A DNA stretch of 61,937 nt, taken from the NCBI RefSeq assembly GCF_009932555.1, contig NZ_BLJO01000010.1, forward strand, positions 1 through 61,937. The letters are read 5' to 3'. Every line of letters begins with the position of its first letter. The first letter of the stretch is position 1. A program made the position numbers and the translations under genes. Below, piece after piece: positions 1-61,937 of this stretch. This DNA comes from Steroidobacter agaridevorans (GTDB taxonomy: Bacteria > Pseudomonadota > Gammaproteobacteria > Steroidobacterales > Steroidobacteraceae). The notes below the pieces were generated by a model. That model worked only from the letters and a program-made list of their open reading frames with translations, was not told where the DNA came from and ran no database searches.

Positions 1-150
1 TCGAACGCAAAGCCCGCCAACAGTGAAGACGCTCGCGAGTTTCCCGAGACCCCCGCGGCAGCCGCCGCCGAGCCACCGACGCTCTTATCCGAAAAACCGT
101 TCGCACAACGGCAGCCGCCACCAAGCCACCAACCGTCCTCTCCGAAGACC

Positions 151-453
151 TCACAGGTCCACGCTAAACGAAGCCACCGGCTTGAACATCGCATCCTCCT
201 CCACCGCATGCGCAATCCGAGAACGGGGCGGCGAGACGCGCTCGCCCAAGCGGGACGACGCGTCCCAGCAGATGATCAGCACCACCAGCGACAACCACGC
301 CCAAGCCTTTTCGCGACGCTGACGATCGCGGGCCAGCGACTTGAAGCTGGGGGCGCGGTCTTGCATCCAGTGGCGCGGCTGTTCGGACGCAGGCGGCTGC
401 GGTAACGAGCCGGCGCGGATGCGGGGGTTGGTGGGAATCGGGCGGTCGATCAT
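151..453 (-). CDS. Small single-pass membrane protein, unknown function
   Basis: I do not recognise this 100-residue protein. It has a proline- and arginine-rich N-terminal half, a basic stretch, and one hydrophobic segment around residues 51-65 (WAWLSLVVLIICW) that should span the inner membrane, followed by a charged C-terminus. The ATG at 453 was chosen because GGAG lies seven bases upstream on the minus strand. That ribosome site sits at the edge of a perfect 8-bp inverted repeat (463-470 with 481-488). The gene diverges from the response regulator at 606. It is short and has no family match I can name, so it is plausible rather than certain. Confidence 0.55.
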   Translation of the reverse strand: MIDRPIPTNPRIRAGSLPQPPASEQPRHWMQDRAPSFKSLARDRQRREKAWAWLSLVVLIICWDASSRLGERVSPPRSRIAHAVEEDAMFKPVASFSVDL

Positions 454-605
454 GGCGGTTCTCCAACGCCGGTCAAACTCGGCGTTGGGCTATTACCGCT
501 GCAAAGCCCGGATGCATGATCGCTGTCAGAAGGCGCGGCGCGGGCAGATTGTGATTAATTATGGCCAGGGGGCCTCGGGGCGGGCGCGGCGGTACACTGT
601 GCGCC

Positions 606-1298
606 ATGAAGAAAGTCATTGCCATCGTCGAAGACGAACCCGCGATCCGCGACAACTACGCCGCTGCCTTTCAGCGGAATGGTTATTCGGTGCGCACCTA
701 TGGCACTCGCAAGGAAGCCATCGAGGCATTCCGCGCTCGCCTGCCGGACCTGGCGGTCATTGACGTTGGCCTGAAAGAAGAGCCCGAAGGTGGCTTCGAG
801 TTATGTCGCGAGTTGCGCTCGATGTCGGCCGAGTTGCCAATCATCTTTCTCACCGCCCGTGACAGCGAGCTCGATGCCGTTTCCGGTCTCCGTCTCGGCG
901 CCGACGATTATCTGACCAAGGATCTCTCGCTCACTCACCTGATCGCGCGCGTGACCGCCCTGTTCCGTCGCATCGAAGCGCTCACACAGCCGTCGAATCG
1001 CGATCAAGTGATTTCGCGGGGCTCGCTGATGATCGACGCCGCGCGCTTGCATGCGACCTGGAACGACCAGCCGCTCGGCCTGACCCTGACCGAGTTCTGG
1101 ATCGTGCACGCGTTGTCGAAGAATCCTGGCCACGTGAAGAACCGGCAGCAGCTGATGGATGCCGCGAACGTCGTGCTCGACGACAACACCATCACCTCGC
1201 ACATCAAACGCATCCGTCGCAAGTTCCAGGCCATCGATGCCACGTTCGATAACATCGAAACCATGTACGGCATGGGTTATCGCTGGAAGGAAGCTTAG
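606..1298 (+). CDS. pdsR: PdsR-type response regulator (REC + winged helix)
   Basis: This is an OmpR-like response regulator of 230 residues. The receiver domain (about 1-120) has the acidic pair E9/D10, phospho-acceptor D53 and K105. The C-terminal winged helix (about 135-230) carries the usual DNA-recognition region (ITSHIKRIRRKF) and ends in MYGMGYRWKEA. The sequence, including the acceptor-loop insertion GLKEEPEGGFELCREL, closely resembles the 'proteobacterial dedicated sortase system' regulator family as I remember it. ATG 606 is used because the open frame upstream (561) is not protein-like. It lies 32 bp before its kinase partner. No sortase, PdsO or LPXTG substrate is in the window, so the regulon is unknown. 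Confidence 0.85.
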   Translation: MKKVIAIVEDEPAIRDNYAAAFQRNGYSVRTYGTRKEAIEAFRARLPDLAVIDVGLKEEPEGGFELCRELRSMSAELPIIFLTARDSELDAVSGLRLGADDYLTKDLSLTHLIARVTALFRRIEALTQPSNRDQVISRGSLMIDAARLHATWNDQPLGLTLTEFWIVHALSKNPGHVKNRQQLMDAANVVLDDNTITSHIKRIRRKFQAIDATFDNIETMYGMGYRWKEA

Positions 1299-1330
1299 CG
1301 GCAGGCTCACCCAGCAGCGCTGATCCCGGG

Positions 1331-3388
1331 ATGTCGCTTCGTACCAAGCTACTGCTGCTCAGTCTGCTGACGCTGATCCTGCCGTGGGCCGGCTGGAAAT
1401 ATGCGCAGCAGATGGAGAACACGCTGCGCAGTGGCCAGGAAGCGGCGCTGATCACCACGGCCGATGTGCTTGGCCGCGTCGTCGCGAGCGAGCCGGAGCT
1501 GCTTTATCGCACCGGCGAGCTGCGCGACACCTTCGATCCGAAGCGCGGCGATTTGTTTGCTCCGCTGCTGCTGACCCAACCGCTGATCGACGGCTTCGCC
1601 GACGAATGGCCGGAGCCGACGCGCCCCGTGCCGGGCTTCGGCGACGCTCAGCCGAATGCGCCGCTGCTTCGACTCGGCGTACATGGCCGCTCGCTGCACG
1701 TCTACGCCGAAATCAAAACAACGCGCCGGGCGTACGAAACGCCGAGCGGCAATGAAACCGTGCCGGAAAGCGGCTCCGATCGTCTGATCATTCTCACTCG
1801 CGACGAGTTCAGTCGCGAGCGCGCGTGGTCCATCAGTGCATTGGCGCCCGGCCCCATCATCGTGCGGCCGAGTGACATCGGCTCTCCGTGGCGTCCCCAC
1901 TCCGATGACATGCCGTACATCACCGGCGTGTGGCGTGAGACGGCGACGGGATATGCCATCGAGCTGCGCGGACCGCAGAATTTGTTTGGTACTCAGCTGG
2001 CCGTGTACGCGCTCGATAAGAACAACGCCACGATCGCCGGCACCCGCGGCCTCGCCTGGGTTCACGCCGGATCGGAAGCCTTGAAGCAGCGTCTGGAACA
2101 GTACGCCCCCGACGGCGTTCGCGTGTCGGTCGTCGATGTGAACGGCTGGCTGCTCGCACGTGCGGGCGAGGTCACCGTGAACGCAACGTCGACGTATCCG
2201 GGACTGCAGGCCAACGAGTACGGCTTCATGCGCTCGGTGTATCGCGGCTTGTTTCCAAGCAGCTCGGTCAAACCTCAAGCCTATGGGTTGCCCTATGGAA
2301 TGTGGGGCGCGCCGGTCGACGAAGCTCGTCAAGGAACGAACGCGGCGATCTGGTTCGATCAGGCCAGTGGCGAGCCTTCCTTGGTTCGCGCCGCCGTGCC
2401 GGTGCGCTACGGCGATGAGTTGTTAGGCGCGCTGGTCGTCGAGCAGCCGGGCGAGCAACTCGTGCTGGTCCGCGAGCTGGCGCTCACGCGTCTGCTGAAT
2501 CTCACATTGGTCGCGACACTGTTCTCAGTGACCGTGATGTTGGTATTCGCCGCACGCCTCTCGCATCGCATTCGCCGGCTGAGCCGGGCCGCGAGAACTG
2601 CGTTGACGGCCGAAGGACGCATCGAGCACAGCATTCCGGGCACGGAGGCGAGAGACGAGCTCGGTGCACTCGCTCGCAGCTACGACACGCTGCTCGGCCG
2701 GGTGAAGGAATACACGATTTATCTGCAAACCCTCGGCACCAAGCTCTCGCATGAGCTGCGCACGCCGTTGACCATCGTCAGTTCATCGCTGGACAACCTG
2801 GTCTCCGAGGAAACATTGGCGCCGAACGCGCAAAGCTATGTGGACCGCGCCCGCAGCGGCACGAACCGCATGCACGCGATTCTCACCGCGTTGAGCGAGG
2901 CGACGCGCGTCGAGCAGAGCATCGAGCACACCGACCGGGTGCGCTTCGATCTGAGCGAGTTGGTGCGGAACATGGGGCAGGCATATCGCCAGACCTTCGC
3001 GCAGCATCGCATTGAGACTCAGGTCCCCGGCGAGTCATGCACGATCGACGGCTCGCCCGACCTGATCGCGCAGCTGCTCGACAAGCTGATGGACAACGCC
3101 AGCGACTTCACGCCTGTCGGCAAACAGATCACTTTGGCGCTCGAGATCGGGCCGCGCGAGTACCGCCTCAGCGTCAGCAACGAGGGCCCGCCGCTGCCGC
3201 CGCAGCTGAACGACCGCCTGTTCGAATCGCTGGTGAGCAGCCGCGGCAGCGCCGATGGCAAACCCCATCTCGGGCTCGGCCTCTACATCGTGCGCTTGAT
3301 TGCCGACTTCCACGGCAGTCGCGTCTCCGCAACGAACCTTCCTGACGACACTGGCGTCAGTATCACCCTGGAGATTCCAAGGACTTAG
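1331..3388 (+). CDS. pdsS: PdsS-type sensor histidine kinase
   Basis: This is a 685-residue inner-membrane sensor kinase, partner of the regulator just upstream. TM1 is near residues 7-22 (LLLLSLLTLILPWAG). A large periplasmic sensor follows to about 387 and contains the 'DGFADEW' sugar-binding-like start also seen in sortase-system kinases. TM2 is near 388-408, then HAMP, then a HisKA domain with H474 in SHELRTPLT. The ATPase domain has N (LMDNASDF) and G boxes (LGLGLYIV). Length and the LPWAG-YAQQMENTLRSGQE N-terminus match the PdsS family (about 700 aa). The ligand is unknown. Confidence 0.85.
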   Translation: MSLRTKLLLLSLLTLILPWAGWKYAQQMENTLRSGQEAALITTADVLGRVVASEPELLYRTGELRDTFDPKRGDLFAPLLLTQPLIDGFADEWPEPTRPVPGFGDAQPNAPLLRLGVHGRSLHVYAEIKTTRRAYETPSGNETVPESGSDRLIILTRDEFSRERAWSISALAPGPIIVRPSDIGSPWRPHSDDMPYITGVWRETATGYAIELRGPQNLFGTQLAVYALDKNNATIAGTRGLAWVHAGSEALKQRLEQYAPDGVRVSVVDVNGWLLARAGEVTVNATSTYPGLQANEYGFMRSVYRGLFPSSSVKPQAYGLPYGMWGAPVDEARQGTNAAIWFDQASGEPSLVRAAVPVRYGDELLGALVVEQPGEQLVLVRELALTRLLNLTLVATLFSVTVMLVFAARLSHRIRRLSRAARTALTAEGRIEHSIPGTEARDELGALARSYDTLLGRVKEYTIYLQTLGTKLSHELRTPLTIVSSSLDNLVSEETLAPNAQSYVDRARSGTNRMHAILTALSEATRVEQSIEHTDRVRFDLSELVRNMGQAYRQTFAQHRIETQVPGESCTIDGSPDLIAQLLDKLMDNASDFTPVGKQITLALEIGPREYRLSVSNEGPPLPPQLNDRLFESLVSSRGSADGKPHLGLGLYIVRLIADFHGSRVSATNLPDDTGVSITLEIPRT

Positions 3389-3533
3389 CGGAAGCCGCGC
3401 CACTTCGAGCGATTCCAATGGTGCGTAGCGTCGAGAATCCTTACAGCGCACCCTGCTGCCTCGCCAAAATAGTAGTTGCGCAAGCGCGACGATTAGGACT
3501 AAGTTCCTGTTTCAGAATGCACCGCAAGCCAAA

Positions 3534-3549
3534 CGGCACGTGGTTTGCT
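3534..3549 (+). promoter_or_regulatory. Sigma-54 (RpoN) promoter, -24/-12
   Basis: The bases CGGCACGTGGTTTGCT match the RpoN consensus TGGCACG-N4-TTGCW at every defined position except the first, with GG and GC exactly spaced. The site lies in a 437-bp gene-free region and points to a perfect intrinsic terminator 230 bp downstream. A GGTGCG/CGCACC inverted repeat (3420-3425 and 3447-3452), about 100 bp upstream, is a possible enhancer-binding-protein site. Confidence 0.65.
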
Positions 3550-3559
3550 TTGATAGGTC

Positions 3560-3804
3560 CAACGGCGCCTCTTCCGGGGGCGACGCAGTGGCAGAGAAGC
3601 GGGGATGGCACCGCGAGGGGAGTGGGATCGAATCACAAGCGACAAGGATGCGCAGCCTTCCGTCCTGGTAATAACCAGGCGAGGCGGGAGCTAGAAGGGT
3701 TGAGCGACAACAGCGACGTTTCCAGATTTAGCCGGCGCCACCAAATAACTCGAAGATTCGTCGACTCGGAAACGAAAAGCCCCGCGAATGCGGGGCTTTT
3801 TTTT
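3560..3804 (+). ncRNA. Candidate sigma-54-dependent small RNA (about 245 nt)
   Basis: The 437 bp between the kinase (ends 3388) and the convergent YdbL-like gene (ends 3826) have no convincing ORF. A near-perfect sigma-54 promoter (3534-3549) predicts a start about 3560, and a strong terminator ends at 3804. The RNA would contain a CCTGGT-AATA-ACCAGG hairpin near 3665 and an AAGGA motif. I do not recognise a known family (not 6S, tmRNA, RNase P, SRP). Start is inferred from the promoter; the function is unknown. Confidence 0.5.
3777..3804 (+). terminator. Rho-independent terminator
   Basis: A GCCCCGC stem (3779-3785), GAAT loop and GCGGGGC stem (3790-3796) are followed by eight T. The opposite strand has only a four-T tail, so it terminates plus-strand RNA best but may also serve the convergent YdbL-like gene. 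Confidence 0.9.
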
Positions 3805-3825
3805 GCTTCAAGTTAATAACGCCGG

Positions 3826-4446
3826 TTACTTCTGTTTCCAGTTGCCGTCCTTGTCCTGATAGAACCAGCCGGCCGCCGCCTTGCTGGCCCAGCGCTCGGC
3901 GAAGGTGGTGCGAATATCCATTTCCCATTCGGGATGACCGTTCGCGGTCGCGATCTCGCGATACAGATTGGCGCGATCGGCATTCTCGTCGGCGACCAGC
4001 TTGCGCGTGGAATTGCGCTCCGGCAGCGGCACCAGATTCTGATCGCGGATTTCCACCAGGCCATCGCGAGTCAGCCCGACCGCGCCGGAGTCGTAGTACT
4101 TCTTGAGGCGCGTATGGCGCTCCTCCATCGATTGAGTCAGCTGCCGGATCGCCGGTGTCGAGACGTTCAGGTCCGCCTGCGCAGCCTCTGCAGCCGGCAC
4201 CAGCAGGTTCAACACGGAGTGCGCAGCCGCCAGCAGCAGGTCGCCTGACTGCGCAGGCAGCGACGAGCGCTTATCGTCCTTCTTGGCCGGCTGGCCATCG
4301 GCGCCCCACACGTCGTCGATGATCTTGTCCGCCGCTTTCTCGGCCGCGGCCGCTGGAAAATAAACATTGATGGTGACGCAGGCGGCAACCAGCAGGCACG
4401 AGGCCAGGCACAACAACGCGGCGAATTTGTAAGAGGCGGAACGCAT
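3826..4446 (-). CDS. ydbL: YdbL-like DUF1318 lipoprotein
   Basis: This 206-residue envelope lipoprotein has an N-terminal signal ending in the lipobox LVAAC (Cys23), followed by the typical VTINVYFPAAAAEKAAD segment. The C-terminal DUF1318 domain ends with GWFYQDKDGNWKQK, as in E. coli YdbL. In E. coli ydbL is co-transcribed with ydbH and ynbE, which form an inter-membrane lipid-transport bridge. Here the YdbH-like gene is 76 bp upstream on the same strand, but no YnbE gene lies between. AAGGAG eight bases before ATG 4446 supports the start. It is longer than E. coli YdbL (about 108 aa) because of the lipoprotein N-terminus and a linker. Confidence 0.8.
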   Translation of the reverse strand: MRSASYKFAALLCLASCLLVAACVTINVYFPAAAAEKAADKIIDDVWGADGQPAKKDDKRSSLPAQSGDLLLAAAHSVLNLLVPAAEAAQADLNVSTPAIRQLTQSMEERHTRLKKYYDSGAVGLTRDGLVEIRDQNLVPLPERNSTRKLVADENADRANLYREIATANGHPEWEMDIRTTFAERWASKAAAGWFYQDKDGNWKQK

Positions 4447-4522
4447 TAAAAGCTCCTTGAGACTCGAGCGCGATTACAGTCGGCCGCTCGCGAACCGTCA
4501 ATCAGAGTTATCGAAGCGACAG

Positions 4523-6700
4523 TCATTGTAGAACGGGACCTTCGGACTGGGTCGCGGCCAGCAATTGTTCCACCAGGCGTGGCCAGTCCACACGACGCGA
4601 GCTGCCGATGACATCGATGCGCGGCATGCCCTGCCCTTTCACCAGGTAGTAATTGCCATTGGCCGCCGGCGCGGCGCCGTCCATGACACAGACTTCGTTA
4701 TGCAACCGACATGAAATGCCCAGCCGATCGTAGTTGAAGTCGTCGAAGAAGCGCAGGAAGCCGCTCGACAGGGCCGCGGTCACGCCAGCACCGCCGCCGC
4801 CAATACTGCCGATGTTCTCGACCGCGCGCTGGCTGATGCGATGACGCGAGCGATCGTCGGGCGGCGTATAGAGCCGCGCGTCGAAGGCGACCGGCGTCCA
4901 GTTGAACAACTCCAGACCATTGATGGCGCCCGACAGCCGACCGGTGATGCGTCCGAAGGAGAACGCACTGGTCATCGGCTCGAGATCCAGGTTGTTGAGC
5001 GCGATGCTCGAGTAGAAGCGCGGCCACTGACCGAAGGGCTGCTCCAGCCGCAAATCGCTGATCGTGACTTCGCCGTTGAACACCTGCGCGCGCAGCGTCG
5101 TGCCGAGCGTGACGATGCCTTCACGCATGCGCAGTTTCGAAATGGCGCCGCCGATCCGCCCACCGAACTCGGGCCAGCCGAATGCCTTGCACAGCTTCTG
5201 CACGCTGACCGGCTGCAACGTCGCATCGACCAGGAACGCGACCCCAGGCAAGCCGGCATTGCGGACACGGAATGTTTCGAGATCGATCGAGCCGTCGAGC
5301 AAAGGAATTCGCGCCGGTTGCGTGAGACGAAACTGCCGGCCCTGGGTCGAGAAGTTGAGTTCGCTTGCACCCAGATCCAGACCGAGCAACGCCCCGCCCT
5401 GCCATTTCAATTGCGATGGCGCGACCTGCATCGTGCGGCTGGGGGGCGCATCGTCTTCGTCAGAGTCGTCGCCGGTCGCATCTGCAAGCCAGTGCCAGTC
5501 GCCGCTCAAAGTCGATAGATTCAGATTGCCGGCGCCGTCATCGAAGGTGACATCGTTGAAGCGCAGATCGATCCGCCGCGGCTCGCCGTCGGCCATCGAC
5601 AACTTGCCGCCGATGCTGCCGGCGGTCTGCAGGGACTTGAAGTTCGTATCGATCAGCAGCGGCTGCAAGTAGCTCTCATACGCGCCAGGGAATGTCAGCG
5701 AGCTCAGCTCGACGTCGACGTCGCGCAGCGGCTGCTCCAGATCCAGCTGCAATCGCCCGCGTCCGGACACTTGCGCGACGTCCGCATGATCGAGCGTGAA
5801 ACGATCCAACGTCAGCGACTTGCCATCGGTCAGCTTGCCCTGCGCTCTTAGCGACATCGCATGCGCCGACAGATCGACGAAGATGGGCTGTGCGAACGCC
5901 TGCCCCTGCGACGATTTGACCGCGACATCGAACGTCCACTGCTGCGCCGAGCCGCGCACGCTCGCATCTACATGCAACGACAACTTGTCGCTGGCCAGGC
6001 TGCCTTCCTCATTGTTCGCGGTCAGTTCCAGCAGCGCGCCGGTGACTTTCGCTTCACCGAGATTTGTTTGCTTGCCGCGCGCAACGATGTCGAGATCGGC
6101 CAGCCCGGTGGCGGTCAGTTCAGGCACCGGAGCTTTGAGATCGGCGGCCAGCTTCATCAAGCGATCGATGGGCACTCGCTGCAGACGGACTTTCGCATTC
6201 CAGCCTGCATCGCGGAGCGTTCCCTGCAAGGCGATGCGTCCGTCGCCGACGCGCAAGCCTTGCAGCGCTACGTCGAGCGAGCCATCGGCGCGTCCATAGC
6301 TCAACCTCGCATCGAGCGATTGCTTGCCCAGAGCCGGCCAGTCCGCGAGCACACGCGCCTTGGCGCAAGCAATGACATCGCCGCTCACATCCAGCGACGG
6401 ACATTCGATACGAACATCGGTGAGTGTTTGCGAGAGCGCGGGCACGTTCAGCTTGCCCACTCGTGCGCGCACCAGCGCATTCTTCTCAGGCAATCCCAGG
6501 TCGACGGCCACATCGCTCGCGCTCCAGCCGTCGCCGTCGACGCGCTCGATATGTAACGTCACGTCGTCCACAGCGCGCACGGCTGTTGCGAGCACGACTC
6601 CACCGAGCACCGCGGCTATCGCAGCGAGTTTGCGAGCACGAATCCGTGCCGGTCGCTGCGATTGTTGTAAGCCGGAGACGCTCGTCATCGACGGAATCAT
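4523..6700 (-). CDS. YdbH-like AsmA-family inter-membrane protein
   Basis: A protein of about 725 residues has one N-terminal membrane anchor (AAIAAVLGGVVLATAV) followed by a long beta-rich repetitive region typical of AsmA/YdbH/TamB-like lipid-transfer bridges. The C-terminal part has YdbH-like motifs: IGGAISKLRMREGIVT, LEPMTSAFSFGRITGRLSGAINGLELFNWTPVAFDARLYTPP and NYDRLGISCRLHNEVCVMDG. The downstream YdbL-like gene supports the assignment. The start is unsure: ATG 6700 is chosen, but ATG 6688 or TTG 6724 are possible and none has a clear ribosome site. It diverges from the GH3 gene, and the LacI operator at 6759 lies in the shared control region. Confidence 0.75.
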   Translation of the reverse strand: MIPSMTSVSGLQQSQRPARIRARKLAAIAAVLGGVVLATAVRAVDDVTLHIERVDGDGWSASDVAVDLGLPEKNALVRARVGKLNVPALSQTLTDVRIECPSLDVSGDVIACAKARVLADWPALGKQSLDARLSYGRADGSLDVALQGLRVGDGRIALQGTLRDAGWNAKVRLQRVPIDRLMKLAADLKAPVPELTATGLADLDIVARGKQTNLGEAKVTGALLELTANNEEGSLASDKLSLHVDASVRGSAQQWTFDVAVKSSQGQAFAQPIFVDLSAHAMSLRAQGKLTDGKSLTLDRFTLDHADVAQVSGRGRLQLDLEQPLRDVDVELSSLTFPGAYESYLQPLLIDTNFKSLQTAGSIGGKLSMADGEPRRIDLRFNDVTFDDGAGNLNLSTLSGDWHWLADATGDDSDEDDAPPSRTMQVAPSQLKWQGGALLGLDLGASELNFSTQGRQFRLTQPARIPLLDGSIDLETFRVRNAGLPGVAFLVDATLQPVSVQKLCKAFGWPEFGGRIGGAISKLRMREGIVTLGTTLRAQVFNGEVTISDLRLEQPFGQWPRFYSSIALNNLDLEPMTSAFSFGRITGRLSGAINGLELFNWTPVAFDARLYTPPDDRSRHRISQRAVENIGSIGGGGAGVTAALSSGFLRFFDDFNYDRLGISCRLHNEVCVMDGAAPAANGNYYLVKGQGMPRIDVIGSSRRVDWPRLVEQLLAATQSEGPVLQ

Positions 6701-6758
6701 GACGAGGCGGCTCGGGCTCGCCAAGCACGGCTCGGGCCGAAATCCTGCACAGACAAAT

Positions 6759-6772
6759 TGACAACGTTGTCA
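6759..6772. promoter_or_regulatory. LacI-type operator (perfect 14-bp palindrome)
   Basis: TGACAACGTTGTCA is a perfect palindrome with the central CG typical of LacI/GalR operators. It overlaps a TTGACA-like hexamer (6758-6763) and lies about 50 bp before the GH3 start. The LacI gene just downstream of GH3 is the natural candidate to bind it. Confidence 0.75.
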
Positions 6773-6822
6773 CGGCTATGGAATTCTGTCCGGCCAGAAC
6801 AGCGATTCAACGGGGGCGGACA

Positions 6823-9393
6823 ATGATCGAGGCATGCGCGCGCGCCGAACTTCGCGGCGCCATTGTGGCAGCACTGCTCGTGAGCACTCTTTATGGGTGC
6901 GCGAAGAAGGAAGAAACGACGGGCGAGACTCAGCCCAGTCGCATCACCACCGCCTCCAATGTGCATCCGGAAATCTGGCCGCAAGTTTCGCTGCCCGCAT
7001 TGGATGACACCGCGATCGAACCGCGCCTGAACGAGTTGCTGAGCTCGCTGAGCGTGGAAGAAAAGGTCGGCCAGATCATTCAAGCCGACGTTGGCAGCGT
7101 CACGGCCGAGGACGTGCGCAAGTATCGGCTCGGCTCGGTATTGAATGGCGGCAACTCCGCACCGGGTGGCGACGATCTCGCACCAGCGAAGGTATGGCTC
7201 GCCGCGGCGGACGCGTTCTATGAAGCGTCGATGGATACGCGCGATGGCAGGCATGCCATTCCGATCATGTGGGGCGTCGATGCGGTCCATGGCCACAACA
7301 ACATCATTGGCGCCACGTTGTTCCCTCACAATGTCGCGCTGGGCGCCACTCGCAACGCCGACTTGATGCGCAAGATCGGCGCGATCACGGCCACCGAGCT
7401 GCGTGTCACCGGCCAGGAGTGGACGTTCGCACCGACCATTGCCGTCGCTCAGGATGTGCGCTGGGGGCGGGCTTACGAGTCGTACTCGGAAAATCCCACG
7501 CTGGTTCGTGAGTACGCGCATGCCATCGTGCTCGGTCTGCAAGGCGATCCGGGCAAGCCGGATTTCCTGCGCGGCAATCACGTCATCGCGACCGCCAAAC
7601 ATTTCCTCGCCGATGGTGGAACGTTCGAAGGCCGCGATCAGGGCGACGCCCGCATCACCGAAGAACAGCTGCGTGACTTGCACGGCCCCGGCTATGTCGC
7701 CGCGATCGGCGCCGGCGTGCAAGTCGTGATGGCGTCTTTCTCCAGCTGGCAAGGCAAGAAGATCACCGGTCACCACGGCCTGCTGACCGACGTGCTCAAG
7801 GATCGCATGGGCTTCGACGGCTTCATCGTCGGCGACTGGAACGCGCACGGCCAGGTCGAAGGCTGCACGAACGTGAGCTGCCCCGCCGCCGTCAATGCGG
7901 GCCTCGATATGTTCATGGCGCCCGATAGCTGGAAGGGCCTCTACGACAACACGCTTGCGCAAGTCCGCTCCGGCGAGATTCCGATGGCGCGCCTCGACGA
8001 TGCCGTCCGCCGCATTCTGCGCGTGAAGCTGCGCGCCGGGCTGTTCGAAGCAGGCAAGCCGTCGAGCCGCCCGCCGGGCGGCAAGTTCGAATTGCTGGGC
8101 GCGCCCGAACATCGCGCGGTGGCGAGACAAGCCGTGCGCGAATCGCTGGTGCTGCTGAAGAACACCAACAAGATATTGCCGCTCAAGCCCAACATGAAAG
8201 TGCTGGTCGCCGGCGACGGCGCGGACAACCTGCCGAAACAGAACGGCGGCTGGACGCTGACCTGGCAGGGCACCGGCATCACCAACAAACATTTCCCCAA
8301 GGCCGAGTCCATCTTCGCCGGCATCCGTTCGGCGGTGACCGCGGGCGGCGGATCGGCAGCACTGAGCGTGGATGGCAAGTACACACGCAAGCCGGATGTC
8401 GCCATCGTCGTGTTCGGCGAAGATCCCTACGCCGAATTCCAGGGCGACATCGCGACGCTGCAGTACAAGCCGGGCGATACCAAAGATCTCGAGCTGCTGA
8501 AGAAACTGCGCGCCGATCAGATTCCCGTGGTCGCGGTTTTCCTGTCGGGCCGCCCGATGTGGATGAACGCCTATTTGAACGCGTCGGATGCGTTCGTCGC
8601 GGCCTGGCTGCCGGGCTCTGAGGGTGGCGGCATCGCGGACGTGATGTTCACGAAGAAGGACGGCTCCGTGAACTACGACTTTAAAGGCAAGCTGCCGTTT
8701 GCGTGGCCGCGTTCGCCGCAGAAGTTCAACAGCGAAGGCGCACCGGAAGCACCGCTGTTCGATTACGGCTACGGCCTGACCTATCAGGACACCGCCGACG
8801 TTCCGGCGCTGTCCGAAGAAATCCCGGCCACGCCCGCGGGCCAGACATCGACGCACAACTACTTCGCCGCTGGCCGCCCGTCGGCAGGCTGGCAGCTCGC
8901 GGTCGGCAACGGCGCTGGCGCCCGCACGATCCTCGCCACGGCGAGCGGCAACTCACAAGACGATACGCTCACCGTCGCCGCCCTCGATCACTCTGCCCAG
9001 GAAGACGCCCGGCTGGTGAAGTGGTCAGGCCACGGCCCGGCCACGCTTGCCCTGCAAGGCGAGACGCCGATCGACCTGCAGCGCGAGGCCAATGGCCAGC
9101 TGTCAGTGGCTTTCGAGTACCGCGTCGACACGCCGCCGACCGGCAAAGTCACGCTTGGCATTGAATGCGGACCGGGTTGTCGTGGAGACTTGCCCATCGA
9201 TGCGCAGCTGCGACAGGCGCCGGCAGGGGAGTGGCGCCAGCTGAAAATGCCGTTGCACTGTTTCCAGGGCAAGGGCGCCGACCTGCGCAATGTCACCGCG
9301 CCGTTCCTGCTGACCAGCGCCGGCAAGCTCGAGCTCGGCATTGCCAATGTGCGGCTGGAGTCGGGCTTGAACGATACGGCCGGTTGCGAGTGA
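6823..9393 (+). CDS. Exported GH3 beta-glucosidase (lipoprotein, ExoP type)
   Basis: An 856-residue glycoside hydrolase family 3 enzyme with a lipobox-like signal (LLVSTLYGC), so probably anchored in the outer membrane or periplasm. The TIM-barrel domain contains the KHFLADG and GFDGFIVGDWN motifs, with nucleophile D338. The alpha/beta sandwich follows (KVLVAGDGADNLPKQNGGW). An extra C-terminal domain of about 200 residues resembles the carbohydrate-binding tail of ExoP/CdxA-type exo-glucanases. ATG 6823 is preferred over 6778 because it has a GGGGGCGGA ribosome site and starts at the signal peptide. Likely substrate is a beta-glucan oligosaccharide; linkage cannot be told. Control is probably through the LacI operator upstream. 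Confidence 0.9.
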   Translation: MIEACARAELRGAIVAALLVSTLYGCAKKEETTGETQPSRITTASNVHPEIWPQVSLPALDDTAIEPRLNELLSSLSVEEKVGQIIQADVGSVTAEDVRKYRLGSVLNGGNSAPGGDDLAPAKVWLAAADAFYEASMDTRDGRHAIPIMWGVDAVHGHNNIIGATLFPHNVALGATRNADLMRKIGAITATELRVTGQEWTFAPTIAVAQDVRWGRAYESYSENPTLVREYAHAIVLGLQGDPGKPDFLRGNHVIATAKHFLADGGTFEGRDQGDARITEEQLRDLHGPGYVAAIGAGVQVVMASFSSWQGKKITGHHGLLTDVLKDRMGFDGFIVGDWNAHGQVEGCTNVSCPAAVNAGLDMFMAPDSWKGLYDNTLAQVRSGEIPMARLDDAVRRILRVKLRAGLFEAGKPSSRPPGGKFELLGAPEHRAVARQAVRESLVLLKNTNKILPLKPNMKVLVAGDGADNLPKQNGGWTLTWQGTGITNKHFPKAESIFAGIRSAVTAGGGSAALSVDGKYTRKPDVAIVVFGEDPYAEFQGDIATLQYKPGDTKDLELLKKLRADQIPVVAVFLSGRPMWMNAYLNASDAFVAAWLPGSEGGGIADVMFTKKDGSVNYDFKGKLPFAWPRSPQKFNSEGAPEAPLFDYGYGLTYQDTADVPALSEEIPATPAGQTSTHNYFAAGRPSAGWQLAVGNGAGARTILATASGNSQDDTLTVAALDHSAQEDARLVKWSGHGPATLALQGETPIDLQREANGQLSVAFEYRVDTPPTGKVTLGIECGPGCRGDLPIDAQLRQAPAGEWRQLKMPLHCFQGKGADLRNVTAPFLLTSAGKLELGIANVRLESGLNDTAGCE

Positions 9394-9433
9394 TTTGTTT
9401 GCGACCGATTAATTTGTTAGTTAAGTGTCCGCA

Positions 9434-10462
9434 ATGACCAAAGCACCGCCCCGCCGGGCGAAAATCCAAGACGTGGCCGAAGCAGCCGGCGTCGCCATCA
9501 AGACCGTTTCGCGGGTATTGAACAACGAGCCCAACGTGCGCGAGGAGACTCGCCAGCGCGTGCTCGCCATTGTCAAGAAACTCAACTACCACCCGAGCCT
9601 GTCGGCGCGCAGCCTGGCGGGCCGGCGCTCGTTCCTGATCGGGTTGATCTACGAAAACCCCAGCGCCAACTACATCGTCGACGTGCAACACGGCGCGATG
9701 GCCCGCTGCCGTGAAGACCGCTTTCAGCTGCTCATGCATCAGGTCACGGGCAAAGGCGAAGAAATGGAGCGCGATGTGCTGGGCCTCGTCGATCAGACGC
9801 ATCTCGATGGTTTGATCGTGACCGCGCCATTGAGCGAATCGGTGGATCTCATGCGGGCGCTCGACCGCCGGGCACTGCCTTTCGTGCGAGTGGCGCCGAA
9901 CGACGCCCCGCATCCGACGCCGTACGTGGACATGGACGACGCCGGCGCGGCGCGCGAGATGACCGAATATTTGATCGGCCTCGGCCATCGCCGCATCGGC
10001 TTCATCGTCGGTCATCCGGATCACTTCGCCAGCGGTCAGCGGCTGGTCGGCTACCAGGCGGCGCTCGCGGCGCACGGCATCGAATTCCAGGAACGTTACG
10101 TGCGCCAGGGCTATTTCATATTCGAGTCCGGCATGGAAGCCGCCCGAGAATTGCTCACCCAAGCGGACCCGCCGACCGCCATCTTCGCGAGTAACGATGA
10201 CATGGCCGCCGGCGTGCTGATGGCCGCGCATGAACTGGGCTTCAGTGTTCCTGAACGTCTGTCGGTGGCGGGATTCGACGACACCTACATCGCGAAAACC
10301 GTCTGGCCGCGGCTCACGACGGTGCATCAGCCCACGTACGATCTGGCATACACGGCGACCAACCTGCTTCTGCAAATGCTACAAACAGGTGCGGCCCCAC
10401 AGTCGATGCGATTGGGGTATCGTCTGGTGTGCCGCGCTTCGACGGCCGTCGTTCACAAATGA
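9434..10462 (+). CDS. LacI-family transcriptional regulator
   Basis: A 342-residue repressor with an N-terminal helix-turn-helix (KIQDVAEAAGVAIKTVSRVLNNEPNV), the LacI hinge helix (YHPSLSARSLAGRRS) and a periplasmic-binding-protein-like sensor domain. It starts 40 bp after the GH3 gene and probably senses the sugar released by that enzyme, binding the palindrome at 6759-6772. ATG 9434 is chosen; a GTG three codons earlier (9425) is also in frame. The DUF6279 gene starts 4 bp after its stop. Confidence 0.93.
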   Translation: MTKAPPRRAKIQDVAEAAGVAIKTVSRVLNNEPNVREETRQRVLAIVKKLNYHPSLSARSLAGRRSFLIGLIYENPSANYIVDVQHGAMARCREDRFQLLMHQVTGKGEEMERDVLGLVDQTHLDGLIVTAPLSESVDLMRALDRRALPFVRVAPNDAPHPTPYVDMDDAGAAREMTEYLIGLGHRRIGFIVGHPDHFASGQRLVGYQAALAAHGIEFQERYVRQGYFIFESGMEAARELLTQADPPTAIFASNDDMAAGVLMAAHELGFSVPERLSVAGFDDTYIAKTVWPRLTTVHQPTYDLAYTATNLLLQMLQTGAAPQSMRLGYRLVCRASTAVVHK

Positions 10463-10466
10463 CCGG

Positions 10467-11345
10467 ATGACCCGTACCGCCGCGTCTCCCGCTCGTGCAC
10501 GAATACTGTTGTTGATGCTTGCGGTGACGCTCGGTGTCTCCGCATGTACCAACTTCTTCTATAACCGGCTGGACACGCTGGCGGCCTGGTACATCCAGGA
10601 CCTGGTGTCGCTCGACGACACCCAGCGCAGCGATCTGCGCTCGTGGCTGGAGGGCACGCTGCAATGGCATCGCAGCTCGGAACTGGCTCTCTACGCAAAA
10701 TTTCTGCGCGAACTGGCCGGCACGGCGGCGCATCCTGGCAACGCGTCGACTTACAAAGGCATCGAAGCTCAGGTGGAACAGTTCGGCGGACGCCTCGTCC
10801 AGCAGGCCGCACCCGAGGCGGCTCGCCTGCTGATGAGCCTGTCACCGGATCAACTCACCGAGTTCGAAAGCAACCTCACCGAAAAATCCCGTGAGCGCAA
10901 CGAGAAAGATCTCAAAGCGCTCGCCGATGGCAAGTGGCACGAGAAGCGCGCCAAGGACATCGAGAAACAATTGAAGCGCTGGACCGGCTCGATCACCAAG
11001 CAACAGCAGCTGCTGATCGCCACGGAGAGCAAGCAGTTCGACAGCACGACCGCGGATTGGCTCGAAAGCCAGGCGCGCTGGCGCAAAGCCATGTTCGGCG
11101 CGCTCAAGGAACGTTTCACCGCAGGCCAGTCGCCGACCGCGGTCGAGGAGCGTATTCTCGCGCTGTTGCGCACGCCCGAAAGTCAGTGGACCCGCGCCTA
11201 TCAGACCAAGGCCGCGCAGAATCGCGAGCAATCGCTCGTGGTGCTGGGCGCCATCGATGCATCGCTGACGCCGGAGCAACGCAGCCATCTGCAACGCGAG
11301 CTGAACCAACTGGCACAACAGCTCGAGGCGATGACACAAAGCTGA
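10467..11345 (+). CDS. DUF6279 family lipoprotein
   Basis: A 292-residue protein with a signal peptide and lipobox (LGVSACTNFFYNRLDTLAAWYI). The mature part is almost entirely helical and rich in charged residues and glutamine. The opening FYNRLDTLAAWYIQDLVSLDDTQ is characteristic of the DUF6279 family of envelope lipoproteins, whose function is unknown. The start at 10467 (4 bp after the lacI stop) was chosen because the frame upstream overlaps lacI. Translational coupling to lacI looks likely. Confidence 0.85.
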   Translation: MTRTAASPARARILLLMLAVTLGVSACTNFFYNRLDTLAAWYIQDLVSLDDTQRSDLRSWLEGTLQWHRSSELALYAKFLRELAGTAAHPGNASTYKGIEAQVEQFGGRLVQQAAPEAARLLMSLSPDQLTEFESNLTEKSRERNEKDLKALADGKWHEKRAKDIEKQLKRWTGSITKQQQLLIATESKQFDSTTADWLESQARWRKAMFGALKERFTAGQSPTAVEERILALLRTPESQWTRAYQTKAAQNREQSLVVLGAIDASLTPEQRSHLQRELNQLAQQLEAMTQS

Positions 11346-11384
11346 TTCATCAACAGCGGATCGAACATCTCATAAGGAGCGACC

Positions 11385-12227
11385 ATGAGCCGTGCACTGT
11401 GGCTGGCCATCTCCGTCTCGTTGCTGACTGTCGCGGGCTGCAAGAAAGCGCCGCCGCCCGAACAACCGCCCGCCGAGCAAGCCGCACCCGCTGCAACTTC
11501 GGCCGCGCCCAGCGCCGAGCTGTCGGCCGAAGACAAGGCGGCGATCTTTGCGTCCATCGACAATATCGAGCGCCTGCCGGGCGATATGGATGAAGATTCG
11601 TGGCGCAAGCCGAGCGAAGTGCTGATGTTTCTCCAAGTGCGGCCCGGCATGAAGGTGGTCGATTACCTTGCAGCCGGCGGCTACTACACCGAACTGCTGT
11701 CGCGCGTCGTCGGCCCGGATGGCCAGGTGATCGCTTATAACAATCCCGAGTACCTGAAGTTCTCGGGCGAGAAGCCCAAGCAACGCTACGGCAACGATCG
11801 CTTGCCCAACGTCGTGCAGCTCACCACGCCGCCCGAAGAGGCGCCGTTCGAGCCGAACTCGCTGGACGCTGCGTTGTTCGTGATGTCGTATCACGATCTG
11901 CATTGGAAAGCGAAAGACGGCTCGTGGCCGAACACCGATCCGGCGCAGGCGCTCGCCAAACTCGTTCCGGCGTTGAAGCCGGGCGCGACAGTGGTCGTGT
12001 TGGATCACGTCGCGGCGGCGGGGGCGGACCCGGCGGTCAGCGTCGACGCGCTGCATCGCATGGATCCGGCCATCATCAAGCGTGACTTTGAAACAGCGGG
12101 GCTGACGTTCGACGCCGAGAGCAAGGCATTCGCGAATGTCGAGGACGATCACACCAAGCCGGTGTTCGATCCGGCGGTCCGTCACAAGACGGATCAAGTG
12201 ATGTATCGATTCAAGAAACCGAGTTAG
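11385..12227 (+). CDS. Exported methyltransferase-fold lipoprotein (COG4798-like)
   Basis: A 280-residue protein. A strong AAGGAG precedes ATG 11385. It has a signal peptide with lipobox (LLTVAGCKK), a Pro/Ala/Glu linker to about residue 45, then a Rossmann methyltransferase-like domain. The SAM loop is degenerate: VVDYLAAGGYYTELLSRVVGPDGQVIAYN in place of the usual DxGxGxG. It resembles the COG4798 'predicted methyltransferase' group, whose members often carry signal peptides. Because SAM is not known in the periplasm, catalysis is doubtful. Its stop overlaps by 4 bp the stop of the convergent EF-G gene. Confidence 0.8.
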   Translation: MSRALWLAISVSLLTVAGCKKAPPPEQPPAEQAAPAATSAAPSAELSAEDKAAIFASIDNIERLPGDMDEDSWRKPSEVLMFLQVRPGMKVVDYLAAGGYYTELLSRVVGPDGQVIAYNNPEYLKFSGEKPKQRYGNDRLPNVVQLTTPPEEAPFEPNSLDAALFVMSYHDLHWKAKDGSWPNTDPAQALAKLVPALKPGATVVVLDHVAAAGADPAVSVDALHRMDPAIIKRDFETAGLTFDAESKAFANVEDDHTKPVFDPAVRHKTDQVMYRFKKPS

Positions 12228-14287
12228 TCCTCCGCGCGCTTGAACGCTTGCGCGAGCTCTTGTTGTTTACGCGGCGGCACCGGATCGTAGTGACTTAGCT
12301 CCATCGTGTACGCGCCTTCGCCGCCGGTGAGCGATTTGACCCGCGATTGATAGTCGTTGATCTCTGCTAACGGCACCAGCGCACTGATCCGAGTGCGCTG
12401 GTTCGCCAGCGACTGACTGCCGCTCACGCGACCGCGGCGGGTTGCGAGATCGCCAGTGATATCTCCAGTGGCCGCACTGGGCGATGTGACTTCGATGCGC
12501 ACCAGCGGCTCGAGCACGATCGGCGCGGCCTCCTCGACCGCATTCAGAAACGCGCGCCGGCCGGCAGCGATGAAGGCCACTTCCTTCGAATCCACGGGGT
12601 GATGTTTGCCGTCGTGAACGATCACGCGGATGTCTTGTAGCGGAAAGCCAGCGACCGCGCCTTCGTTCAAAGCCTGGCGGACGCCCTTCTCGACCGCGGG
12701 AATGTATTGCGACGGAATGACGCCGCCGACCACTTCATCCACGAACTCGAATCCCTCGCCGCGCGGCAACGGCTCGACGCGCAAGTACACTTCACCGAAT
12801 TGCCCGGCGCCGCCCGTTTGTTTCTTGTGACGATGATGACCTTCCGCCGGCCGCGTGATGGTCTCGCGATATGGAATGCTCGGCGACTTGGTCTTGCAGC
12901 CGACGCCGTAGCGATCCTTCATGCGATCCAGCAGCACGCGCAGATGCAGATCGCCCATCCCGTACAGCACGGTCTCATTCATGCCGGCCTGATGTTCGAT
13001 GCGCACGCCCGGATCTTCGGCGACCAGCTTATGCAACGCGTCGGAAAGTCTTTGTTCCTCGCCGCGACGCTCCGGCTCGATGGCGACACCCGCCATCGCC
13101 GGCGGCAAGGTGATGGACTTGAGGTGATAGTGGTCTTCGTCGTGCGAGTCGTGGAGCACGGCATCGAAATGCATCTCCTCGACCTTCGGCACCGCGCAGA
13201 TGTCGCCGGGGATGGCCTGCGGCACCTCGACATGTTCCTTGCCTTGCAGACGATATAAATGCGCGACCTTGAACGGCTTGCGCGCGTCGCCGATGAACAG
13301 CTGCCCTCCCGACCGCACCGTGCCTTGATGGACGCGAAAAATGCCGAGCCGGCCGACGAACGGGTCGATGTTCACTTTGAAGACATGCGCGACCACGTGC
13401 TGGCTCGGATCGGCGTGCACCTGCACTCGCTCGGCCTGCCCATCCTCGCCGCGCAGAAAGGGCGGCGGATTGCCCTCCAGGGGATTGGGCATGAGGCGCG
13501 CGAAGATATTCAGCAATTCTTTGATGCCGACGCCGGTCTCGGCCGACGTGAAGCAGACCGGCACGAGGTGGCCCTCGCGCAAGGCGCGCTCAAAAGGGTC
13601 GTGCAGCTGCTCCGGGGACAGCTCTTCGCCCTGTTCCAGATACAGCGCCATCAGGTCTTCGTCGACTTCGACCACCTGGTCGATGATCTCGGTATGCGCG
13701 GTCTCGACCGATGAGAAATCCGGCGGCTGGATGGCGTCGGGCCCCGGATCGAAAAAGCAGTCCACCACCGACTTGCCGCCCTGGGCGGGCAGGTTCAGCG
13801 GCAGCAGCTCGCGCCCGAACAGCTCCCGCAGCTGCGCCAGCACCGCTTCGGGTTGGGCGTCCTTGGCGTCGATCTTGTTGATGATGACGAGTCGGCACAG
13901 CTCGCGGTCGCGGGCAAAGTCCATCATCCGCTGGGTGACCGGCTCGACCCCGTTCACGGCGCTGACCACCACCGCGGCAGTCTCGACCGCCTCCAGAACC
14001 GTCAGCGCGCGTCCGGCGAAATCCGGGTAGCCCGGTGTATCGAACAGTTGGACGTGACGGTCCGATACCGGGAAATGCACCAGCGCCGCGTCCAGGGAGT
14101 GGCGCAGCTGCCTTTCCTGCGGGTCGAAGTCACAAACGGTGGTGCCGCGCTCCAGGCTGCCGCGGCTGCGGATGACGCCAGCCTCGAGCAGCAGGCTTTC
14201 GGTGAGGAGGGTTTTACCCGAACCCGCCTGGCCGACCAGCGCGATGTTGCGAATGTCCGAGGTCGAATGGGCCCCTGAGATTGACAT
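12224..14287 (-). CDS. EF-G2-type elongation factor G paralogue
   Basis: A 687-residue translational GTPase with EF-G domain order. G1 is GQAGSGKT (19-26), G3 DTPG, G4 NKID. Domain II follows from about 290 and domains III-V from about 400. The switch I segment reads RGTTVCDFDPQERQLRHSL, without the canonical RGITI, as in Thermus EF-G-2-like proteins rather than housekeeping FusA. It probably acts on the ribosome under special conditions or has a non-canonical role. The ribosome site is unusually strong: GGAGGTGAT, nine bases complementary to the 16S tail, ends six bases before the ATG. Confidence 0.88.
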   Translation of the reverse strand: MSISGAHSTSDIRNIALVGQAGSGKTLLTESLLLEAGVIRSRGSLERGTTVCDFDPQERQLRHSLDAALVHFPVSDRHVQLFDTPGYPDFAGRALTVLEAVETAAVVVSAVNGVEPVTQRMMDFARDRELCRLVIINKIDAKDAQPEAVLAQLRELFGRELLPLNLPAQGGKSVVDCFFDPGPDAIQPPDFSSVETAHTEIIDQVVEVDEDLMALYLEQGEELSPEQLHDPFERALREGHLVPVCFTSAETGVGIKELLNIFARLMPNPLEGNPPPFLRGEDGQAERVQVHADPSQHVVAHVFKVNIDPFVGRLGIFRVHQGTVRSGGQLFIGDARKPFKVAHLYRLQGKEHVEVPQAIPGDICAVPKVEEMHFDAVLHDSHDEDHYHLKSITLPPAMAGVAIEPERRGEEQRLSDALHKLVAEDPGVRIEHQAGMNETVLYGMGDLHLRVLLDRMKDRYGVGCKTKSPSIPYRETITRPAEGHHRHKKQTGGAGQFGEVYLRVEPLPRGEGFEFVDEVVGGVIPSQYIPAVEKGVRQALNEGAVAGFPLQDIRVIVHDGKHHPVDSKEVAFIAAGRRAFLNAVEEAAPIVLEPLVRIEVTSPSAATGDITGDLATRRGRVSGSQSLANQRTRISALVPLAEINDYQSRVKSLTGGEGAYTMELSHYDPVPPRKQQELAQAFKRAED

Positions 14288-14460
14288 GGGGTATCACCTC
14301 CACGACCACGGCATTGTGGCCGTCTTGTGTCGCTTAACTGGAGATCGAGGCTCAGCATACTCCTCAACCGGCCATTAAGAAGCTTCAGCCTATTGGAGCT
14401 GTCGCGCCCTACGCTTAACCTACACACCTTGAACTAACTACCCACTCCCCCTGCTTCCCC

Positions 14461-15813
14461 ATGAGCAAGCGCGCCCTGATCGTCGACGACTCGCGTTCCG
14501 CGCGCGTCATTTTGAGCCGCATGCTGGAAGGCTATGGACTGGAAGTGGATTCCTCCGAGTCGGCCGAAGCGGCTCTGGAATTCCTGCGCCAGGCCCGTCC
14601 GGACGTGATTTTCATGGATCACTTGATGCCCGGCATGGACGGCTTCCAGGCGATCCAGGCCATCAAGGGCAATCCGGACACGGCGACCATTCCGGTCGTC
14701 ATGTACACCTCGCAGGAAGGCGAGCTGTACGTCAGCCAGGCCCGCGCGCTCGGCGCTGTTGGCGTTTTGCCGAAAACGGTGAAGCACTCCGACGTGTCGC
14801 GAGTCCTGTACCAGCTGCGGTTGTTGCCGGAACGTCGCGAGCCGAAACCCGTGGCGGTAGCGGCGGTCGCCCAGCAGGAAGGGTCGGCGGCCGTGCAGGT
14901 CGAGCCGGTCCGCCCCAGCGGCGGCGATGTCGAAAGCATGATTCGCAATGCCGTCGCGCCGCTGCTCAAGGAGCAGAGCGCGGAGATGCGGCGCTTCGTG
15001 CTGGCCAGCCTGGAGGCGTTCGCCCGCCGCATCGCCCCTGAAGGCAGGCCCGCGACGGTGCCCGCGCAGACTCCAGTTGCCGCCACGCCCGAGCAGCCGC
15101 AGCCGACCGACATGCAGACGCAGACTATCGTCGTGCGTCAAAGCCGTTGGCCGCTGGTCGCGGGAGTCGGGGCAATCGCGCTGATTCCGGCGCTGGTGCT
15201 GGCGCTGGTCTATTCCAAGGAGCTCGAGACCTCGAAGGCGCTGCGCAGCGCGGTCACGACCCTGCAGTCGACCATCGACGGTCAGCAAGCGCAGCTGACG
15301 ACGCTGCAAAAGAGCCTCGAGTCCGGCCAATTGGTCGCTGCTCCCGCCAAGCCTGACAATGTGACTTCCGAGACCGTTCCCTATGGCGAGGCCCCGCTGT
15401 CCGGCGCCCGGCTGGAACGGCTGCGCGACATGCTGGCTCAGCTGCGCGCGAACGGCTTCAAAGGCAAGGTGAAGATTGCCACCTTCGTCGGCGAGTTCTG
15501 CCTCACCGGCAACGGCATCGAAGGCTATTCCATGGCCACCGACGAGCTGCCGGTGAAGCGTTGCGATCTGGTCGGCAATCCGTTCGAAGACAGTCTGCCA
15601 AGCGCCCAGCGCCAGTCGCTGGCGTTCGCCAATCTGCTCTCGTCGCTGCGTCCGGATGGCGGGCTGACCGTCGAGGTCGCTCACGAGGGGCGCCGCCCGA
15701 GCGTGCCCTATCCCACCTCGGATCAGCTGGTGCGCGTCACCGCGGGCGAGTGGAACCGCATCGCCGCCCAGAACAATCGGGTGGAATTCGCAACTCAACC
15801 GGCCGGTTCATGA
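14461..15813 (+). CDS. Membrane-tethered response regulator (REC-TM-periplasmic domain)
   Basis: A 450-residue protein. Residues 1-120 are a complete receiver domain with D9/D10, phospho-acceptor D53 (FMDHLMPGMDG) and K105 (LPKT). A Pro/Ala-rich linker and a short helical region (156-192) follow. A single membrane helix at 231-251 leads to a coiled coil (252-288), and a periplasmic domain of about 140 residues without a recognised family. It contains no HTH, kinase or c-di-GMP output domain. No kinase lies next to it. It stands alone between EF-G and the dehydrogenase operon; ATG 14461 has no clear ribosome site. Confidence 0.85.
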   Translation: MSKRALIVDDSRSARVILSRMLEGYGLEVDSSESAEAALEFLRQARPDVIFMDHLMPGMDGFQAIQAIKGNPDTATIPVVMYTSQEGELYVSQARALGAVGVLPKTVKHSDVSRVLYQLRLLPERREPKPVAVAAVAQQEGSAAVQVEPVRPSGGDVESMIRNAVAPLLKEQSAEMRRFVLASLEAFARRIAPEGRPATVPAQTPVAATPEQPQPTDMQTQTIVVRQSRWPLVAGVGAIALIPALVLALVYSKELETSKALRSAVTTLQSTIDGQQAQLTTLQKSLESGQLVAAPAKPDNVTSETVPYGEAPLSGARLERLRDMLAQLRANGFKGKVKIATFVGEFCLTGNGIEGYSMATDELPVKRCDLVGNPFEDSLPSAQRQSLAFANLLSSLRPDGGLTVEVAHEGRRPSVPYPTSDQLVRVTAGEWNRIAAQNNRVEFATQPAGS

Positions 15814-15850
15814 GTTGTAACCCTCGTCACGGACGCTATTAGAGGGTTGC

Positions 15851-16915
15851 ATGTCGACGTCGACTCCCTGGTTGCTCTATGGAGCCAACGGCTACACGGG
15901 CGAATTGATCGCGCGTGAAGCGGTTGCGCGCGGCATGCGGCCCGTGCTGGCCGGGCGCTCCAAACAAAAAATCGCCAAGCTGGCCGCCGAGCTCAATTGC
16001 CCCAGCGCCGTGTTCGATCTCGACGATCACACCGCGCTGTGTTCGACGCTCTCGCAGGTTGCGGCGGTCCTGCATTGCGCCGGTCCGTTCTCGCATACCG
16101 CGCCGTCGATGATGCAAGCCTGTCTCGCGACGCACGTCCACTATCTGGACATCACCGGCGAGATCGATGTGTTCGAGCTCGCCGCGAGCGTGCATGGCAA
16201 AGCGCAACGGTCCGGCATCGTGCTGTGCCCCGGCGTCGGCTTCGACGTCGTGCCGACCGACTGCGTCGCCGCTCGCTTGCGAGAAGCGCTGCCGGACGCG
16301 ACCCATCTCGCGCTCGGCTTCGATAGCCGCGCCGGCTTGAGCAAAGGCACCGCGAAGACCGCCATCGAATCGGCGAGCAAAGGCTCCTGTGTGCGCATCG
16401 ATGGCCGATTGGTCACCGAGAAACTGGCGTCCCGCACTCGTCGCATCGACTTCGGCGCCGGCGAGAAGCTCGGTGTCAGCATTCCGTGGGGCGATGTAAG
16501 TACTGCGTATTACTCGACCGGCATTCCCAACATCGAGGTCTACACCGCGACCTCGCAAAAATCCGCCAACAGCATGCGGCGCGCCAACCTGTTCCGCCCG
16601 CTGCTACGGCAAGGCTGGTTCCGCGAGCTGGCGAAGTTCAGCGCGCAACGGCGCATCACGCCGCCCAACAAGACCGAGCGTGAAAACAATCCCACGCACG
16701 TGTGGGGAGAAGCACGAAATGCCGCGGGAGAAGTCAAAACTGCCAGACTGCGCACCGCCAATGGCTACTCGCTGACGGTGCATGCGTCGCTGGGAATTCT
16801 GGGCGAAGTGTTGAGCCGCGCTTGCAACCCGGGCTTCACGACGCCAAGCTTGCTGGTTGGCGCTGACTTCGTCAGCAGCCTGCCAGGCTCGTCCACGATC
16901 CGCATCGACCCATGA
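15851..16915 (+). CDS. Saccharopine dehydrogenase-like NAD(P)-binding oxidoreductase
   Basis: A 354-residue protein with an N-terminal Rossmann motif (LLYGANGYTGELIAREAVARG) and the LAGRSKQKIAKLA strand-helix typical of the saccharopine dehydrogenase/trans-acting enoyl reductase family. The family includes reductases acting on lipid intermediates, but the substrate here cannot be told. GAGGGTTGC precedes ATG 15851. Its stop overlaps the start of the alpha/beta hydrolase (ATGA), so the two are translationally coupled and probably act on the same compound. Confidence 0.85.
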   Translation: MSTSTPWLLYGANGYTGELIAREAVARGMRPVLAGRSKQKIAKLAAELNCPSAVFDLDDHTALCSTLSQVAAVLHCAGPFSHTAPSMMQACLATHVHYLDITGEIDVFELAASVHGKAQRSGIVLCPGVGFDVVPTDCVAARLREALPDATHLALGFDSRAGLSKGTAKTAIESASKGSCVRIDGRLVTEKLASRTRRIDFGAGEKLGVSIPWGDVSTAYYSTGIPNIEVYTATSQKSANSMRRANLFRPLLRQGWFRELAKFSAQRRITPPNKTERENNPTHVWGEARNAAGEVKTARLRTANGYSLTVHASLGILGEVLSRACNPGFTTPSLLVGADFVSSLPGSSTIRIDP

Positions 16916-17964
16916 TTGACTCCGCTGCCCTGACTGCCACTGACACGCTCGTCGCCAAATTCGCTCCCACCGGCTGGCTCGCCAACGCGCACTTTCAATC
17001 CATTGTGCCCAGTCTGAGCCTGCGGCGGCCGTTCGTCGCCGGGCGCGCCCGGGAAATGCTGGCGGTCGCCGACACCCAGATCGTCGATTGCGGCGAGGGC
17101 GTGCGCCTGCTCGGTCACTACTCGAGCCAGGCCGCCGCCGGCAGGCCCCCGTCACGCGATCTCGCGATCCTGTTGCACGGCTGGGAAGGCAGCTCCGATT
17201 CGGTGTACGTGCTGTCGCTCGGCAGCCATCTGTTCAATCAAGGCTGTGACATCTTCCGGCTCAACTTCCGCGATCACGGCCCGAGCCATCATCTGAACGA
17301 AGACATCTTCCATTCGTGCCGGCTCGATGAAGTGGTCGGCGCGGTGCGCAGCATTCAGCGCTCCATGCCTGACAAACGCATTACGATCGCCGGCTTCTCC
17401 CTGGGCGGGAATTTCGCGCTGCGCGTCGCGGCCAAGGCGCCGCAGGCCGGTATCGAGCTGGAACGCGCGGCAGCGGTGTGCCCGGTGCTCAGGCCGCATA
17501 GCACGATGGAAGTGCTGGAGAGCGGCTGGTTCATCTATCAGCAATATTTCATCAACAAGTGGAAGCGCTCGCTGCGCCGGAAGCAGCAGTGCTTCCCGAA
17601 GCGCTACGACTTCAGCCAGATCCTCGCGCAGCGGAGCATTCGCTCCATGACCGAGCTGCTGGTGCGCAACTTCGGCGAATTCTCCGACCTGGACGCGTAT
17701 CTCAACGGCTACGCGATCACTGGCGACGCACTCGCGCACCTGGAAGTGCCCAGTCACATTCTGATTTCGCTCGACGATCCCATCATCCCGGCGCACGACC
17801 TGGAGAACCTGGCGCGCTCGCCGAACCTGCATGTGACCAGCATCCCCAACGGCGGCCACTGCGGCTTCATGGATACCTTCAACGGCGCCAGCTGGGCGGA
17901 TCGTCAGATCGCGAACATCATGTTCCGCGAGACGGCGGTCGTGGAGAGACGCAACGCTGCCTAA
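16912..17964 (+). CDS. YheT-like alpha/beta hydrolase
   Basis: A 350-residue alpha/beta hydrolase. The nucleophile elbow is GFSLGG with S163, the acid is in SLDDPIIP near residue 284, and the catalytic histidine is H316 in GGHCGF. The N-terminal 'GWLANAHFQSIVPSL' segment is typical of the YheT/EMB8 subfamily of esterases. It starts within the last codons of the upstream oxidoreductase (4-bp overlap). The stop overlaps the stop of the convergent GDPD-like gene. Confidence 0.87.
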   Translation: MIDSAALTATDTLVAKFAPTGWLANAHFQSIVPSLSLRRPFVAGRAREMLAVADTQIVDCGEGVRLLGHYSSQAAAGRPPSRDLAILLHGWEGSSDSVYVLSLGSHLFNQGCDIFRLNFRDHGPSHHLNEDIFHSCRLDEVVGAVRSIQRSMPDKRITIAGFSLGGNFALRVAAKAPQAGIELERAAAVCPVLRPHSTMEVLESGWFIYQQYFINKWKRSLRRKQQCFPKRYDFSQILAQRSIRSMTELLVRNFGEFSDLDAYLNGYAITGDALAHLEVPSHILISLDDPIIPAHDLENLARSPNLHVTSIPNGGHCGFMDTFNGASWADRQIANIMFRETAVVERRNAA

Positions 17965-18779
17965 GGCGCGTTGCTTTTGAACTCCCGCAGCACCTTTCGG
18001 TAAGCCGTGGTCGCGACCAGCCTCGCACCACGCGCCGCCAGTTGCGCCGCGGCTTCGCGAGAGCTCACATTGAGAATCGCCCATCGCCATGGCCCGCGCC
18101 AGAGCTGTGCGCTGGTGTCGGTGAGCAACTCCTGATCGCATAACAAATAATCCGGCACGAGCGCTTCGCTCTTCAATGCCGACAGGTTGGAATACTCCGA
18201 CAAGATCCAGCCGACGCGATAGGACGAAATCTGTCGCACGTGATGCACGGCCGCGAGGTCCCGCGACACCAGCACGCACTGGCGCACGACCGGTTTGAGC
18301 ACTTCGCAGATCTTTCTAACGACCACGTCCGCACCGAACACGCGCAGGCTCGCGCGCTTGATCTCGACGAAAGCAGTCACGGCGGGATGGGTGCCGATCA
18401 GGCTCACCGCTTGCGCCAGGGTCGGCACGCCGATATCGGTGTACTTCTGCTGAAACCGATCCGGCTCGCTCACCGAAACTTCGGCCAGCTGCGGCCAGGT
18501 CATGGCCAATGCACTGCGGTCCAGGCCGGTCATGCGCTTGAGGTTCGCGTCGTTCAGCAGCACGGGCTGTCGATCGGCGCTGAGCTGAACGTCGAAGGCA
18601 ACGTGGCGTGCCCCAAGGTCCAACGCCGAGCGCAGCGCCGGCAGGGTATTTTCGGGATACTCCTCGGCGTTGCCACGTTGAGCGATCAAATCCGGCAAAG
18701 GCGACAACAGTCTGCTGGCACTCATCCGGGCACGCGGCTCCAGTGATTCGGGCGCTATCTTAACCGCAGCATGGGACAT
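17961..18779 (-). CDS. GDPD-fold protein with altered catalytic residues
   Basis: A protein of about 272 residues with the glycerophosphodiester phosphodiesterase fold (IAQRGNAEEYPENTLPALRSALDLGA). Several canonical residues are replaced: the first catalytic His (HRG) is Gln34, the metal-ligand Glu in ExDV is Ala61 and the second His (HD) is Asn76. VEIKR is kept. It may therefore be inactive or have another role. No signal peptide is evident. Start is uncertain: ATG 18779 is chosen; ATG 18725 would begin just before the domain. Confidence 0.75.
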   Translation of the reverse strand: MSHAAVKIAPESLEPRARMSASRLLSPLPDLIAQRGNAEEYPENTLPALRSALDLGARHVAFDVQLSADRQPVLLNDANLKRMTGLDRSALAMTWPQLAEVSVSEPDRFQQKYTDIGVPTLAQAVSLIGTHPAVTAFVEIKRASLRVFGADVVVRKICEVLKPVVRQCVLVSRDLAAVHHVRQISSYRVGWILSEYSNLSALKSEALVPDYLLCDQELLTDTSAQLWRGPWRWAILNVSSREAAAQLAARGARLVATTAYRKVLREFKSNAP

Positions 18780-18858
18780 GGTAGATGCCGCGGACCCGCA
18801 TTGACCCGTCAGGCGTTGAGAGTCTGGCTCGAACTGGCTATTTTCCTGGCGCATTCAC

Positions 18859-18894
18859 ACAGGTTCCTTCCTCATGACAGGTTCCTTCCTCATG
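18859..18894 (+). repeat. 18-bp perfect tandem duplication over a start codon
   Basis: ACAGGTTCCTTCCTCATG occurs twice head to tail (18859-18876 and 18877-18894). Each copy ends in an ATG in frame with the dehydrogenase gene, at 18874 and 18892. Confidence 0.95.
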
Positions 18895-21129
18895 AATGGA
18901 CGGCTGGCACGATTAGCGCTGACCGGTTTGCTGCTCGCTGGGCTGCAGGCTTGCGGCGGCGGCTCTGGAACTCAACAGCAGCCTGCCGGCCAGGAGCCTC
19001 CTCCGACGACGCCCCCGCCCGCCAACGGCAGTTCGGGCCTCGATGCGCGCCCCGCGAATGCTACTTGTATTGCATGGCCTCGACCCGTTGCAGGCAGCGA
19101 TATTTCCTTGAGTCGATTCACCAGCCTGTCGTTCAACATGCCGGTGGCTCTGCTGCAGGCTCCGAACGACAGCGCACGCTGGTTCGTCGTTCAGCAAGAC
19201 GGCATCGTCATGCAGTTCAGCGGCACGACTCCGACGAGCTCGAGCACGTTCATCGATATCAGTGACCGGGTGCGCGACGGCGGCGAGATGGGCTTGCTGG
19301 GCATGGCGTTCCATCCCAACTATCCGACCGATAATCGCGTCTTCCTGTCATACACGCATGGCGATCCGCTGGTGTCGCGCATCTCGGCGTTCACCAGCAG
19401 CGATGGCGGCGCGACACTGAATCCCGCCACCGAATCCATCGTGCTCACCATCAATCAGCCCGACGAGAATCATAACGGCGGCAACATCGCCTTCGGCCCC
19501 GATGGCTATTTGTATATCGGCATGGGCGATGGCGGTGGCGGCGGCGATACGCATGGGGACCGCGGCAACGGCCAAAGACTCACGACGATGCTCGGCAAGA
19601 TGTTACGTATCGACGTGACGAACGTCGCGCAGTACGCCATCCCATCGACCAATCCATACTTCGGCAATGCGCTGTGTCCGGCCGGCGGACGCACCAGCGG
19701 CGAATGCCCGGAGATCTATGCCTATGGCTTCCGCAATCCGTGGCGCTGGAGTTTCGATCGCGAGAATGGCGATCTGTGGGTGGGCGACGTCGGCCAGGGC
19801 ATTTGGGAAGAAGTCGATCAGGTCACACTCGGCGGCAACTACGGTTGGCGTTGCCGCGAAGGCGCGCATGATTACAACACCGACGGCACGCCAGGTTGCA
19901 CCGGCAGCACGCTGATCGATCCCGCCGCCGAATACAACCATACGCTCGGCAACTCGATCACCGGCGGCTATGTTTATCGTGGCGCGCAGAACAGCAGCCT
20001 GCTGGGACGATATCTGTTCGGCGACTTCGACTCCGGCCGCATCTGGGCCTGGCTTGCCGAGAGTGCTGCACAACCGCGCGAGCCGACGGAACTGCTCGAT
20101 ACCGAATTGAATATTTCTTCGTTCGCGCAGGGCAATGACGGCGAGCTGTATGTGGTCGACTACCGGGGCACTTTGCAACGGATCAACTTCGAGTCGGTCG
20201 TCGGCGCCAACACTGCGCCTCGACAGTTGAGCGAAACCGGCTGCGTCAGCTCGACCGATCCCAAGCAGCCCGCCTCGGGCCTGATTCCTTACGCAATCAA
20301 TGCGCCCTTCTGGTCGGATGGCGCGGAGAAGGACCGCTGGATCGCGCTGCCCGAGGGCCAGGGCATCGGCGTGGGCACGGACGGCGATTGGAGCTTCCCG
20401 GCCGGCACGGTGCTGATGAAGAACTTCCGCATCGGTACGCAGCTGGTTGAAACGCGCTTGTTCATGCGTCATCCCGACGGTGTGTGGGGCGGCTTCAGCT
20501 ACGAATGGAATGCCGAGCAAACGCAGGCCACGTTGTTGGAAGGCGGCGCGACGCGCGATCTCGGTGGCGGCCGGAGTTGGAGATTCCCAAGCGAGGGGGA
20601 ATGTCTCGAGTGTCACACGCAAGCCGCGGGACGCTCGTTGGGATTGGAGACGGCGCAGCTCAATCGCTCGTTCACCTATCCGCAGACCAATCGCTCGGCG
20701 AACGAGCTCACGACACTGAACCACATCGGCCTGCTGACGCCAGCGATTGCCGACGCATCGACGCAGCCCTCGCTGCCAGACCCATACGGCACGACCGGAA
20801 CGCTCAACGACCGCGCTCGGGCTTACCTGCATACGAACTGTTCGCAGTGTCACCGGCCGGGCGGTGTGACCTCGACCAATCTCGACTTTCGATACACGAC
20901 TTCGTTGACCGCGACCAATGCGTGCAACACCGTGCCTCAGCGCGGCGACCTTGGATTGGGTTCGGACGCGCGCGTGATCGCGCCCGGCAGCTCGGCCAAC
21001 TCGCTGGTGGTGAATCGCATGAACCGCCGGGATTCATCGGCGATGCCGCCACTGGCATCGCTCACGCCGGATACGGCCGGCGTGTCGCTGATCTCGCAGT
21101 GGATCGACAGCCTGTCGAGCTGCCAGTAG
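18874..21129 (+). CDS. Secreted PQQ-type sugar dehydrogenase fused to haem-binding domain
   Basis: A 751-residue lipoprotein (signal ...LLLAGLQACGGGS) with a Gly/Pro linker. Residues about 70-450 form a beta-propeller of the glucose/sorbosone dehydrogenase family (GLLGMAFHPNYPTDNRVFLSYT, DENHNGGNIAFGPDGYLYIGMGDGG, YAYGFRNPWRWSFD), which normally carries PQQ. The C-terminal 300 residues hold two CXXCH haem motifs, CLECH at 577-581 and CSQCH at 656-660, so electrons probably pass directly to c-haems. It oxidises an unknown sugar or alcohol in the periplasm or at the surface. Either duplicated ATG (18874 or 18892) could be used. Confidence 0.87.
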   Translation: MTGSFLMNGRLARLALTGLLLAGLQACGGGSGTQQQPAGQEPPPTTPPPANGSSGLDARPANATCIAWPRPVAGSDISLSRFTSLSFNMPVALLQAPNDSARWFVVQQDGIVMQFSGTTPTSSSTFIDISDRVRDGGEMGLLGMAFHPNYPTDNRVFLSYTHGDPLVSRISAFTSSDGGATLNPATESIVLTINQPDENHNGGNIAFGPDGYLYIGMGDGGGGGDTHGDRGNGQRLTTMLGKMLRIDVTNVAQYAIPSTNPYFGNALCPAGGRTSGECPEIYAYGFRNPWRWSFDRENGDLWVGDVGQGIWEEVDQVTLGGNYGWRCREGAHDYNTDGTPGCTGSTLIDPAAEYNHTLGNSITGGYVYRGAQNSSLLGRYLFGDFDSGRIWAWLAESAAQPREPTELLDTELNISSFAQGNDGELYVVDYRGTLQRINFESVVGANTAPRQLSETGCVSSTDPKQPASGLIPYAINAPFWSDGAEKDRWIALPEGQGIGVGTDGDWSFPAGTVLMKNFRIGTQLVETRLFMRHPDGVWGGFSYEWNAEQTQATLLEGGATRDLGGGRSWRFPSEGECLECHTQAAGRSLGLETAQLNRSFTYPQTNRSANELTTLNHIGLLTPAIADASTQPSLPDPYGTTGTLNDRARAYLHTNCSQCHRPGGVTSTNLDFRYTTSLTATNACNTVPQRGDLGLGSDARVIAPGSSANSLVVNRMNRRDSSAMPPLASLTPDTAGVSLISQWIDSLSSCQ

Positions 21130-21167
21130 GCAGTCAGGCCTCTCCAGGGGGTGAGTCTTCCGGCGAG

Positions 21168-21566
21168 TTATTTCTCGCCGCGCTTCTCTTCGAAGTGCAC
21201 GACCGGCGTGCCGCTGGTGACAGCCATATCGCCTTCGATGATGGCGCCCTTGGCGACCGCGATGGAGCGCGCCTTCAGCGAGCCCTTGATGCGAGCCGTC
21301 GCGCGCAGCTCCAGCTTCTCGGCAACCGAGACCGAGCCGACGACCTCGCCCGCGATGACCGCATTGCCAGCGCGAAGCTCGCCTTCCCAGCGACTGCCGT
21401 CGGACAACGTCAGCGCCCCGTGCACATCGCCGTCGCCGATCACAGTGCCGCCGACCACCAGGTCGCCGGCGCATTCGAGGTCACCCGTGAACCGTGAGCC
21501 CGAGCCGACGAACGTCGGGCTGCTGGACACACGATCGGCAAGACGGCGGCGGGGGGTATCGGCCAT
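21168..21566 (-). CDS. Bactofilin (polymer-forming cytoskeletal protein)
   Basis: A 132-residue bactofilin. A short basic N-terminal tail (MADTPRRRLADRVSSSPTFVGSGS) precedes a right-handed beta-helix of six-residue-spaced Gly/Val repeats (FTGDLECAGDLVVGGTVIGDGDV). A charged C-terminal tail follows (FEEKRGEK). Such proteins self-assemble into filaments at the inner membrane and position cell-wall or polar machinery. ATG 21566 is preferred because GGAG lies at ideal spacing; an ATG two codons earlier is also possible. It stands alone; the M23 peptidase often paired with bactofilins is absent here. Confidence 0.9.
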   Translation of the reverse strand: MADTPRRRLADRVSSSPTFVGSGSRFTGDLECAGDLVVGGTVIGDGDVHGALTLSDGSRWEGELRAGNAVIAGEVVGSVSVAEKLELRATARIKGSLKARSIAVAKGAIIEGDMAVTSGTPVVHFEEKRGEK

Positions 21567-21653
21567 GAACATCTCCAAACAAGCGAGCGCGGATTATCGA
21601 CCGTTGGTCGCGCAGTAGTCATGCAGGGTGCAGTCGGTGAATGGCGTCAGTCC

Positions 21654-21667
21654 GTGACCCAAGTCAC
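21654..21667. promoter_or_regulatory. Inverted repeat, possible enhancer-protein site 1
   Basis: GTGAC-CCAA-GTCAC. It lies about 130 bp upstream of the sigma-54 site at 21787, and its centre is about 30 bp (three helical turns) from that of the next palindrome. Confidence 0.4.
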
Positions 21668-21682
21668 CGAAGCGGTCCGAAG

Positions 21683-21699
21683 CTGACACTTCGTGTCAG
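21683..21699. promoter_or_regulatory. Palindrome, possible enhancer-protein site 2
   Basis: CTGACAC-TTC-GTGTCAG is a perfect 7-bp inverted repeat about 95 bp upstream of the sigma-54 -24 element, the usual place for an AAA+ activator to bind. Confidence 0.55.
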
Positions 21700-21786
21700 C
21701 CCGAACGCCTGCCCGACCGTCATACCAGCCTTTATAAGTGACTGATTCCGCGCACCGCCTGTCCACCCTGGAATTTTTACAGGCAC

Positions 21787-21802
21787 TGGCACAGCGGTTG
21801 CA
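21787..21802 (+). promoter_or_regulatory. Sigma-54 (RpoN) promoter, -24/-12
   Basis: TGGCACAGCGGTTGCA agrees with TGGCACG-N4-TTGCW at all defined positions but one (G7 is A). Predicted transcription starts about 21812. Upstream palindromes fit enhancer sites; downstream is a short RNA ending in a terminator. Confidence 0.75.
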
Positions 21803-21811
21803 CTGAGCAGC

Positions 21812-21910
21812 TGGCATTTATGCGCTGAACCTCCAAGCAAGCTCGGGAGCGAGCCCTTGAGTTCGAATTCACGCCGCCACGCGTTCTTCCCCGCTGGCGG
21901 CGCTTTTTTT
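21812..21910 (+). ncRNA. Candidate sigma-54-dependent small RNA (about 100 nt)
   Basis: The 412-bp gap between the bactofilin and M16 genes has no credible ORF. From the sigma-54 promoter to the terminator about 99 nt would be made. The RNA has an ACCTCC segment (anti-Shine-Dalgarno-like) near 21829-21834, a GCTCG-GGAG-CGAGC hairpin (21841-21854) and the terminator stem. Size and layout resemble other sigma-54-driven regulatory RNAs (Qrr, GlmY), but I see no sequence match to those families. Alternatively the unit is an attenuated leader of the M16 operon starting 69 bp later. Confidence 0.6.
21872..21910 (+). terminator. Rho-independent terminator
   Basis: CGCCGCCA (21872-21879) pairs with TGGCGGCG (21895-21902), followed by CTTTTTTT. 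It faces plus-strand transcripts, yet no plus-strand gene precedes it, which supports the RNA call. Confidence 0.88.
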
Positions 21911-21978
21911 GCCCATGTCACGCGGCTCCCTACCCATCCCGACACCGCTATCATGCCGGCTCCTCTGCAGGAGCTTTC

Positions 21979-23328
21979 ATGATCCGATCACTGTTGTTGG
22001 GGCTGGCGCTGGTCGCGCCGGCAGCCTTTGCGCAGGTGCCGGGCGCGAACGAAGTCCGGACCGCGACCCTGGCCAATGGCATGCAGATCATCGTCTGGCC
22101 GGACCACGACATCCCCAATGTCGCGCTCTACAACTGGGTGCACGTCGGCAGCCGCAACGAAGCGCCCGGCATCACCGGCCTGGCGCATTTCTTCGAGCAC
22201 ATGATGTTCAACGGCACGAGCACGCGCGCGCCCGGCGAGTTCGACCAGATACTCGAAGCCAACGGCGCGCGTAACAACGCGTTCACCAGCGACGACGTGA
22301 CCGTCTATCAGGACTGGTTCCCGCGCTCGGCGCTGGAAACCGTATTCCAGCTGGAAGCGGATCGTCTGCAGAATCTCTCGTTCGATCCCAAGGTGGTCGA
22401 GAGCGAGCGCAATGTGGTGCATTCCGAGCGGCGCTTGCGAGTCGACGACAGCCATCAAGGCCGGCTGCAGGAGCAAGTGCAGGCGACCGCGTTCGTCGCG
22501 CATCCCTACGGCATCCCCACCATCGGCTGGCCCTCGGACATCCTGTCGTGGACCATCGACGATCTGAAAAAATTCTTCTCCACCTACTACGCGCCGAATA
22601 ACTGCACGCTGGTGCTGGTCGGCGACGTCGAGCCGGACCAGGCAATCGCACTGGCCCGCAAATATTTCGAGCCCATTCCCAAACAGGAGCCGCCGCGACC
22701 GGTGAAGACCGAGGAGCCGGAACAGCTCGGCGAGCGACGCGTCGCGGTGAATGCCGATGCGCAGACACCGCTCGTCCAGGTCGCGTATCACGGCATTTCG
22801 GGCGCAGATCCGCGACGGCCCGCTTTGGATTTGCTCACGCGCGTACTGACTGATGGCGATGCGTCGCGTCTGCATCGCACGCTGGTGGAGGAGCAGAAGC
22901 TGGCGATCTCGGCAGACAGTTATTTCACCGCAGGCTTCGATCCCGGCCTGGTGTGGTTCTTCCTGTCGCTGCCGGCCGAAGGCGATGCCAGGCAGGCCGA
23001 GGCAGAGTTCACTCGACAGGTCGAGCGAGTGATCGAGGAAGGCGTCACCAAGGACGAGCTGGCTCGCGCTCGCAGCCAGGCACTCGCAGATTTCTGGCGC
23101 GGCCTCGCCACCATCGATGGCAAAGCGCAGGCGCTCGGCAGCTTCGAAGTTCTTCAAGGCGGTCACAAGAAGCTGTTCGATGAGCCGCGCGCTTATGAAG
23201 CAGTCACCCAGCAGGACGTTCAGAAGCTCGCCGCAGAGTTGCTGCGCTCGACCAACCGCACGGTGGGCGTATTGAAATCGCCGCCGCCCCCGGACGAAGC
23301 GCAGACGCAGTCGGGAGGTGCGAAATGA
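21979..23328 (+). CDS. M16 zinc metallopeptidase, catalytic subunit
   Basis: A 449-residue periplasmic protease with a cleaved signal peptide (LLLGLALVAPAAFAQ). The inverted zinc motif HFFEH is at residues 70-74, with a downstream glutamate in VVESERNVVHSERR as third ligand. Two homologous M16 domains follow. CAGGAGC lies before ATG 21979. It pairs with the next gene, which lacks the zinc motif; such active/inactive pairs form heterodimeric peptidases that degrade peptides in the periplasm. Confidence 0.92.
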   Translation: MIRSLLLGLALVAPAAFAQVPGANEVRTATLANGMQIIVWPDHDIPNVALYNWVHVGSRNEAPGITGLAHFFEHMMFNGTSTRAPGEFDQILEANGARNNAFTSDDVTVYQDWFPRSALETVFQLEADRLQNLSFDPKVVESERNVVHSERRLRVDDSHQGRLQEQVQATAFVAHPYGIPTIGWPSDILSWTIDDLKKFFSTYYAPNNCTLVLVGDVEPDQAIALARKYFEPIPKQEPPRPVKTEEPEQLGERRVAVNADAQTPLVQVAYHGISGADPRRPALDLLTRVLTDGDASRLHRTLVEEQKLAISADSYFTAGFDPGLVWFFLSLPAEGDARQAEAEFTRQVERVIEEGVTKDELARARSQALADFWRGLATIDGKAQALGSFEVLQGGHKKLFDEPRAYEAVTQQDVQKLAAELLRSTNRTVGVLKSPPPPDEAQTQSGGAK

Positions 23329-24737
23329 ACCGCCTCCGTCGATTCGTCGTCATCGCCGCGACTGTTTGCTCACTCACCGCGCCCGCCGTGTTCGCGGCCA
23401 GCGCCGTGAAGACACCCAACTTCGAGAAAGTGAAGCTCGATAACGGCGCCACACTGCTGTTGATGGAGCGTCACGATGTGCCGCTGATCTCATTCTCGGT
23501 GGTGATTCGCGGCGGCGCGCTGAGCGACCCGACAGATCGCCTCGGCACCGCCAGTCTGCTCGCCAGCCTGCTCGAGAAGGGCGCGGGCAATCGCGATGCG
23601 AACACCTTCGCCGAAACGGTCGCGTCGGTCGGCGGCTCGATCGAGACCGGCGCGAGCACTGAGAGCATCTCGGTGGGTGGATCGTTTCTGGCGCGCGATC
23701 AGAAACTGATGGTCGAGTTGCTGGCCGATGTGTTGCAGCGTCCGCGCTTGGAGCAAGCGCAGTTCGAAACACTGCGCGACCGATCCATCGAATTCATTCG
23801 CGCCGCGAAAGACTCGGATCGCTCGGCGCTCACGCCCATCTACGGCGCGGCCAGCTTGTTTGGCGCGCATCCCTATGGCCGTTCGGTCGGGGGCAGCGAA
23901 GCGAGCCTCGCGGCGATCAAACACGCCGATATCAAGCAGTACTATGAAGACAACGTCGGCGCCGATCGCGTCATCATCGCGGTCGCCGGTGACTTCAAGA
24001 CGGCGCAGCTGAAGAGTTTGTTATCGCGTGCTTTCGCCAACTGGCGCAAAGCTGGCAAGCCTCTGCCGGTTGTGGGCAAGCAAGCCGAGGTCACTGCGCG
24101 TCGCGTTCTGCTGATCGATGCGCCAGACGCCGTGCAGTCGTATTTCTGGTGCGGCGATGTCGGCGTCGCCAGAAGCGATCCGCGGCGCGCTTCGCTCGAC
24201 ATCGTCAACACGCTGTTCGGCGGACGCTTCACCTCGATGCTCAACACCGAGCTGCGCATTCGCAGCGGCTTGAGCTACGGCGCGAACTCCAGTTTCGATC
24301 GCATGACTCAGGGCGGCAGCTGGGAGCTCGGTTCGTTCACGCGCACCGAGAAAACCATCGAAGCCATCGATCTCGCGCTCGCCACGCTCGACAAGTTGCA
24401 TAGCGGATCCATCGACGCCGCGCAGCTCGAGTCCGCGAAGAGCTACGTGCTCGGCCAATATCCGCTCGCCCTGGAAACCGCCTCGCAGTGGGCTTATCAG
24501 CTCGCGACGCTGGAGTTCTATGGGCTCGACCGCAGTTACATCGACGACTACGGCAACAAGCTCGCGGCCGTGTCGCTCGAAGACGCCAAGCGCGCCATCG
24601 ACGAAGTGATCCCGACGAGCCAGCAACTGGTGCTGGTCGTGATCGGCAAAGCAGAAGCCATTCGCGATGGACTGCGTAAATACGGCCCGCTCACCGAAGT
24701 GAAGCTGTCGGATCCGGAGTTCCAGGCCAAGCCATGA
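23325..24737 (+). CDS. M16 family protein, non-catalytic subunit
   Basis: A 470-residue exported M16-fold protein (signal ...TAPAVFAAS). The region equivalent to HxxEH reads GTASLLASLLEKGA, so it cannot bind zinc. The C-terminal half has the R/Y pair region (RSGLSYGANSSFD) used in substrate binding by M16 partner subunits. It overlaps the catalytic gene by 4 bp (ATGA), which fits equimolar synthesis of a heterodimer. Confidence 0.9.
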   Translation: MNRLRRFVVIAATVCSLTAPAVFAASAVKTPNFEKVKLDNGATLLLMERHDVPLISFSVVIRGGALSDPTDRLGTASLLASLLEKGAGNRDANTFAETVASVGGSIETGASTESISVGGSFLARDQKLMVELLADVLQRPRLEQAQFETLRDRSIEFIRAAKDSDRSALTPIYGAASLFGAHPYGRSVGGSEASLAAIKHADIKQYYEDNVGADRVIIAVAGDFKTAQLKSLLSRAFANWRKAGKPLPVVGKQAEVTARRVLLIDAPDAVQSYFWCGDVGVARSDPRRASLDIVNTLFGGRFTSMLNTELRIRSGLSYGANSSFDRMTQGGSWELGSFTRTEKTIEAIDLALATLDKLHSGSIDAAQLESAKSYVLGQYPLALETASQWAYQLATLEFYGLDRSYIDDYGNKLAAVSLEDAKRAIDEVIPTSQQLVLVVIGKAEAIRDGLRKYGPLTEVKLSDPEFQAKP

Positions 24738-25441
24738 GTCATGACATCCGCCTGGTGGTATTCGATTTCGACGGCGTGATGATCGACTTCGAGCCGCAGC
24801 TGCGCCTGCAGTTTTTGGAGCGTCTCACCGGCAGGCCCGGCGCGGATATTCACGCCGCGATCTGGGGATCGGATTTCGAGCGCGAGGCCGAAGCCGGCGC
24901 ATATCGCACGGGTGACGCGTATCTCGCTGCGTTCAACGATCGGCTCGGTTATCGGCTGTCGCGCGAACAATGGGTCGCCGCGCGTCGCTCCGCCATGCGA
25001 CTGCGGCCCGACATGGTGGACTATGCCCGGTCGCTCAGCGAGCGCGTGCGGCTGGCCTTGCTCACCAACAACGGCGCGTTGTTACACGAAGCGTTGCCGG
25101 AGCTCGTGCCCGAAGTTTGCGGCGTGTTCGCTCGTTCTCTGGTCGAAAGCGGCCGAGGCCCTTTCGACACGCCCGACAAAAGGCGCGACTTTTGCCGGTC
25201 TGTAAACCTGCACGCCAGTTATGAGTTCGGCGCTCGCAAGCCCGACCCACTGGTGTTCACGCGCTTGCTCGAACATTGCAGAGTGCCTGCCCGGCAAGCA
25301 GTATTCGTCGACGACGATGACCAATTCATACAAGGTGCGATATCCGCCGGCATGCACGGTATTCATTTCCAGAATTTGCCCACCCTGCGCGCCACGCTCG
25401 AGCCGATGCTGTCATCCCTGTCTCTATATACAGCCACATGA
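24734..25441 (+). CDS. HAD-superfamily hydrolase
   Basis: A 235-residue haloacid dehalogenase-like phosphatase: motif I VVFDFDGVMID, motif II ALLTNNG, motif III EFGARKPDP, motif IV VFVDDDDQFI. Between motifs II and III is an extra stretch of about 22 residues (SGRGPFDTPDKRRDFCRSVN) not usual in the family, encoded by less GC-rich DNA. It is coupled to the M16 pair by a 4-bp overlap. Substrate unknown. Confidence 0.82.
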   Translation: MSHDIRLVVFDFDGVMIDFEPQLRLQFLERLTGRPGADIHAAIWGSDFEREAEAGAYRTGDAYLAAFNDRLGYRLSREQWVAARRSAMRLRPDMVDYARSLSERVRLALLTNNGALLHEALPELVPEVCGVFARSLVESGRGPFDTPDKRRDFCRSVNLHASYEFGARKPDPLVFTRLLEHCRVPARQAVFVDDDDQFIQGAISAGMHGIHFQNLPTLRATLEPMLSSLSLYTAT

Positions 25442-25509
25442 TCGGGCGATATGATGCCTGCCCCCGAATTTCAGCTAACACGGACGTGGCGCACGGAAAC
25501 AGCTTGCTT

Positions 25510-25944
25510 ATGAGCGATTGGCCGCACTCAGTCATCCAAGCCGCAGTTCTGCAGTACATCCGCAGTCACCTGAAGCAATCGGACTGGAGCTTCACTCAGC
25601 TCGGCGTGGTGCACGATGCACTGGCGCGAGTGATTCAGTTGAATCCGGGCGAGCTGTGCGTGGTGAGTTGTTTCATCGACGGTCAGCGTTGGTACGTCAT
25701 GACCACGACCCGGGTGTTCGGCATCTATCGCGGCACGCGCTTCGAGTTTTCGCCGCTGCACGTTCGCAAGTGCATCTGGGGCGACTTCAAACAGGAAGGC
25801 CGGGTGCAGATCGAAGTCGCCGAAGTGCAGCTGATCGGCGGCGACAAGGTCACGCTCGCTTACGAGGCGGGCTTCGCGTCCATCGCGCCGATCTATTACG
25901 AACGTTTCTGGCACACGCGCTATCCGACGCTGCCGCGCGACTAG
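25510..25944 (+). CDS. Conserved hypothetical protein, cytoplasmic
   Basis: A protein of 144 residues beginning MSDWPHSVIQAAVLQYIRSH. It has no signal peptide or membrane segment and is alpha/beta-like, with motifs RWYVMTTTRVFGIYRGTRFEFSP and GGDKVTLAYEAG that suggest a small PH-like or Tudor-like beta domain. I cannot name the family. ATG 25510 is chosen over 25438 because the first 24 codons of the longer frame are not protein-like. Confidence 0.7.
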   Translation: MSDWPHSVIQAAVLQYIRSHLKQSDWSFTQLGVVHDALARVIQLNPGELCVVSCFIDGQRWYVMTTTRVFGIYRGTRFEFSPLHVRKCIWGDFKQEGRVQIEVAEVQLIGGDKVTLAYEAGFASIAPIYYERFWHTRYPTLPRD

Positions 25945-26014
25945 CATAAGATTCTGACAGCGCAGCCGGCCGGCCGGGCCTAAGCTGACTGCTCGTTCCT
26001 CGAGGAGAGCAGTC

Positions 26015-26413
26015 ATGGCCAGCATCCGTCGTGAAGTTCATATCCAGGCGTCGGCAGAAAAAGTGTGGGACGCGATGCGTGACGTGGGTGCACTGCATAC
26101 GCGGCTGTGTCCCGGCTTCGTGAGCGACACCAAGATGGAAGCCCAAGACGTCCGTTTGGTGACATTCGCCAACGGACGCCAGGCGCGCGAGTTGATCGTG
26201 AGCGTCGATGACGCCGCGCGACGCGTCTGCTGGGCCATCGTCGACGAGCCGTTCGTTCACTACAACGGCGCCGCGCAGGTCACGCCGCTGAACGACGGCA
26301 GCTGCCAATTCACCTGGCTCTCCGACCTGCTGCCCAACGAACTGGAACCGCAGGTCACGGCGATGATCGAAGCGGGCATTGCCGATATCAAGCGCGCCCA
26401 GGAAGCGGCTTAA
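26015..26413 (+). CDS. SRPBCC (START-like) family protein
   Basis: A 132-residue single-domain protein of the polyketide cyclase/START-like fold. The N-terminus MASIRREVHIQASAEKVWDAMRDVGALH is diagnostic, and the C-terminal long helix (QVTAMIEAGIADIKRAQEA) closes the hydrophobic pocket. It probably binds a small hydrophobic ligand. GAGGAGAG precedes ATG 26015. It stands alone. Confidence 0.88.
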   Translation: MASIRREVHIQASAEKVWDAMRDVGALHTRLCPGFVSDTKMEAQDVRLVTFANGRQARELIVSVDDAARRVCWAIVDEPFVHYNGAAQVTPLNDGSCQFTWLSDLLPNELEPQVTAMIEAGIADIKRAQEAA

Positions 26414-26466
26414 CAAAACGGTTTGCGCATAGACGTGTTCAGGCGACTTTCTGGCTCGCGGATTTG

Positions 26467-26482
26467 TGTGATGCTTGTCACA
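26467..26482. promoter_or_regulatory. CRP/Clp/Vfr-type site
   Basis: TGTGA-TGCTTG-TCACA fits the CRP half-site consensus (TGTGA-N6-TCACA) exactly. It lies 200 bp before the HD-domain gene and about 165 bp before the predicted sigma-70 -10 element, so distance is unusual for direct activation. Confidence 0.6.
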
Positions 26483-26611
26483 TAGATCACAAGTCGTGCG
26501 CGATGCTGCATCGTCCGGTGCCCGACACCGCGGCAAAAAGTCTGGCTGAATCCGCTGAAAAAGCCGCTTCGCCGCAGTTAGTGACGCCAATCCCTGACAA
26601 TTTTTCCGACA

Positions 26612-26639
26612 TGGACAAACGCCGAAAGCGGACTAGACT
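26612..26639 (+). promoter_or_regulatory. Putative sigma-70 promoter of the HD-domain gene
   Basis: TGGACA (26612-26617), 16-bp spacer, TAGACT (26634-26639). The 5' leader would begin with a hairpin CGTTGG-N8-CCAACG (26648-26667) ending 16 bp before the ATG. Confidence 0.4.
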
Positions 26640-26683
26640 CGCGGCATCGTTGGTCATTTCCCCAACGAGTCTCCCCGCTAGAA

Positions 26684-27682
26684 ATGCAGTATCGGCGCAG
26701 CGATTTCGATGTCACCAATACCGTGCAGGTGAGCTCACCCGACGCGGTCCGGCGGGCTGTGGTCGATTTGTTTCGACAGAGCTGGCCGCACTACCCGCTC
26801 GATCGGGTGGACACGGCGTTCCGGGATTTCGAGCGCCTGTTCAACGGCCAGTTTCCCGGCTACTACGGCTGCGACACCGTTTATCACGATCTGCAGCACT
26901 CGCTCGACGGCACGCTCGCCGTCGCCCGCCTGATCGTCAGTTACGATCGCACCCACCTGGCCGATGAACGTCTCGGACCGGAGCGCGCCATCCTCGGCGT
27001 GGTCACCGCGTTGTTTCATGACGCCGGTTACATCCGTCAGACCGACGACCAGACTCATCGCAACGGCGCCGAGTTCACGCTCAGCCACGTCAGCCGCAGC
27101 GCCCAGTTCATCGGCCGTTACCTGCCCACCATCGGCATGGCCGAATGGGTGCCGGTGGCGACCAAGATCGTGCACTTCACCGGTTACGAAGTGCAGTTCG
27201 ACCAGATCCGCCTGGACGACCCGCGCGACCGCAAGCTCGGCCACCTGATCGGCACCGGCGACCTGATCGCCCAGATGTCGGATCGCTGCTACCTGGAAAA
27301 ATGCCGCGACCGGCTCTATCCCGAATTCGTGCTGGGCGGCATCGCCATGCCCAGCGACTCGAGCGGCAAGACTCAGGTGAAGTACAGCTCCGGCCTGGAT
27401 GTGCTGCGACAGACGCCCGGCTTCATCGAGGACGTGCGGCGCTCCCGCCTGGATGGCGAGTTCGGCAGCGCGTACAGCTATCTGGAAGCGCTGTTCAACG
27501 GCCGCAACCCGTATATGGAAGCGATCGAGGCCAACCTGAGCTATCTCAGCGAGGTGCTGCGCACCGGCCGCTGGCCCATGCTCCGTCGCGATCCGCCGTG
27601 CTTCACCTGGGAGCGCAACCCGGTGCAGAACATCCGCTCGCTGGTCATCGGCCACCTCAAACAGGTGTGGAAGAGCGGCTGA
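26684..27682 (+). CDS. HD-domain metal-dependent phosphohydrolase
   Basis: A 332-residue protein whose N-terminal two thirds form an HD domain: YHDLQHSLDG, LFHDAGY (the HD pair) and later THRNGAEFTLSH, VPVATKIVHFTGYE. Such enzymes cleave cyclic nucleotides or other phosphoesters. No GYP motif is present, so a c-di-GMP-specific HD-GYP role is unlikely. No ribosome site is obvious before ATG 26684. A CRP-type site lies upstream. Confidence 0.85.
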   Translation: MQYRRSDFDVTNTVQVSSPDAVRRAVVDLFRQSWPHYPLDRVDTAFRDFERLFNGQFPGYYGCDTVYHDLQHSLDGTLAVARLIVSYDRTHLADERLGPERAILGVVTALFHDAGYIRQTDDQTHRNGAEFTLSHVSRSAQFIGRYLPTIGMAEWVPVATKIVHFTGYEVQFDQIRLDDPRDRKLGHLIGTGDLIAQMSDRCYLEKCRDRLYPEFVLGGIAMPSDSSGKTQVKYSSGLDVLRQTPGFIEDVRRSRLDGEFGSAYSYLEALFNGRNPYMEAIEANLSYLSEVLRTGRWPMLRRDPPCFTWERNPVQNIRSLVIGHLKQVWKSG

Positions 27683-27707
27683 GCCGGGCGCCGGCTAACA
27701 TGGCGGG

Positions 27708-28967
27708 ATGCCCGACACTCCCGAACCCAGCTGGCTCAATCTCGGCGTCGCACTCGCCGTCGGCTTCCTGATCGGCATCGAGCGCGAACGCAGTAAGGGC
27801 ACCGGCCCGAATCGCGCCGTCGCCGGCCTTCGCACCTTCACCCTCATCGCGCTCGCCGGCGCACTCGGTCTGTGGATCGGCGGCGTTTATGTCTTCATCG
27901 CCACCGGCGCCATCGTCGGCCTGCTGATCGCGGTCGGTTACATACGTACTCGCGATACCGATCCCGGGCTCACCACCGAGATCGCGATGGTCGTTACATT
28001 CCTGCTCGGTGGCCTGGCGGTTCGCGACCCGCGACTCGGCGCCGCGTTGGCGGTGATCGTCGCCATCCTGCTCGCCTTCCGCAGCTACGCACACAACTGG
28101 GTCAAAAACGTTCTGACCGATGACGAGGTCCGCGACGGCCTGCTGCTCGCCGCCGCGGCGCTGGTCATCCTGCCGCTCACGCCGACTGAGCCGATCGATC
28201 CGTGGGGCGTCGTTCAGCCGCGAAAGCTGTGGATGCTCGCGGTGCTGGTCATGGCGATCAACGCGCTTGGTTACGTCGCGTTGCGCGCCTTCGGCGCCAA
28301 GACCGGACTGGCGATCGCGGGATTGCTGTCGGGCTTCGTATCGAGCACCGCCACGATCGGCGCCATGGGCGCACGCACCCAGAGTCAGCCGGAATTGCAC
28401 AAAGGCGCGGTCGCTGGCGCCGCTGCTTCGTCGGTTGCAACCGTGATTCAGCTCGCCATCGTCGTGGGCCTGGTGAGCATGCCGACGCTGTTGATGCTCA
28501 CGCCTTCGCTGATCGCGTCAGGAATCGCGGCTGTTACTTATGCTGGCATCTTCGCGCTGCGCAGTTTCCGCGAGAAGTCGGGACCTGGGGATGCGCCGAA
28601 AGGCCGCCCTTTCGAGCCCAAGACCGCCATCGTCTTCGTGCTGGTGGTCGGACTCACGCTGCTGATCTCGGCGCTGCTGACTCAATGGCTCGGCGACCGA
28701 GGCTTGCTGATCGCAGCCGGCGTCGCCGGTTTTACCGATGCCCATGCGCCCGCGATTTCGTCAGCATCGCTGGCAGCGAGCGGACGGACGCACGCGGAGT
28801 TCGCGGCCCTCGCTGTGCTGGTCGGCTTCTCGACCAACATCCTGAGCAAGACGGCCGTCGCATTCTCGCTGGGCGATCGACGCTACGCCTATGAGCTGAC
28901 CCCCGGGTTGGTTCTGATGGCGGCAGCTGCCTGGGGTGCGTGGTCGGTTCGCGCTTTCTTCGTTTAA
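27708..28967 (+). CDS. MgtC/SapB-DUF4010 membrane protein
   Basis: A 419-residue polytopic membrane protein. The N-terminal MgtC/SapB domain (ALAVGFLIGIERERSKG...AGLRTFTLIALAGAL) is followed by a DUF4010 domain with about seven further helices (GLLSGFVSSTATIGAMGAR; GFTDAHAPAISSASLA). Families with this architecture are membrane proteins of unknown transport role. It starts 25 bp after the HD gene. Confidence 0.88.
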   Translation: MPDTPEPSWLNLGVALAVGFLIGIERERSKGTGPNRAVAGLRTFTLIALAGALGLWIGGVYVFIATGAIVGLLIAVGYIRTRDTDPGLTTEIAMVVTFLLGGLAVRDPRLGAALAVIVAILLAFRSYAHNWVKNVLTDDEVRDGLLLAAAALVILPLTPTEPIDPWGVVQPRKLWMLAVLVMAINALGYVALRAFGAKTGLAIAGLLSGFVSSTATIGAMGARTQSQPELHKGAVAGAAASSVATVIQLAIVVGLVSMPTLLMLTPSLIASGIAAVTYAGIFALRSFREKSGPGDAPKGRPFEPKTAIVFVLVVGLTLLISALLTQWLGDRGLLIAAGVAGFTDAHAPAISSASLAASGRTHAEFAALAVLVGFSTNILSKTAVAFSLGDRRYAYELTPGLVLMAAAAWGAWSVRAFFV

Positions 28968-28985
28968 GCCATTCATACTGCGCCG

Positions 28986-29822
28986 ATGAGTGCACGGTTC
29001 ACCCGACTGAATGCCCGGTTTCCACATAAGCGCGTGTTCATTACCGGCGCTGGCAGTGGGCTGGGCCTCGAAGTGGCCAAGGCGTTGGCCGCCGACGGCT
29101 GGACGCTCGGGCTGTTCGATCGCAATCTGGAGCGCCTCACCACCGTCGAAGCGCAATTCGCCGAAGCCGGCGTGAAGGTGGTCGCCTATCCAGGCGACGT
29201 CACGCAGGCGGACGAGCTCACGGTTGCGGTGAATTCGTTCGCCGCGACTCACGACGGCCTGGACGTGATGATCAACAACGCCGGCGTCGCGGGCGGCGGC
29301 TCGATGATGGAAGTGTCGCTGGAAGACTGGCGCTGGATCATCGACATCAACGTCATGGGCGTCGTGCACGGTTCGCGCGCCGCCATTCCTCACCTGCAAC
29401 GCAATGGCAGCGGCTTGCTGATCAATGTCGCGAGCGCGGCGGCGTTTGCATCGGCGCCGGGCATGATCTCGTACAACGCCACCAAGGCCGCGGTCGTCTC
29501 GATCAGCGAAACGTTGGTAAACGAACTGCGGCCAGTCGGCACCCAGGTGTCGGTGGTGATGCCGACGTTCTTTCGTTCTTCGCTATTGGAAACATTTCGC
29601 GGCCCGGCGCACGCACGCCTGCTTGCGAACAAGGCAACGCAGAGATCGGAATATCCGGTCGAGCAGGCCGCGCAGGATTTGCTGACAGCATCCGCCGACG
29701 GCCGGACCTACATTGTGCTACCCAAAGCGGCGCGCACGATGTGGCGGATGAAACGCTGGATGCCGCTGCGTTTCCTCGATCGAGTCAGGGACTTCACGCA
29801 GCGGCAACCCCAAACCGACTGA
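28986..29822 (+). CDS. Short-chain dehydrogenase/reductase
   Basis: A 278-residue classical SDR: TGAGSGLG cofactor motif (20-27), NNAG, catalytic Tyr163 and Lys167 (YNATK). The acidic residue after beta-2 (LFDRN) suggests NAD(H). The C-terminal tail with basic residues (RTMWRMKRWMPLRF) is common in SDRs acting on lipids. The substrate is unknown. It ends one base before the stop of the convergent M15 peptidase gene. Confidence 0.9.
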   Translation: MSARFTRLNARFPHKRVFITGAGSGLGLEVAKALAADGWTLGLFDRNLERLTTVEAQFAEAGVKVVAYPGDVTQADELTVAVNSFAATHDGLDVMINNAGVAGGGSMMEVSLEDWRWIIDINVMGVVHGSRAAIPHLQRNGSGLLINVASAAAFASAPGMISYNATKAAVVSISETLVNELRPVGTQVSVVMPTFFRSSLLETFRGPAHARLLANKATQRSEYPVEQAAQDLLTASADGRTYIVLPKAARTMWRMKRWMPLRFLDRVRDFTQRQPQTD

Positions 29823-30500
29823 TCAGCTCGGAGTGTCCACCGCGAGCAGGAAGCGCGTGTAGATTTCGGGCAGGCGCGCCAGCACGTGCGGCTTGCCTTC
29901 GATGTTGCTGGCCTCCAGTACTCGCCGCAGGGTCGACAGGCTGAGCGACTCCAGCGCCGGTTGTGAAATCGGCGCGTAGCTCAAATGCCAGGGCTCCGGA
30001 CTCACGCCACCGCGGTCGGTGCGGTACGGCCGATAAAATCCGAAACGTCGCATATTGGCGTCGAGCCATTGCGACAACCGCCCGAATATTCCCTCCGGTG
30101 CGTATTCGGCAGGCAACAACTCGACCGTGTAACCGGGCGGTACTGCGGCGGCGTCGATGACATCCACATCGCTGCCCCAGTGATGCCGGCTGCCGCCCGG
30201 AATCGCCGACCAGCACAGAATCGCGTCGACCGCCGCCGAATCCGGCAGCTGCTTGCGATCGAGCAATGCGCCCTGCCGATCGTAGATCGGCCGCTCGCCG
30301 CTCCACTTGCGATTCCAGATGCCGAGCTGGGCCTGGAAATCCCGGAAACTTGAGCGTGGCGTGAGATCGATGCCGGCGTCGCGCGCGGCGTCTCTCATCG
30401 CGAGAAAGGATGCCACTGCTTCATAGTGAAGCATGCAGCGCGGGTCACTCAATTCCACGACATGACTGCGCGCCTGTCCGGTGAGCTCGAGCTCGTTCAT
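29823..30500 (-). CDS. VanY-type D-Ala-D-Ala carboxypeptidase (M15)
   Basis: A 225-residue peptidase M15B protein. The zinc and catalytic motifs are SRHHWGSDVD (104-113; ligands H106 and D113) and EPWH (E169, H172). It has no signal peptide or membrane anchor (MNELELTGQARSHVVELS), which is unusual for enzymes that trim peptidoglycan in the periplasm; it may work on recycled muropeptides in the cytoplasm. ATG 30500 is preceded by GGAC. Confidence 0.85.
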   Translation of the reverse strand: MNELELTGQARSHVVELSDPRCMLHYEAVASFLAMRDAARDAGIDLTPRSSFRDFQAQLGIWNRKWSGERPIYDRQGALLDRKQLPDSAAVDAILCWSAIPGGSRHHWGSDVDVIDAAAVPPGYTVELLPAEYAPEGIFGRLSQWLDANMRRFGFYRPYRTDRGGVSPEPWHLSYAPISQPALESLSLSTLRRVLEASNIEGKPHVLARLPEIYTRFLLAVDTPS

Positions 30501-30532
30501 TACAATCTGCGTCCTAGGCCGAAAAGTGACTG

Positions 30533-30560
30533 AAAAAAGGCGGCTTTTGCCGCGTTTTTT
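30533..30560. terminator. Symmetric terminator-shaped hairpin in a divergent promoter region
   Basis: A6-G-GCGGC-TTTT-GCCGC-G-T6 has an intrinsic-terminator shape on both strands. It lies between two divergent genes (30500 and 30721), where a terminator is not expected. Confidence 0.6.
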
Positions 30561-30590
30561 AACATTCTAATCGTTTGGTATGTTAAAAAA
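30555..30590. promoter_or_regulatory. AT-rich inverted repeat with 11-bp perfect arms
   Basis: TTTTTTAACAT (30555-30565) and ATGTTAAAAAA (30580-30590) flank a 14-bp spacer. Its left arm shares the T6 run of the hairpin at 30533, so the two structures are mutually exclusive. It may be an operator or alternative RNA hairpin for either flanking gene. Confidence 0.45.
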
Positions 30591-30720
30591 ACCGACAAGT
30601 AAACCAGGTGTCTCGCCAGCGCGAAAAACCCGAGTATCATGCCGGAACGAAGCGGTAGTGCCAGCGTGCCGAAGCCGAGGCACCTTCGGCAGCACAAGCA
30701 AGTAAGTTGCGGAGTATGGG

Positions 30721-33165
30721 TTGAGATCGCGGGGCCTCAAAATCAGGTTGCTCTCCGTCGCCATCGCGGCGGGCGTTGCCATTGCCGCAACCCTGTTCCT
30801 GCTGGAATACCTCGACTATCGCAAGTCGAGCGATGTGCTGGTCCGGCAGGGCGAGCGCTCGCTGCTCAATGCCGAAGCACAGCGGCTGGACCTGCTGGCG
30901 AGCGACATGGCCGCCGCGGGCGCCCAGGCCCTGGAAACAGCGCTGCTCGACCATGACCAGCGCACCCTGGAAAAAATCGTCACCTCGCTGCTGAACAATC
31001 CTTATTCGATTTCGGCGCGCGTCGTGGCGCCCGACGGCTCGGTGATCTACGAGACGATTCGGCAAGATCAGTGGACCCAGCACATCACCGATCAGGACAA
31101 GCGCACCATCCGGCGCGGCCTCGGCGGCGTCGAGTCGCTCGGCACCCTGGAGATCATCGTGGGCCGGCCCGGCCTCGCCGACACTGCGCTCGCATTGAAG
31201 TCGCAACTGGAGCGTGTTCAACAGCGCGACTTCGAACGCCGCATCTGGATCGTCGCCGGCGTGGGCGTGCTCATCACCGGCCTGCTGACGCTGGTCGCAT
31301 GGATGCTGGCGCAGCGCCTGGAGCGTCCGATCGTCGAGCTGATCCGCTCGGCCGAGCGCATCGGCGAAGGCGATTACACCCGTCCGCACAAAGTCACCAG
31401 CAACGATGAGATCGCCGAGCTGGAGATGGCGCTGGACCGCATGCGCCAGAACCTGCGCCAGACGACCATCACCAAGAACTATCTGACCATCGTCCTCAAC
31501 AGCATGAACGACGCCGTGCTGGTGACCTCGCCGGACGGCATGGTGCGCAAGATCAACGACGCGGCGGTTCGTCTGTTCGGCTACAACGAAGAAGAGATCG
31601 CCGGCCAGCCGTTCATCAACCTGATCGCCGAGAACGAGCGCGACAACTTCTCGCTCGAAGCGGCCGGCGTCGAGACCCGCGAGACTGTGATTGCCACGCA
31701 CAGCGGCCAGACCATTCCGGTGTCGCTGTCGGGCGCGCCGATCGCCGGCGACGATCCGCAGTTCCAGGGCACGATCTTCGTCGTTCGTAACATCACCGAT
31801 CGCAAGCGGGCCGAGCGTCGCATCCGCTACCTCGCCCGTTACGACGCGCTGACCAAAGTGCCGAACCGCATGCAGTTCCAGCACATGCTGCAGCAGGCGA
31901 TCGCCCGCGCGCGACGCAACGATCGCGGCATCGTGCTGCTGTATCTGGACATGGATCGGTTCAAAGAGATCAACGACACGTTCGGTCACGCCGCCGGCGA
32001 CCGTACGCTCGAAGTGCTCAGCGAACGTTTGATCCGCATCCTGCCGCGTGAAGCCGTGGTCGGCCGGCTGGCGGGCGATGAGTTCGGTCTGTTCATCGAA
32101 GGCTTCGCGGACACCGAGGACGAGCGCACGCAGGCCGCGAATCTCGCGCGCATGGTGCTCGCCGAAGTCTGCAAGGCGTATTACGTCGATCAGCAGGAAG
32201 TATTCCTGACCGCCAGCGTCGGCATCGCGTTCTGTCCGAAGGACGCCGAGAACGTGATCGACCTGATCCGCAACGCCGACGCGGCGATGTATCACTCCAA
32301 ACAGAACGGCGGCAACAGCTTCGCGTTCTACTCGCCCGACATGAACGCCGCGGCGGTCGAACGTTTGATGCTGAAGAGCAAGCTGCGTCGTGCGCTCGAG
32401 CGTGACGAGCTGATCATGGTGTATCAGCCGAAGGTGGACCTGCGCGACGGTCGCATCATCGGCGCGGAAGCGCTGTTGCGCTGGCGCCTGCCGGGGCATG
32501 GCGATATTCCGCCATCGCAGTTCATTCCGCTGGCCGAAGAGACGAATTTGATTCTGGGCATCGGCGAGTGGGTGTTGAACCGCGTCTGCGCCGACTATCA
32601 CCGCTGGCAGGACAAGATCAAAAACCCCGGCCGCGTTTCGATCAACCTGTCGCTGAAACAGCTGCGCCAGGCAAGCTTCATCACTCGCTGCAAGTCGGTG
32701 TTCCGTCGTCACGAAGTCTCGCCGACCTGCTTCGAGCTGGAAATCACCGAAACGACGTTGATGGTCGACCCGAAGCGCACCATCAAGCTGCTCGACGAGC
32801 TGTACGCCATGGGCCTGCACCTGTCCATCGACGACTTCGGCACCGGTTACTCTTCGCTGTCGGCCCTGCAACAGTTCCCGATCGGCACGCTGAAGATCGA
32901 CCAATCCTTCGTCCGCGACGCCGCCATCAACAGCGACGACGCCACCATCGTCCGCACCATCATCGACATGGGCAAGGCACTGGAAGTGGACGTGGTCGCC
33001 GAAGGCATCGAGACCGAAGAACAGTTCAACTTCCTCCGCAACCGCGGCTGCCACTATGGCCAGGGCCGCCTGTTCGGCGACGCCATGACCTCGGACGAAT
33101 TCCTGTCGCTGGTCCTCACGCAGGAAAGCGGCCGGACCAAAGTCAGCGAGCTGTTCGCGTCGTAG
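30721..33165 (+). CDS. Membrane sensor with HAMP, PAS, GGDEF and EAL domains
   Basis: An 814-residue inner-membrane protein with two N-terminal helices (about 7-27 and 178-200) around a periplasmic sensor, HAMP (about 200-252), PAS (258-370), GGDEF (375-540) and EAL (550-800). The GGDEF motif is AGDEF (451-455), which can be active. The EAL domain keeps EAL (583-585), the DDFGTGYSS and EGIET motifs, so it is probably a c-di-GMP phosphodiesterase. TTG 30721 is chosen: GGAG lies six bases upstream and the nearby ATG 30717 runs into a stop. The leader contains the hairpins at 30533-30590. Confidence 0.9.
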   Translation: MRSRGLKIRLLSVAIAAGVAIAATLFLLEYLDYRKSSDVLVRQGERSLLNAEAQRLDLLASDMAAAGAQALETALLDHDQRTLEKIVTSLLNNPYSISARVVAPDGSVIYETIRQDQWTQHITDQDKRTIRRGLGGVESLGTLEIIVGRPGLADTALALKSQLERVQQRDFERRIWIVAGVGVLITGLLTLVAWMLAQRLERPIVELIRSAERIGEGDYTRPHKVTSNDEIAELEMALDRMRQNLRQTTITKNYLTIVLNSMNDAVLVTSPDGMVRKINDAAVRLFGYNEEEIAGQPFINLIAENERDNFSLEAAGVETRETVIATHSGQTIPVSLSGAPIAGDDPQFQGTIFVVRNITDRKRAERRIRYLARYDALTKVPNRMQFQHMLQQAIARARRNDRGIVLLYLDMDRFKEINDTFGHAAGDRTLEVLSERLIRILPREAVVGRLAGDEFGLFIEGFADTEDERTQAANLARMVLAEVCKAYYVDQQEVFLTASVGIAFCPKDAENVIDLIRNADAAMYHSKQNGGNSFAFYSPDMNAAAVERLMLKSKLRRALERDELIMVYQPKVDLRDGRIIGAEALLRWRLPGHGDIPPSQFIPLAEETNLILGIGEWVLNRVCADYHRWQDKIKNPGRVSINLSLKQLRQASFITRCKSVFRRHEVSPTCFELEITETTLMVDPKRTIKLLDELYAMGLHLSIDDFGTGYSSLSALQQFPIGTLKIDQSFVRDAAINSDDATIVRTIIDMGKALEVDVVAEGIETEEQFNFLRNRGCHYGQGRLFGDAMTSDEFLSLVLTQESGRTKVSELFAS

Positions 33166-33305
33166 TCCCTTCGAGCGCCTGTTGCGCGTTCGCCCCGTCC
33201 GAATCGACGCTCTAACATCCGCGCGCTCAACCGCGGAATGGCGCGCGGCACGTCGCAGCGGGGGAAGTTGCATACCGCAGTGCGCTCCGGGTAGTAAGGC
33301 AAGCC

Positions 33306-33842
33306 ATGACTAGACCTCAAGACATCGGCATGGTCGTCCCCTTGCAGCGAAAAGCCGCCACCGCGGATTTCGCTGGAGCCGTCCGGGAAGCCAAAAGAAT
33401 ATTGGATGAGTTCGGTTTCTCAGCGCCGCCGGTCAATCCAGTGACCATCGCACGCGAGCTCGGCGTGAAAGTCTCGTTCGTGAGCATGCCCAAACATCCC
33501 AATGTTTCAGGCTTCTATGATGCCCAGGACGATGCGATCTACATCGCGAAGGGCGAATATCCCAAGCGGCAGACGTTCACCATCGCGCATGAGCTGGGAC
33601 ACAGGCTGCTGCATCGAGAATGGGCAGCCAGCAATGACTACCGAGTCATGCTTCGAGATCAAAGCCTCATGGTCATTGACGAAAAAGAGCAGGAGGCGAA
33701 TGCCTTCGCAGCTCACCTCCTCGTGCCCAGGGACATGCTCGACGAATACCGGCACGTTGCTTCGATCGAAGAGCTGTCGCGTTTGTTCGTGGTCTCGATG
33801 CCCGTCATCCGAAATCGGCTCAGGCGTGAGTTCGGCGCCTAG
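33306..33842 (+). CDS. ImmA/IrrE-family metallo-endopeptidase
   Basis: A 178-residue single-domain zinc protease. The motif HELGH (95-99) and downstream E130 (EQEANAFAAHLLVP) are the expected ligands of the ImmA/IrrE family, which cleaves regulators or repressors. It lacks an N-terminal HTH. The following membrane protein begins inside its last codons (17-bp overlap), so the two are coupled. Neighbouring regulators that could be its substrate were not found. Confidence 0.9.
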   Translation: MTRPQDIGMVVPLQRKAATADFAGAVREAKRILDEFGFSAPPVNPVTIARELGVKVSFVSMPKHPNVSGFYDAQDDAIYIAKGEYPKRQTFTIAHELGHRLLHREWAASNDYRVMLRDQSLMVIDEKEQEANAFAAHLLVPRDMLDEYRHVASIEELSRLFVVSMPVIRNRLRREFGA

Positions 33843-34200
33843 CACGTCCGCGCTCAAGGCGGACATCGGGGGGCAGGACGAGGTCGATCCCGATCTCAAA
33901 TCGGACGTCTGCGCAGCTGATCGGGAGCGCATCGAGCTCGACGGCAGGAAAGCCTTCTTCAGGTTGAGGCAACAGTGGTCCTGCGCGGTGATCGCCTGGA
34001 TTTCCTGCTTTCTCATCTTTCATATCGCACTCACGGTCGCCATCGGTCTCGGCGGGCTGGACTTCCTCCAGTATCAGTGGTTGATTCCACTCATCACCGT
34101 CGAGAACTTTCTGCAGATCGTGGGCATGGGCTATGTGGTGGTCCGATTCCTGTACCCGGGTAAAGCGCTCGCGTTAGCCAGAATCCGGCGGACCAGTTAG
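33826..34200 (+). CDS. Two-helix membrane protein coupled to ImmA/IrrE
   Basis: A 124-residue protein I cannot assign. A hydrophilic N-terminus of about 50 residues leads to two membrane helices (about 52-77, SCAVIAWISCFLIFHIALTV, and 88-112, WLIPLITVENFLQIVGMGYV) and a short basic tail. The GTG start at 33826 overlaps the last 17 bases of the protease gene and follows CAGG. The longer frame (33502) lies inside the protease and is rejected. Translational coupling suggests it is the target, anchor or partner of the protease. Confidence 0.7.
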   Translation: MSSAPSTSALKADIGGQDEVDPDLKSDVCAADRERIELDGRKAFFRLRQQWSCAVIAWISCFLIFHIALTVAIGLGGLDFLQYQWLIPLITVENFLQIVGMGYVVVRFLYPGKALALARIRRTS

Positions 34201-34249
34201 GATTCGCGCAAATCCTTCCCCGCTGACCAGACCCGCCCACAATCCCGCC

Positions 34250-36169
34250 GTGCTTTCCTTCTCCTCCCTCGCCCTTCGGCGCGGTACGCGCCTGTTGATT
34301 TCGGATGCGTCCTTTACCGTATATCGCGGGGAGAAGGTGGGCATCGTGGGCGCCAATGGGTGCGGCAAGTCGAGCTTGCTGGCGCTGGTGTTGGGCGAAC
34401 TTCAACCTGATGCCGGTAGCGTCGAGTATCCATCGCAGCTCGTCGTCGCCCATGTGGCTCAGGAACTGGAGGCAACGGACCGACCAGCCATCGAGTTTGT
34501 GATGGATGGCGATGAAGAGCTGCGAGAGACGGAAGCGGCAATCGCGCAGGCCGAAGAGAAAAACGCAGGAGCCAAGCTCGGCGAACTGCACGCCCGCTAC
34601 GCTGCACTCGGCGGCTACGACGCACGCAGCCGCGCGGGCAAGTTGATGCACGGCCTGGGCTTCTCGGCCGCCGATGAAACGCGTCCAGTGAGCGCCTTCT
34701 CCGGCGGCTGGCGAGTGAGGCTGAACGTCGCGCAGGCCCTGATGTGCCGATCCGATCTGCTGTTGCTCGACGAGCCCACCAACCACCTCGACCTCGACGC
34801 GGTCATCTGGCTGGAGCAGTGGCTGCGCAATTACCAAGGCACGCTGCTGATGATCGCGCACGATCGTGAGTTCCTCGATCGCACCGTCGACCGTATCGTG
34901 CACATCGAGAACGGCGCGGCGAAGATCTACACCGGCAACTACTCCGCCTTCGAAGAGCAGCGCGCCTCGCAGCTCTCGCAACAGCAGTCGATGTACGAGC
35001 GGCAGCAGCGCGAGATCAAGCACATGATGAGCTTCATCGAGCGCTTCAAAGCGAAGGCCAGCAAGGCCAAGCAAGCACAGAGCCGCGTCAAGGCGCTCGA
35101 GCGCATGGAGAAGATCGCGCCGGCGCACGTCGACTCGCAGTTCGAGTTCACGTTCCTGGCGCCGCAGAAGCTGCCCCGGCCGCTGCTGGCGCTGGAGAAA
35201 CAATCGGTCGGCTACGGCGAACGGGTCGTGCTGGAAAACGTCAACATGACCATCGCCCCCGGCAGCCGGATCGCACTGCTCGGCCGCAACGGCGCCGGCA
35301 AATCGACGATGATGAAACTGCTCGCTGGCGAGCTCGCGGCATTCGATGGCAAGCGCACCGAAGCGCGCGATCTGAAGATCGGTTACTTCGCCCAGCATCA
35401 GCTCGAACAACTCAGCGTGGACGATTCGCCGCTCGGTCATTTGAAACGCCTGGGCGGCGAAGCCGCCGCGAGAGCGACCGAACAGGAATTGCGCGGCTTC
35501 CTGGGCAGCTTCGGATTCAGCGGCGATCGAGTCTTCGAGCCGGTGGGCCCATTTTCCGGCGGCGAGAAAGCACGCCTGGTGCTGGCGCTGACCAGTTACT
35601 TGCGGCCGAATCTGTTGCTGCTCGACGAGCCCACCAACCATCTCGACCTGGAAATGCGCCAGGCACTCGCGATGGCGCTGCAAGACTACGAAGCCGCGGT
35701 CGTGCTCGTTTCGCACGATCGTCACTTGTTACGAGCCGTCGCCGACGATCTGATCCTGGTCGACCAAGGCCGCGCGCAGCCATTCGACGGCGACCTGGAC
35801 GACTACGCGAAGTGGTTCCAGACGCGCGAAGCAGCGGAAACCGGCGCCGAAGAAGAGACAACGGCCGCCGCACTGAGCGCCGAACAAAAGAAACAACGCA
35901 AGCGCGAAGAAGCCGAGCGCCGCAATCGCCTCAGCCCGATCAAGGCCGACATTGCGCGTTTGGAAAAACAGCTCGCGAAGCTGGAGCAGGAACGGGCGAC
36001 CGTCGAAAGCGCGCTGGCCGAGCCCGACATCTACAACCCGAGCTCCAAGCAAAAGCTGCAGGAACTGCTGCAAAAGCAGACCCAGCTGAAGCGCGATATC
36101 GCCAACGTCGAGACCGAGTGGCTCGCCGCCAGCGAGAAACTCGAGGCCGAGATGTCCGCCGGCGACTGA
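34250..36169 (+). CDS. yheS: YheS-type ABC-F ATPase
   Basis: A 639-residue protein with two ABC ATPase cassettes and no membrane domain. Walker A motifs are GANGCGKSS and GRNGAGKST; signatures are FSGGWRVR and FSGGEKAR; Walker B is LLLLDEPTNHLDL twice. A long linker (SQLSQQQSMYERQQREIKHM) and a C-terminal coiled coil are typical of ABC-F ribosome-associated factors. Length and the MLSFSSLALRRGTRLL start align with E. coli YheS, which supports the GTG start at 34250. Stalled-ribosome rescue is a likely role. Confidence 0.9.
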   Translation: MLSFSSLALRRGTRLLISDASFTVYRGEKVGIVGANGCGKSSLLALVLGELQPDAGSVEYPSQLVVAHVAQELEATDRPAIEFVMDGDEELRETEAAIAQAEEKNAGAKLGELHARYAALGGYDARSRAGKLMHGLGFSAADETRPVSAFSGGWRVRLNVAQALMCRSDLLLLDEPTNHLDLDAVIWLEQWLRNYQGTLLMIAHDREFLDRTVDRIVHIENGAAKIYTGNYSAFEEQRASQLSQQQSMYERQQREIKHMMSFIERFKAKASKAKQAQSRVKALERMEKIAPAHVDSQFEFTFLAPQKLPRPLLALEKQSVGYGERVVLENVNMTIAPGSRIALLGRNGAGKSTMMKLLAGELAAFDGKRTEARDLKIGYFAQHQLEQLSVDDSPLGHLKRLGGEAAARATEQELRGFLGSFGFSGDRVFEPVGPFSGGEKARLVLALTSYLRPNLLLLDEPTNHLDLEMRQALAMALQDYEAAVVLVSHDRHLLRAVADDLILVDQGRAQPFDGDLDDYAKWFQTREAAETGAEEETTAAALSAEQKKQRKREEAERRNRLSPIKADIARLEKQLAKLEQERATVESALAEPDIYNPSSKQKLQELLQKQTQLKRDIANVETEWLAASEKLEAEMSAGD

Positions 36170-36297
36170 GCGACGCTCGCCATCCGCACAGCAGAAGGAC
36201 ATTTGTAGAGATCCGTCAGGCTCGCGCCGGGCGCAAATCATTTGTGCTGTACTTGGGGACGCCCGCCGGTTAGCGGGCGACAACGGCGGGCACAACA

Positions 36298-37962
36298 ATG
36301 GTCGCAGTCTCGGGGGAGAGCGTCGCCGTGCCGGCGACAGGGATCGATCGCGCGCACCGTCGCGTCATCGTCGCTTCATCGCTGGGCACGATGTTCGAGT
36401 GGTACGACTTCTACTTGTACGGCTCGCTCGCGGCCATCATCAGCAAACAATTCTTCTCCGGCGTCAACGAGACGACCGCATTCATTTTCGCGCTGCTCGC
36501 CTTCGCGGCGGGCTTCGCAGTCCGGCCTTTTGGGGCAGTGATCTTCGGCAGGCTCGGCGATCTGTCGGGCCGTAAGAAAACATTCCTGATCACCATCGTG
36601 CTGATGGGCCTGGCCACGGCGCTGGTGGGCGTGCTGCCCTCCTACGAAACTATCGGCATCGCCGCCCCGATCGTCCTGGTGACCTTGCGATTGTTACAAG
36701 GCCTGGCGGTGGGCGGAGAGTACGGTGGCGCGGCGACTTATATCGCCGAGCACGCGCCGCCGGGCCGACGCGCCTATTACACGAGCTGGATTCAGATCAC
36801 CGCGACCGCGGGCATGATCCTGTCGCTGATCGTAATTCTCGGCTGTCGCTGGCTGATGGGCCCGGAGTTCGAAGTGTGGGGCTGGCGCATTCCCTTCCTG
36901 CTCTCGATCATCCTGTTGTGCATCTCGGTCTACATCCGCGTGCAGCTGGAAGAGTCGCCGGTGTTCAAGGAAATGCGCGACACGGGCAAGCTCTCCAAGC
37001 AGCCGCTGCGTGAATCGATCGGTCAATGGAGCAACCTGAAGCTCGTGTTGCTGGCGCTGCTCGGCGCAATGGCCGGCCAGGCGGTCATTGGCTACGTGGC
37101 GCTGGTCTACATGAATTTGTTTCTTACGCAGACCCTCAAGGTCGATCCTGCGACATCGAATCTGCTGGTAGCCGCCGCGCTGACGGCAGCGACACCGTTC
37201 TATCTGCTCAGCGGCAAGGTCGCCGACAAGATCGGCCGCAAGCCGCAGGTCATGCTCGGTTGCCTGCTCGCGGCCGTGACGATGTTTCCTATCTTCAAAG
37301 CCCTGACCGATCACGCCAATCCCGCGATCGCGACCGCTCAGGCGAGCCATCCGATCGTCGTGATGGCGGACCCAGCCGAATGCAGTCTGCAGTTCGATCC
37401 GGTCGGCGGCGCACGCTTCACCAGTTCATGCGATGTCGCGAAGACGGCGCTGGCCAACGCTCGCGTTCCTTATTCGAACGAAGCCGCGCCGGTAGGAATG
37501 GTCGCCATCGTGAAAGTGGGCGAGCAATCGCTCGTGGCATTCGATGGCTCAACGTTGCCGGCTGCAGAGTTCGCGTCGCGCAGCGCGGCCTTCAAACAAC
37601 AGCTGTCTGCGCTCCTGAAGGACGGCGGCTATCCGACCAGCGCCGATCCGGACAGCATCAATTACGGCATGGTGTTTCTGCTGTTGTTCATTCTCTCGGT
37701 GCTGGGCGTGATGACGTACGGCCCGATCGCGGCATGGCTCGTCGAGCTGTTCCCTGCTCGCATCCGCTACACGTCCATGTCGCTGCCTTATCACCTCGGC
37801 AACGGCTGGTTCGGCGGATTCCTGCCGAGCATCGCGTTCGCCATGATCGCGTACACGGGAAATATTTATTCCGGGCTGTGGTACCCGGTCATCGTGTGCG
37901 TGATGACCTTGATCGTCGGCACCTTCTTTCTCAGAGAAACACACGGCAACGAAGCCGTGTGA
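36298..37962 (+). CDS. MHS-family MFS transporter with periplasmic insert
   Basis: A 554-residue, 12-helix proton symporter of the metabolite:H+ family (FEWYDFYLYG, GRLGDLSGRKKTFLIT, RLLQGLAVGGEYGGAATY). Between helices 9 and 10 lies an insertion of about 110 residues (341-451), hydrophilic and with two cysteines, predicted periplasmic. Standard relatives have about 430-450 residues. Substrate, perhaps a carboxylate, is unknown. A stable hairpin (36260-36279) precedes the start. Confidence 0.88.
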   Translation: MVAVSGESVAVPATGIDRAHRRVIVASSLGTMFEWYDFYLYGSLAAIISKQFFSGVNETTAFIFALLAFAAGFAVRPFGAVIFGRLGDLSGRKKTFLITIVLMGLATALVGVLPSYETIGIAAPIVLVTLRLLQGLAVGGEYGGAATYIAEHAPPGRRAYYTSWIQITATAGMILSLIVILGCRWLMGPEFEVWGWRIPFLLSIILLCISVYIRVQLEESPVFKEMRDTGKLSKQPLRESIGQWSNLKLVLLALLGAMAGQAVIGYVALVYMNLFLTQTLKVDPATSNLLVAAALTAATPFYLLSGKVADKIGRKPQVMLGCLLAAVTMFPIFKALTDHANPAIATAQASHPIVVMADPAECSLQFDPVGGARFTSSCDVAKTALANARVPYSNEAAPVGMVAIVKVGEQSLVAFDGSTLPAAEFASRSAAFKQQLSALLKDGGYPTSADPDSINYGMVFLLLFILSVLGVMTYGPIAAWLVELFPARIRYTSMSLPYHLGNGWFGGFLPSIAFAMIAYTGNIYSGLWYPVIVCVMTLIVGTFFLRETHGNEAV

Positions 37963-37965
37963 TCG

Positions 37966-38583
37966 CTATTTTTTGAGCTGCGCGTCGACCAGCGCGTCGG
38001 CCGTAGCCACCAGGAAGTGCTGCGGTCCGCTCTTGCCCAAGGCCTGCGCCGACGAGAAGGCGCCGTCGACGAGCAACAGCAATTGTTCGGTGAGCTCCTC
38101 CGGATTGCGCACGCCTTCGATGTTGTCGACGAGCCCACGCAAGCGCCGACGCAGTTCCTGCATCTCTACGGTCGCGAGCACCCGTGCCGGGTGTTGAGGG
38201 TCGGCGAACTCGACCGTGATATTCATGAACGGACAGCCACGGAAATGTGAGCTGCTCACGAAGCGGACAATGCCGTTGAGATGGGCACGCAGGCGGGCGC
38301 GGGGTTCCGGGTCGCTCTGCGCAGCCGTCTTGTCCCATCCGGCCCAGCGATCCTTTTGCTCCTGCTCCAGCACCGCGACGATCAGCGCGTCCTTGGAGGG
38401 GAACCAGCGGTAGAGGCTGGTCTTGGCCACACCTGAGCGCGCAACCACGGTGTCCACGCCGACCGCGCGAGCTCCTTCCTTGTAAAACAGGTCGCGGGCC
38501 GTGTTCAGAATCCGGTCCCGGACGCTTTCCGTGGGCGCGGCCGCCCCTTCGCTACCGGCGCGCGGTTTTGCAGTTGGACTCAT
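37966..38583 (-). CDS. TetR-family repressor
   Basis: A 205-residue regulator: TetR HTH at about 25-70 (RILNTARDLFYKEGARAVGVDTVVARSGVAKTSLYRWFPSKDAL), then an all-helical ligand domain (FRGCPFMNITVEFADPQHPA). ATG 38583 is chosen over 38595 because GGAGG lies directly upstream. Two palindromic operators (38608-38652) cover its promoter, so autorepression is likely and the divergent TonB-C gene may be a co-target. Closely matched TetR proteins often control transporters or oxidoreductases; the MFS gene converges on it. Confidence 0.9.
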   Translation of the reverse strand: MSPTAKPRAGSEGAAAPTESVRDRILNTARDLFYKEGARAVGVDTVVARSGVAKTSLYRWFPSKDALIVAVLEQEQKDRWAGWDKTAAQSDPEPRARLRAHLNGIVRFVSSSHFRGCPFMNITVEFADPQHPARVLATVEMQELRRRLRGLVDNIEGVRNPEELTEQLLLLVDGAFSSAQALGKSGPQHFLVATADALVDAQLKK

Positions 38584-38607
38584 GGGCCTCCTCATTCAGC
38601 TTGACAG

Positions 38608-38621
38608 CGCTACAGACCTGT
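38608..38621. promoter_or_regulatory. TetR operator, left copy
   Basis: CGCTACAGACCTGT contains the palindrome TACAG-AC-CTGTA (38611-38622) and forms a perfect 14-bp inverted repeat with 38639-38652. It overlaps the -35-like TTGACA (38601-38606) region. Confidence 0.65.
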
Positions 38622-38636
38622 ACGTAGCATGCAAAC

Positions 38637-38652
38637 AGACAGGTCTGTAGCG
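38637..38652. promoter_or_regulatory. TetR operator, right copy
   Basis: ACAGACAGGTCTGTAG holds the perfect palindrome ACAGAC-AG-GTCTGT (from about 38635) and repeats the left operator in inverted orientation with a 17-bp gap between the 14-bp arms. Confidence 0.65.
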
Positions 38653-38793
38653 TCTCGTACAGTAGCCTCGGGCACCCGGCCAGTGCAATCGAAGCTCTCT
38701 ATGCGACGGTTCGCCTGTCAGAACGAGCCTACTTCGCATGGCCAGCGGAGTGGGCTTCTGCGACGGCGTCCGACTACTGTTCCGGAGACGGCA

Positions 38794-39144
38794 ATGAACA
38801 TGCTCACCACTGGCCTCGCGATCCTGGCCGCGACGACTGCGATCCCCCTCACCACCGCGATCTCCGCTTCGTGCGGCATGCGAGTGGTCCACAGCGACAC
38901 CGACTTTCCCGAGCGCTCGCAATTGCGCGGGCAAAAGGGAACGGTGCTGATCAATGTAACGCTCGACGCCGATGGACGCGCCACCGGCGCCGACGTGGAG
39001 CGTTCGAGCGGTCACCTGCTGCTCGACCTCGCCGCCAAGCGCAGCGTGCTCGAGAAGTGGCAATTCGATGTCTCCCATTGCTCCCACACGTTCCCGGCGA
39101 CTCATCAGGTCGCAGTGGAATATCGCAACGAGGAGTATGAGTAA
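38794..39144 (+). CDS. Secreted single-domain TonB C-terminal protein
   Basis: A 116-residue protein with a signal peptide (LAILAATTAIPLTTAISAS) followed directly by a TonB-C fold: GQKGTVLINVTLDADGRATGADVERSSGHLLLDLAAKRSVLEKWQF. It lacks the membrane anchor and proline spacer of true TonB, so it cannot transduce energy alone. Cys residues at both ends may form a disulfide. CGGAGA lies before ATG 38794. It is divergent from tetR and shares the operator region. Confidence 0.8.
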   Translation: MNMLTTGLAILAATTAIPLTTAISASCGMRVVHSDTDFPERSQLRGQKGTVLINVTLDADGRATGADVERSSGHLLLDLAAKRSVLEKWQFDVSHCSHTFPATHQVAVEYRNEEYE

Positions 39145-39155
39145 AGCACCCCTTG

Positions 39156-39192
39156 TCTGCCGTCTCGACCCCACTGAGGCGGCAGATTTTTT
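39156..39192 (+). terminator. Rho-independent terminator
   Basis: TCTGCCG (39156-39162) and CGGCAGA (39180-39186) followed by six T, just after the TonB-C gene. Confidence 0.85.
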
Positions 39193-39201
39193 AATACGGC
39201 T

Positions 39202-40464
39202 TTAGACGATGCCGGACGCCTGCAGCTGTTCGATCTCGGCTGTGGTCAACCCAGCATCCGCCAGCACTTCCCGTGTGTGCTGCCCGAGCAACGGCGGTGC
39301 TGACTGATAGCGCAGCGGTGTCTCCGACATCTTGATCGGGTTCGCGACCATGGGCACCGTGCCGGCCTGCGGATGCGGCAGATCGATCCGCATCTCACGA
39401 CTGCGCACCTGCGCGTGATCGAACACCTGCGCCAGGTTGTTGATGCCGCCCACCGGAATGCCCAGCGGCTCGAACAGCGAGATCCATTCCGACACGGTCC
39501 GCTGCTTCAACACCGCCGCCAATAATGGAATCAACACCTCGCGATTGCGCACTCGATCGTCGTTGCGCAGGAAGCGTGGATCCCGATGAAACGCCTGACC
39601 CGCGGCCTCGCAGAACTTCGCGAACTGTCCGTCATTCCCCACGGCCACGACGAACTGGCCGTCGGATGCATCGAACACCTGGTACGGCACGATATTGGCG
39701 TGCGCGTTGCCCATGCGCTTCGGCGCTTTGCCGCCGACCAGATAATTCATGTTCATGTTGGCGATCATGGCGACCTGCGAATCGAGCAACGCCATGTCGA
39801 TGTACTGACCTTGCCCGGTCAGCGACCGATGCACGATGGCGGCGAGGATGGCGACGGTCGAGTACATGCCAGTCGTGATATCCGCGACCGCCACGCCGAC
39901 CTTCTGCGGCCCGCCGCCCGGCTGATCGTCTTTCTCGCCCGTGATGCTCATCAGGCCGCCCATGGCCTGGATGATGAAGTCGTAGCCGGCCACCTGACGC
40001 ATCGGCCCGGTCTGACCGAACCCGGTGATCGAACAATAAATGAGGCCGGGATTGAGGGCCTTCAATTGCTCATAACCGAGGTTGTAGCGCGTGAGATCGC
40101 CAGCCTTGTAGTTCTCGATCAATACGTCGGCGCGAGCGGCGAGCCGGCGGGCCACCTGCTGGCCTTCGGGCTTGGAGATGTCGAGCGTCACCGACTTCTT
40201 GCCGCGATTGGCGCCGAGAAAATACGCGGATTCGCGAGTGTCGTTGCCGTCACGATCCTTCAAGTAGGGAGGCCCCCAGCTGCGCGTGTCGTCGCCGACG
40301 CGCGGTCGCTCGATCTTGATCACTTCCGCGCCGAGGTCGGCAAGGATCTGCCCGCACCAGGGACCTGCGAGTACGCGGCTCATATCTAGCACGCGAATGT
40401 GTGATAAAGCGCCCGAGCGCACGTGCGAGGACGACGTATTGGAGCTGGAACTTTCAGGGGGCAT
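39202..40464 (-). CDS. CaiB/BaiF (class III) CoA transferase
   Basis: A 420-residue class III CoA transferase: IRVLDMSRVLAGPWCGQILADLGAEVIKIE, VTLDISKPEGQ, LIYCSITGFGQTGP and the catalytic Asp in VAGYDFIIQAMGG. It moves CoA between acyl-CoA and a free acid, often a dicarboxylate. No acyl-CoA dehydrogenase or ligase lies beside it, so the substrate is unknown. The start, ATG 40464, precedes a Ser-rich tail of about 17 residues that could be trimmed; a later start is possible. Confidence 0.9.
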   Translation of the reverse strand: MPPESSSSNTSSSHVRSGALSHIRVLDMSRVLAGPWCGQILADLGAEVIKIERPRVGDDTRSWGPPYLKDRDGNDTRESAYFLGANRGKKSVTLDISKPEGQQVARRLAARADVLIENYKAGDLTRYNLGYEQLKALNPGLIYCSITGFGQTGPMRQVAGYDFIIQAMGGLMSITGEKDDQPGGGPQKVGVAVADITTGMYSTVAILAAIVHRSLTGQGQYIDMALLDSQVAMIANMNMNYLVGGKAPKRMGNAHANIVPYQVFDASDGQFVVAVGNDGQFAKFCEAAGQAFHRDPRFLRNDDRVRNREVLIPLLAAVLKQRTVSEWISLFEPLGIPVGGINNLAQVFDHAQVRSREMRIDLPHPQAGTVPMVANPIKMSETPLRYQSAPPLLGQHTREVLADAGLTTAEIEQLQASGIV

Positions 40465-40571
40465 ACTGCTTCTTAACTTGCATGGTCCTTAGCTTCGGCC
40501 GCGCAAACTAATCGCAGCCAGGGCCGCGGATCAAGGGCGTTTCTATCACCAGCGCTGGTCGGTGCCGCACC

Positions 40572-41036
40572 ATGATCACGTTCAATCGATCTGGTTCGAT
40601 GGTCTCGATGATCCTCGTCGGTGCATTGCTTAGTGGCAATGGGCTCGCCGAAGAACCGGCGCCCGACTCGACCAATACAGCGGTTTTCGCTGCAAAAACA
40701 GCGCCTCCGCACAAGCCGTTGGATCTGCGAGCGCCCTTGATCACGCAGCTGTACACCTCCGAAGAGCTGAACAGAATTTTAGCGACCACCTCTATTCGAG
40801 AAGACATCGAAGAGGTGCAGGTGGAAGGGATCCGCGAGCGCCGACCGAGCGATACTCCAGACGTGTGGCCCGGCATCGCCTCCCCGGTCTGGGCCATGCT
40901 GAATCCCGCTCAGTCATGGCGCATATTTGCGCCACTGCCGCCGGATCAGACGGGCGATCCGTCACACGTGCGCGCGAACGCCACGGACGCGTATCTACTT
41001 GAACCGGCAGGTACGCCGTCGCCGTTCGCTCACTGA
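40572..41036 (+). CDS. Exported protein of unknown function
   Basis: A 154-residue protein with a signal peptide (MVSMILVGALLSGNGLAEE). The mature part has no recognisable domain: LRAPLITQLYTSEELNRILATTSIREDIEEVQVEGIRERRP and a Trp/Pro-rich C-terminus (VWPGIASPVWAMLNPAQSWRIFAPLPPD). Start is unsure; ATG 40599 would give a shorter signal. It lies divergent from the CoA transferase gene. Confidence 0.65.
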   Translation: MITFNRSGSMVSMILVGALLSGNGLAEEPAPDSTNTAVFAAKTAPPHKPLDLRAPLITQLYTSEELNRILATTSIREDIEEVQVEGIRERRPSDTPDVWPGIASPVWAMLNPAQSWRIFAPLPPDQTGDPSHVRANATDAYLLEPAGTPSPFAH

Positions 41037-41131
41037 ATCAGCTCGAATTCGCCGGGCGGAACCCTGCCTACGGGTCGAACCGTGGCCGTGTCTATGAGAC
41101 ACTGCGGCTCGATCCCAGGCAAGGCGTGTCC

Positions 41132-41932
41132 ATGACTTCATCGGCTTCCGCCGTTCGCGCCGAGCGCGAACGCGTGCTCTCGTTTCAAGGCGGCTGTAAC
41201 TTTCGCGACATCGGCGGCTATCGCACTCAGCAAGGCTCCCACACGCGCTGGGGCAAGGTGTTTCGCACCGGTGTGCTCACCTATTTCACTCCCGACGACC
41301 ACGCGCCGCTGACCAATCTCAACGTGCGTGCGATTTGCGATCTGCGTCGAGCGGAGGAACGAGAGCGAGAGCCGACACGCTGGCCGCACGCGAACATCAA
41401 TGCGCTGTCCTGGGACGACGGCATCGTGACACCGACGATTCGCGGCCTGGCCGCGGATCGGCCGAAGAATGCGGCGGGAATGTTCGATGCGATGATCGCG
41501 CTGTATCGCGCCCTTCCGGAGTGGATGGGCCCGCGCATCGGCGGCATGTTCTCCGCGATTGCGAATGGCGATGTGCCGCTGATCGTCCACTGCGCGGCAG
41601 GCAAGGATCGCACGGGCATCGCCGTGGCACTGTTGCTGCGATCCCTGGGCGTGCCGGAGGAAACGGCGATCCAGGATTATTTGCTGACCAATACATCGGG
41701 CAACTTCGAAGAGTTCATCCGCTCGCGCCACGAAGCGCAGCTCGGCGTGGCCGACACGCACAGCCCGTTGTTGTCGATGCCGGAAGACATGCGCCGCGTT
41801 CTATTCAGCGCCGACGCCGCGTTCCTGCATGCGGCGTTCGAACAGATTGGAGATGTCGAGGCCTATCTCGCGAAGACGGCGGGTGTGACGCCAGCCATGC
41901 AAGACAGGATTCGCACGGCACTGCTCGAGTGA
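41132..41932 (+). CDS. Protein tyrosine/dual-specificity phosphatase
   Basis: A 266-residue phosphatase. The P-loop VHCAAGKDRTG contains C154 and R160, and the N-terminal GCNFRDIGGYRT motif is typical of the bacterial tyrosine phosphatase group (Pfam Y_phosphatase3). Its general acid is probably in the WDDG loop. Substrate may be a phosphoprotein or phosphoinositide-like lipid. ATG 41132 follows AAGG. Confidence 0.88.
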   Translation: MTSSASAVRAERERVLSFQGGCNFRDIGGYRTQQGSHTRWGKVFRTGVLTYFTPDDHAPLTNLNVRAICDLRRAEEREREPTRWPHANINALSWDDGIVTPTIRGLAADRPKNAAGMFDAMIALYRALPEWMGPRIGGMFSAIANGDVPLIVHCAAGKDRTGIAVALLLRSLGVPEETAIQDYLLTNTSGNFEEFIRSRHEAQLGVADTHSPLLSMPEDMRRVLFSADAAFLHAAFEQIGDVEAYLAKTAGVTPAMQDRIRTALLE

Positions 41933-41939
41933 GACGAGC

Positions 41940-43406
41940 TCACGGCATGACGGGCGGCTTGTAATCGAGCGTCAGCCCGAATGCCCAGAGCAGCAACAAC
42001 ACCACCGGGACGTGCACGATGAACTGAATCATCGTGAAGCCGATGACGTCCCGGGCGCGCAGCTTCAAGATGCCCAGCAGCGGCAACATCCAGAACGGAT
42101 TGATCAGGTTCGGCAGCGCCTCGGCTGCGTTGTACACCTGCACCGCCCAGCCGAGGTGCACTTTCAACTCGTTCGCCGCCTGCATCACGTACGGCGCTTC
42201 GATGATCCACTTGCCACCGCCCGACGGTACGAAGAATCCCAGCACGGCCGAGTAAATTCCCATCACGACTGGGAACGTTTCGCGCGTCGCCGCTTGGGCA
42301 AAAAAAGTCGACAAGTGATGCGCGATGCTCTGCCCGTCGCTTCCGACAGCAGACGTGAGAATCGCCGCGATGCCGCCGTAGAACGGAAACTGGATGAGCA
42401 CGCCGCTCACGCCAGACACACTCTTCGACACGGCATCGAGAAACACGCGAGGCCGCCAGCACAGCAGCAGGCCGAGCATCACAAACAGAAAGTTGTAGGT
42501 ATTAAGGCTTGAGATGGCGAGCGCGGCGCCTTTGGTCGCGAACTCTTGCACGAGCCAGGCTGCACCCAGGGCGGCGATCAACACGTTGAGCAAAGGGCTG
42601 TGCTCGAGCCATTCACCGGGCCGCGTCGCCTTCACCGTCGATTCGATACTGGGCGCGTCCGCGACGATTCCCAGACGGCGCGCTGTTTGAGCGTTTTCCC
42701 CTTGCGGCGTCGTCAGCCAGGCAATCAACAAGGTCACGGCGATGAGAATGGCCGTCAGCGCGATCGACTGCCAGAGAAAGATCGTCTCGGTGAACGGAAT
42801 GACGCCGGTGATCTGCACCAGCGCCGGCGGCATGCTCGCGGGATTCGCCTGCAACTGCGCCGCCGACGATGACAATCCCATCGCCCACACCGAGCCCATG
42901 CCCAAGTAAGCCGCAGCGGCGGCGGCGCGCAGATCCATATCGAGATCTTCTCGACGAGCCAACGCACGCACCAGCAGGCTGCCGAGGATCATGCTCAAGC
43001 CCCAGTGCAGCAGCGAGAACAGCATGCTGATGACCGACACCCAACACGCCGCGCCCCGCCCTGAACGAGGGACCGCAGCGAGCCTGTCGATCAATCGGGC
43101 GGCGGGTGGCGAGCTGGCCACGACGTATCCGCCGATGATGATGAAGCACATCTGCATGGTGAATGGGATCAGGCTCCAGAAGCCATCGCCAAACGCCTTG
43201 GCCGTCTGCGTCACCGGCGAGCCCAGCGCGATGGCGGCGATAGCAACGACGATCACGCCCAGCACCGCAAAGACGTAGGCATCCGGAATCCAGCGCTCGG
43301 ACCAGGCGCAGCAGCGCAGGGAAATGCGTTCCAACCAGCCGACGCCGCCACCCCGGCCGACGCCACTAGTGTTATCGCCAGAGAGTGCGCTCGTCTGTTT
43401 GTTCAT
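41940..43406 (-). CDS. atoE: AtoE-type short-chain fatty acid transporter
   Basis: A 488-residue polytopic membrane protein of the short-chain fatty-acid transporter family: SERWIPDAYVFAVLGVIVVAI, LLHWGLSMILGSLLVRALA, FPFYGGIAAILT and FFVPSGGGKWIIEAPYVMQAAN. In E. coli AtoE imports short-chain fatty acids such as acetoacetate. No ato catabolic genes lie beside it. It is slightly longer than AtoE (440 aa) because of a hydrophilic N-terminus and a cytoplasmic loop. Confidence 0.88.
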   Translation of the reverse strand: MNKQTSALSGDNTSGVGRGGGVGWLERISLRCCAWSERWIPDAYVFAVLGVIVVAIAAIALGSPVTQTAKAFGDGFWSLIPFTMQMCFIIIGGYVVASSPPAARLIDRLAAVPRSGRGAACWVSVISMLFSLLHWGLSMILGSLLVRALARREDLDMDLRAAAAAAYLGMGSVWAMGLSSSAAQLQANPASMPPALVQITGVIPFTETIFLWQSIALTAILIAVTLLIAWLTTPQGENAQTARRLGIVADAPSIESTVKATRPGEWLEHSPLLNVLIAALGAAWLVQEFATKGAALAISSLNTYNFLFVMLGLLLCWRPRVFLDAVSKSVSGVSGVLIQFPFYGGIAAILTSAVGSDGQSIAHHLSTFFAQAATRETFPVVMGIYSAVLGFFVPSGGGKWIIEAPYVMQAANELKVHLGWAVQVYNAAEALPNLINPFWMLPLLGILKLRARDVIGFTMIQFIVHVPVVLLLLWAFGLTLDYKPPVMP

Positions 43407-43462
43407 GGTTGATGCCGGCCCGTCGGCCGACTGATTTATTCGTGTTCGCCGCCCGGCTCGAT

Positions 43463-46400
43463 CTAGCCTACCTTGATTTGCAGGGTGTTGTCCGGTCGAT
43501 CGAGCTTGCCGACGAACAGAGCACGTTCGATGCGCGCGGCGCCCTTGCGATAGGGATTGGAATCGTTCGTCAGTGCCAGCGCTTGTCCATTGACGCTCAC
43601 CGCACTCACGCCATGGCCAGCGCCGCCGATCTCATAACTCAAAGTCACCTGCTTGCCGAACAGTGACAGCCGCACTCGCAGCCCATTCAGGGCGACGGGA
43701 ATCACGGGATCCAACGTGATATCGCGCGCCTCGATGCTGAGCCCCAGGAATCGCCGGACGATCAAACCCAATCCGATACCGGCGCCACTCGAGTACACGC
43801 GCCAACCGCCATCGAGCGGCACGGCGCCTCGGGCCACGCGGTCATACTCGGCGCTGGCTTGATAGCGATCTTCGAATGCCGCGTCCGAGCTCGAGTAGTA
43901 GCAATTCGCCTGCCGCAATGTCGCGCTCGGCACGAGGCTTTGAATGCCGATGGGATTGGCCTGGCACAACGCGCGGAAGAACCGATCGGTCTCACCGACT
44001 CTCGCGAGCGCCTGCGCATAGCGCAGATGCGCGTGCATATACATCAAGCCTATTTCGCGACCGAAGAACGTGGCGCTCTCGGCGCGTTGAAAGAAGCGCT
44101 GCGGACCGCCGTGATAGTTCATCGGCCGATCGAACAACCGCACGCCATCCGGCCCGCTGAGCTTCAGATCGATGAGCCGCAAATGCTGTTGTAGCTGCTC
44201 GGAATCGAACAGATCCTCCAGAATGGCATGGATCATCGCCAGCGAGCTGTACTTCACGCCGGTGATCGCATCGCGCGGATGGAGCAGATAGTTCACCTTG
44301 CCCTCTTCCTCGAAGAGCGCATAGCCCGCGAGCACACCGTCGACCAGCAGCACTTGCTGGAAATCGCGTTTGACGTTCGCAGCCCACGTGTCGAAGCGCG
44401 CCGCTTCCTGCTCACGACCTATGCTTCGTAGTGCCTGTGCCAGCGTCGTCAACACCTGATGATGGAGCGTGACTGTCCAGGCACTGCACATGCGCTCGCG
44501 CATCGCCGGATCGGCCGGCTGAAGCGCGTCGTTCCAATCGCCGTGACCGTAGGCCGCGAGTGCCGTGCCTTCGACGATCCGACGCTCGATGACTTTCAGC
44601 GCCCGCTCCACATGTTTCCACAGCGGCACCGAGGGCTTCGTGTGCCCCGAGGAGAAGAACGGCACGGGCTCGTCGAGGATCGAACTGTCGCCCGAGGCGA
44701 TCAAGTACTGAGCCAGCGCCAACAAGGGCCAGAACACGATGTCGCCGTGCGAATCGCCGGCCCGGATGTCACGTTCACGCTCGAAGAACATGAACCACTG
44801 CGGCCAGTCGCCATCCGAGGTCTGTGCCTTCATGACCCGGATCAACAGATCTCGAATCGGCGACCAATGACCCAAGGCCAGCAGCATCTCAACCGGGCCT
44901 TGCGTGACATCGCGCGTTCCCCAACCGCCGCCGGAGTATTGCTCCAAACCGCGCGGCGACAGGTAATGCACGAGTGCGTTGTGCTTGAACCACGGCAGGA
45001 TCTCGACGAGACGCTCGACCTGTCCGGAAAGCGCGCTGCCAGCCGGCGCTTCGATGCCAAGCAATTCGACCAGTTGCTCGCCATTCGGCGTCGGCACATC
45101 ATTGCTTTCGACGACGAGATTGCCGCGAATCGTCAACCCAAAGCCTTTGCTCGCAGCGACGATCGAGCAAACAAACGGCTGCTGGCGCGATCGCCCGTCC
45201 TGAAACAACAACTCATCGCCACCGACGCGCTCCAGCTTCGTGCCGTCATGCGGCGTGATGGTGAAGCTCCCTTCGGGGAAGCGGCGAGCAAGGTCGCTAC
45301 CCTCCGCCGGCTGAATCACGATTGCATCGCCGTCCTGACGCCAGCGCACTTCGCCCGACACGCTGCCATCATCGCCATTGAGTGCGATATGGCTGGAAAC
45401 AAACCAACGCACGGCCGCACCGGACAACGCTTCGACACGCAGCGTCAGCTCATGCTCGGCATGTGCCTCGCTATGAACCTCAATCACTCCACCCGCATGC
45501 TTGTAGATCCAACGGCACGCCTCAGGCTGAATCTCGAACGCCGACGACATGTCGAGCAAGCGCCACCGCCCTTCCCATTCCACGAACAAGCGCAGACCGT
45601 GGGACCGGAACAAACCCAGATAACTGTGCACCGTCGACAGCAGGCGATTGAAGCTCACATGGCCTTGCGTGAGCATCGAATGAAACACGCCGTTCATCCA
45701 CACCGTCGACGTGAGCGCCAGCTCATCGGGCGTGGCATGCCGCCCGGAGCGCAGCAGGTGTCCATGCGGACGCTGCACACGTCGTTCTTTGGCCTTCAAC
45801 ACGACGTGTCGATCCGCCTCATAGAAGAAGGAGAGCACCGCGCCTCGCTCGTCGACTTCTTCATGTCGGCGCGACGAGCCAAACAATTGACTCAGTTCCT
45901 CGGGCTGCAGATCGAGCGCTTCGAGCAACGGCGACTGACTGAACAGCGTCGCATTGTTCGAATCTTCGCCACTCGAGGCGGCCAGCTCTGACAACGCCGC
46001 TTCGGGCAAATCGAGCGCTCGATCGACTGCGTCGAGATCGTCGAGCGAGGTGGCCTCGGGATGATCTGCACTGAGGCTGCCGAAGAATCCCGTGCTGACG
46101 CGTTCGCCGGGCTCGATCTCCAGTGGCTCGTCCTGAATCGCAACCATCGAGTGCTCTTGTTGCAGCCGTCGACCGGGCAAGCCCTGCACGATGCCAACAG
46201 GCGACTCGCCACCGCGAGTCGCGAGCCCATGCACTTGCATGGCGTCGGTCGCAAAGCTCTGCGCCCGGCGCAACGAGCCGATGACACACCAGGAATTGCG
46301 GCCAGCAGCGGACAGGTTCTGCCGAGAGGCAATCACGTGCCCCTGCTTCGGGTGCTGCAACGGCGTGTGATCGACGTACTGGCTGACATAGAACTCATTC

Positions 46401-46813
46401 AGCCGCACGGTGCCGTAAGGCGACAGCGCGATATCTTGCGCATAGATCACATCGATCTGCTGAGTCGAGCCTGCAGAATTTTCCAAGCTCACTTGCCAGA
46501 ACCATACCGGCGCGGCCGCCGCGAGCCGAAGCTGAACCGTGTAGTGAATACCGGACCATTCACCGCTACCCGACCAGCCCTCGCCCGAGCGATGGAAGCG
46601 CGTCGGGCTGCGCGGCCCGAGCAGTTCGATGTACTGCAACGCGTCGGCGTTCAGCCGTCGCAGATACAAATTCGCCACACCGCCTTCCAACTCGTTGCCG
46701 AGAAACAGATTGACGATGGTGTCGCCGTGATCCATGCGCCGCACGGCGCCGTTCTCCAACAGCTCGACCGACAATCCGGCGGGACTTTCGAGGCGGACGG
46801 GGGATAGCGGCAT
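43463..46813 (-). CDS. GH94 glycoside phosphorylase (1,2-beta-oligoglucan type)
   Basis: A cytoplasmic protein of 1116 residues, GH94. The central and C-terminal parts hold EQYSGGGWGTRDVTQGPVEML (D635) and YGHGDWNDAL, where the general-acid aspartate of GH94 (D759 or D762) resides. It has no transmembrane helix, unlike cyclic glucan synthase NdvB. Size, about 1100 residues, matches 1,2-beta-oligoglucan phosphorylases rather than cellobiose phosphorylases (about 800). It would release alpha-glucose-1-phosphate from beta-glucans using phosphate. ATG 46813 has AGGAAA upstream; the frame to 46921 is rejected as non-coding. Spacing to the upstream transporter gene is 56 bp. Confidence 0.85.
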   Translation of the reverse strand: MPLSPVRLESPAGLSVELLENGAVRRMDHGDTIVNLFLGNELEGGVANLYLRRLNADALQYIELLGPRSPTRFHRSGEGWSGSGEWSGIHYTVQLRLAAAAPVWFWQVSLENSAGSTQQIDVIYAQDIALSPYGTVRLNEFYVSQYVDHTPLQHPKQGHVIASRQNLSAAGRNSWCVIGSLRRAQSFATDAMQVHGLATRGGESPVGIVQGLPGRRLQQEHSMVAIQDEPLEIEPGERVSTGFFGSLSADHPEATSLDDLDAVDRALDLPEAALSELAASSGEDSNNATLFSQSPLLEALDLQPEELSQLFGSSRRHEEVDERGAVLSFFYEADRHVVLKAKERRVQRPHGHLLRSGRHATPDELALTSTVWMNGVFHSMLTQGHVSFNRLLSTVHSYLGLFRSHGLRLFVEWEGRWRLLDMSSAFEIQPEACRWIYKHAGGVIEVHSEAHAEHELTLRVEALSGAAVRWFVSSHIALNGDDGSVSGEVRWRQDGDAIVIQPAEGSDLARRFPEGSFTITPHDGTKLERVGGDELLFQDGRSRQQPFVCSIVAASKGFGLTIRGNLVVESNDVPTPNGEQLVELLGIEAPAGSALSGQVERLVEILPWFKHNALVHYLSPRGLEQYSGGGWGTRDVTQGPVEMLLALGHWSPIRDLLIRVMKAQTSDGDWPQWFMFFERERDIRAGDSHGDIVFWPLLALAQYLIASGDSSILDEPVPFFSSGHTKPSVPLWKHVERALKVIERRIVEGTALAAYGHGDWNDALQPADPAMRERMCSAWTVTLHHQVLTTLAQALRSIGREQEAARFDTWAANVKRDFQQVLLVDGVLAGYALFEEEGKVNYLLHPRDAITGVKYSSLAMIHAILEDLFDSEQLQQHLRLIDLKLSGPDGVRLFDRPMNYHGGPQRFFQRAESATFFGREIGLMYMHAHLRYAQALARVGETDRFFRALCQANPIGIQSLVPSATLRQANCYYSSSDAAFEDRYQASAEYDRVARGAVPLDGGWRVYSSGAGIGLGLIVRRFLGLSIEARDITLDPVIPVALNGLRVRLSLFGKQVTLSYEIGGAGHGVSAVSVNGQALALTNDSNPYRKGAARIERALFVGKLDRPDNTLQIKVG

Positions 46814-46944
46814 CTGCGACTTTCCTGGCGCGTGCGAACTGCAGTGAAATGCGGTGCTCGCAGTGTAGTGCATGCGCTTCCGGGCGCGGAACCGCAGCGG
46901 TACTGACGAGTTGGTCCTCAATAACCCGCCGCGAGGAGACCGCC

Positions 46945-47394
46945 ATGAAAATTCGCGATGCCATGACTCGAGACGTTTGCATGGTCCGCCCGGACCAGAC
47001 CCTTCGCGACGCCGCTCACATGATGGCCGAGCTCGACATCGGGGCGTTGCCGGTCCAAGAGAACGACCGACTGGTCGGCATGATCACCGATCGCGACATC
47101 GCCGTGCGCGCCGTTGCCGAAGGCTGGGGCGCGGACACTCAAATTCGCAAGGTGATGACCAACGAGATCAGGTACTGCTACGAAGATCAGGATATCGAGG
47201 AAGTCACGCGCAACATGAGCGACCAGCGCCTGCGTCGCTTGCCCGTGATGAATCGCGACAAGCGCCTGGTCGGCATCCTGTCGTTGGGCGATCTGGCCCG
47301 TGAAGGCAGCACGCAGGACGATGCCAGCGAAGCGCTGTGTGGCATTTCACGCCCGGGCGGCCAGCACTCGCAAACAGCGCAACGTCCTCACTAA
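46945..47394 (+). CDS. Tandem CBS-domain protein
   Basis: A 149-residue soluble protein made of two CBS motifs (MKIRDAMTRDVCMVRPDQTLRDAAHMMAEL and IRKVMTNEIRYCYEDQDIEEVTRNMSDQRLRRLPVMNRD). Such pairs bind adenine nucleotides and act as energy sensors. GAGGAG lies before ATG 46945. It is divergent from GH94 and stands alone. Confidence 0.9.
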   Translation: MKIRDAMTRDVCMVRPDQTLRDAAHMMAELDIGALPVQENDRLVGMITDRDIAVRAVAEGWGADTQIRKVMTNEIRYCYEDQDIEEVTRNMSDQRLRRLPVMNRDKRLVGILSLGDLAREGSTQDDASEALCGISRPGGQHSQTAQRPH

Positions 47395-47440
47395 GCGCTT
47401 TCGTCCGTCGCTCACCCTCTGTGCGGAGGGTGAGCGCATC

Positions 47441-48301
47441 TCAGTCGGCGACTTCGTCGCTCTCGACGTCGACCATGCGCTTGGACTTGCCGATCATCCA
47501 GGCGATGCCGATACCGCCCGTCAGATAGTTTTGCTGCCGGACCAGCGGGCTGTCTTCGAACGCCGCATTGTGGAGATTGTCGTAGCGCATGTATGCGCCG
47601 ACCCAATAGCCGGGAAAGCGCTTGGAGATGGCGGCGATAAAGTGCGTGCCTGAATAGCCGCCGCGGGCATCGTAGGAACGACGCTCAGCCGTCGCGAAGC
47701 GCGGCGCGACCGAATAGAAATATTCGTGATACTTGTCCGCGCCGAACAGCGGCCCGGCGCCGACGCCGAAGTTCCAGCCCTCGTAACCGCCGACATTGTC
47801 GATGTCGAGGTTCAGGCGCGGCGAGAAATTCCAACCCAGCGTCCTGGGCGAGCTTTCCAATGTGATGGGCACACGCAGCGGCATCACCAGGTCGAGCTTC
47901 ATGGTGGTATCGGACGAGCGCCACAGGTGCACGTCCAGTGACGGACCGAACTCCAGCGTCGGCCGCAGATTCGGCATGCCTTGCCGCGCGTCGTTGTCAT
48001 CGCTGCTCACGGGAATGGTCGCGTTCATGCTGAAGCTCAGCTCCAGGTAACGCTTGTCGAACAGCTCGCCGCGCAGACCTTCGCGATCGGCCTTCAGGAA
48101 CTTGCCGCGATACACGAAGTACGGCAATGGCACCGGATAGGTGTTGACCTCATCGGAGCCGCGATAGTCCGGAAACGCCATCGCTCCAACGCCCAGCCCC
48201 GCTTCCCACAGCGGCTTCTCCTCGGCCTGCGATGCGACCGGCCACGCGATCACCGCCAGCGCTGCCAACCAGCCTGGCGCGACTCTCCGTATCGAGCTCA
48301 T
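47441..48301 (-). CDS. MipA/OmpV-family outer-membrane protein
   Basis: A 286-residue porin-like barrel with signal peptide (AVIAWPVASQAEE). Hallmarks are GAMAFPDYRGSDEVNTYPVPLPYFVYRGKFLKADREG near the N-terminus and the terminal beta-signal GGIGIAWMIGKSKRMV. MipA scaffolds peptidoglycan enzymes in E. coli; OmpV homologues respond to osmolarity. The start codon follows the stop of the glutathione peroxidase gene immediately, so the two are one operon. Confidence 0.88.
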   Translation of the reverse strand: MSSIRRVAPGWLAALAVIAWPVASQAEEKPLWEAGLGVGAMAFPDYRGSDEVNTYPVPLPYFVYRGKFLKADREGLRGELFDKRYLELSFSMNATIPVSSDDNDARQGMPNLRPTLEFGPSLDVHLWRSSDTTMKLDLVMPLRVPITLESSPRTLGWNFSPRLNLDIDNVGGYEGWNFGVGAGPLFGADKYHEYFYSVAPRFATAERRSYDARGGYSGTHFIAAISKRFPGYWVGAYMRYDNLHNAAFEDSPLVRQQNYLTGGIGIAWMIGKSKRMVDVESDEVAD

Positions 48302-48781
48302 CTACAACAGTTCCTCGACTTTGGACTTCAGGTCCTCGGGTTTGGTGGTGGGCGCGAAGCGGTCGACCACCTGCCCGTTGCGGTCGATCAGGAACTTGGT
48401 GAAGTTCCACTTGATGGCTTCGCTGCCCAGCAAACCCTTGGCGTTGCTCTTCAGCCAGCGATACAGCGGGTGGGCCGCATCGCCGTTCACGTCGATCTTC
48501 TCGAACATGGGGAAGCTCACGCCATAGTTCTTTTGGCAGAAGCTGCCGATTTCGTCGGCGCTGCCCGGCTCCTGGGCGCCGAACTGATTGCAGGGAAAGC
48601 CCAGCACCGCCAGACCCTTGTCGCGATACTGCTTGTAAAGCGCCTCGAGCCCTTCGTACTGCGGCGTGAAGCCGCACTTACTGGCGGTGTTCACCACCAG
48701 CAGCACCTTGCCGGCGAAATCGCGCAACTGTACCGGCTTGCCGTCGAGGCTGTTGGCCGAGAAATCATAGACGGTGCTCAT
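48302..48781 (-). CDS. Glutathione peroxidase (Cys type)
   Basis: A 159-residue BtuE/GPx family enzyme. Catalytic C36 in [11 protein letters not shown], the glutamine in GFPCNQFG and the tryptophan in IKWNFTKFL form the triad. The second cysteine in GFPCNQF is kept, so it is probably thioredoxin-dependent. It reduces peroxides in the cytoplasm. It is the first of the pair with MipA. Confidence 0.93.
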
Positions 48782-48791
48782 GACAGTTCCC

Positions 48792-49187
48792 CTAACGTTG
48801 GATCACCGTAAAGCCGGTCGCGAAGTAAGGCGTCTCGGCAAAACAATTGGTCGGCACGCCGCGATGCTCGGAGTACTGCAGCCGCATGTCCCGGCCGACG
48901 TTCTTGGTCAGCTCCGCCGCCAGCTGCGAATCGCGCGTGCTGAAATGCCAGATCTGCGGCGCCACGCCACCGACGATATACAGCGCCAGTTCGCCCTCGT
49001 AGGTCTTGCAGATCCACCCTTTACGCGAGAACTTTTGCAGCACGCCGGCGCGCTCGCCCTCGGAGTACGACCAGTTCAAGGAGAACCAGGTCCAGGCGCT
49101 GCCCAGCACGATGGCCAGCACCAGGGTCCAGATCACCAGGCGCTTCAACCAGCGGCGCGGCGGGTGGGAATCGAAGTCGTCGACCAT
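48792..49187 (-). CDS. Small membrane-anchored protein of unknown function
   Basis: A 131-residue protein with one N-terminal membrane helix ([21 protein letters not shown]) and an exported domain containing [28 protein letters not shown] and two cysteines. The motif is widespread in bacteria but its role is unknown. It ends 10 bp before the glutathione peroxidase start and begins directly after the cyclophilin stop, so it belongs to the same operon. Confidence 0.8.
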
Positions 49188-50081
49188 TTATCGTTGCTCC
49201 TGTCTCACCGGCAGCGGCACGTTGCAAACATCGATGCGACCGGCCGGAACTTTGTACCACTCATCCTGCCGGTTACGGCGCGACTCCACCAGATCCGTGA
49301 ACGTCTGCGTATCCGTCCTTAGCACCTGCAGCCGGGTGCGCTCTGCTTCGGGTACGTCTGCAGCGAGCCGGATCCGGGTAATGGGTGTGCGCTCTTCCGG
49401 CTTCTGGTAGAAGCCCATCGCGCCTTTGCCGCGCGGCATGGTCGAAAGCAGATCCATGCCCTGCAACACGCGACCGACCACCGTGATGTTTCGATCGAGC
49501 TGCCGGGGCGCATTTCCCGTGATCACATACAACTCGGCGCCACTGCCGGTGTTTACGTCGTTGTCGCGACCTGCGCCAACCACGCCGTAGCAATGAACCA
49601 TCCAGGCAGAGCCGGTTGCGGAATCGCGGGCCGCGGGGAAACCATTGACGAAGCCGGTTTGGGCGGCATAGGTATCGGGATCCGGCAACGCGGTGAAGTT
49701 CAGCCCCGCCGCCGGCCGCGTGAACTCCGGCGCCAATGCTTTTTTCGCTTGCCCCATGGGCTTCTTGGCATCCGCCTCGCCCCATTGCACCACGTAGTTG
49801 TCTTGCGAACGGGTGATCGCCAGGCCGTCGAAGTACTTGGCGCGAGTCAGCGCGCGCAGATTGGCGGCATGCTTGGGTGCGAAGTCGGGCTGCAGCTCGA
49901 TGACCACTCGCCCGCTTTCCAGATCCATGTACAGAGTGTTGTTGGGATCGAGCGGCCGCCAGTCGGACGGCTTGGATGCCGCCAGCACGTCGGCCATGGT
50001 GCGGCCGGCGGCAAGCGACGGCATCGTCGCAATCAATAATGGCAAGGCGGCGATAGCAACGACGCGGGCGAATGGAGTCAC
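49188..50081 (-). CDS. Periplasmic cyclophilin-type peptidyl-prolyl isomerase
   Basis: A 297-residue protein with a signal peptide ([14 protein letters not shown]). The cyclophilin domain covers about 45-230 ([56 protein letters not shown]). A further C-terminal part of 60 residues is not in the minimal fold. It assists folding of envelope proteins and heads the operon running leftwards to MipA, which fits. Confidence 0.88.
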
Positions 50082-50132
50082 GGCCAGTTCCTTATTAGCT
50101 GGCCGCGACTATGCATCCGCGCCGCGCCCAAA

Positions 50133-51281
50133 TCAAACCACGGCCGAGCCTCGCGCCGAGGTCACCACCGCCTGCGAATCCGCGGCGCGGCGGCGTTTCA
50201 TTCCAAAAACAAACCGGGTGAAACCGAAGCGTCGCACGACCAGCTCATACAGCAGGCAGCAGCTCACCAGTGTCGCGATCAACACCACCCAGTACTTGGT
50301 CCACGGGCTCCATGCAGCCTGGACCGCGTAATAGCCGATAGCGACGATGAGGGTCTGATGCAGGATATAAATCGGATAGCTCGCATCGCGCGCCCAACGC
50401 AGCAGTGGATTACAGAATGACAGATGGCGATAGCCGTAACCCAGGAACGCCATCAAGCACAGCCAGGTGAATACGTTGGCGACCAGCGCGTCCGCCGGGG
50501 TATCGCGATGAATGACAGCTTGCTCAAACAGCAACGTCGCAATGACGTACACAGCCACGCCACCCACGGCGAACTGGTGTCGGCGCGCGGCGAACCACTG
50601 CCAGCTGCCAGGCGTGGACGCGAGCAGATAGCCATAGACCGTCAACAACAAATAGTGATTGAAGATGTACCAATCGTTGACGAGGGTGTGCGCTTCCGGA
50701 AACAGCGGCTTTAGCACTGCTTCGTTGATAGCGAGTGGCAATGCCATAACGTACATCCATGCGCCCGCTTGCAGCTTCTCTGCGCGATTTCGCCACCAGA
50801 TCATCAGCGGCAGAAGCAGCGGGACGTACACGTAGAGATAAACGATGAACCAGAGGTGATGCCAGCTGAAATCGCCCGCCGGATACGGGCGGAACTGCAG
50901 CGTGCGCTCCCAGAAGAATTGCAGGAAGCCGCCGTGCCATTGTCCTTGAAACAAACGCTCGTAGAAGATCTGCGGCGGGACGACGAGAAACATGCCGATG
51001 ACCAGCGGCAACAGCAGGCGTACGGTTCGTTCTTTGAACAGCTGCGCGCCGGTCCGGCGCTGGAGCGCGAACCACATGCCGGCGCCGGCGATCACGAATA
51101 ACAGCGGCATGCGCAGGCGATGCGAGATATCCATCGGGATCACGAGCGACTCGATGCGCTGCTCGTTCATGACATGCCAGCCCCAGCCGACGAAAATCAT
51201 ACCGGTGTGAAAGAACAGCAGCACGAAGATGGCGATGACCCGCAGCCAGTCGAGGAAATCGTAACGCTCGCTCGATTCCAT
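50133..51281 (-). CDS. Acyltransferase-3 family membrane protein
   Basis: A 382-residue polytopic acyltransferase ([63 protein letters not shown]). It carries the catalytic-type His in FFHTGMIF. Relatives acylate sugars of osmoregulated glucans or surface polysaccharides. No glycan operon is adjacent. ATG 51281. Confidence 0.88.
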
Positions 51282-51384
51282 GACAGTCTCCCAACGCTAC
51301 AGCGATGGGACGATCGTGGCGGGCGAGAAGCAGCCGAGCAGCGGCTATGTGGCCACCGGCGACAGCCGTGTGGCGAGCGGGATT

Positions 51385-52125
51385 TCAGCGCCCCATGCGG
51401 GCGAACAGCGCGTCCTTGTAGCGGCGGCTCAGCCGCAGTACCGCGCCATTGCGGAGCGATACCTCGTAATCCCCTTTGAACAAGGGCGTGAGCGAAGCCA
51501 CCACCGCTATATTTACCGCCGCCGATTTGTGAATGCGCGCGAAGCGCTGCTCGCCCAGCTGCACCAGCAGATCCTGCAGCGTCCGACGCAACAGATACTT
51601 GCGGCTCGCCGTGTGAACGTGAACGTAGTTGTCGTCGGCTTCCAGCCAGTCGATGGAGCTACTATCGATCAGCCGCAGCCGTTCACCTTCTGGCACGAGC
51701 AATCGCTCGCTCGATCCCGTCTGAGCGCGCGCCGTGGCCACTGCGGGAGAACGTGACTGCCGATCACCCAAGCGATCACGCACTCGGGCGACAGCCTTGA
51801 GCAACCGCTCCTTATCGTACGGCTTGAGCAAGTAATCGACGGCATTCAGATCGAACGCTTTTACTGCATGCTCATCGTACGCAGTGACGAATACGATGAG
51901 CGGCGCCGTCTCTTGCTCCAGCTGCGCCGCCACTTCGAGCCCGTTGAGGCCGGGCATCTGAATATCCAGAAACACCACATCCGGCCGCAGGCTATCGATC
52001 TCAGCCGCGGCTTTCAGACCATCCTCCGCGCGCGCCACGACTTCGATGTCACTCAGTTCACTGAGCCATCGCTGAAGCTTGTCCCGCGCGGGTGATTCAT
52101 CGTCCGAGATGAGGATGCGAATCAC
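51385..52125 (-). CDS. LytTR-type response regulator
   Basis: A 246-residue regulator with a receiver domain (acid pair D8/D9, phospho-acceptor in VVFLDIQMPGLNG, K in YLLKPYD) and a C-terminal LytTR DNA-binding domain (SSSIDWLEADDNYVHVHTASRKYLLRRTL). It forms a two-gene operon with the kinase upstream, sharing 4 bp. LytTR regulators often bind direct repeats and control surface or biofilm genes. Confidence 0.93.
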   Translation of the reverse strand: MIRILISDDESPARDKLQRWLSELSDIEVVARAEDGLKAAAEIDSLRPDVVFLDIQMPGLNGLEVAAQLEQETAPLIVFVTAYDEHAVKAFDLNAVDYLLKPYDKERLLKAVARVRDRLGDRQSRSPAVATARAQTGSSERLLVPEGERLRLIDSSSIDWLEADDNYVHVHTASRKYLLRRTLQDLLVQLGEQRFARIHKSAAVNIAVVASLTPLFKGDYEVSLRNGAVLRLSRRYKDALFARMGR

Positions 52126-53222
52126 GCCCGTCGCTCCGGCAATGTGACTTTCGCAAGCACGGCATCGGCGTCGGTCATCAGCTGCAACGTCGCCTCGTTG
52201 CCATAAATGACTTTCAGCCGCTCACGGCAGTTGCGCAGTCCGACGCCTTCGCGATGCTCGGCCGGCAATGCCGACCCGGTGTTGCGGATCTCCAGCACGA
52301 TGCGATCCTCCTCGCGACGCGCGGCGACCTGGATGCTCACCGTTCCAACACTCCGCTCAACGCCATGTTTAAACGCGTTCTCCAGCAGTGGCTGCAATAG
52401 CAGCATCGGCACCTGCGCCTCGAGCAGGCCTGGATCGATATTCCAACCGAGACCGACGCGATCCGCGAACCGCTCCTGCATGATCTGCGCAAACAGCTCC
52501 AGCGTGCGCATCTCCTCGCGCAGCGTCGTCATCTCCCGGTCGTTGATCTGCAAACTGATGCGAAGCAGATCGCCGAGCCGGGCGAGCATCCGATCGGCAC
52601 GCTCCACATCGACGTGCATGAGCGCCGAGATGGTGTTCAACGCGTTGAAAAAGAAATGCGGCCGCAACTGCGCCTTGAGCTGAGACAGCTGCGCCTCGGC
52701 GAGCGATTTCTGCAGCTCGAGCAGATGACGGCGTTGCGCCTGCCATTGCTCGAAGGAGTCGAAGCCGAAAATGATCCCCAGCCACAGCCCGGCGAACAGC
52801 ACCAGCTTCAGCGACTCGTAGCCGATGACGAACAGCCACGGTTCATGCGTGTATACGCCGCCAAGCAGCGCGTACACCGCATGGCGCACGCCATAGATGA
52901 AGCCGATGAATGTCACGATCAGCAGCGGCAACCAGATCAGATGCCGCCCGAACCATTGCAGCGGCTGATCCAGATAAGGCGCAAAGTGCTGCTTGTGACG
53001 GCGCTGCAAGAGCAGCCACAGGGTGGCGGCGACGCACGACGACCCTTCCCACAGCAGCGGCTCCCACCAGGCGATGGTTGGGTTATGACGCTGATCCTGG
53101 ATGGCGACCACGATCATGATCAGGCAAAACGCCGCCCACAGCCAAAGCAGCAAACCCGTGGGCGAGATCGCCCCCATCGGACGGACTCTGGCGACGGGCG
53201 ATGCGGGGGAAGCGACAGCCAT
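52122..53222 (-). CDS. LytS-like sensor histidine kinase
   Basis: A 366-residue membrane kinase of the His_kinase/LytS type. Four hydrophobic helices (residues about 20-165) are followed by a coiled coil and the phosphoacceptor motif LRPHFFFNALNTIS. The ATPase has LLLQPLLENAFKHG and GVGLRNCRERL. It lacks a known sensor domain and is the cognate kinase of the LytTR regulator (4-bp overlap). Confidence 0.92.
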   Translation of the reverse strand: MAVASPASPVARVRPMGAISPTGLLLWLWAAFCLIMIVVAIQDQRHNPTIAWWEPLLWEGSSCVAATLWLLLQRRHKQHFAPYLDQPLQWFGRHLIWLPLLIVTFIGFIYGVRHAVYALLGGVYTHEPWLFVIGYESLKLVLFAGLWLGIIFGFDSFEQWQAQRRHLLELQKSLAEAQLSQLKAQLRPHFFFNALNTISALMHVDVERADRMLARLGDLLRISLQINDREMTTLREEMRTLELFAQIMQERFADRVGLGWNIDPGLLEAQVPMLLLQPLLENAFKHGVERSVGTVSIQVAARREEDRIVLEIRNTGSALPAEHREGVGLRNCRERLKVIYGNEATLQLMTDADAVLAKVTLPERRA

Positions 53223-53285
53223 GCGACGAGTGTAGTCGCCACATGGCTGCCCGGCGTTGTTTTTGGGGTGAGCGGGACGCGCCGC

Positions 53286-53774
53286 TCAAGAGGCTCGAGC
53301 GTGCATTGCCTTGAGGCTGCCGGCCTTGTAGCTGCCCGCGGGCGCGTTGAATGCGATGTTGAAGCGATTCCAGCCGTTAATGGCGACCACCGCCAATGTC
53401 AGCTGCGCCAGCTCCTTATCGCTGAACTGCGCGCGGGCCTGGTCATAAACCGCGTCGGGCACATGCTGGTTTTCCAGCTTGGTCACCGCCTCGGTCCAGG
53501 CCAGCGCCGCCTGTTCCCGCTCCGTGTACAACCCGGGCGCTTCCCGCCACACACTCGTCAGATACAGGCGCTGCTCGGTCTCGCCTTCCAGACGCGCGTC
53601 CTTGGTATGCATATCCACGCAAAATCCGCAGCCGTTGATCTGCGACGCCCGCAGCTTCACCAGCTCGAGCAAAGCGTATTCCAGCGTGGAATTCTCGTAA
53701 CCGGCGCTCAAGCCCAGCAAGGCCTTGAAGATCTCGGGTTGCTGCATGAAATTGAACGATCGCTGCTGACTCAT
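53286..53774 (-). CDS. AhpD-like carboxymuconolactone decarboxylase family protein
   Basis: A 162-residue alkylhydroperoxidase-type protein with the NGCGFCVDMH motif (C49, C52, H56). It belongs to the COE group (carboxymuconolactone decarboxylases, oxidoreductases, epimerases) that ECF41 sigma factors control. The upstream promoter matches the ECF41 consensus perfectly, and the sigma gene is 82 bp away. It probably reduces peroxides. Confidence 0.9.
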   Translation of the reverse strand: MSQQRSFNFMQQPEIFKALLGLSAGYENSTLEYALLELVKLRASQINGCGFCVDMHTKDARLEGETEQRLYLTSVWREAPGLYTEREQAALAWTEAVTKLENQHVPDAVYDQARAQFSDKELAQLTLAVVAINGWNRFNIAFNAPAGSYKAGSLKAMHARAS

Positions 53775-53811
53775 CGTGCTTCCTCACCATTCATGGGTGT
53801 TACAGCCCATT

Positions 53812-53838
53812 GACGGGCGAGCTCGCCGGGCTGTGACA
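53812..53838 (-). promoter_or_regulatory. ECF41 promoter of the AhpD-like gene
   Basis: On the minus strand TGTCACA (53832-53838), a spacer of exactly 16 bp and CGTC (53812-53815) match the ECF41 consensus (TGTCACA-N16-CGTC) at every position. It lies about 40 bp from the start codon. Confidence 0.9.
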
Positions 53839-53856
53839 GTCCCGAGCAGAGAATTT

Positions 53857-54741
53857 TCAGCCGGGCGGGAGGAACTCGCTCAGCTTGTCGGGATTGGCGA
53901 CCGTGTAGTACGCGTAGATGCGCTCGCCATCGGTATCGATGGTCGTGACCGAGTGCAGCTTGCCCCTGAACCATGTGGCAAAGCCCAGCTCGCCATTGAT
54001 GCGCACCAGGCGCCTTTCGACGCCCCGGGCGTTGCGACGGAAGATCATCTGGAACAGCAAAGCGATGCGCTCGGCGCCATGCAGAATGCGACGCGCGGCA
54101 ACCGCCTTGCCGCCACTATCCGAAACCAGGTGCGCGTCGGTGGCGAACAGCGCTTTCATCGCCGGCAAATCGCCGGCATTGGCCACCTCGATGAAGCGTT
54201 CGAGCAGGCGCTGGCGCGTCTGCTCGTCGACACGGAACCGCTGGCGCTCGGCCATCACTCGCTCGCGCGCCCGATGCACGAGCTGCCGGCATGCGGCCGG
54301 ACTCTTGTTGAGCACTTCGGCGATATCGTCATAGTCGCAATCGAACGCATCATGCAATACGAAGGCAGCGCGCTCGTCCGGACCGAGCCGTTCCAGCAGA
54401 CTCAGGAACGCCAGCGACAGCTCGCTCGCCAGCTCGGCTTTCGATTCGGGCGTCACGGCGTCGATATCGGCCAGCGGTTCGGGCAACCACGGCCCGATGT
54501 ATACCTCGCGCCGCGCTTTCGCGGACCGCAACCGGTCGATCGACAACCTCGTGACGATGGTGGTCAGCCAGGCCTGCGTCGAGCGCACATCCGCACTCTC
54601 CGATTCATTCCAGCGCAGCCATGCATCCTGCAACACATCCTCCGCATCGGCCCGCGAACCGAGCATGCGATAGGCGATGCCGAGCAGACGGGTACGCTCG
54701 GCGGCGAAAGCATTGGCAGTAGCAGTTGGATCGGCACTCAT
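53857..54741 (-). CDS. ECF41 sigma factor (SigJ type) with SnoaL-like tail
   Basis: A protein of 294 residues: sigma-2 (LLGIAYRMLGSRADAEDVLQDAWLRW), sigma-4 (GPDERAAFVLHDAFDCDYDDIAEVLNKSPAACRQLVHRARERV) and a C-terminal SnoaL-like domain. It has the three ECF41 signatures: WLPEPL, D(S)GGK and NPDKL near the C-terminus. The tail modulates activity in that family instead of an anti-sigma factor. Start is set at ATG 54741, because the upstream ATG 54768 would lie at or before the transcription start of the promoter at 54772-54798. Confidence 0.93.
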   Translation of the reverse strand: MSADPTATANAFAAERTRLLGIAYRMLGSRADAEDVLQDAWLRWNESESADVRSTQAWLTTIVTRLSIDRLRSAKARREVYIGPWLPEPLADIDAVTPESKAELASELSLAFLSLLERLGPDERAAFVLHDAFDCDYDDIAEVLNKSPAACRQLVHRARERVMAERQRFRVDEQTRQRLLERFIEVANAGDLPAMKALFATDAHLVSDSGGKAVAARRILHGAERIALLFQMIFRRNARGVERRLVRINGELGFATWFRGKLHSVTTIDTDGERIYAYYTVANPDKLSEFLPPG

Positions 54742-54771
54742 GATTCGAGAAGGCGCAGCGAAACTCATCTA

Positions 54772-54798
54772 GACGAGGCTCGGCCTGCCGCTGTGACA
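54772..54798 (-). promoter_or_regulatory. ECF41 promoter of the sigma gene (autoregulation)
   Basis: TGTCACA (54792-54798), 16-bp spacer and CGTC (54772-54775) on the minus strand, perfect to consensus. This suggests the sigma factor activates its own gene. Confidence 0.88.
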
Positions 54799-54891
54799 AG
54801 GCCAGCTCATTATGGCATCGTGACCGCCGATTTTTAGGGTCAGCCGTTGCGCGATCAGCGTCGGCAACGACCTAACCTGAAGGGGAAAAAA

Positions 54892-56682
54892 ATGCACAGA
54901 ACCAAGCTGCTGCTCGTCGTTGCATACACATTGCTGCTGCCGTGCCTGGCGTTGGCCCAGGCCAATCAGGCCAGCCGTTCCACCGTCGACGCATTCTTCG
55001 ACCGCTTCACCGATGAATGGGTGCGCAGCGATCCCGATCTCGCCACCAGTTCCCGCTATTTCTCCGGCGATGAACAGAACCGGCTCGAACAGCAGCTCAC
55101 GCCGCGAACCCGCGCTTATACGCTCGAGCGGATCAAACGCGCCAAGAAAGGTCTGGCCGACCTGGCGAAATTCGATCGCAACAAGATGAACGAGTCGCAG
55201 CGCGTGTCCGCCGACCTGATGCAATGGCAGCTCGAGCAGGTCGCGGCCCGCGAAGCCTTCCTCGATTTCGATTTTCCGCTCGAGCAGTTCAACGGCGCCA
55301 ATGTCGGACTGGTCGAAGCGCTCACGTTGCGTCATCCATTGGTGAAGCCGGCGGACGCATCCAACTATGTGACGCGCATGAAGCAGATCGGCCCGCGCAT
55401 GGATGAGTCGGTCGCCGAAGCCCGCTCTCTGATCTCCAGGAAGATGCTGCCGCCGCGGTTCATCGTGCAGTCGACGCTCACGTCGATGCGCGCCTTCAGC
55501 GATGTGGCGCCGGCCCAGAACCCGCTGGTCACCGCGTTCGCTCAGCGCATTCAAACCATCGAAGGGCTCAGCTCTGCGCAACGCACGGAGCTGCAACAGC
55601 AGGCGACGAAGATCGTGACCGAGCAGGTGTATCCGTCCTGGCGCCGGGCCATCGCGATGCTCGAAGGCATGCTGCCCCAATCGACCAACGACGCCGGCTT
55701 GTGGCGGTTCGAGGGCGGCGATCAGGCCTACGCGTACGCGCTCGGCCGCTTCACGACCACCAAGCTCACCGCCGAAGAGATCCATCAGATCGGCTTGCAG
55801 CAGGTGGCGCGCATCGAGGGCGAGATGGACAAGATCTTCCGCAAGCTCGGCCGCACCGAAGGCACGATAGCCGCGCGTGCCGCGAAACTGCGCCAGGACC
55901 TGTCTTATCCGGATCCGACTTCGGATTCGAGCCGTGCCGCCATCATGAAAGACATCGACGGTTTCATGGCCGACGCGCTCAAGCGCAGCCCCGCACTGTT
56001 CGATCTGCAGCCGAAGTCGCCGGTCATCGCGCAACCGTTTCCTCGTTTCCGTGAAGCGAGCGCCGCCGCCAACTACAACCGCGCGCCGCTCGATGGCTCG
56101 CGCTCGGCGATCTTCCAGATGCCGCTGCGCCCGCAACGCATGACCAAGTTCGGTCTGCGCACGCTGGTGTATCACGAGACCGTGCCGGGTCATCACTTCC
56201 AGATCGCGCTCGAACAGGAAAACACCGAGCTGCCGAAGTTCCGGCAGGCGCGCGTGCTCGGCGGCATCTCCGCCTTCTCGGAGGGCTGGGCGCTCTATGC
56301 GGAACAGCTGGTCGCCGACAATGGCTGGTACCAAGGCGATCCGGAGGGTCTGCTCGGCATGCTGGATGCGCAGCTGTTCCGCGCTCGCCGGCTGGTCGTG
56401 GACACGGGCCTGCACGCCAAGAAATGGACGCGTCAGCAGGCCATCGATTACGGCGTGGAGGCCAGCGAAGTGGAGCGCTACGTCGTGAATCCCGGGCAGG
56501 CGTGCTCGTACATGATCGGCCAGCTCCAGATCCTGGAGCTGCGGGATCGTGCGCGTACGGCGCTCGGCGACAAGTTCTCGCCTCAGCAATTCCACAATGT
56601 CGTGCTGCGCACCGGCAGTGTGCCGCTGGAACTGCTCGGTCGTGAAGTCGACCGTTACGTGGCTGGCGCCACGGCGAATTAG
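54892..56682 (+). CDS. DUF885 family exported hydrolase
   Basis: A 596-residue protein with signal peptide (LLLPCLALAQA). The C-terminal part has VYHETVPGHHFQIAL, a HExxxGHH motif suggesting a zinc peptidase, and FSEGWALYAEQLVAD with the third ligand. The family is described as DUF885 and resembles M32 peptidases. AAGGGG lies ten bases before ATG 54892. No partner genes identify the substrate. Confidence 0.87.
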   Translation: MHRTKLLLVVAYTLLLPCLALAQANQASRSTVDAFFDRFTDEWVRSDPDLATSSRYFSGDEQNRLEQQLTPRTRAYTLERIKRAKKGLADLAKFDRNKMNESQRVSADLMQWQLEQVAAREAFLDFDFPLEQFNGANVGLVEALTLRHPLVKPADASNYVTRMKQIGPRMDESVAEARSLISRKMLPPRFIVQSTLTSMRAFSDVAPAQNPLVTAFAQRIQTIEGLSSAQRTELQQQATKIVTEQVYPSWRRAIAMLEGMLPQSTNDAGLWRFEGGDQAYAYALGRFTTTKLTAEEIHQIGLQQVARIEGEMDKIFRKLGRTEGTIAARAAKLRQDLSYPDPTSDSSRAAIMKDIDGFMADALKRSPALFDLQPKSPVIAQPFPRFREASAAANYNRAPLDGSRSAIFQMPLRPQRMTKFGLRTLVYHETVPGHHFQIALEQENTELPKFRQARVLGGISAFSEGWALYAEQLVADNGWYQGDPEGLLGMLDAQLFRARRLVVDTGLHAKKWTRQQAIDYGVEASEVERYVVNPGQACSYMIGQLQILELRDRARTALGDKFSPQQFHNVVLRTGSVPLELLGREVDRYVAGATAN

Positions 56683-56687
56683 ATCCT

Positions 56688-56729
56688 CAGAAAAGAAAAC
56701 GGGCTGGCGTCGATCGAGACGCCAGCCCG
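56688..56729 (-). terminator. Terminator of the lipoprotein gene
   Basis: A perfect 12-bp stem, CGGGCTGGCGTC (56700-56711) and its complement (56718-56729) around GATCGA. On the minus strand it is followed by the T-rich run GTTTTCTTTTC, so it stops the transcript of the adhesin-like lipoprotein; the plus strand has no T tail. Confidence 0.8.
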
Positions 56730-56750
56730 CAACTCATCGGCAGACGATGC

Positions 56751-57500
56751 TTAGCCGATCACGCGAGAGACGACGTTCGAGATCTCGCTCTCATCGCCAT
56801 CAGCCGTAACCGCACGCACCGCGAAGTAGTAAGTCGTGCCCGCCTTCAGGTTCTGCACCGTGTAGGTGTTCGAGCCCGCGCTCGGCACTTCGATGGAATT
56901 CACCATCGCGTTCTGATTCGTGCCGTAGTGGATGCGATAACCCGAGAGGTTCTGCAACGTCTCGCCATCGACCGTTTCAGTCGGCACGTTCCAGGACAAC
57001 GCCACGTTCGGGCCGGAAGCCACTGGCGTCGGCGCTTCGCTCGAGCCGGTGCCGGTGCCCGAGCCGGAACCGCCGGAACTGGAGCCCGCAGCGGCGACCG
57101 TGATCGAGAAGGCCGGCAGCGAGGCGCTGGTCTTGCCGTCGCTCACGGTGATCACGATGTTGGCGAACGTGGCTTCCGCGCTCGGCGTGCCGGTCAGCGT
57201 GCCAGTGGCAGTGTTGAATTCCGCCCAGGTCGGCTTGTTCTGGATCGAGAACGCGAGCGTATCGCCGTCGTCGTCCTTGGCCTGCGGAGTCACGGAGTAG
57301 TTGGCGCCGACAGCCGCCTGAGTCGCGGGCGTACCGGAAATCGTGGGCGCGGCGTTGCCGCTGGCGTCAGTAGAGCTCGCGGACGCGCTGCTGCCGCCAC
57401 CGCCGCCACCACCACCGCAACCCGCGGTCACGAGGCCCGTCATCACCAGCGCAAACAGACCGCCACGCTGCACCCACTTGCCGACAATCGCCTTCTGCAT
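56751..57500 (-). CDS. Surface lipoprotein with Ig-like and fibronectin III domains
   Basis: A 249-residue lipoprotein. Signal peptide and lipobox ([15 protein letters not shown]) lead into a Ser/Gly linker, a putative Ig/cadherin-like domain of about 85 residues ([35 protein letters not shown]...[12 protein letters not shown]), a second Gly/Ser linker and a fibronectin type III domain ([28 protein letters not shown]...[13 protein letters not shown]). It is likely an exposed adhesin or matrix protein. A c-di-GMP-I riboswitch and a distant CRP-type site lie in the leader. Confidence 0.85.
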
Positions 57501-57654
57501 CTGATAACCCTTGTTACTTCTGCCGCGCGCTTACGCGCACGACGTGAATTTCCAAGGGCGACGCGGTCGGTATGAGCGACCAGACAAATCATCGGTGTAC
57601 TCGCGTACACATAGAACATCCGTGCCTCGCAGGCTCGGATTGCTCTCGCTAATT

Positions 57655-57741
57655 TGGCAGCCCCGCTGTCATCGGGCGTGAGCCCTTTTAGACCGGTTGC
57701 TTTGCGTCCCCGACTTTCGACGGGTTTGCCCTTGACGGTAG
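57655..57741 (-). promoter_or_regulatory. c-di-GMP-I (GEMM-I) riboswitch
   Basis: On the minus strand the leader reads AGGGCAAACC...GAAA...GGGGACGCAAAGC...CCGGTCTAAAA...AGCGGGGCTGCC. These are the conserved blocks of the GEMM-I aptamer, including the GAAA tetraloop and the ACGCAAAGC core, in the right order and spacing. It ends 155 bp before the lipoprotein ATG 57500, leaving room for an expression platform. The sequence cannot decide between c-di-GMP and the rarer cGAMP variants with certainty. Confidence 0.9.
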
Positions 57742-58199
57742 CGAGCCTCGATTGCTCCTTCCGAGGTTGCGACTGCCGATGACCGCGCGCATCTGCACGC
57801 AGCCGGCACGGCTGTCACAAGATTTCAGTCAGACGAGAAGCTTTTTCTTCCTCGACCCGCTGCGGCGTTCGCTTTCCTTGCGAACCCGTTTAGTTCATCA
57901 GTGGCTGCCAGTGTCACGCTTTCGCGGCTCCTTACCCATCGGAGAGGCACCCAATGACTCGACGCGGGATGGAGCATAACCACCCCCGGCGAATCCTCAA
58001 TGCTGTCGGCGAATAGCGGCAACGTCGCTGTCTCCAGACGTTGCGCTTCGCTGGAAACAAACATTGCCGATGTTTCTTAGGGCCGCTCGCCGGCGAAATG
58101 TGAGCTGACTCACACTTCACCGGCTGGTCGGTCGGATGGGGCGAAGCCTTTATTTATAGGCTTTTTCGCCGTTTTCGAGGGAAGCGGACGCCGCTTGGA
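57742..58199. other. Long gene-free leader region
   Basis: From the riboswitch to the helicase stop I see no credible ORF; the 79-codon minus frame at 57825-58064 has no ribosome site. The region contains the CRP-type site (58099-58114), an AAGCCT-N8-AGGCTT hairpin near 58145-58164 which may end the helicase transcript, and several short inverted repeats. It probably holds the promoter of the lipoprotein gene. Confidence 0.5.
58099..58114. promoter_or_regulatory. CRP/Clp-type site
   Basis: TGTGA-GCTGAC-TCACA, perfect to the CRP consensus. It lies about 360 bp upstream of the riboswitch, so it fits a promoter for the lipoprotein gene with a long leader. Confidence 0.6.
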
Positions 58200-60821
58200 T
58201 CAGCGGCGTGGCTTGCTGGGGCGCGGGCTGCGAGATTTGGAGTGCGCGCCTTTGGAATCGTTCTGGCTACGAAATTTCGGCGCGGAGGGACGGTCGCGTC
58301 GGAGCTTTTCCACGTGGCTTTTCAGGGCACGGCTGATCTGGAGCGGCTGGCCGGCGACGCGGACCTTCTGCAGCTGGAGGAAGACGTCCTTGGGCATGCC
58401 GGTGGGCAGGTCGACGAAGCTGTGATCGTCGCGGATCACCACGCGGCCGATGAGCCGCCCTTCCAGACCGACTTCATTGGCGATCGCGCCTACGATATTC
58501 CCTGGTTTGACCCCGTGGTCGTGCCCTACTTCGATGCGATAGGTCTCGACGGCCTCGTCGTCACCGCGACGCGGGCGCCTTTCATCGCCGCCAAAGTCGC
58601 GAGACTCGGCACGCTTACGCGGCCGATCGCCTTCGTCAAACGCACGCTCAGCGCGTTTTCGAGGCTGCGCGTCATCGCTCGTGCGGCGGCTTTCGCTCGA
58701 GCCTTCGTCAGCCCGGGATGCTGACTCAGGCGCAACGATCTCTTCGCCGTACTCGTTGAAGGCAGTTTGTTCGGCGCCGCGTCGACTGCCAGCGCTTGCG
58801 TCAGGTGCAACGTTCTCAGCGGCGCCTTCGGCGCCCGCAAGGCGCTCACGCTCCGCCCGCTCGAGCGCCCGGCGCTCACGACGATTCAGCGGCTTCGGCC
58901 CTTGCTGGCCCTGCGCCTCTTCCTCAGGCAGCGATCTCTCAAACTCCGCGGCCTGCTCGAACCGATCGGTCGACTTGGGCCATCCCGACTCGCCACCTGG
59001 GCGCTCGCGCCGCTCCGAGCGCGGCGAGCGCTCTCGCGCCGCCGCTCTCTCGTCGCGATTCCTTGGCCCGCGCTCCCGGCGCGCGCCTGAATCGTCACCT
59101 TCGCTCCAAGCCGAGCGCGTGCGCTCCTGCCGGGCACCCGTATCGTCGCTCTCATCCCAGCTCGAGCGCGGCGCTCGTTCGGCCGGCGATGCATGCTCAT
59201 CTGGTTGTTCTTGCTCTCGCGCCCGCGATTCCAGCTCACGCTCGCGTTTCGCATACCTCTCATTCCGAGCAGCCCGATCCGGGCGTGGGGCGCGTTCGCG
59301 GCGGGGAGCGGATTCCGAGCCCTCAGGAGACCAGGCCTCGCGGGAAGAGCGTGCGTGCGGCTCGAGCAAGAGCGGAGTGGCGCCCTGCGCGATGCTGGCG
59401 AGAGCGGCAGCGATTTCGACGGCGGGCACATTGTTGTCCCGCTCATAACTTTCGATCAGCGACATGAACGCCTGGCCGGCATTCGCAGCGATTGCCGCGG
59501 TCAACTTCTCATTGAACTTCGCGACCCGACGCTCATTCACATCCTCGATCGTGGGCAGCTGCATCTGTTGAACGGGCTGCCGAGTCGTGCGCTCGATAAC
59601 GCGCAGCATGTTTCTTTCGCGAGGCGCGATGAACAGGATCGCCTCACCGCTACGGCCGGCACGGCCCGTACGTCCGATACGGTGCACGTACGACTCCGGA
59701 TCGTAGGGAACATCGTAATTGACGACGTGACTGACGCGCTCAACGTCCAACCCACGCGCGGCTACGTCCGTGGCCACGACAATATCGATCTGCGACGACT
59801 TCAGTCGCGCAATGGTCCTTTCACGCTGTTGCTGGGCGATATCGCCATTCAGCGCCTCGACGGCGAAGCCACGCGCCGACAGCTTCGCGGCCAACTCTTC
59901 CGTCGCGATCTTGGTCCGCGTGAACACAATCATCGCGTCGAACGACTCGGCCTCGAGAATACGCGTCAGCGCATCGAGCTTATGCATGCCACTGACCATC
60001 CAGTACCGCTGCCGGATCTGGCTCGCCGTGGTCGTCTTGCTCTTGATCGTGACTTCGGCAGGGTCGCGCAAGTGCTGTTGGGCGATCCGGCGCACCTGCG
60101 TCGGCATCGTGGCCGAGAACAACGCGATCTGACGTTCGGCGGGAATCTGCTCGAGAATCCATTCGACATCGTCGATGAATCCCATGCGCAACATTTCATC
60201 GGCCTCGTCGAGCACGAGGTGCTTCAGCGACGACAGATCGAGCGTGCCGCGCTTGATGTGGTCCATCGCCCGACCCGGCGTCGCGACGACGACATGCACG
60301 CCGCGACGAAGGCTATGGAGCTGCGGCGTGTAGCTCTGCCCGCCGTACACCGGGAGTACGTGAAATCCCTTCATGTAGGTGGCGTACTTCTGGAACGCCT
60401 CGGCGACCTGGATCGCCAGCTCGCGCGTCGGCACGAGCACCAGCGCCTGAGGCACGGTCTCGCGAATATCGATCCTGGTGAGAATGGGCAGGGCGAAGGC
60501 AGCGGTCTTGCCCGTGCCGGTCTGGGCCTGGCCAACCACATCCTTGCCCGCCAGCAGATGAGGGATGGTCGCGGCCTGGATGGGCGAAGGCGACTCGTAG
60601 CCCACGTCCTGCAACGCCTTGAGCACGGCGTCGCCGAGAGCGAGGTCACTAAAAGTCGGGCTTTCGCCCGGGGTCTGATCGGAAGGAGCGGGCAAGGAAA
60701 CCTCGGACTTCGCGGGCGCGGACAGCGGGAAAGGCGCGCGAGTGTACACATCCAGCGGCAAAACCGCAGGAAACAATGAATTTACAGGGGATTTTAGGCC
60801 TAAAGGCCCAGTTATGACCAA
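58200..60821 (-). CDS. deaD: DEAD-box RNA helicase (CsdA/DeaD type) with long disordered insert
   Basis: The DEAD core has Q motif, AQTGTGKTAA, VLDEADEML, SATMP, and HRIGRTGRAGR. The C-terminus has a DbpA-type RNA-binding domain (TYRIEVGHDHGVKPGNIVGAIANEVG) and a Lys/Arg/Ser-rich tail. Between them, roughly residues 485-725, lies an insert of about 240 residues that is almost entirely Arg, Glu, Ser, Asp and Gly (SWDESDDTGARQERTRSAW), predicted disordered. E. coli DeaD is about 630 residues long; this reaches about 870. Start is uncertain: TTG 60821 is the far limit, GTG 60749 is another candidate. It remodels RNA or ribosomes, usually in the cold. Confidence 0.87.
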   Translation of the reverse strand: MVITGPLGLKSPVNSLFPAVLPLDVYTRAPFPLSAPAKSEVSLPAPSDQTPGESPTFSDLALGDAVLKALQDVGYESPSPIQAATIPHLLAGKDVVGQAQTGTGKTAAFALPILTRIDIRETVPQALVLVPTRELAIQVAEAFQKYATYMKGFHVLPVYGGQSYTPQLHSLRRGVHVVVATPGRAMDHIKRGTLDLSSLKHLVLDEADEMLRMGFIDDVEWILEQIPAERQIALFSATMPTQVRRIAQQHLRDPAEVTIKSKTTTASQIRQRYWMVSGMHKLDALTRILEAESFDAMIVFTRTKIATEELAAKLSARGFAVEALNGDIAQQQRERTIARLKSSQIDIVVATDVAARGLDVERVSHVVNYDVPYDPESYVHRIGRTGRAGRSGEAILFIAPRERNMLRVIERTTRQPVQQMQLPTIEDVNERRVAKFNEKLTAAIAANAGQAFMSLIESYERDNNVPAVEIAAALASIAQGATPLLLEPHARSSREAWSPEGSESAPRRERAPRPDRAARNERYAKRERELESRAREQEQPDEHASPAERAPRSSWDESDDTGARQERTRSAWSEGDDSGARRERGPRNRDERAAARERSPRSERRERPGGESGWPKSTDRFEQAAEFERSLPEEEAQGQQGPKPLNRRERRALERAERERLAGAEGAAENVAPDASAGSRRGAEQTAFNEYGEEIVAPESASRADEGSSESRRTSDDAQPRKRAERAFDEGDRPRKRAESRDFGGDERRPRRGDDEAVETYRIEVGHDHGVKPGNIVGAIANEVGLEGRLIGRVVIRDDHSFVDLPTGMPKDVFLQLQKVRVAGQPLQISRALKSHVEKLRRDRPSAPKFRSQNDSKGAHSKSRSPRPSKPRR

Positions 60822-60833
60822 TCAGTAGATTAG

Positions 60834-61220
60834 TCAGTTCCCGCCCGTCCGCACCATCTTCTGCAGCAACTGCTCAAGCAGTCGCGATGGGTCGTCGCTG
60901 CGGCCCGTGTGCACCGAGGACGTCTGAATCATCGTGCTCCGGGGCGCCACCAGCCAATGGAAGCGCTCCCGCAGCGTCAGCCGGCCGATGGGACCCGAGC
61001 CTGCGCAGATGGCGGGAATGCTCGCGAGATTCTCACGCACCAGCTCGATATCGACACCGGGCGCGAATCTCAGCAAGCGCTGCTCGTCCAGCTCGATGCG
61101 CGCAGCCAGATAATCCAGCGCTGGACAGGAGACGATCACGCCGACATTCAGGAACTCTTCGCGTTCGACCCGAGGGACGACGCGAATGATGGCGTAGTCA
61201 TACGAGCACGGAGCGCGCAC
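60834..61220 (-). CDS. DUF3037 family protein
   Basis: A 128-residue protein matching DUF3037 (YDYAIIRVVPRVEREEFLNVGVIVSCP and FAPGVDIELVRENLASIPAICAGSGPIGRLTLRERFHWL). Its function is unknown. The family is commonly encoded beside the HipA-like kinase that precedes it here, with a 23-bp overlap, so the two probably work together. Confidence 0.88.
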   Translation of the reverse strand: MRAPCSYDYAIIRVVPRVEREEFLNVGVIVSCPALDYLAARIELDEQRLLRFAPGVDIELVRENLASIPAICAGSGPIGRLTLRERFHWLVAPRSTMIQTSSVHTGRSDDPSRLLEQLLQKMVRTGGN

Positions 61221-61937
61221 GCTTCACCTCCGTGAAAAACAGATGCGGCGACTCCAAGCGTCGCAACAGATATTCGGCGTACGCACTTCGGTACTCGGCC
61301 GCGCTAGAGAAGGTGGCATCACCACGCAACAAGGCATCCGGAATCAACGCCACGATGTGACGAATCACGTCCGGCGTAATGCGCGCGAGCATGTGTTCGT
61401 GCGCTTCGTCCAGCGCAGTGGCGAACGGCAGCAACACGTGATCGCGAATCATGGGGAACGCATCTTTGCTTCGTTCCAAATACTGCGCCCAGGAGTGATG
61501 AAAATACAAAGCCGCGCCGTGGTCGATGAGGCGCAGCTGCCGGTGCCAGATCAGCATGTTGGTGTTGCGCGCCGTGCGATCGACGTTGGTCACAAACGCA
61601 TCGAACCAGACGATCTGCGACGCGAGCAGCGCGTCCGGCTGAAACACCACGGGATCGAAGGTGATCGCGCCCGGCAGATAGTCGAGCGCCACGTTGAGAC
61701 CGGCGCTGGCGCGGATCAGATCCTGGATCTCGACATCGGGCTCGGTGCGCGCCAGATCGGGATCGAGCTCGATCAGTACGATTTCCGGCACCGGCAGGCC
61801 GGCGGCGCGGCCGATCTCGCCGGCGACCAGCTCGGCGATCAGCGCCTTCGGTCCCTGCCCCGCGCCACGCCACTTGATGACATACATGCCTTCATCGTCG
61901 GCTTCGACGATGGCCGGAACGGAGCCACCTTCGCGCA
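61198..61937 (-). CDS. HipA-like kinase, partial at right edge
   Basis: The visible 246 residues (start lies beyond the window) resemble the HipA-like kinase-fold family that accompanies DUF3037: VIVEADDEGMYVIKWRGAGQGPKALIAELVAGEIGRAAGLPVPE-like, then VWFDAFVTNVDRTARNTNMLIWHRQLRLIDHGAALYFHH, where NVDRTARNTN may hold the catalytic aspartate and IDHG the Mg ligand. No HipB-like antitoxin is seen on this side. The function is unproved. Confidence 0.8.
   Translation of the reverse strand, partial: REGGSVPAIVEADDEGMYVIKWRGAGQGPKALIAELVAGEIGRAAGLPVPEIVLIELDPDLARTEPDVEIQDLIRASAGLNVALDYLPGAITFDPVVFQPDALLASQIVWFDAFVTNVDRTARNTNMLIWHRQLRLIDHGAALYFHHSWAQYLERSKDAFPMIRDHVLLPFATALDEAHEHMLARITPDVIRHIVALIPDALLRGDATFSSAAEYRSAYAEYLLRRLESPHLFFTEVKRARSVLV

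Follow-up and report, generated by a model that had tools for sequence, protein, structure and literature searches.

In Steroidobacter agaridevorans, does the interval that separates a bactofilin gene, read leftward, from an M16 peptidase gene, read rightward, hold a genuine sigma-54-dependent small RNA (sRNA) gene and, if so, which regulator would switch it on? The window, by which we mean the whole 61,937-nucleotide stretch of DNA that was analysed, is the first part of a 326-kb contig in a genome of 8.0 Mb. Named relatives of the neighbouring gene came from Peristeroidobacter agariperforans, P. soli, Steroidobacter gossypii and two metagenome assemblies. A bactofilin-like gene adjoins the sRNA unit in other genera too, and in two relatives (G001, G022) the M16 gene lies downstream as it does in the window. 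The features of the locus are collected in Table 1.

Table 1. Features of the bactofilin–M16 interval, in window coordinates.
Feature	Position	Strand	Basis or remark
Bactofilin gene, divergent neighbour	21168–21578	−	Pfam PF04519, E = 3.3e-21
Upstream half-site cluster GTC-N7-GAC-N4-GTC, including palindrome 1	21646–21667	+	read from sequence
Main enhancer element GTC-N6-TGAC-N7-GTCA, including palindrome 2	21675–21699 (element 21675–21698)	+	putative PilR site
IHF-like site TAAGTGACTGATT	21735–21747	+	read from sequence; one mismatch to consensus
Sigma-54 −24/−12 promoter CTGGCACAGCGGTTGCA	21786–21802	+	12 of 13 consensus positions; kept in alignment
Predicted small RNA, ~98 nt	21813–21910	+	match to model R1; fold z −2.5
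First stem-loop, outer helix GAAC/GUUC	21826–21865	+	single fold and consensus fold
Terminator, loop UUCUUCCC at 21884–21891, T7 at 21904–21910	21872–21910	+	fold
M16 peptidase gene, downstream neighbour	21979–23328	+	Pfam PF00675, PF05193

When sites were scored against the sigma-54 −24/−12 consensus, the promoter CTGGCACAGCGGTTGCA had the top score within the window and was the sole place scoring 12. With up to one mismatch allowed, the −24/−12 pattern was found three times in the window against 5.6 expected, the site at 21786–21802 being the only exact one; chance could by itself account for the promoter match. The palindrome by itself is similarly weak and not beyond chance: the pattern TGACANTNNNYGTCA had eight matches in the whole genome versus three for the reversed control, and only the match at the sRNA locus had a −24/−12 site nearby. 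The reality of the unit was settled by the conservation of palindrome and promoter in combination, as described below.

A first-pass annotation, made from the letters of the window, had described a −24/−12 site with one mismatch, two palindromes three helical turns apart that would serve as enhancer sites, and a 99-nt RNA closed by a terminator. The promoter stood as described. The palindromes GTGAC-CCAA-GTCAC (21654–21667) and CTGACAC-TTC-GTGTCAG (21683–21699) were likewise recovered, with centres 30.5 bp apart, and the RNA came to about 98 nt, with a predicted start 12 bp beyond the −12 C and a terminator stem occupying 21872–21902 ahead of the T7 tract. As enhancer sites the two palindromes fared differently. 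Palindrome 2 forms the right part of a conserved three-half-site element, GTC-N6-TGAC-N7-GTCA, whereas palindrome 1, in an alignment of ten loci, was retained by five only, namely the window genome and the four relatives closest to it. The annotation had also counted a second unit of this kind (‘small RNA 1’) in the window; because the window contains neither a second promoter with a score of 12 nor a second three-half-site element, we concluded that the unit has no further copy at ‘small RNA 1’. The layout of the interval is that of a sigma-54-dependent sRNA gene: a GG-N10-GC promoter lies directly 5′ of the RNA, the enhancer element lies about 100 bp or more upstream (21675–21698), and the short RNA ends, as judged by sequence and fold only, in an intrinsic terminator. 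The IHF-like site (IHF consensus YAANNNNTTGATW) is placed between enhancer element and promoter.

The terminator at 21872–21910 was absent from the list produced by a simple terminator scan of the window. Folded singly, the RNAs tested gave z values of −2.2 to −7.3 relative to shuffles. The ACCTCC tract, which the first-pass annotation had offered as a seed for target pairing, is present at 21829–21834; as a seed it did not hold, since relatives show ACCGCC, ACCTCA or ACCTCG and only CUC is unpaired in the fold. The motif UCUUCCCC at the terminator loop, which was invariant in eight aligned RNAs, is the better candidate seed. We also rejected a CsrA sponge acting through the GGA loop at 21846–21849, a loop that is absent from relatives. 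The number of C-rich loops varied, with one in the window RNA, two in other genera and three in G005. A search of the RNA against Rfam (4227 models) returned no family at its gathering score, and nothing convincing emerged when seven loci were searched with relaxed settings. The relative from G123 weakly matched ar14 (RF02344) with 25.4 bits (E = 0.37), far below the gathering score of 58.8, and is not a member. Elsewhere in the window, a c-di-GMP-I-GGC riboswitch was seen at 57652–57739 on the minus strand (70.9 bits versus a gathering score of 59).

We examined how far the unit is conserved. A DNA search matched the 331-bp region in 11 of 150 genomes of the bacterial family; one match, in G035, was a 30-base piece at the palindrome end and was left out. 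The remaining ten loci, nine from the genus and one (G005) from another, shared the order palindrome, IHF-like site, promoter, RNA, terminator. Eight RNAs of the genus (alignment A1) folded into a consensus of two hairpins, with 3 of its 20 pairs changed on both sides, and the 5′ part and loop of the RNA were conserved within the genus. The covariance model built from A1, R1, found matches in 24 of the 150 family genomes (11 of 25 genera), including the window genome. Nineteen of these had element and promoter directly upstream (the G011 match, L103, has both), and three (G016, G037, G060) lay behind a small-protein open reading frame (ORF) that has them. The match in G031 (L105) has both C-rich hairpins and is cut by the contig end, beyond which its upstream part falls; that in G007 (L106) looks false. 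R1 missed a divergent version in G003 (L053, ~5069–5300), in which an M16-like gene follows the element, the promoter and a terminator whose loop reads CUUCCCC.

A second model, R2, was built from eight loci of other genera only, with the window genome left out. It found the window RNA (21859–21911, E = 1.2e-4) as its single match in the window genome. In the R2 alignment 97.7% of cells were paired, 3 of 22 pairs had changed on both sides, and 11 of 500 shuffles scored as high; covariation support is thus modest. Across 369 genomes of the class, R2 matched ten, the window genome among them. Element and promoter accompanied only one of the other nine matches (G273), and the remaining eight resemble ordinary terminators.

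The combination of palindrome and promoter was assessed across the family with the pattern TGAC-N7-GTCA, 41–71 bases, TGGCA-N6-TTGC, the control being the same pattern read backwards. It occurred at 59 places in 55 of 150 genomes, representing 16 of 25 genera, and the backwards control occurred in 0 of 150. The window genome is outside the 55 because its element–promoter spacing is longer; it was recovered once a longer gap was allowed. Four genomes with a longer gap (G000, G115, G106, G129) were found by a longer-gap search, and G074, with a still longer gap, is in neither set. Downstream analyses covered 30 of the 59 places, which were not hand-picked. The third half-site was present at 25 of these 30 loci, and an IHF-like sequence (relaxed pattern) at 24. 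No more than 420 nt from the predicted start, 26 of the 30 had a hairpin with UUCCCC at its loop, compared with 2.2 in shuffles and 0 of 30 on the opposite strand; we adopted this criterion once a count of hairpins with any CCCC loop had proved unspecific (25 of 30 versus 12.3 expected). Four loci lacked the UUCCCC hairpin: L228 encodes the small protein, the C-rich loops of L230 and L246 are spelled differently, and L244, where the third half-site is missing as well, may be a chance match. These counts indicate that related versions of the RNA gene recur in many members of the bacterial family. We concluded that the interval has the appearance of a genuine gene whose product is a short regulatory RNA.

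Which activator would serve this promoter? The first-pass annotation had suggested looking for the palindrome at other RpoN promoters. Across the whole 8.0-Mb genome the full element had three matches, compared with none for the control: one at the sRNA locus, one upstream of pilA, and one inside a coding sequence that reads as xseB-like. Thus, only two promoters in the genome, those of the sRNA locus and pilA, carry the full element. The pilA gene comes after genes for a 6TM_PilS kinase and an NtrC-type regulator, in the operon pilS-pilR-pilA-pilB-pilC-pilD. One report describes GTCT elements as hallmarks of PilR sites (PMC6058289). Because the element occurs here and before pilA, which itself follows pilS-pilR, PilR, the activator of the main pilus protein pilin, most likely activates the sRNA gene too. 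When loci were lined up, GTC-N7-GAC-N7-GTC was found in all 19 sRNA loci, in 3 of 5 promoters of the small protein and in 4 of the 7 main pilA promoters, and TGAC-N7-GTCA in 19 of 19, 5 of 5 and 5 of 7, respectively. Many of the lined-up loci had been chosen by the palindrome; for such loci, therefore, only the third half-site is independent. Three pilin-like matches (L080, L081, L082) had neither promoter nor palindrome. The PrsR/PEP-CTERM regulator was rejected as activator: its upstream motif, as given in PMC1569441, ends in TTTACA, a misfit to the element.

NtrC-type regulators are numerous in such genomes, and another of them, with sites resembling those at pilA, could activate the same sRNA gene. 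In its favour, two of the seven main pilA promoters lack an exact palindrome; they are among three that lack the full element, which counts against PilR control. Against another regulator stands the restriction of the full element to the sRNA locus and the pilA promoter adjoining pilR, and we consider a different NtrC-type activator unlikely.

Some relatives carry a short ORF between promoter and hairpin. At the locus beside bactofilin, an 82- or 93-amino-acid protein lies between promoter and C-rich terminator in G060 (contig C41) and G037. The same order, with a protein of 80–100 amino acids, occurs at another or an unplaced locus in G016, G017 and G158, and in G085, G044, G003 and G060 (contig C95) palindrome and promoter are present in a separate copy ahead of the small protein. 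The protein, of about 80–100 amino acids with a conserved ...DP...GYEM... motif, was seen behind palindrome and sigma-54 promoter at eight loci (L048–L052, L118, L119, L063). The one member searched had no Pfam match, and the two members searched had no NCBIfam match. A one-sequence search found it in 7 of 30 relatives and did not find it in the window genome. At four loci of genus g14 (L233, L234, L235, L238), a different short ORF precedes the C-rich hairpin behind the same promoter. These arrangements would fit an ancestral unit that coded for the small protein, the window RNA being a functionless left-over leader and terminator. Against this, the RNA has a 5′ part and a loop that are conserved within the genus, and most of the loci examined have the C-rich hairpin, with or without a preceding ORF; we regard the remnant explanation as distinctly improbable. 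Least probable is that the RNA is simply a leader or attenuator of the M16 gene with a terminator read through in some conditions, as the first-pass annotation had allowed: the M16 gene starts only 68 bp after the terminator and is the next gene in several relatives, but the terminator is strong and conserved, and because the next gene is convergent (of glycogen-debranching type) in G004, G145 and G026, which nevertheless keep element, promoter and RNA, a plain M16 leader does not account for the RNA.

The best-supported reading of the locus, given its conservation, the element shared with pilA and the genomes with convergent neighbours, is that of a sigma-54 unit which drives a short RNA ending in a terminator. 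We hold it probable that this is a sigma-54-dependent sRNA gene under PilS-PilR control, whose C-rich loop would most likely pair with G-rich stretches of mRNAs. In the mechanism we propose, phosphorylated PilR (PilR-P) would occupy the GTC/GAC half-site arrays at 21646–21698, IHF would bend the DNA near 21741, and PilR would activate sigma-54 polymerase at 21786–21802 when PilS-PilR is active. The RNA of about 98 nt would terminate at the hairpin with the UUCUUCCC loop and, if PilR activates its promoter, would be made together with pilin. Pairing of the C-rich loop, most likely with G-rich stretches near ribosome-binding sites, could then adjust protein output while pili are made. A scan of 14 genus genomes for CGGGGAAGA at 1–11 bases before an ATG gave 93 places. 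We inspected 60 target regions, which included five of the eight in G135 and all except one of those in G129, and none from G028, G141, G003, G123 or G060; G096 had no place. The 60 matches included 20 that open an ORF of at least 60 amino acids, and no target gene recurred among these 60 of the 93 places.

More broadly, pilin might share its PilS-PilR control with RNAs that have C-rich loops and form a widespread group, present in this bacterial family and in some relatives. Such RNAs would regulate translation in connection with pili, and a short ORF could be gained or lost between promoter and RNA hairpins, making sRNA, dual-function RNA and mRNA alternative states of a single locus. We give this extension an even chance of being right. 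The papers found present PilR as a regulator of pilin and other protein genes; a conserved sRNA under the same element would, if true, add a post-transcriptional arm to PilS-PilR that is directly testable. Because both states sit behind one promoter in related genera, the interconversion of a small-ORF mRNA and a stand-alone sRNA could be studied here as well.

Several known systems resemble the predicted RNA in part. Qrr, CrcZ and GlmY are likewise sigma-54-dependent sRNAs switched on by an enhancer-binding protein; their activators, LuxO, CbrB and GlrR, are other than PilR. No PilR-controlled small RNA was described in the literature found, which lay largely outside subscription journals. 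Among titles and the opening parts of abstracts on Steroidobacter small RNAs and on PilR sRNAs or the PilR regulon, none described the predicted RNA, nor did any among the matches listed for sigma-54-dependent and C-rich-loop sRNAs. A regulatory parallel is the pilA promoter of the PilR regulon (PMC6058289), which also combines the half-site element with a sigma-54 promoter; in the window genome pilR adjoins pilA. The sRNA locus differs in its predicted noncoding product and in its element–promoter spacing. A parallel in the RNA itself is sX13 of Xanthomonas, whose C-rich loops repress mRNAs with G-rich motifs and affect several type IV pilus genes (PMC3771888). By description, both RNAs are short, with C-rich loop(s) and a terminator. 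sX13 lies downstream of polA, is described as constitutive and has three stem-loops with C-rich loops (PMC3771888), whereas the predicted RNA lies between bactofilin and M16 peptidase genes, is preceded by a sigma-54 promoter and carries just one C-rich loop in the window genome.
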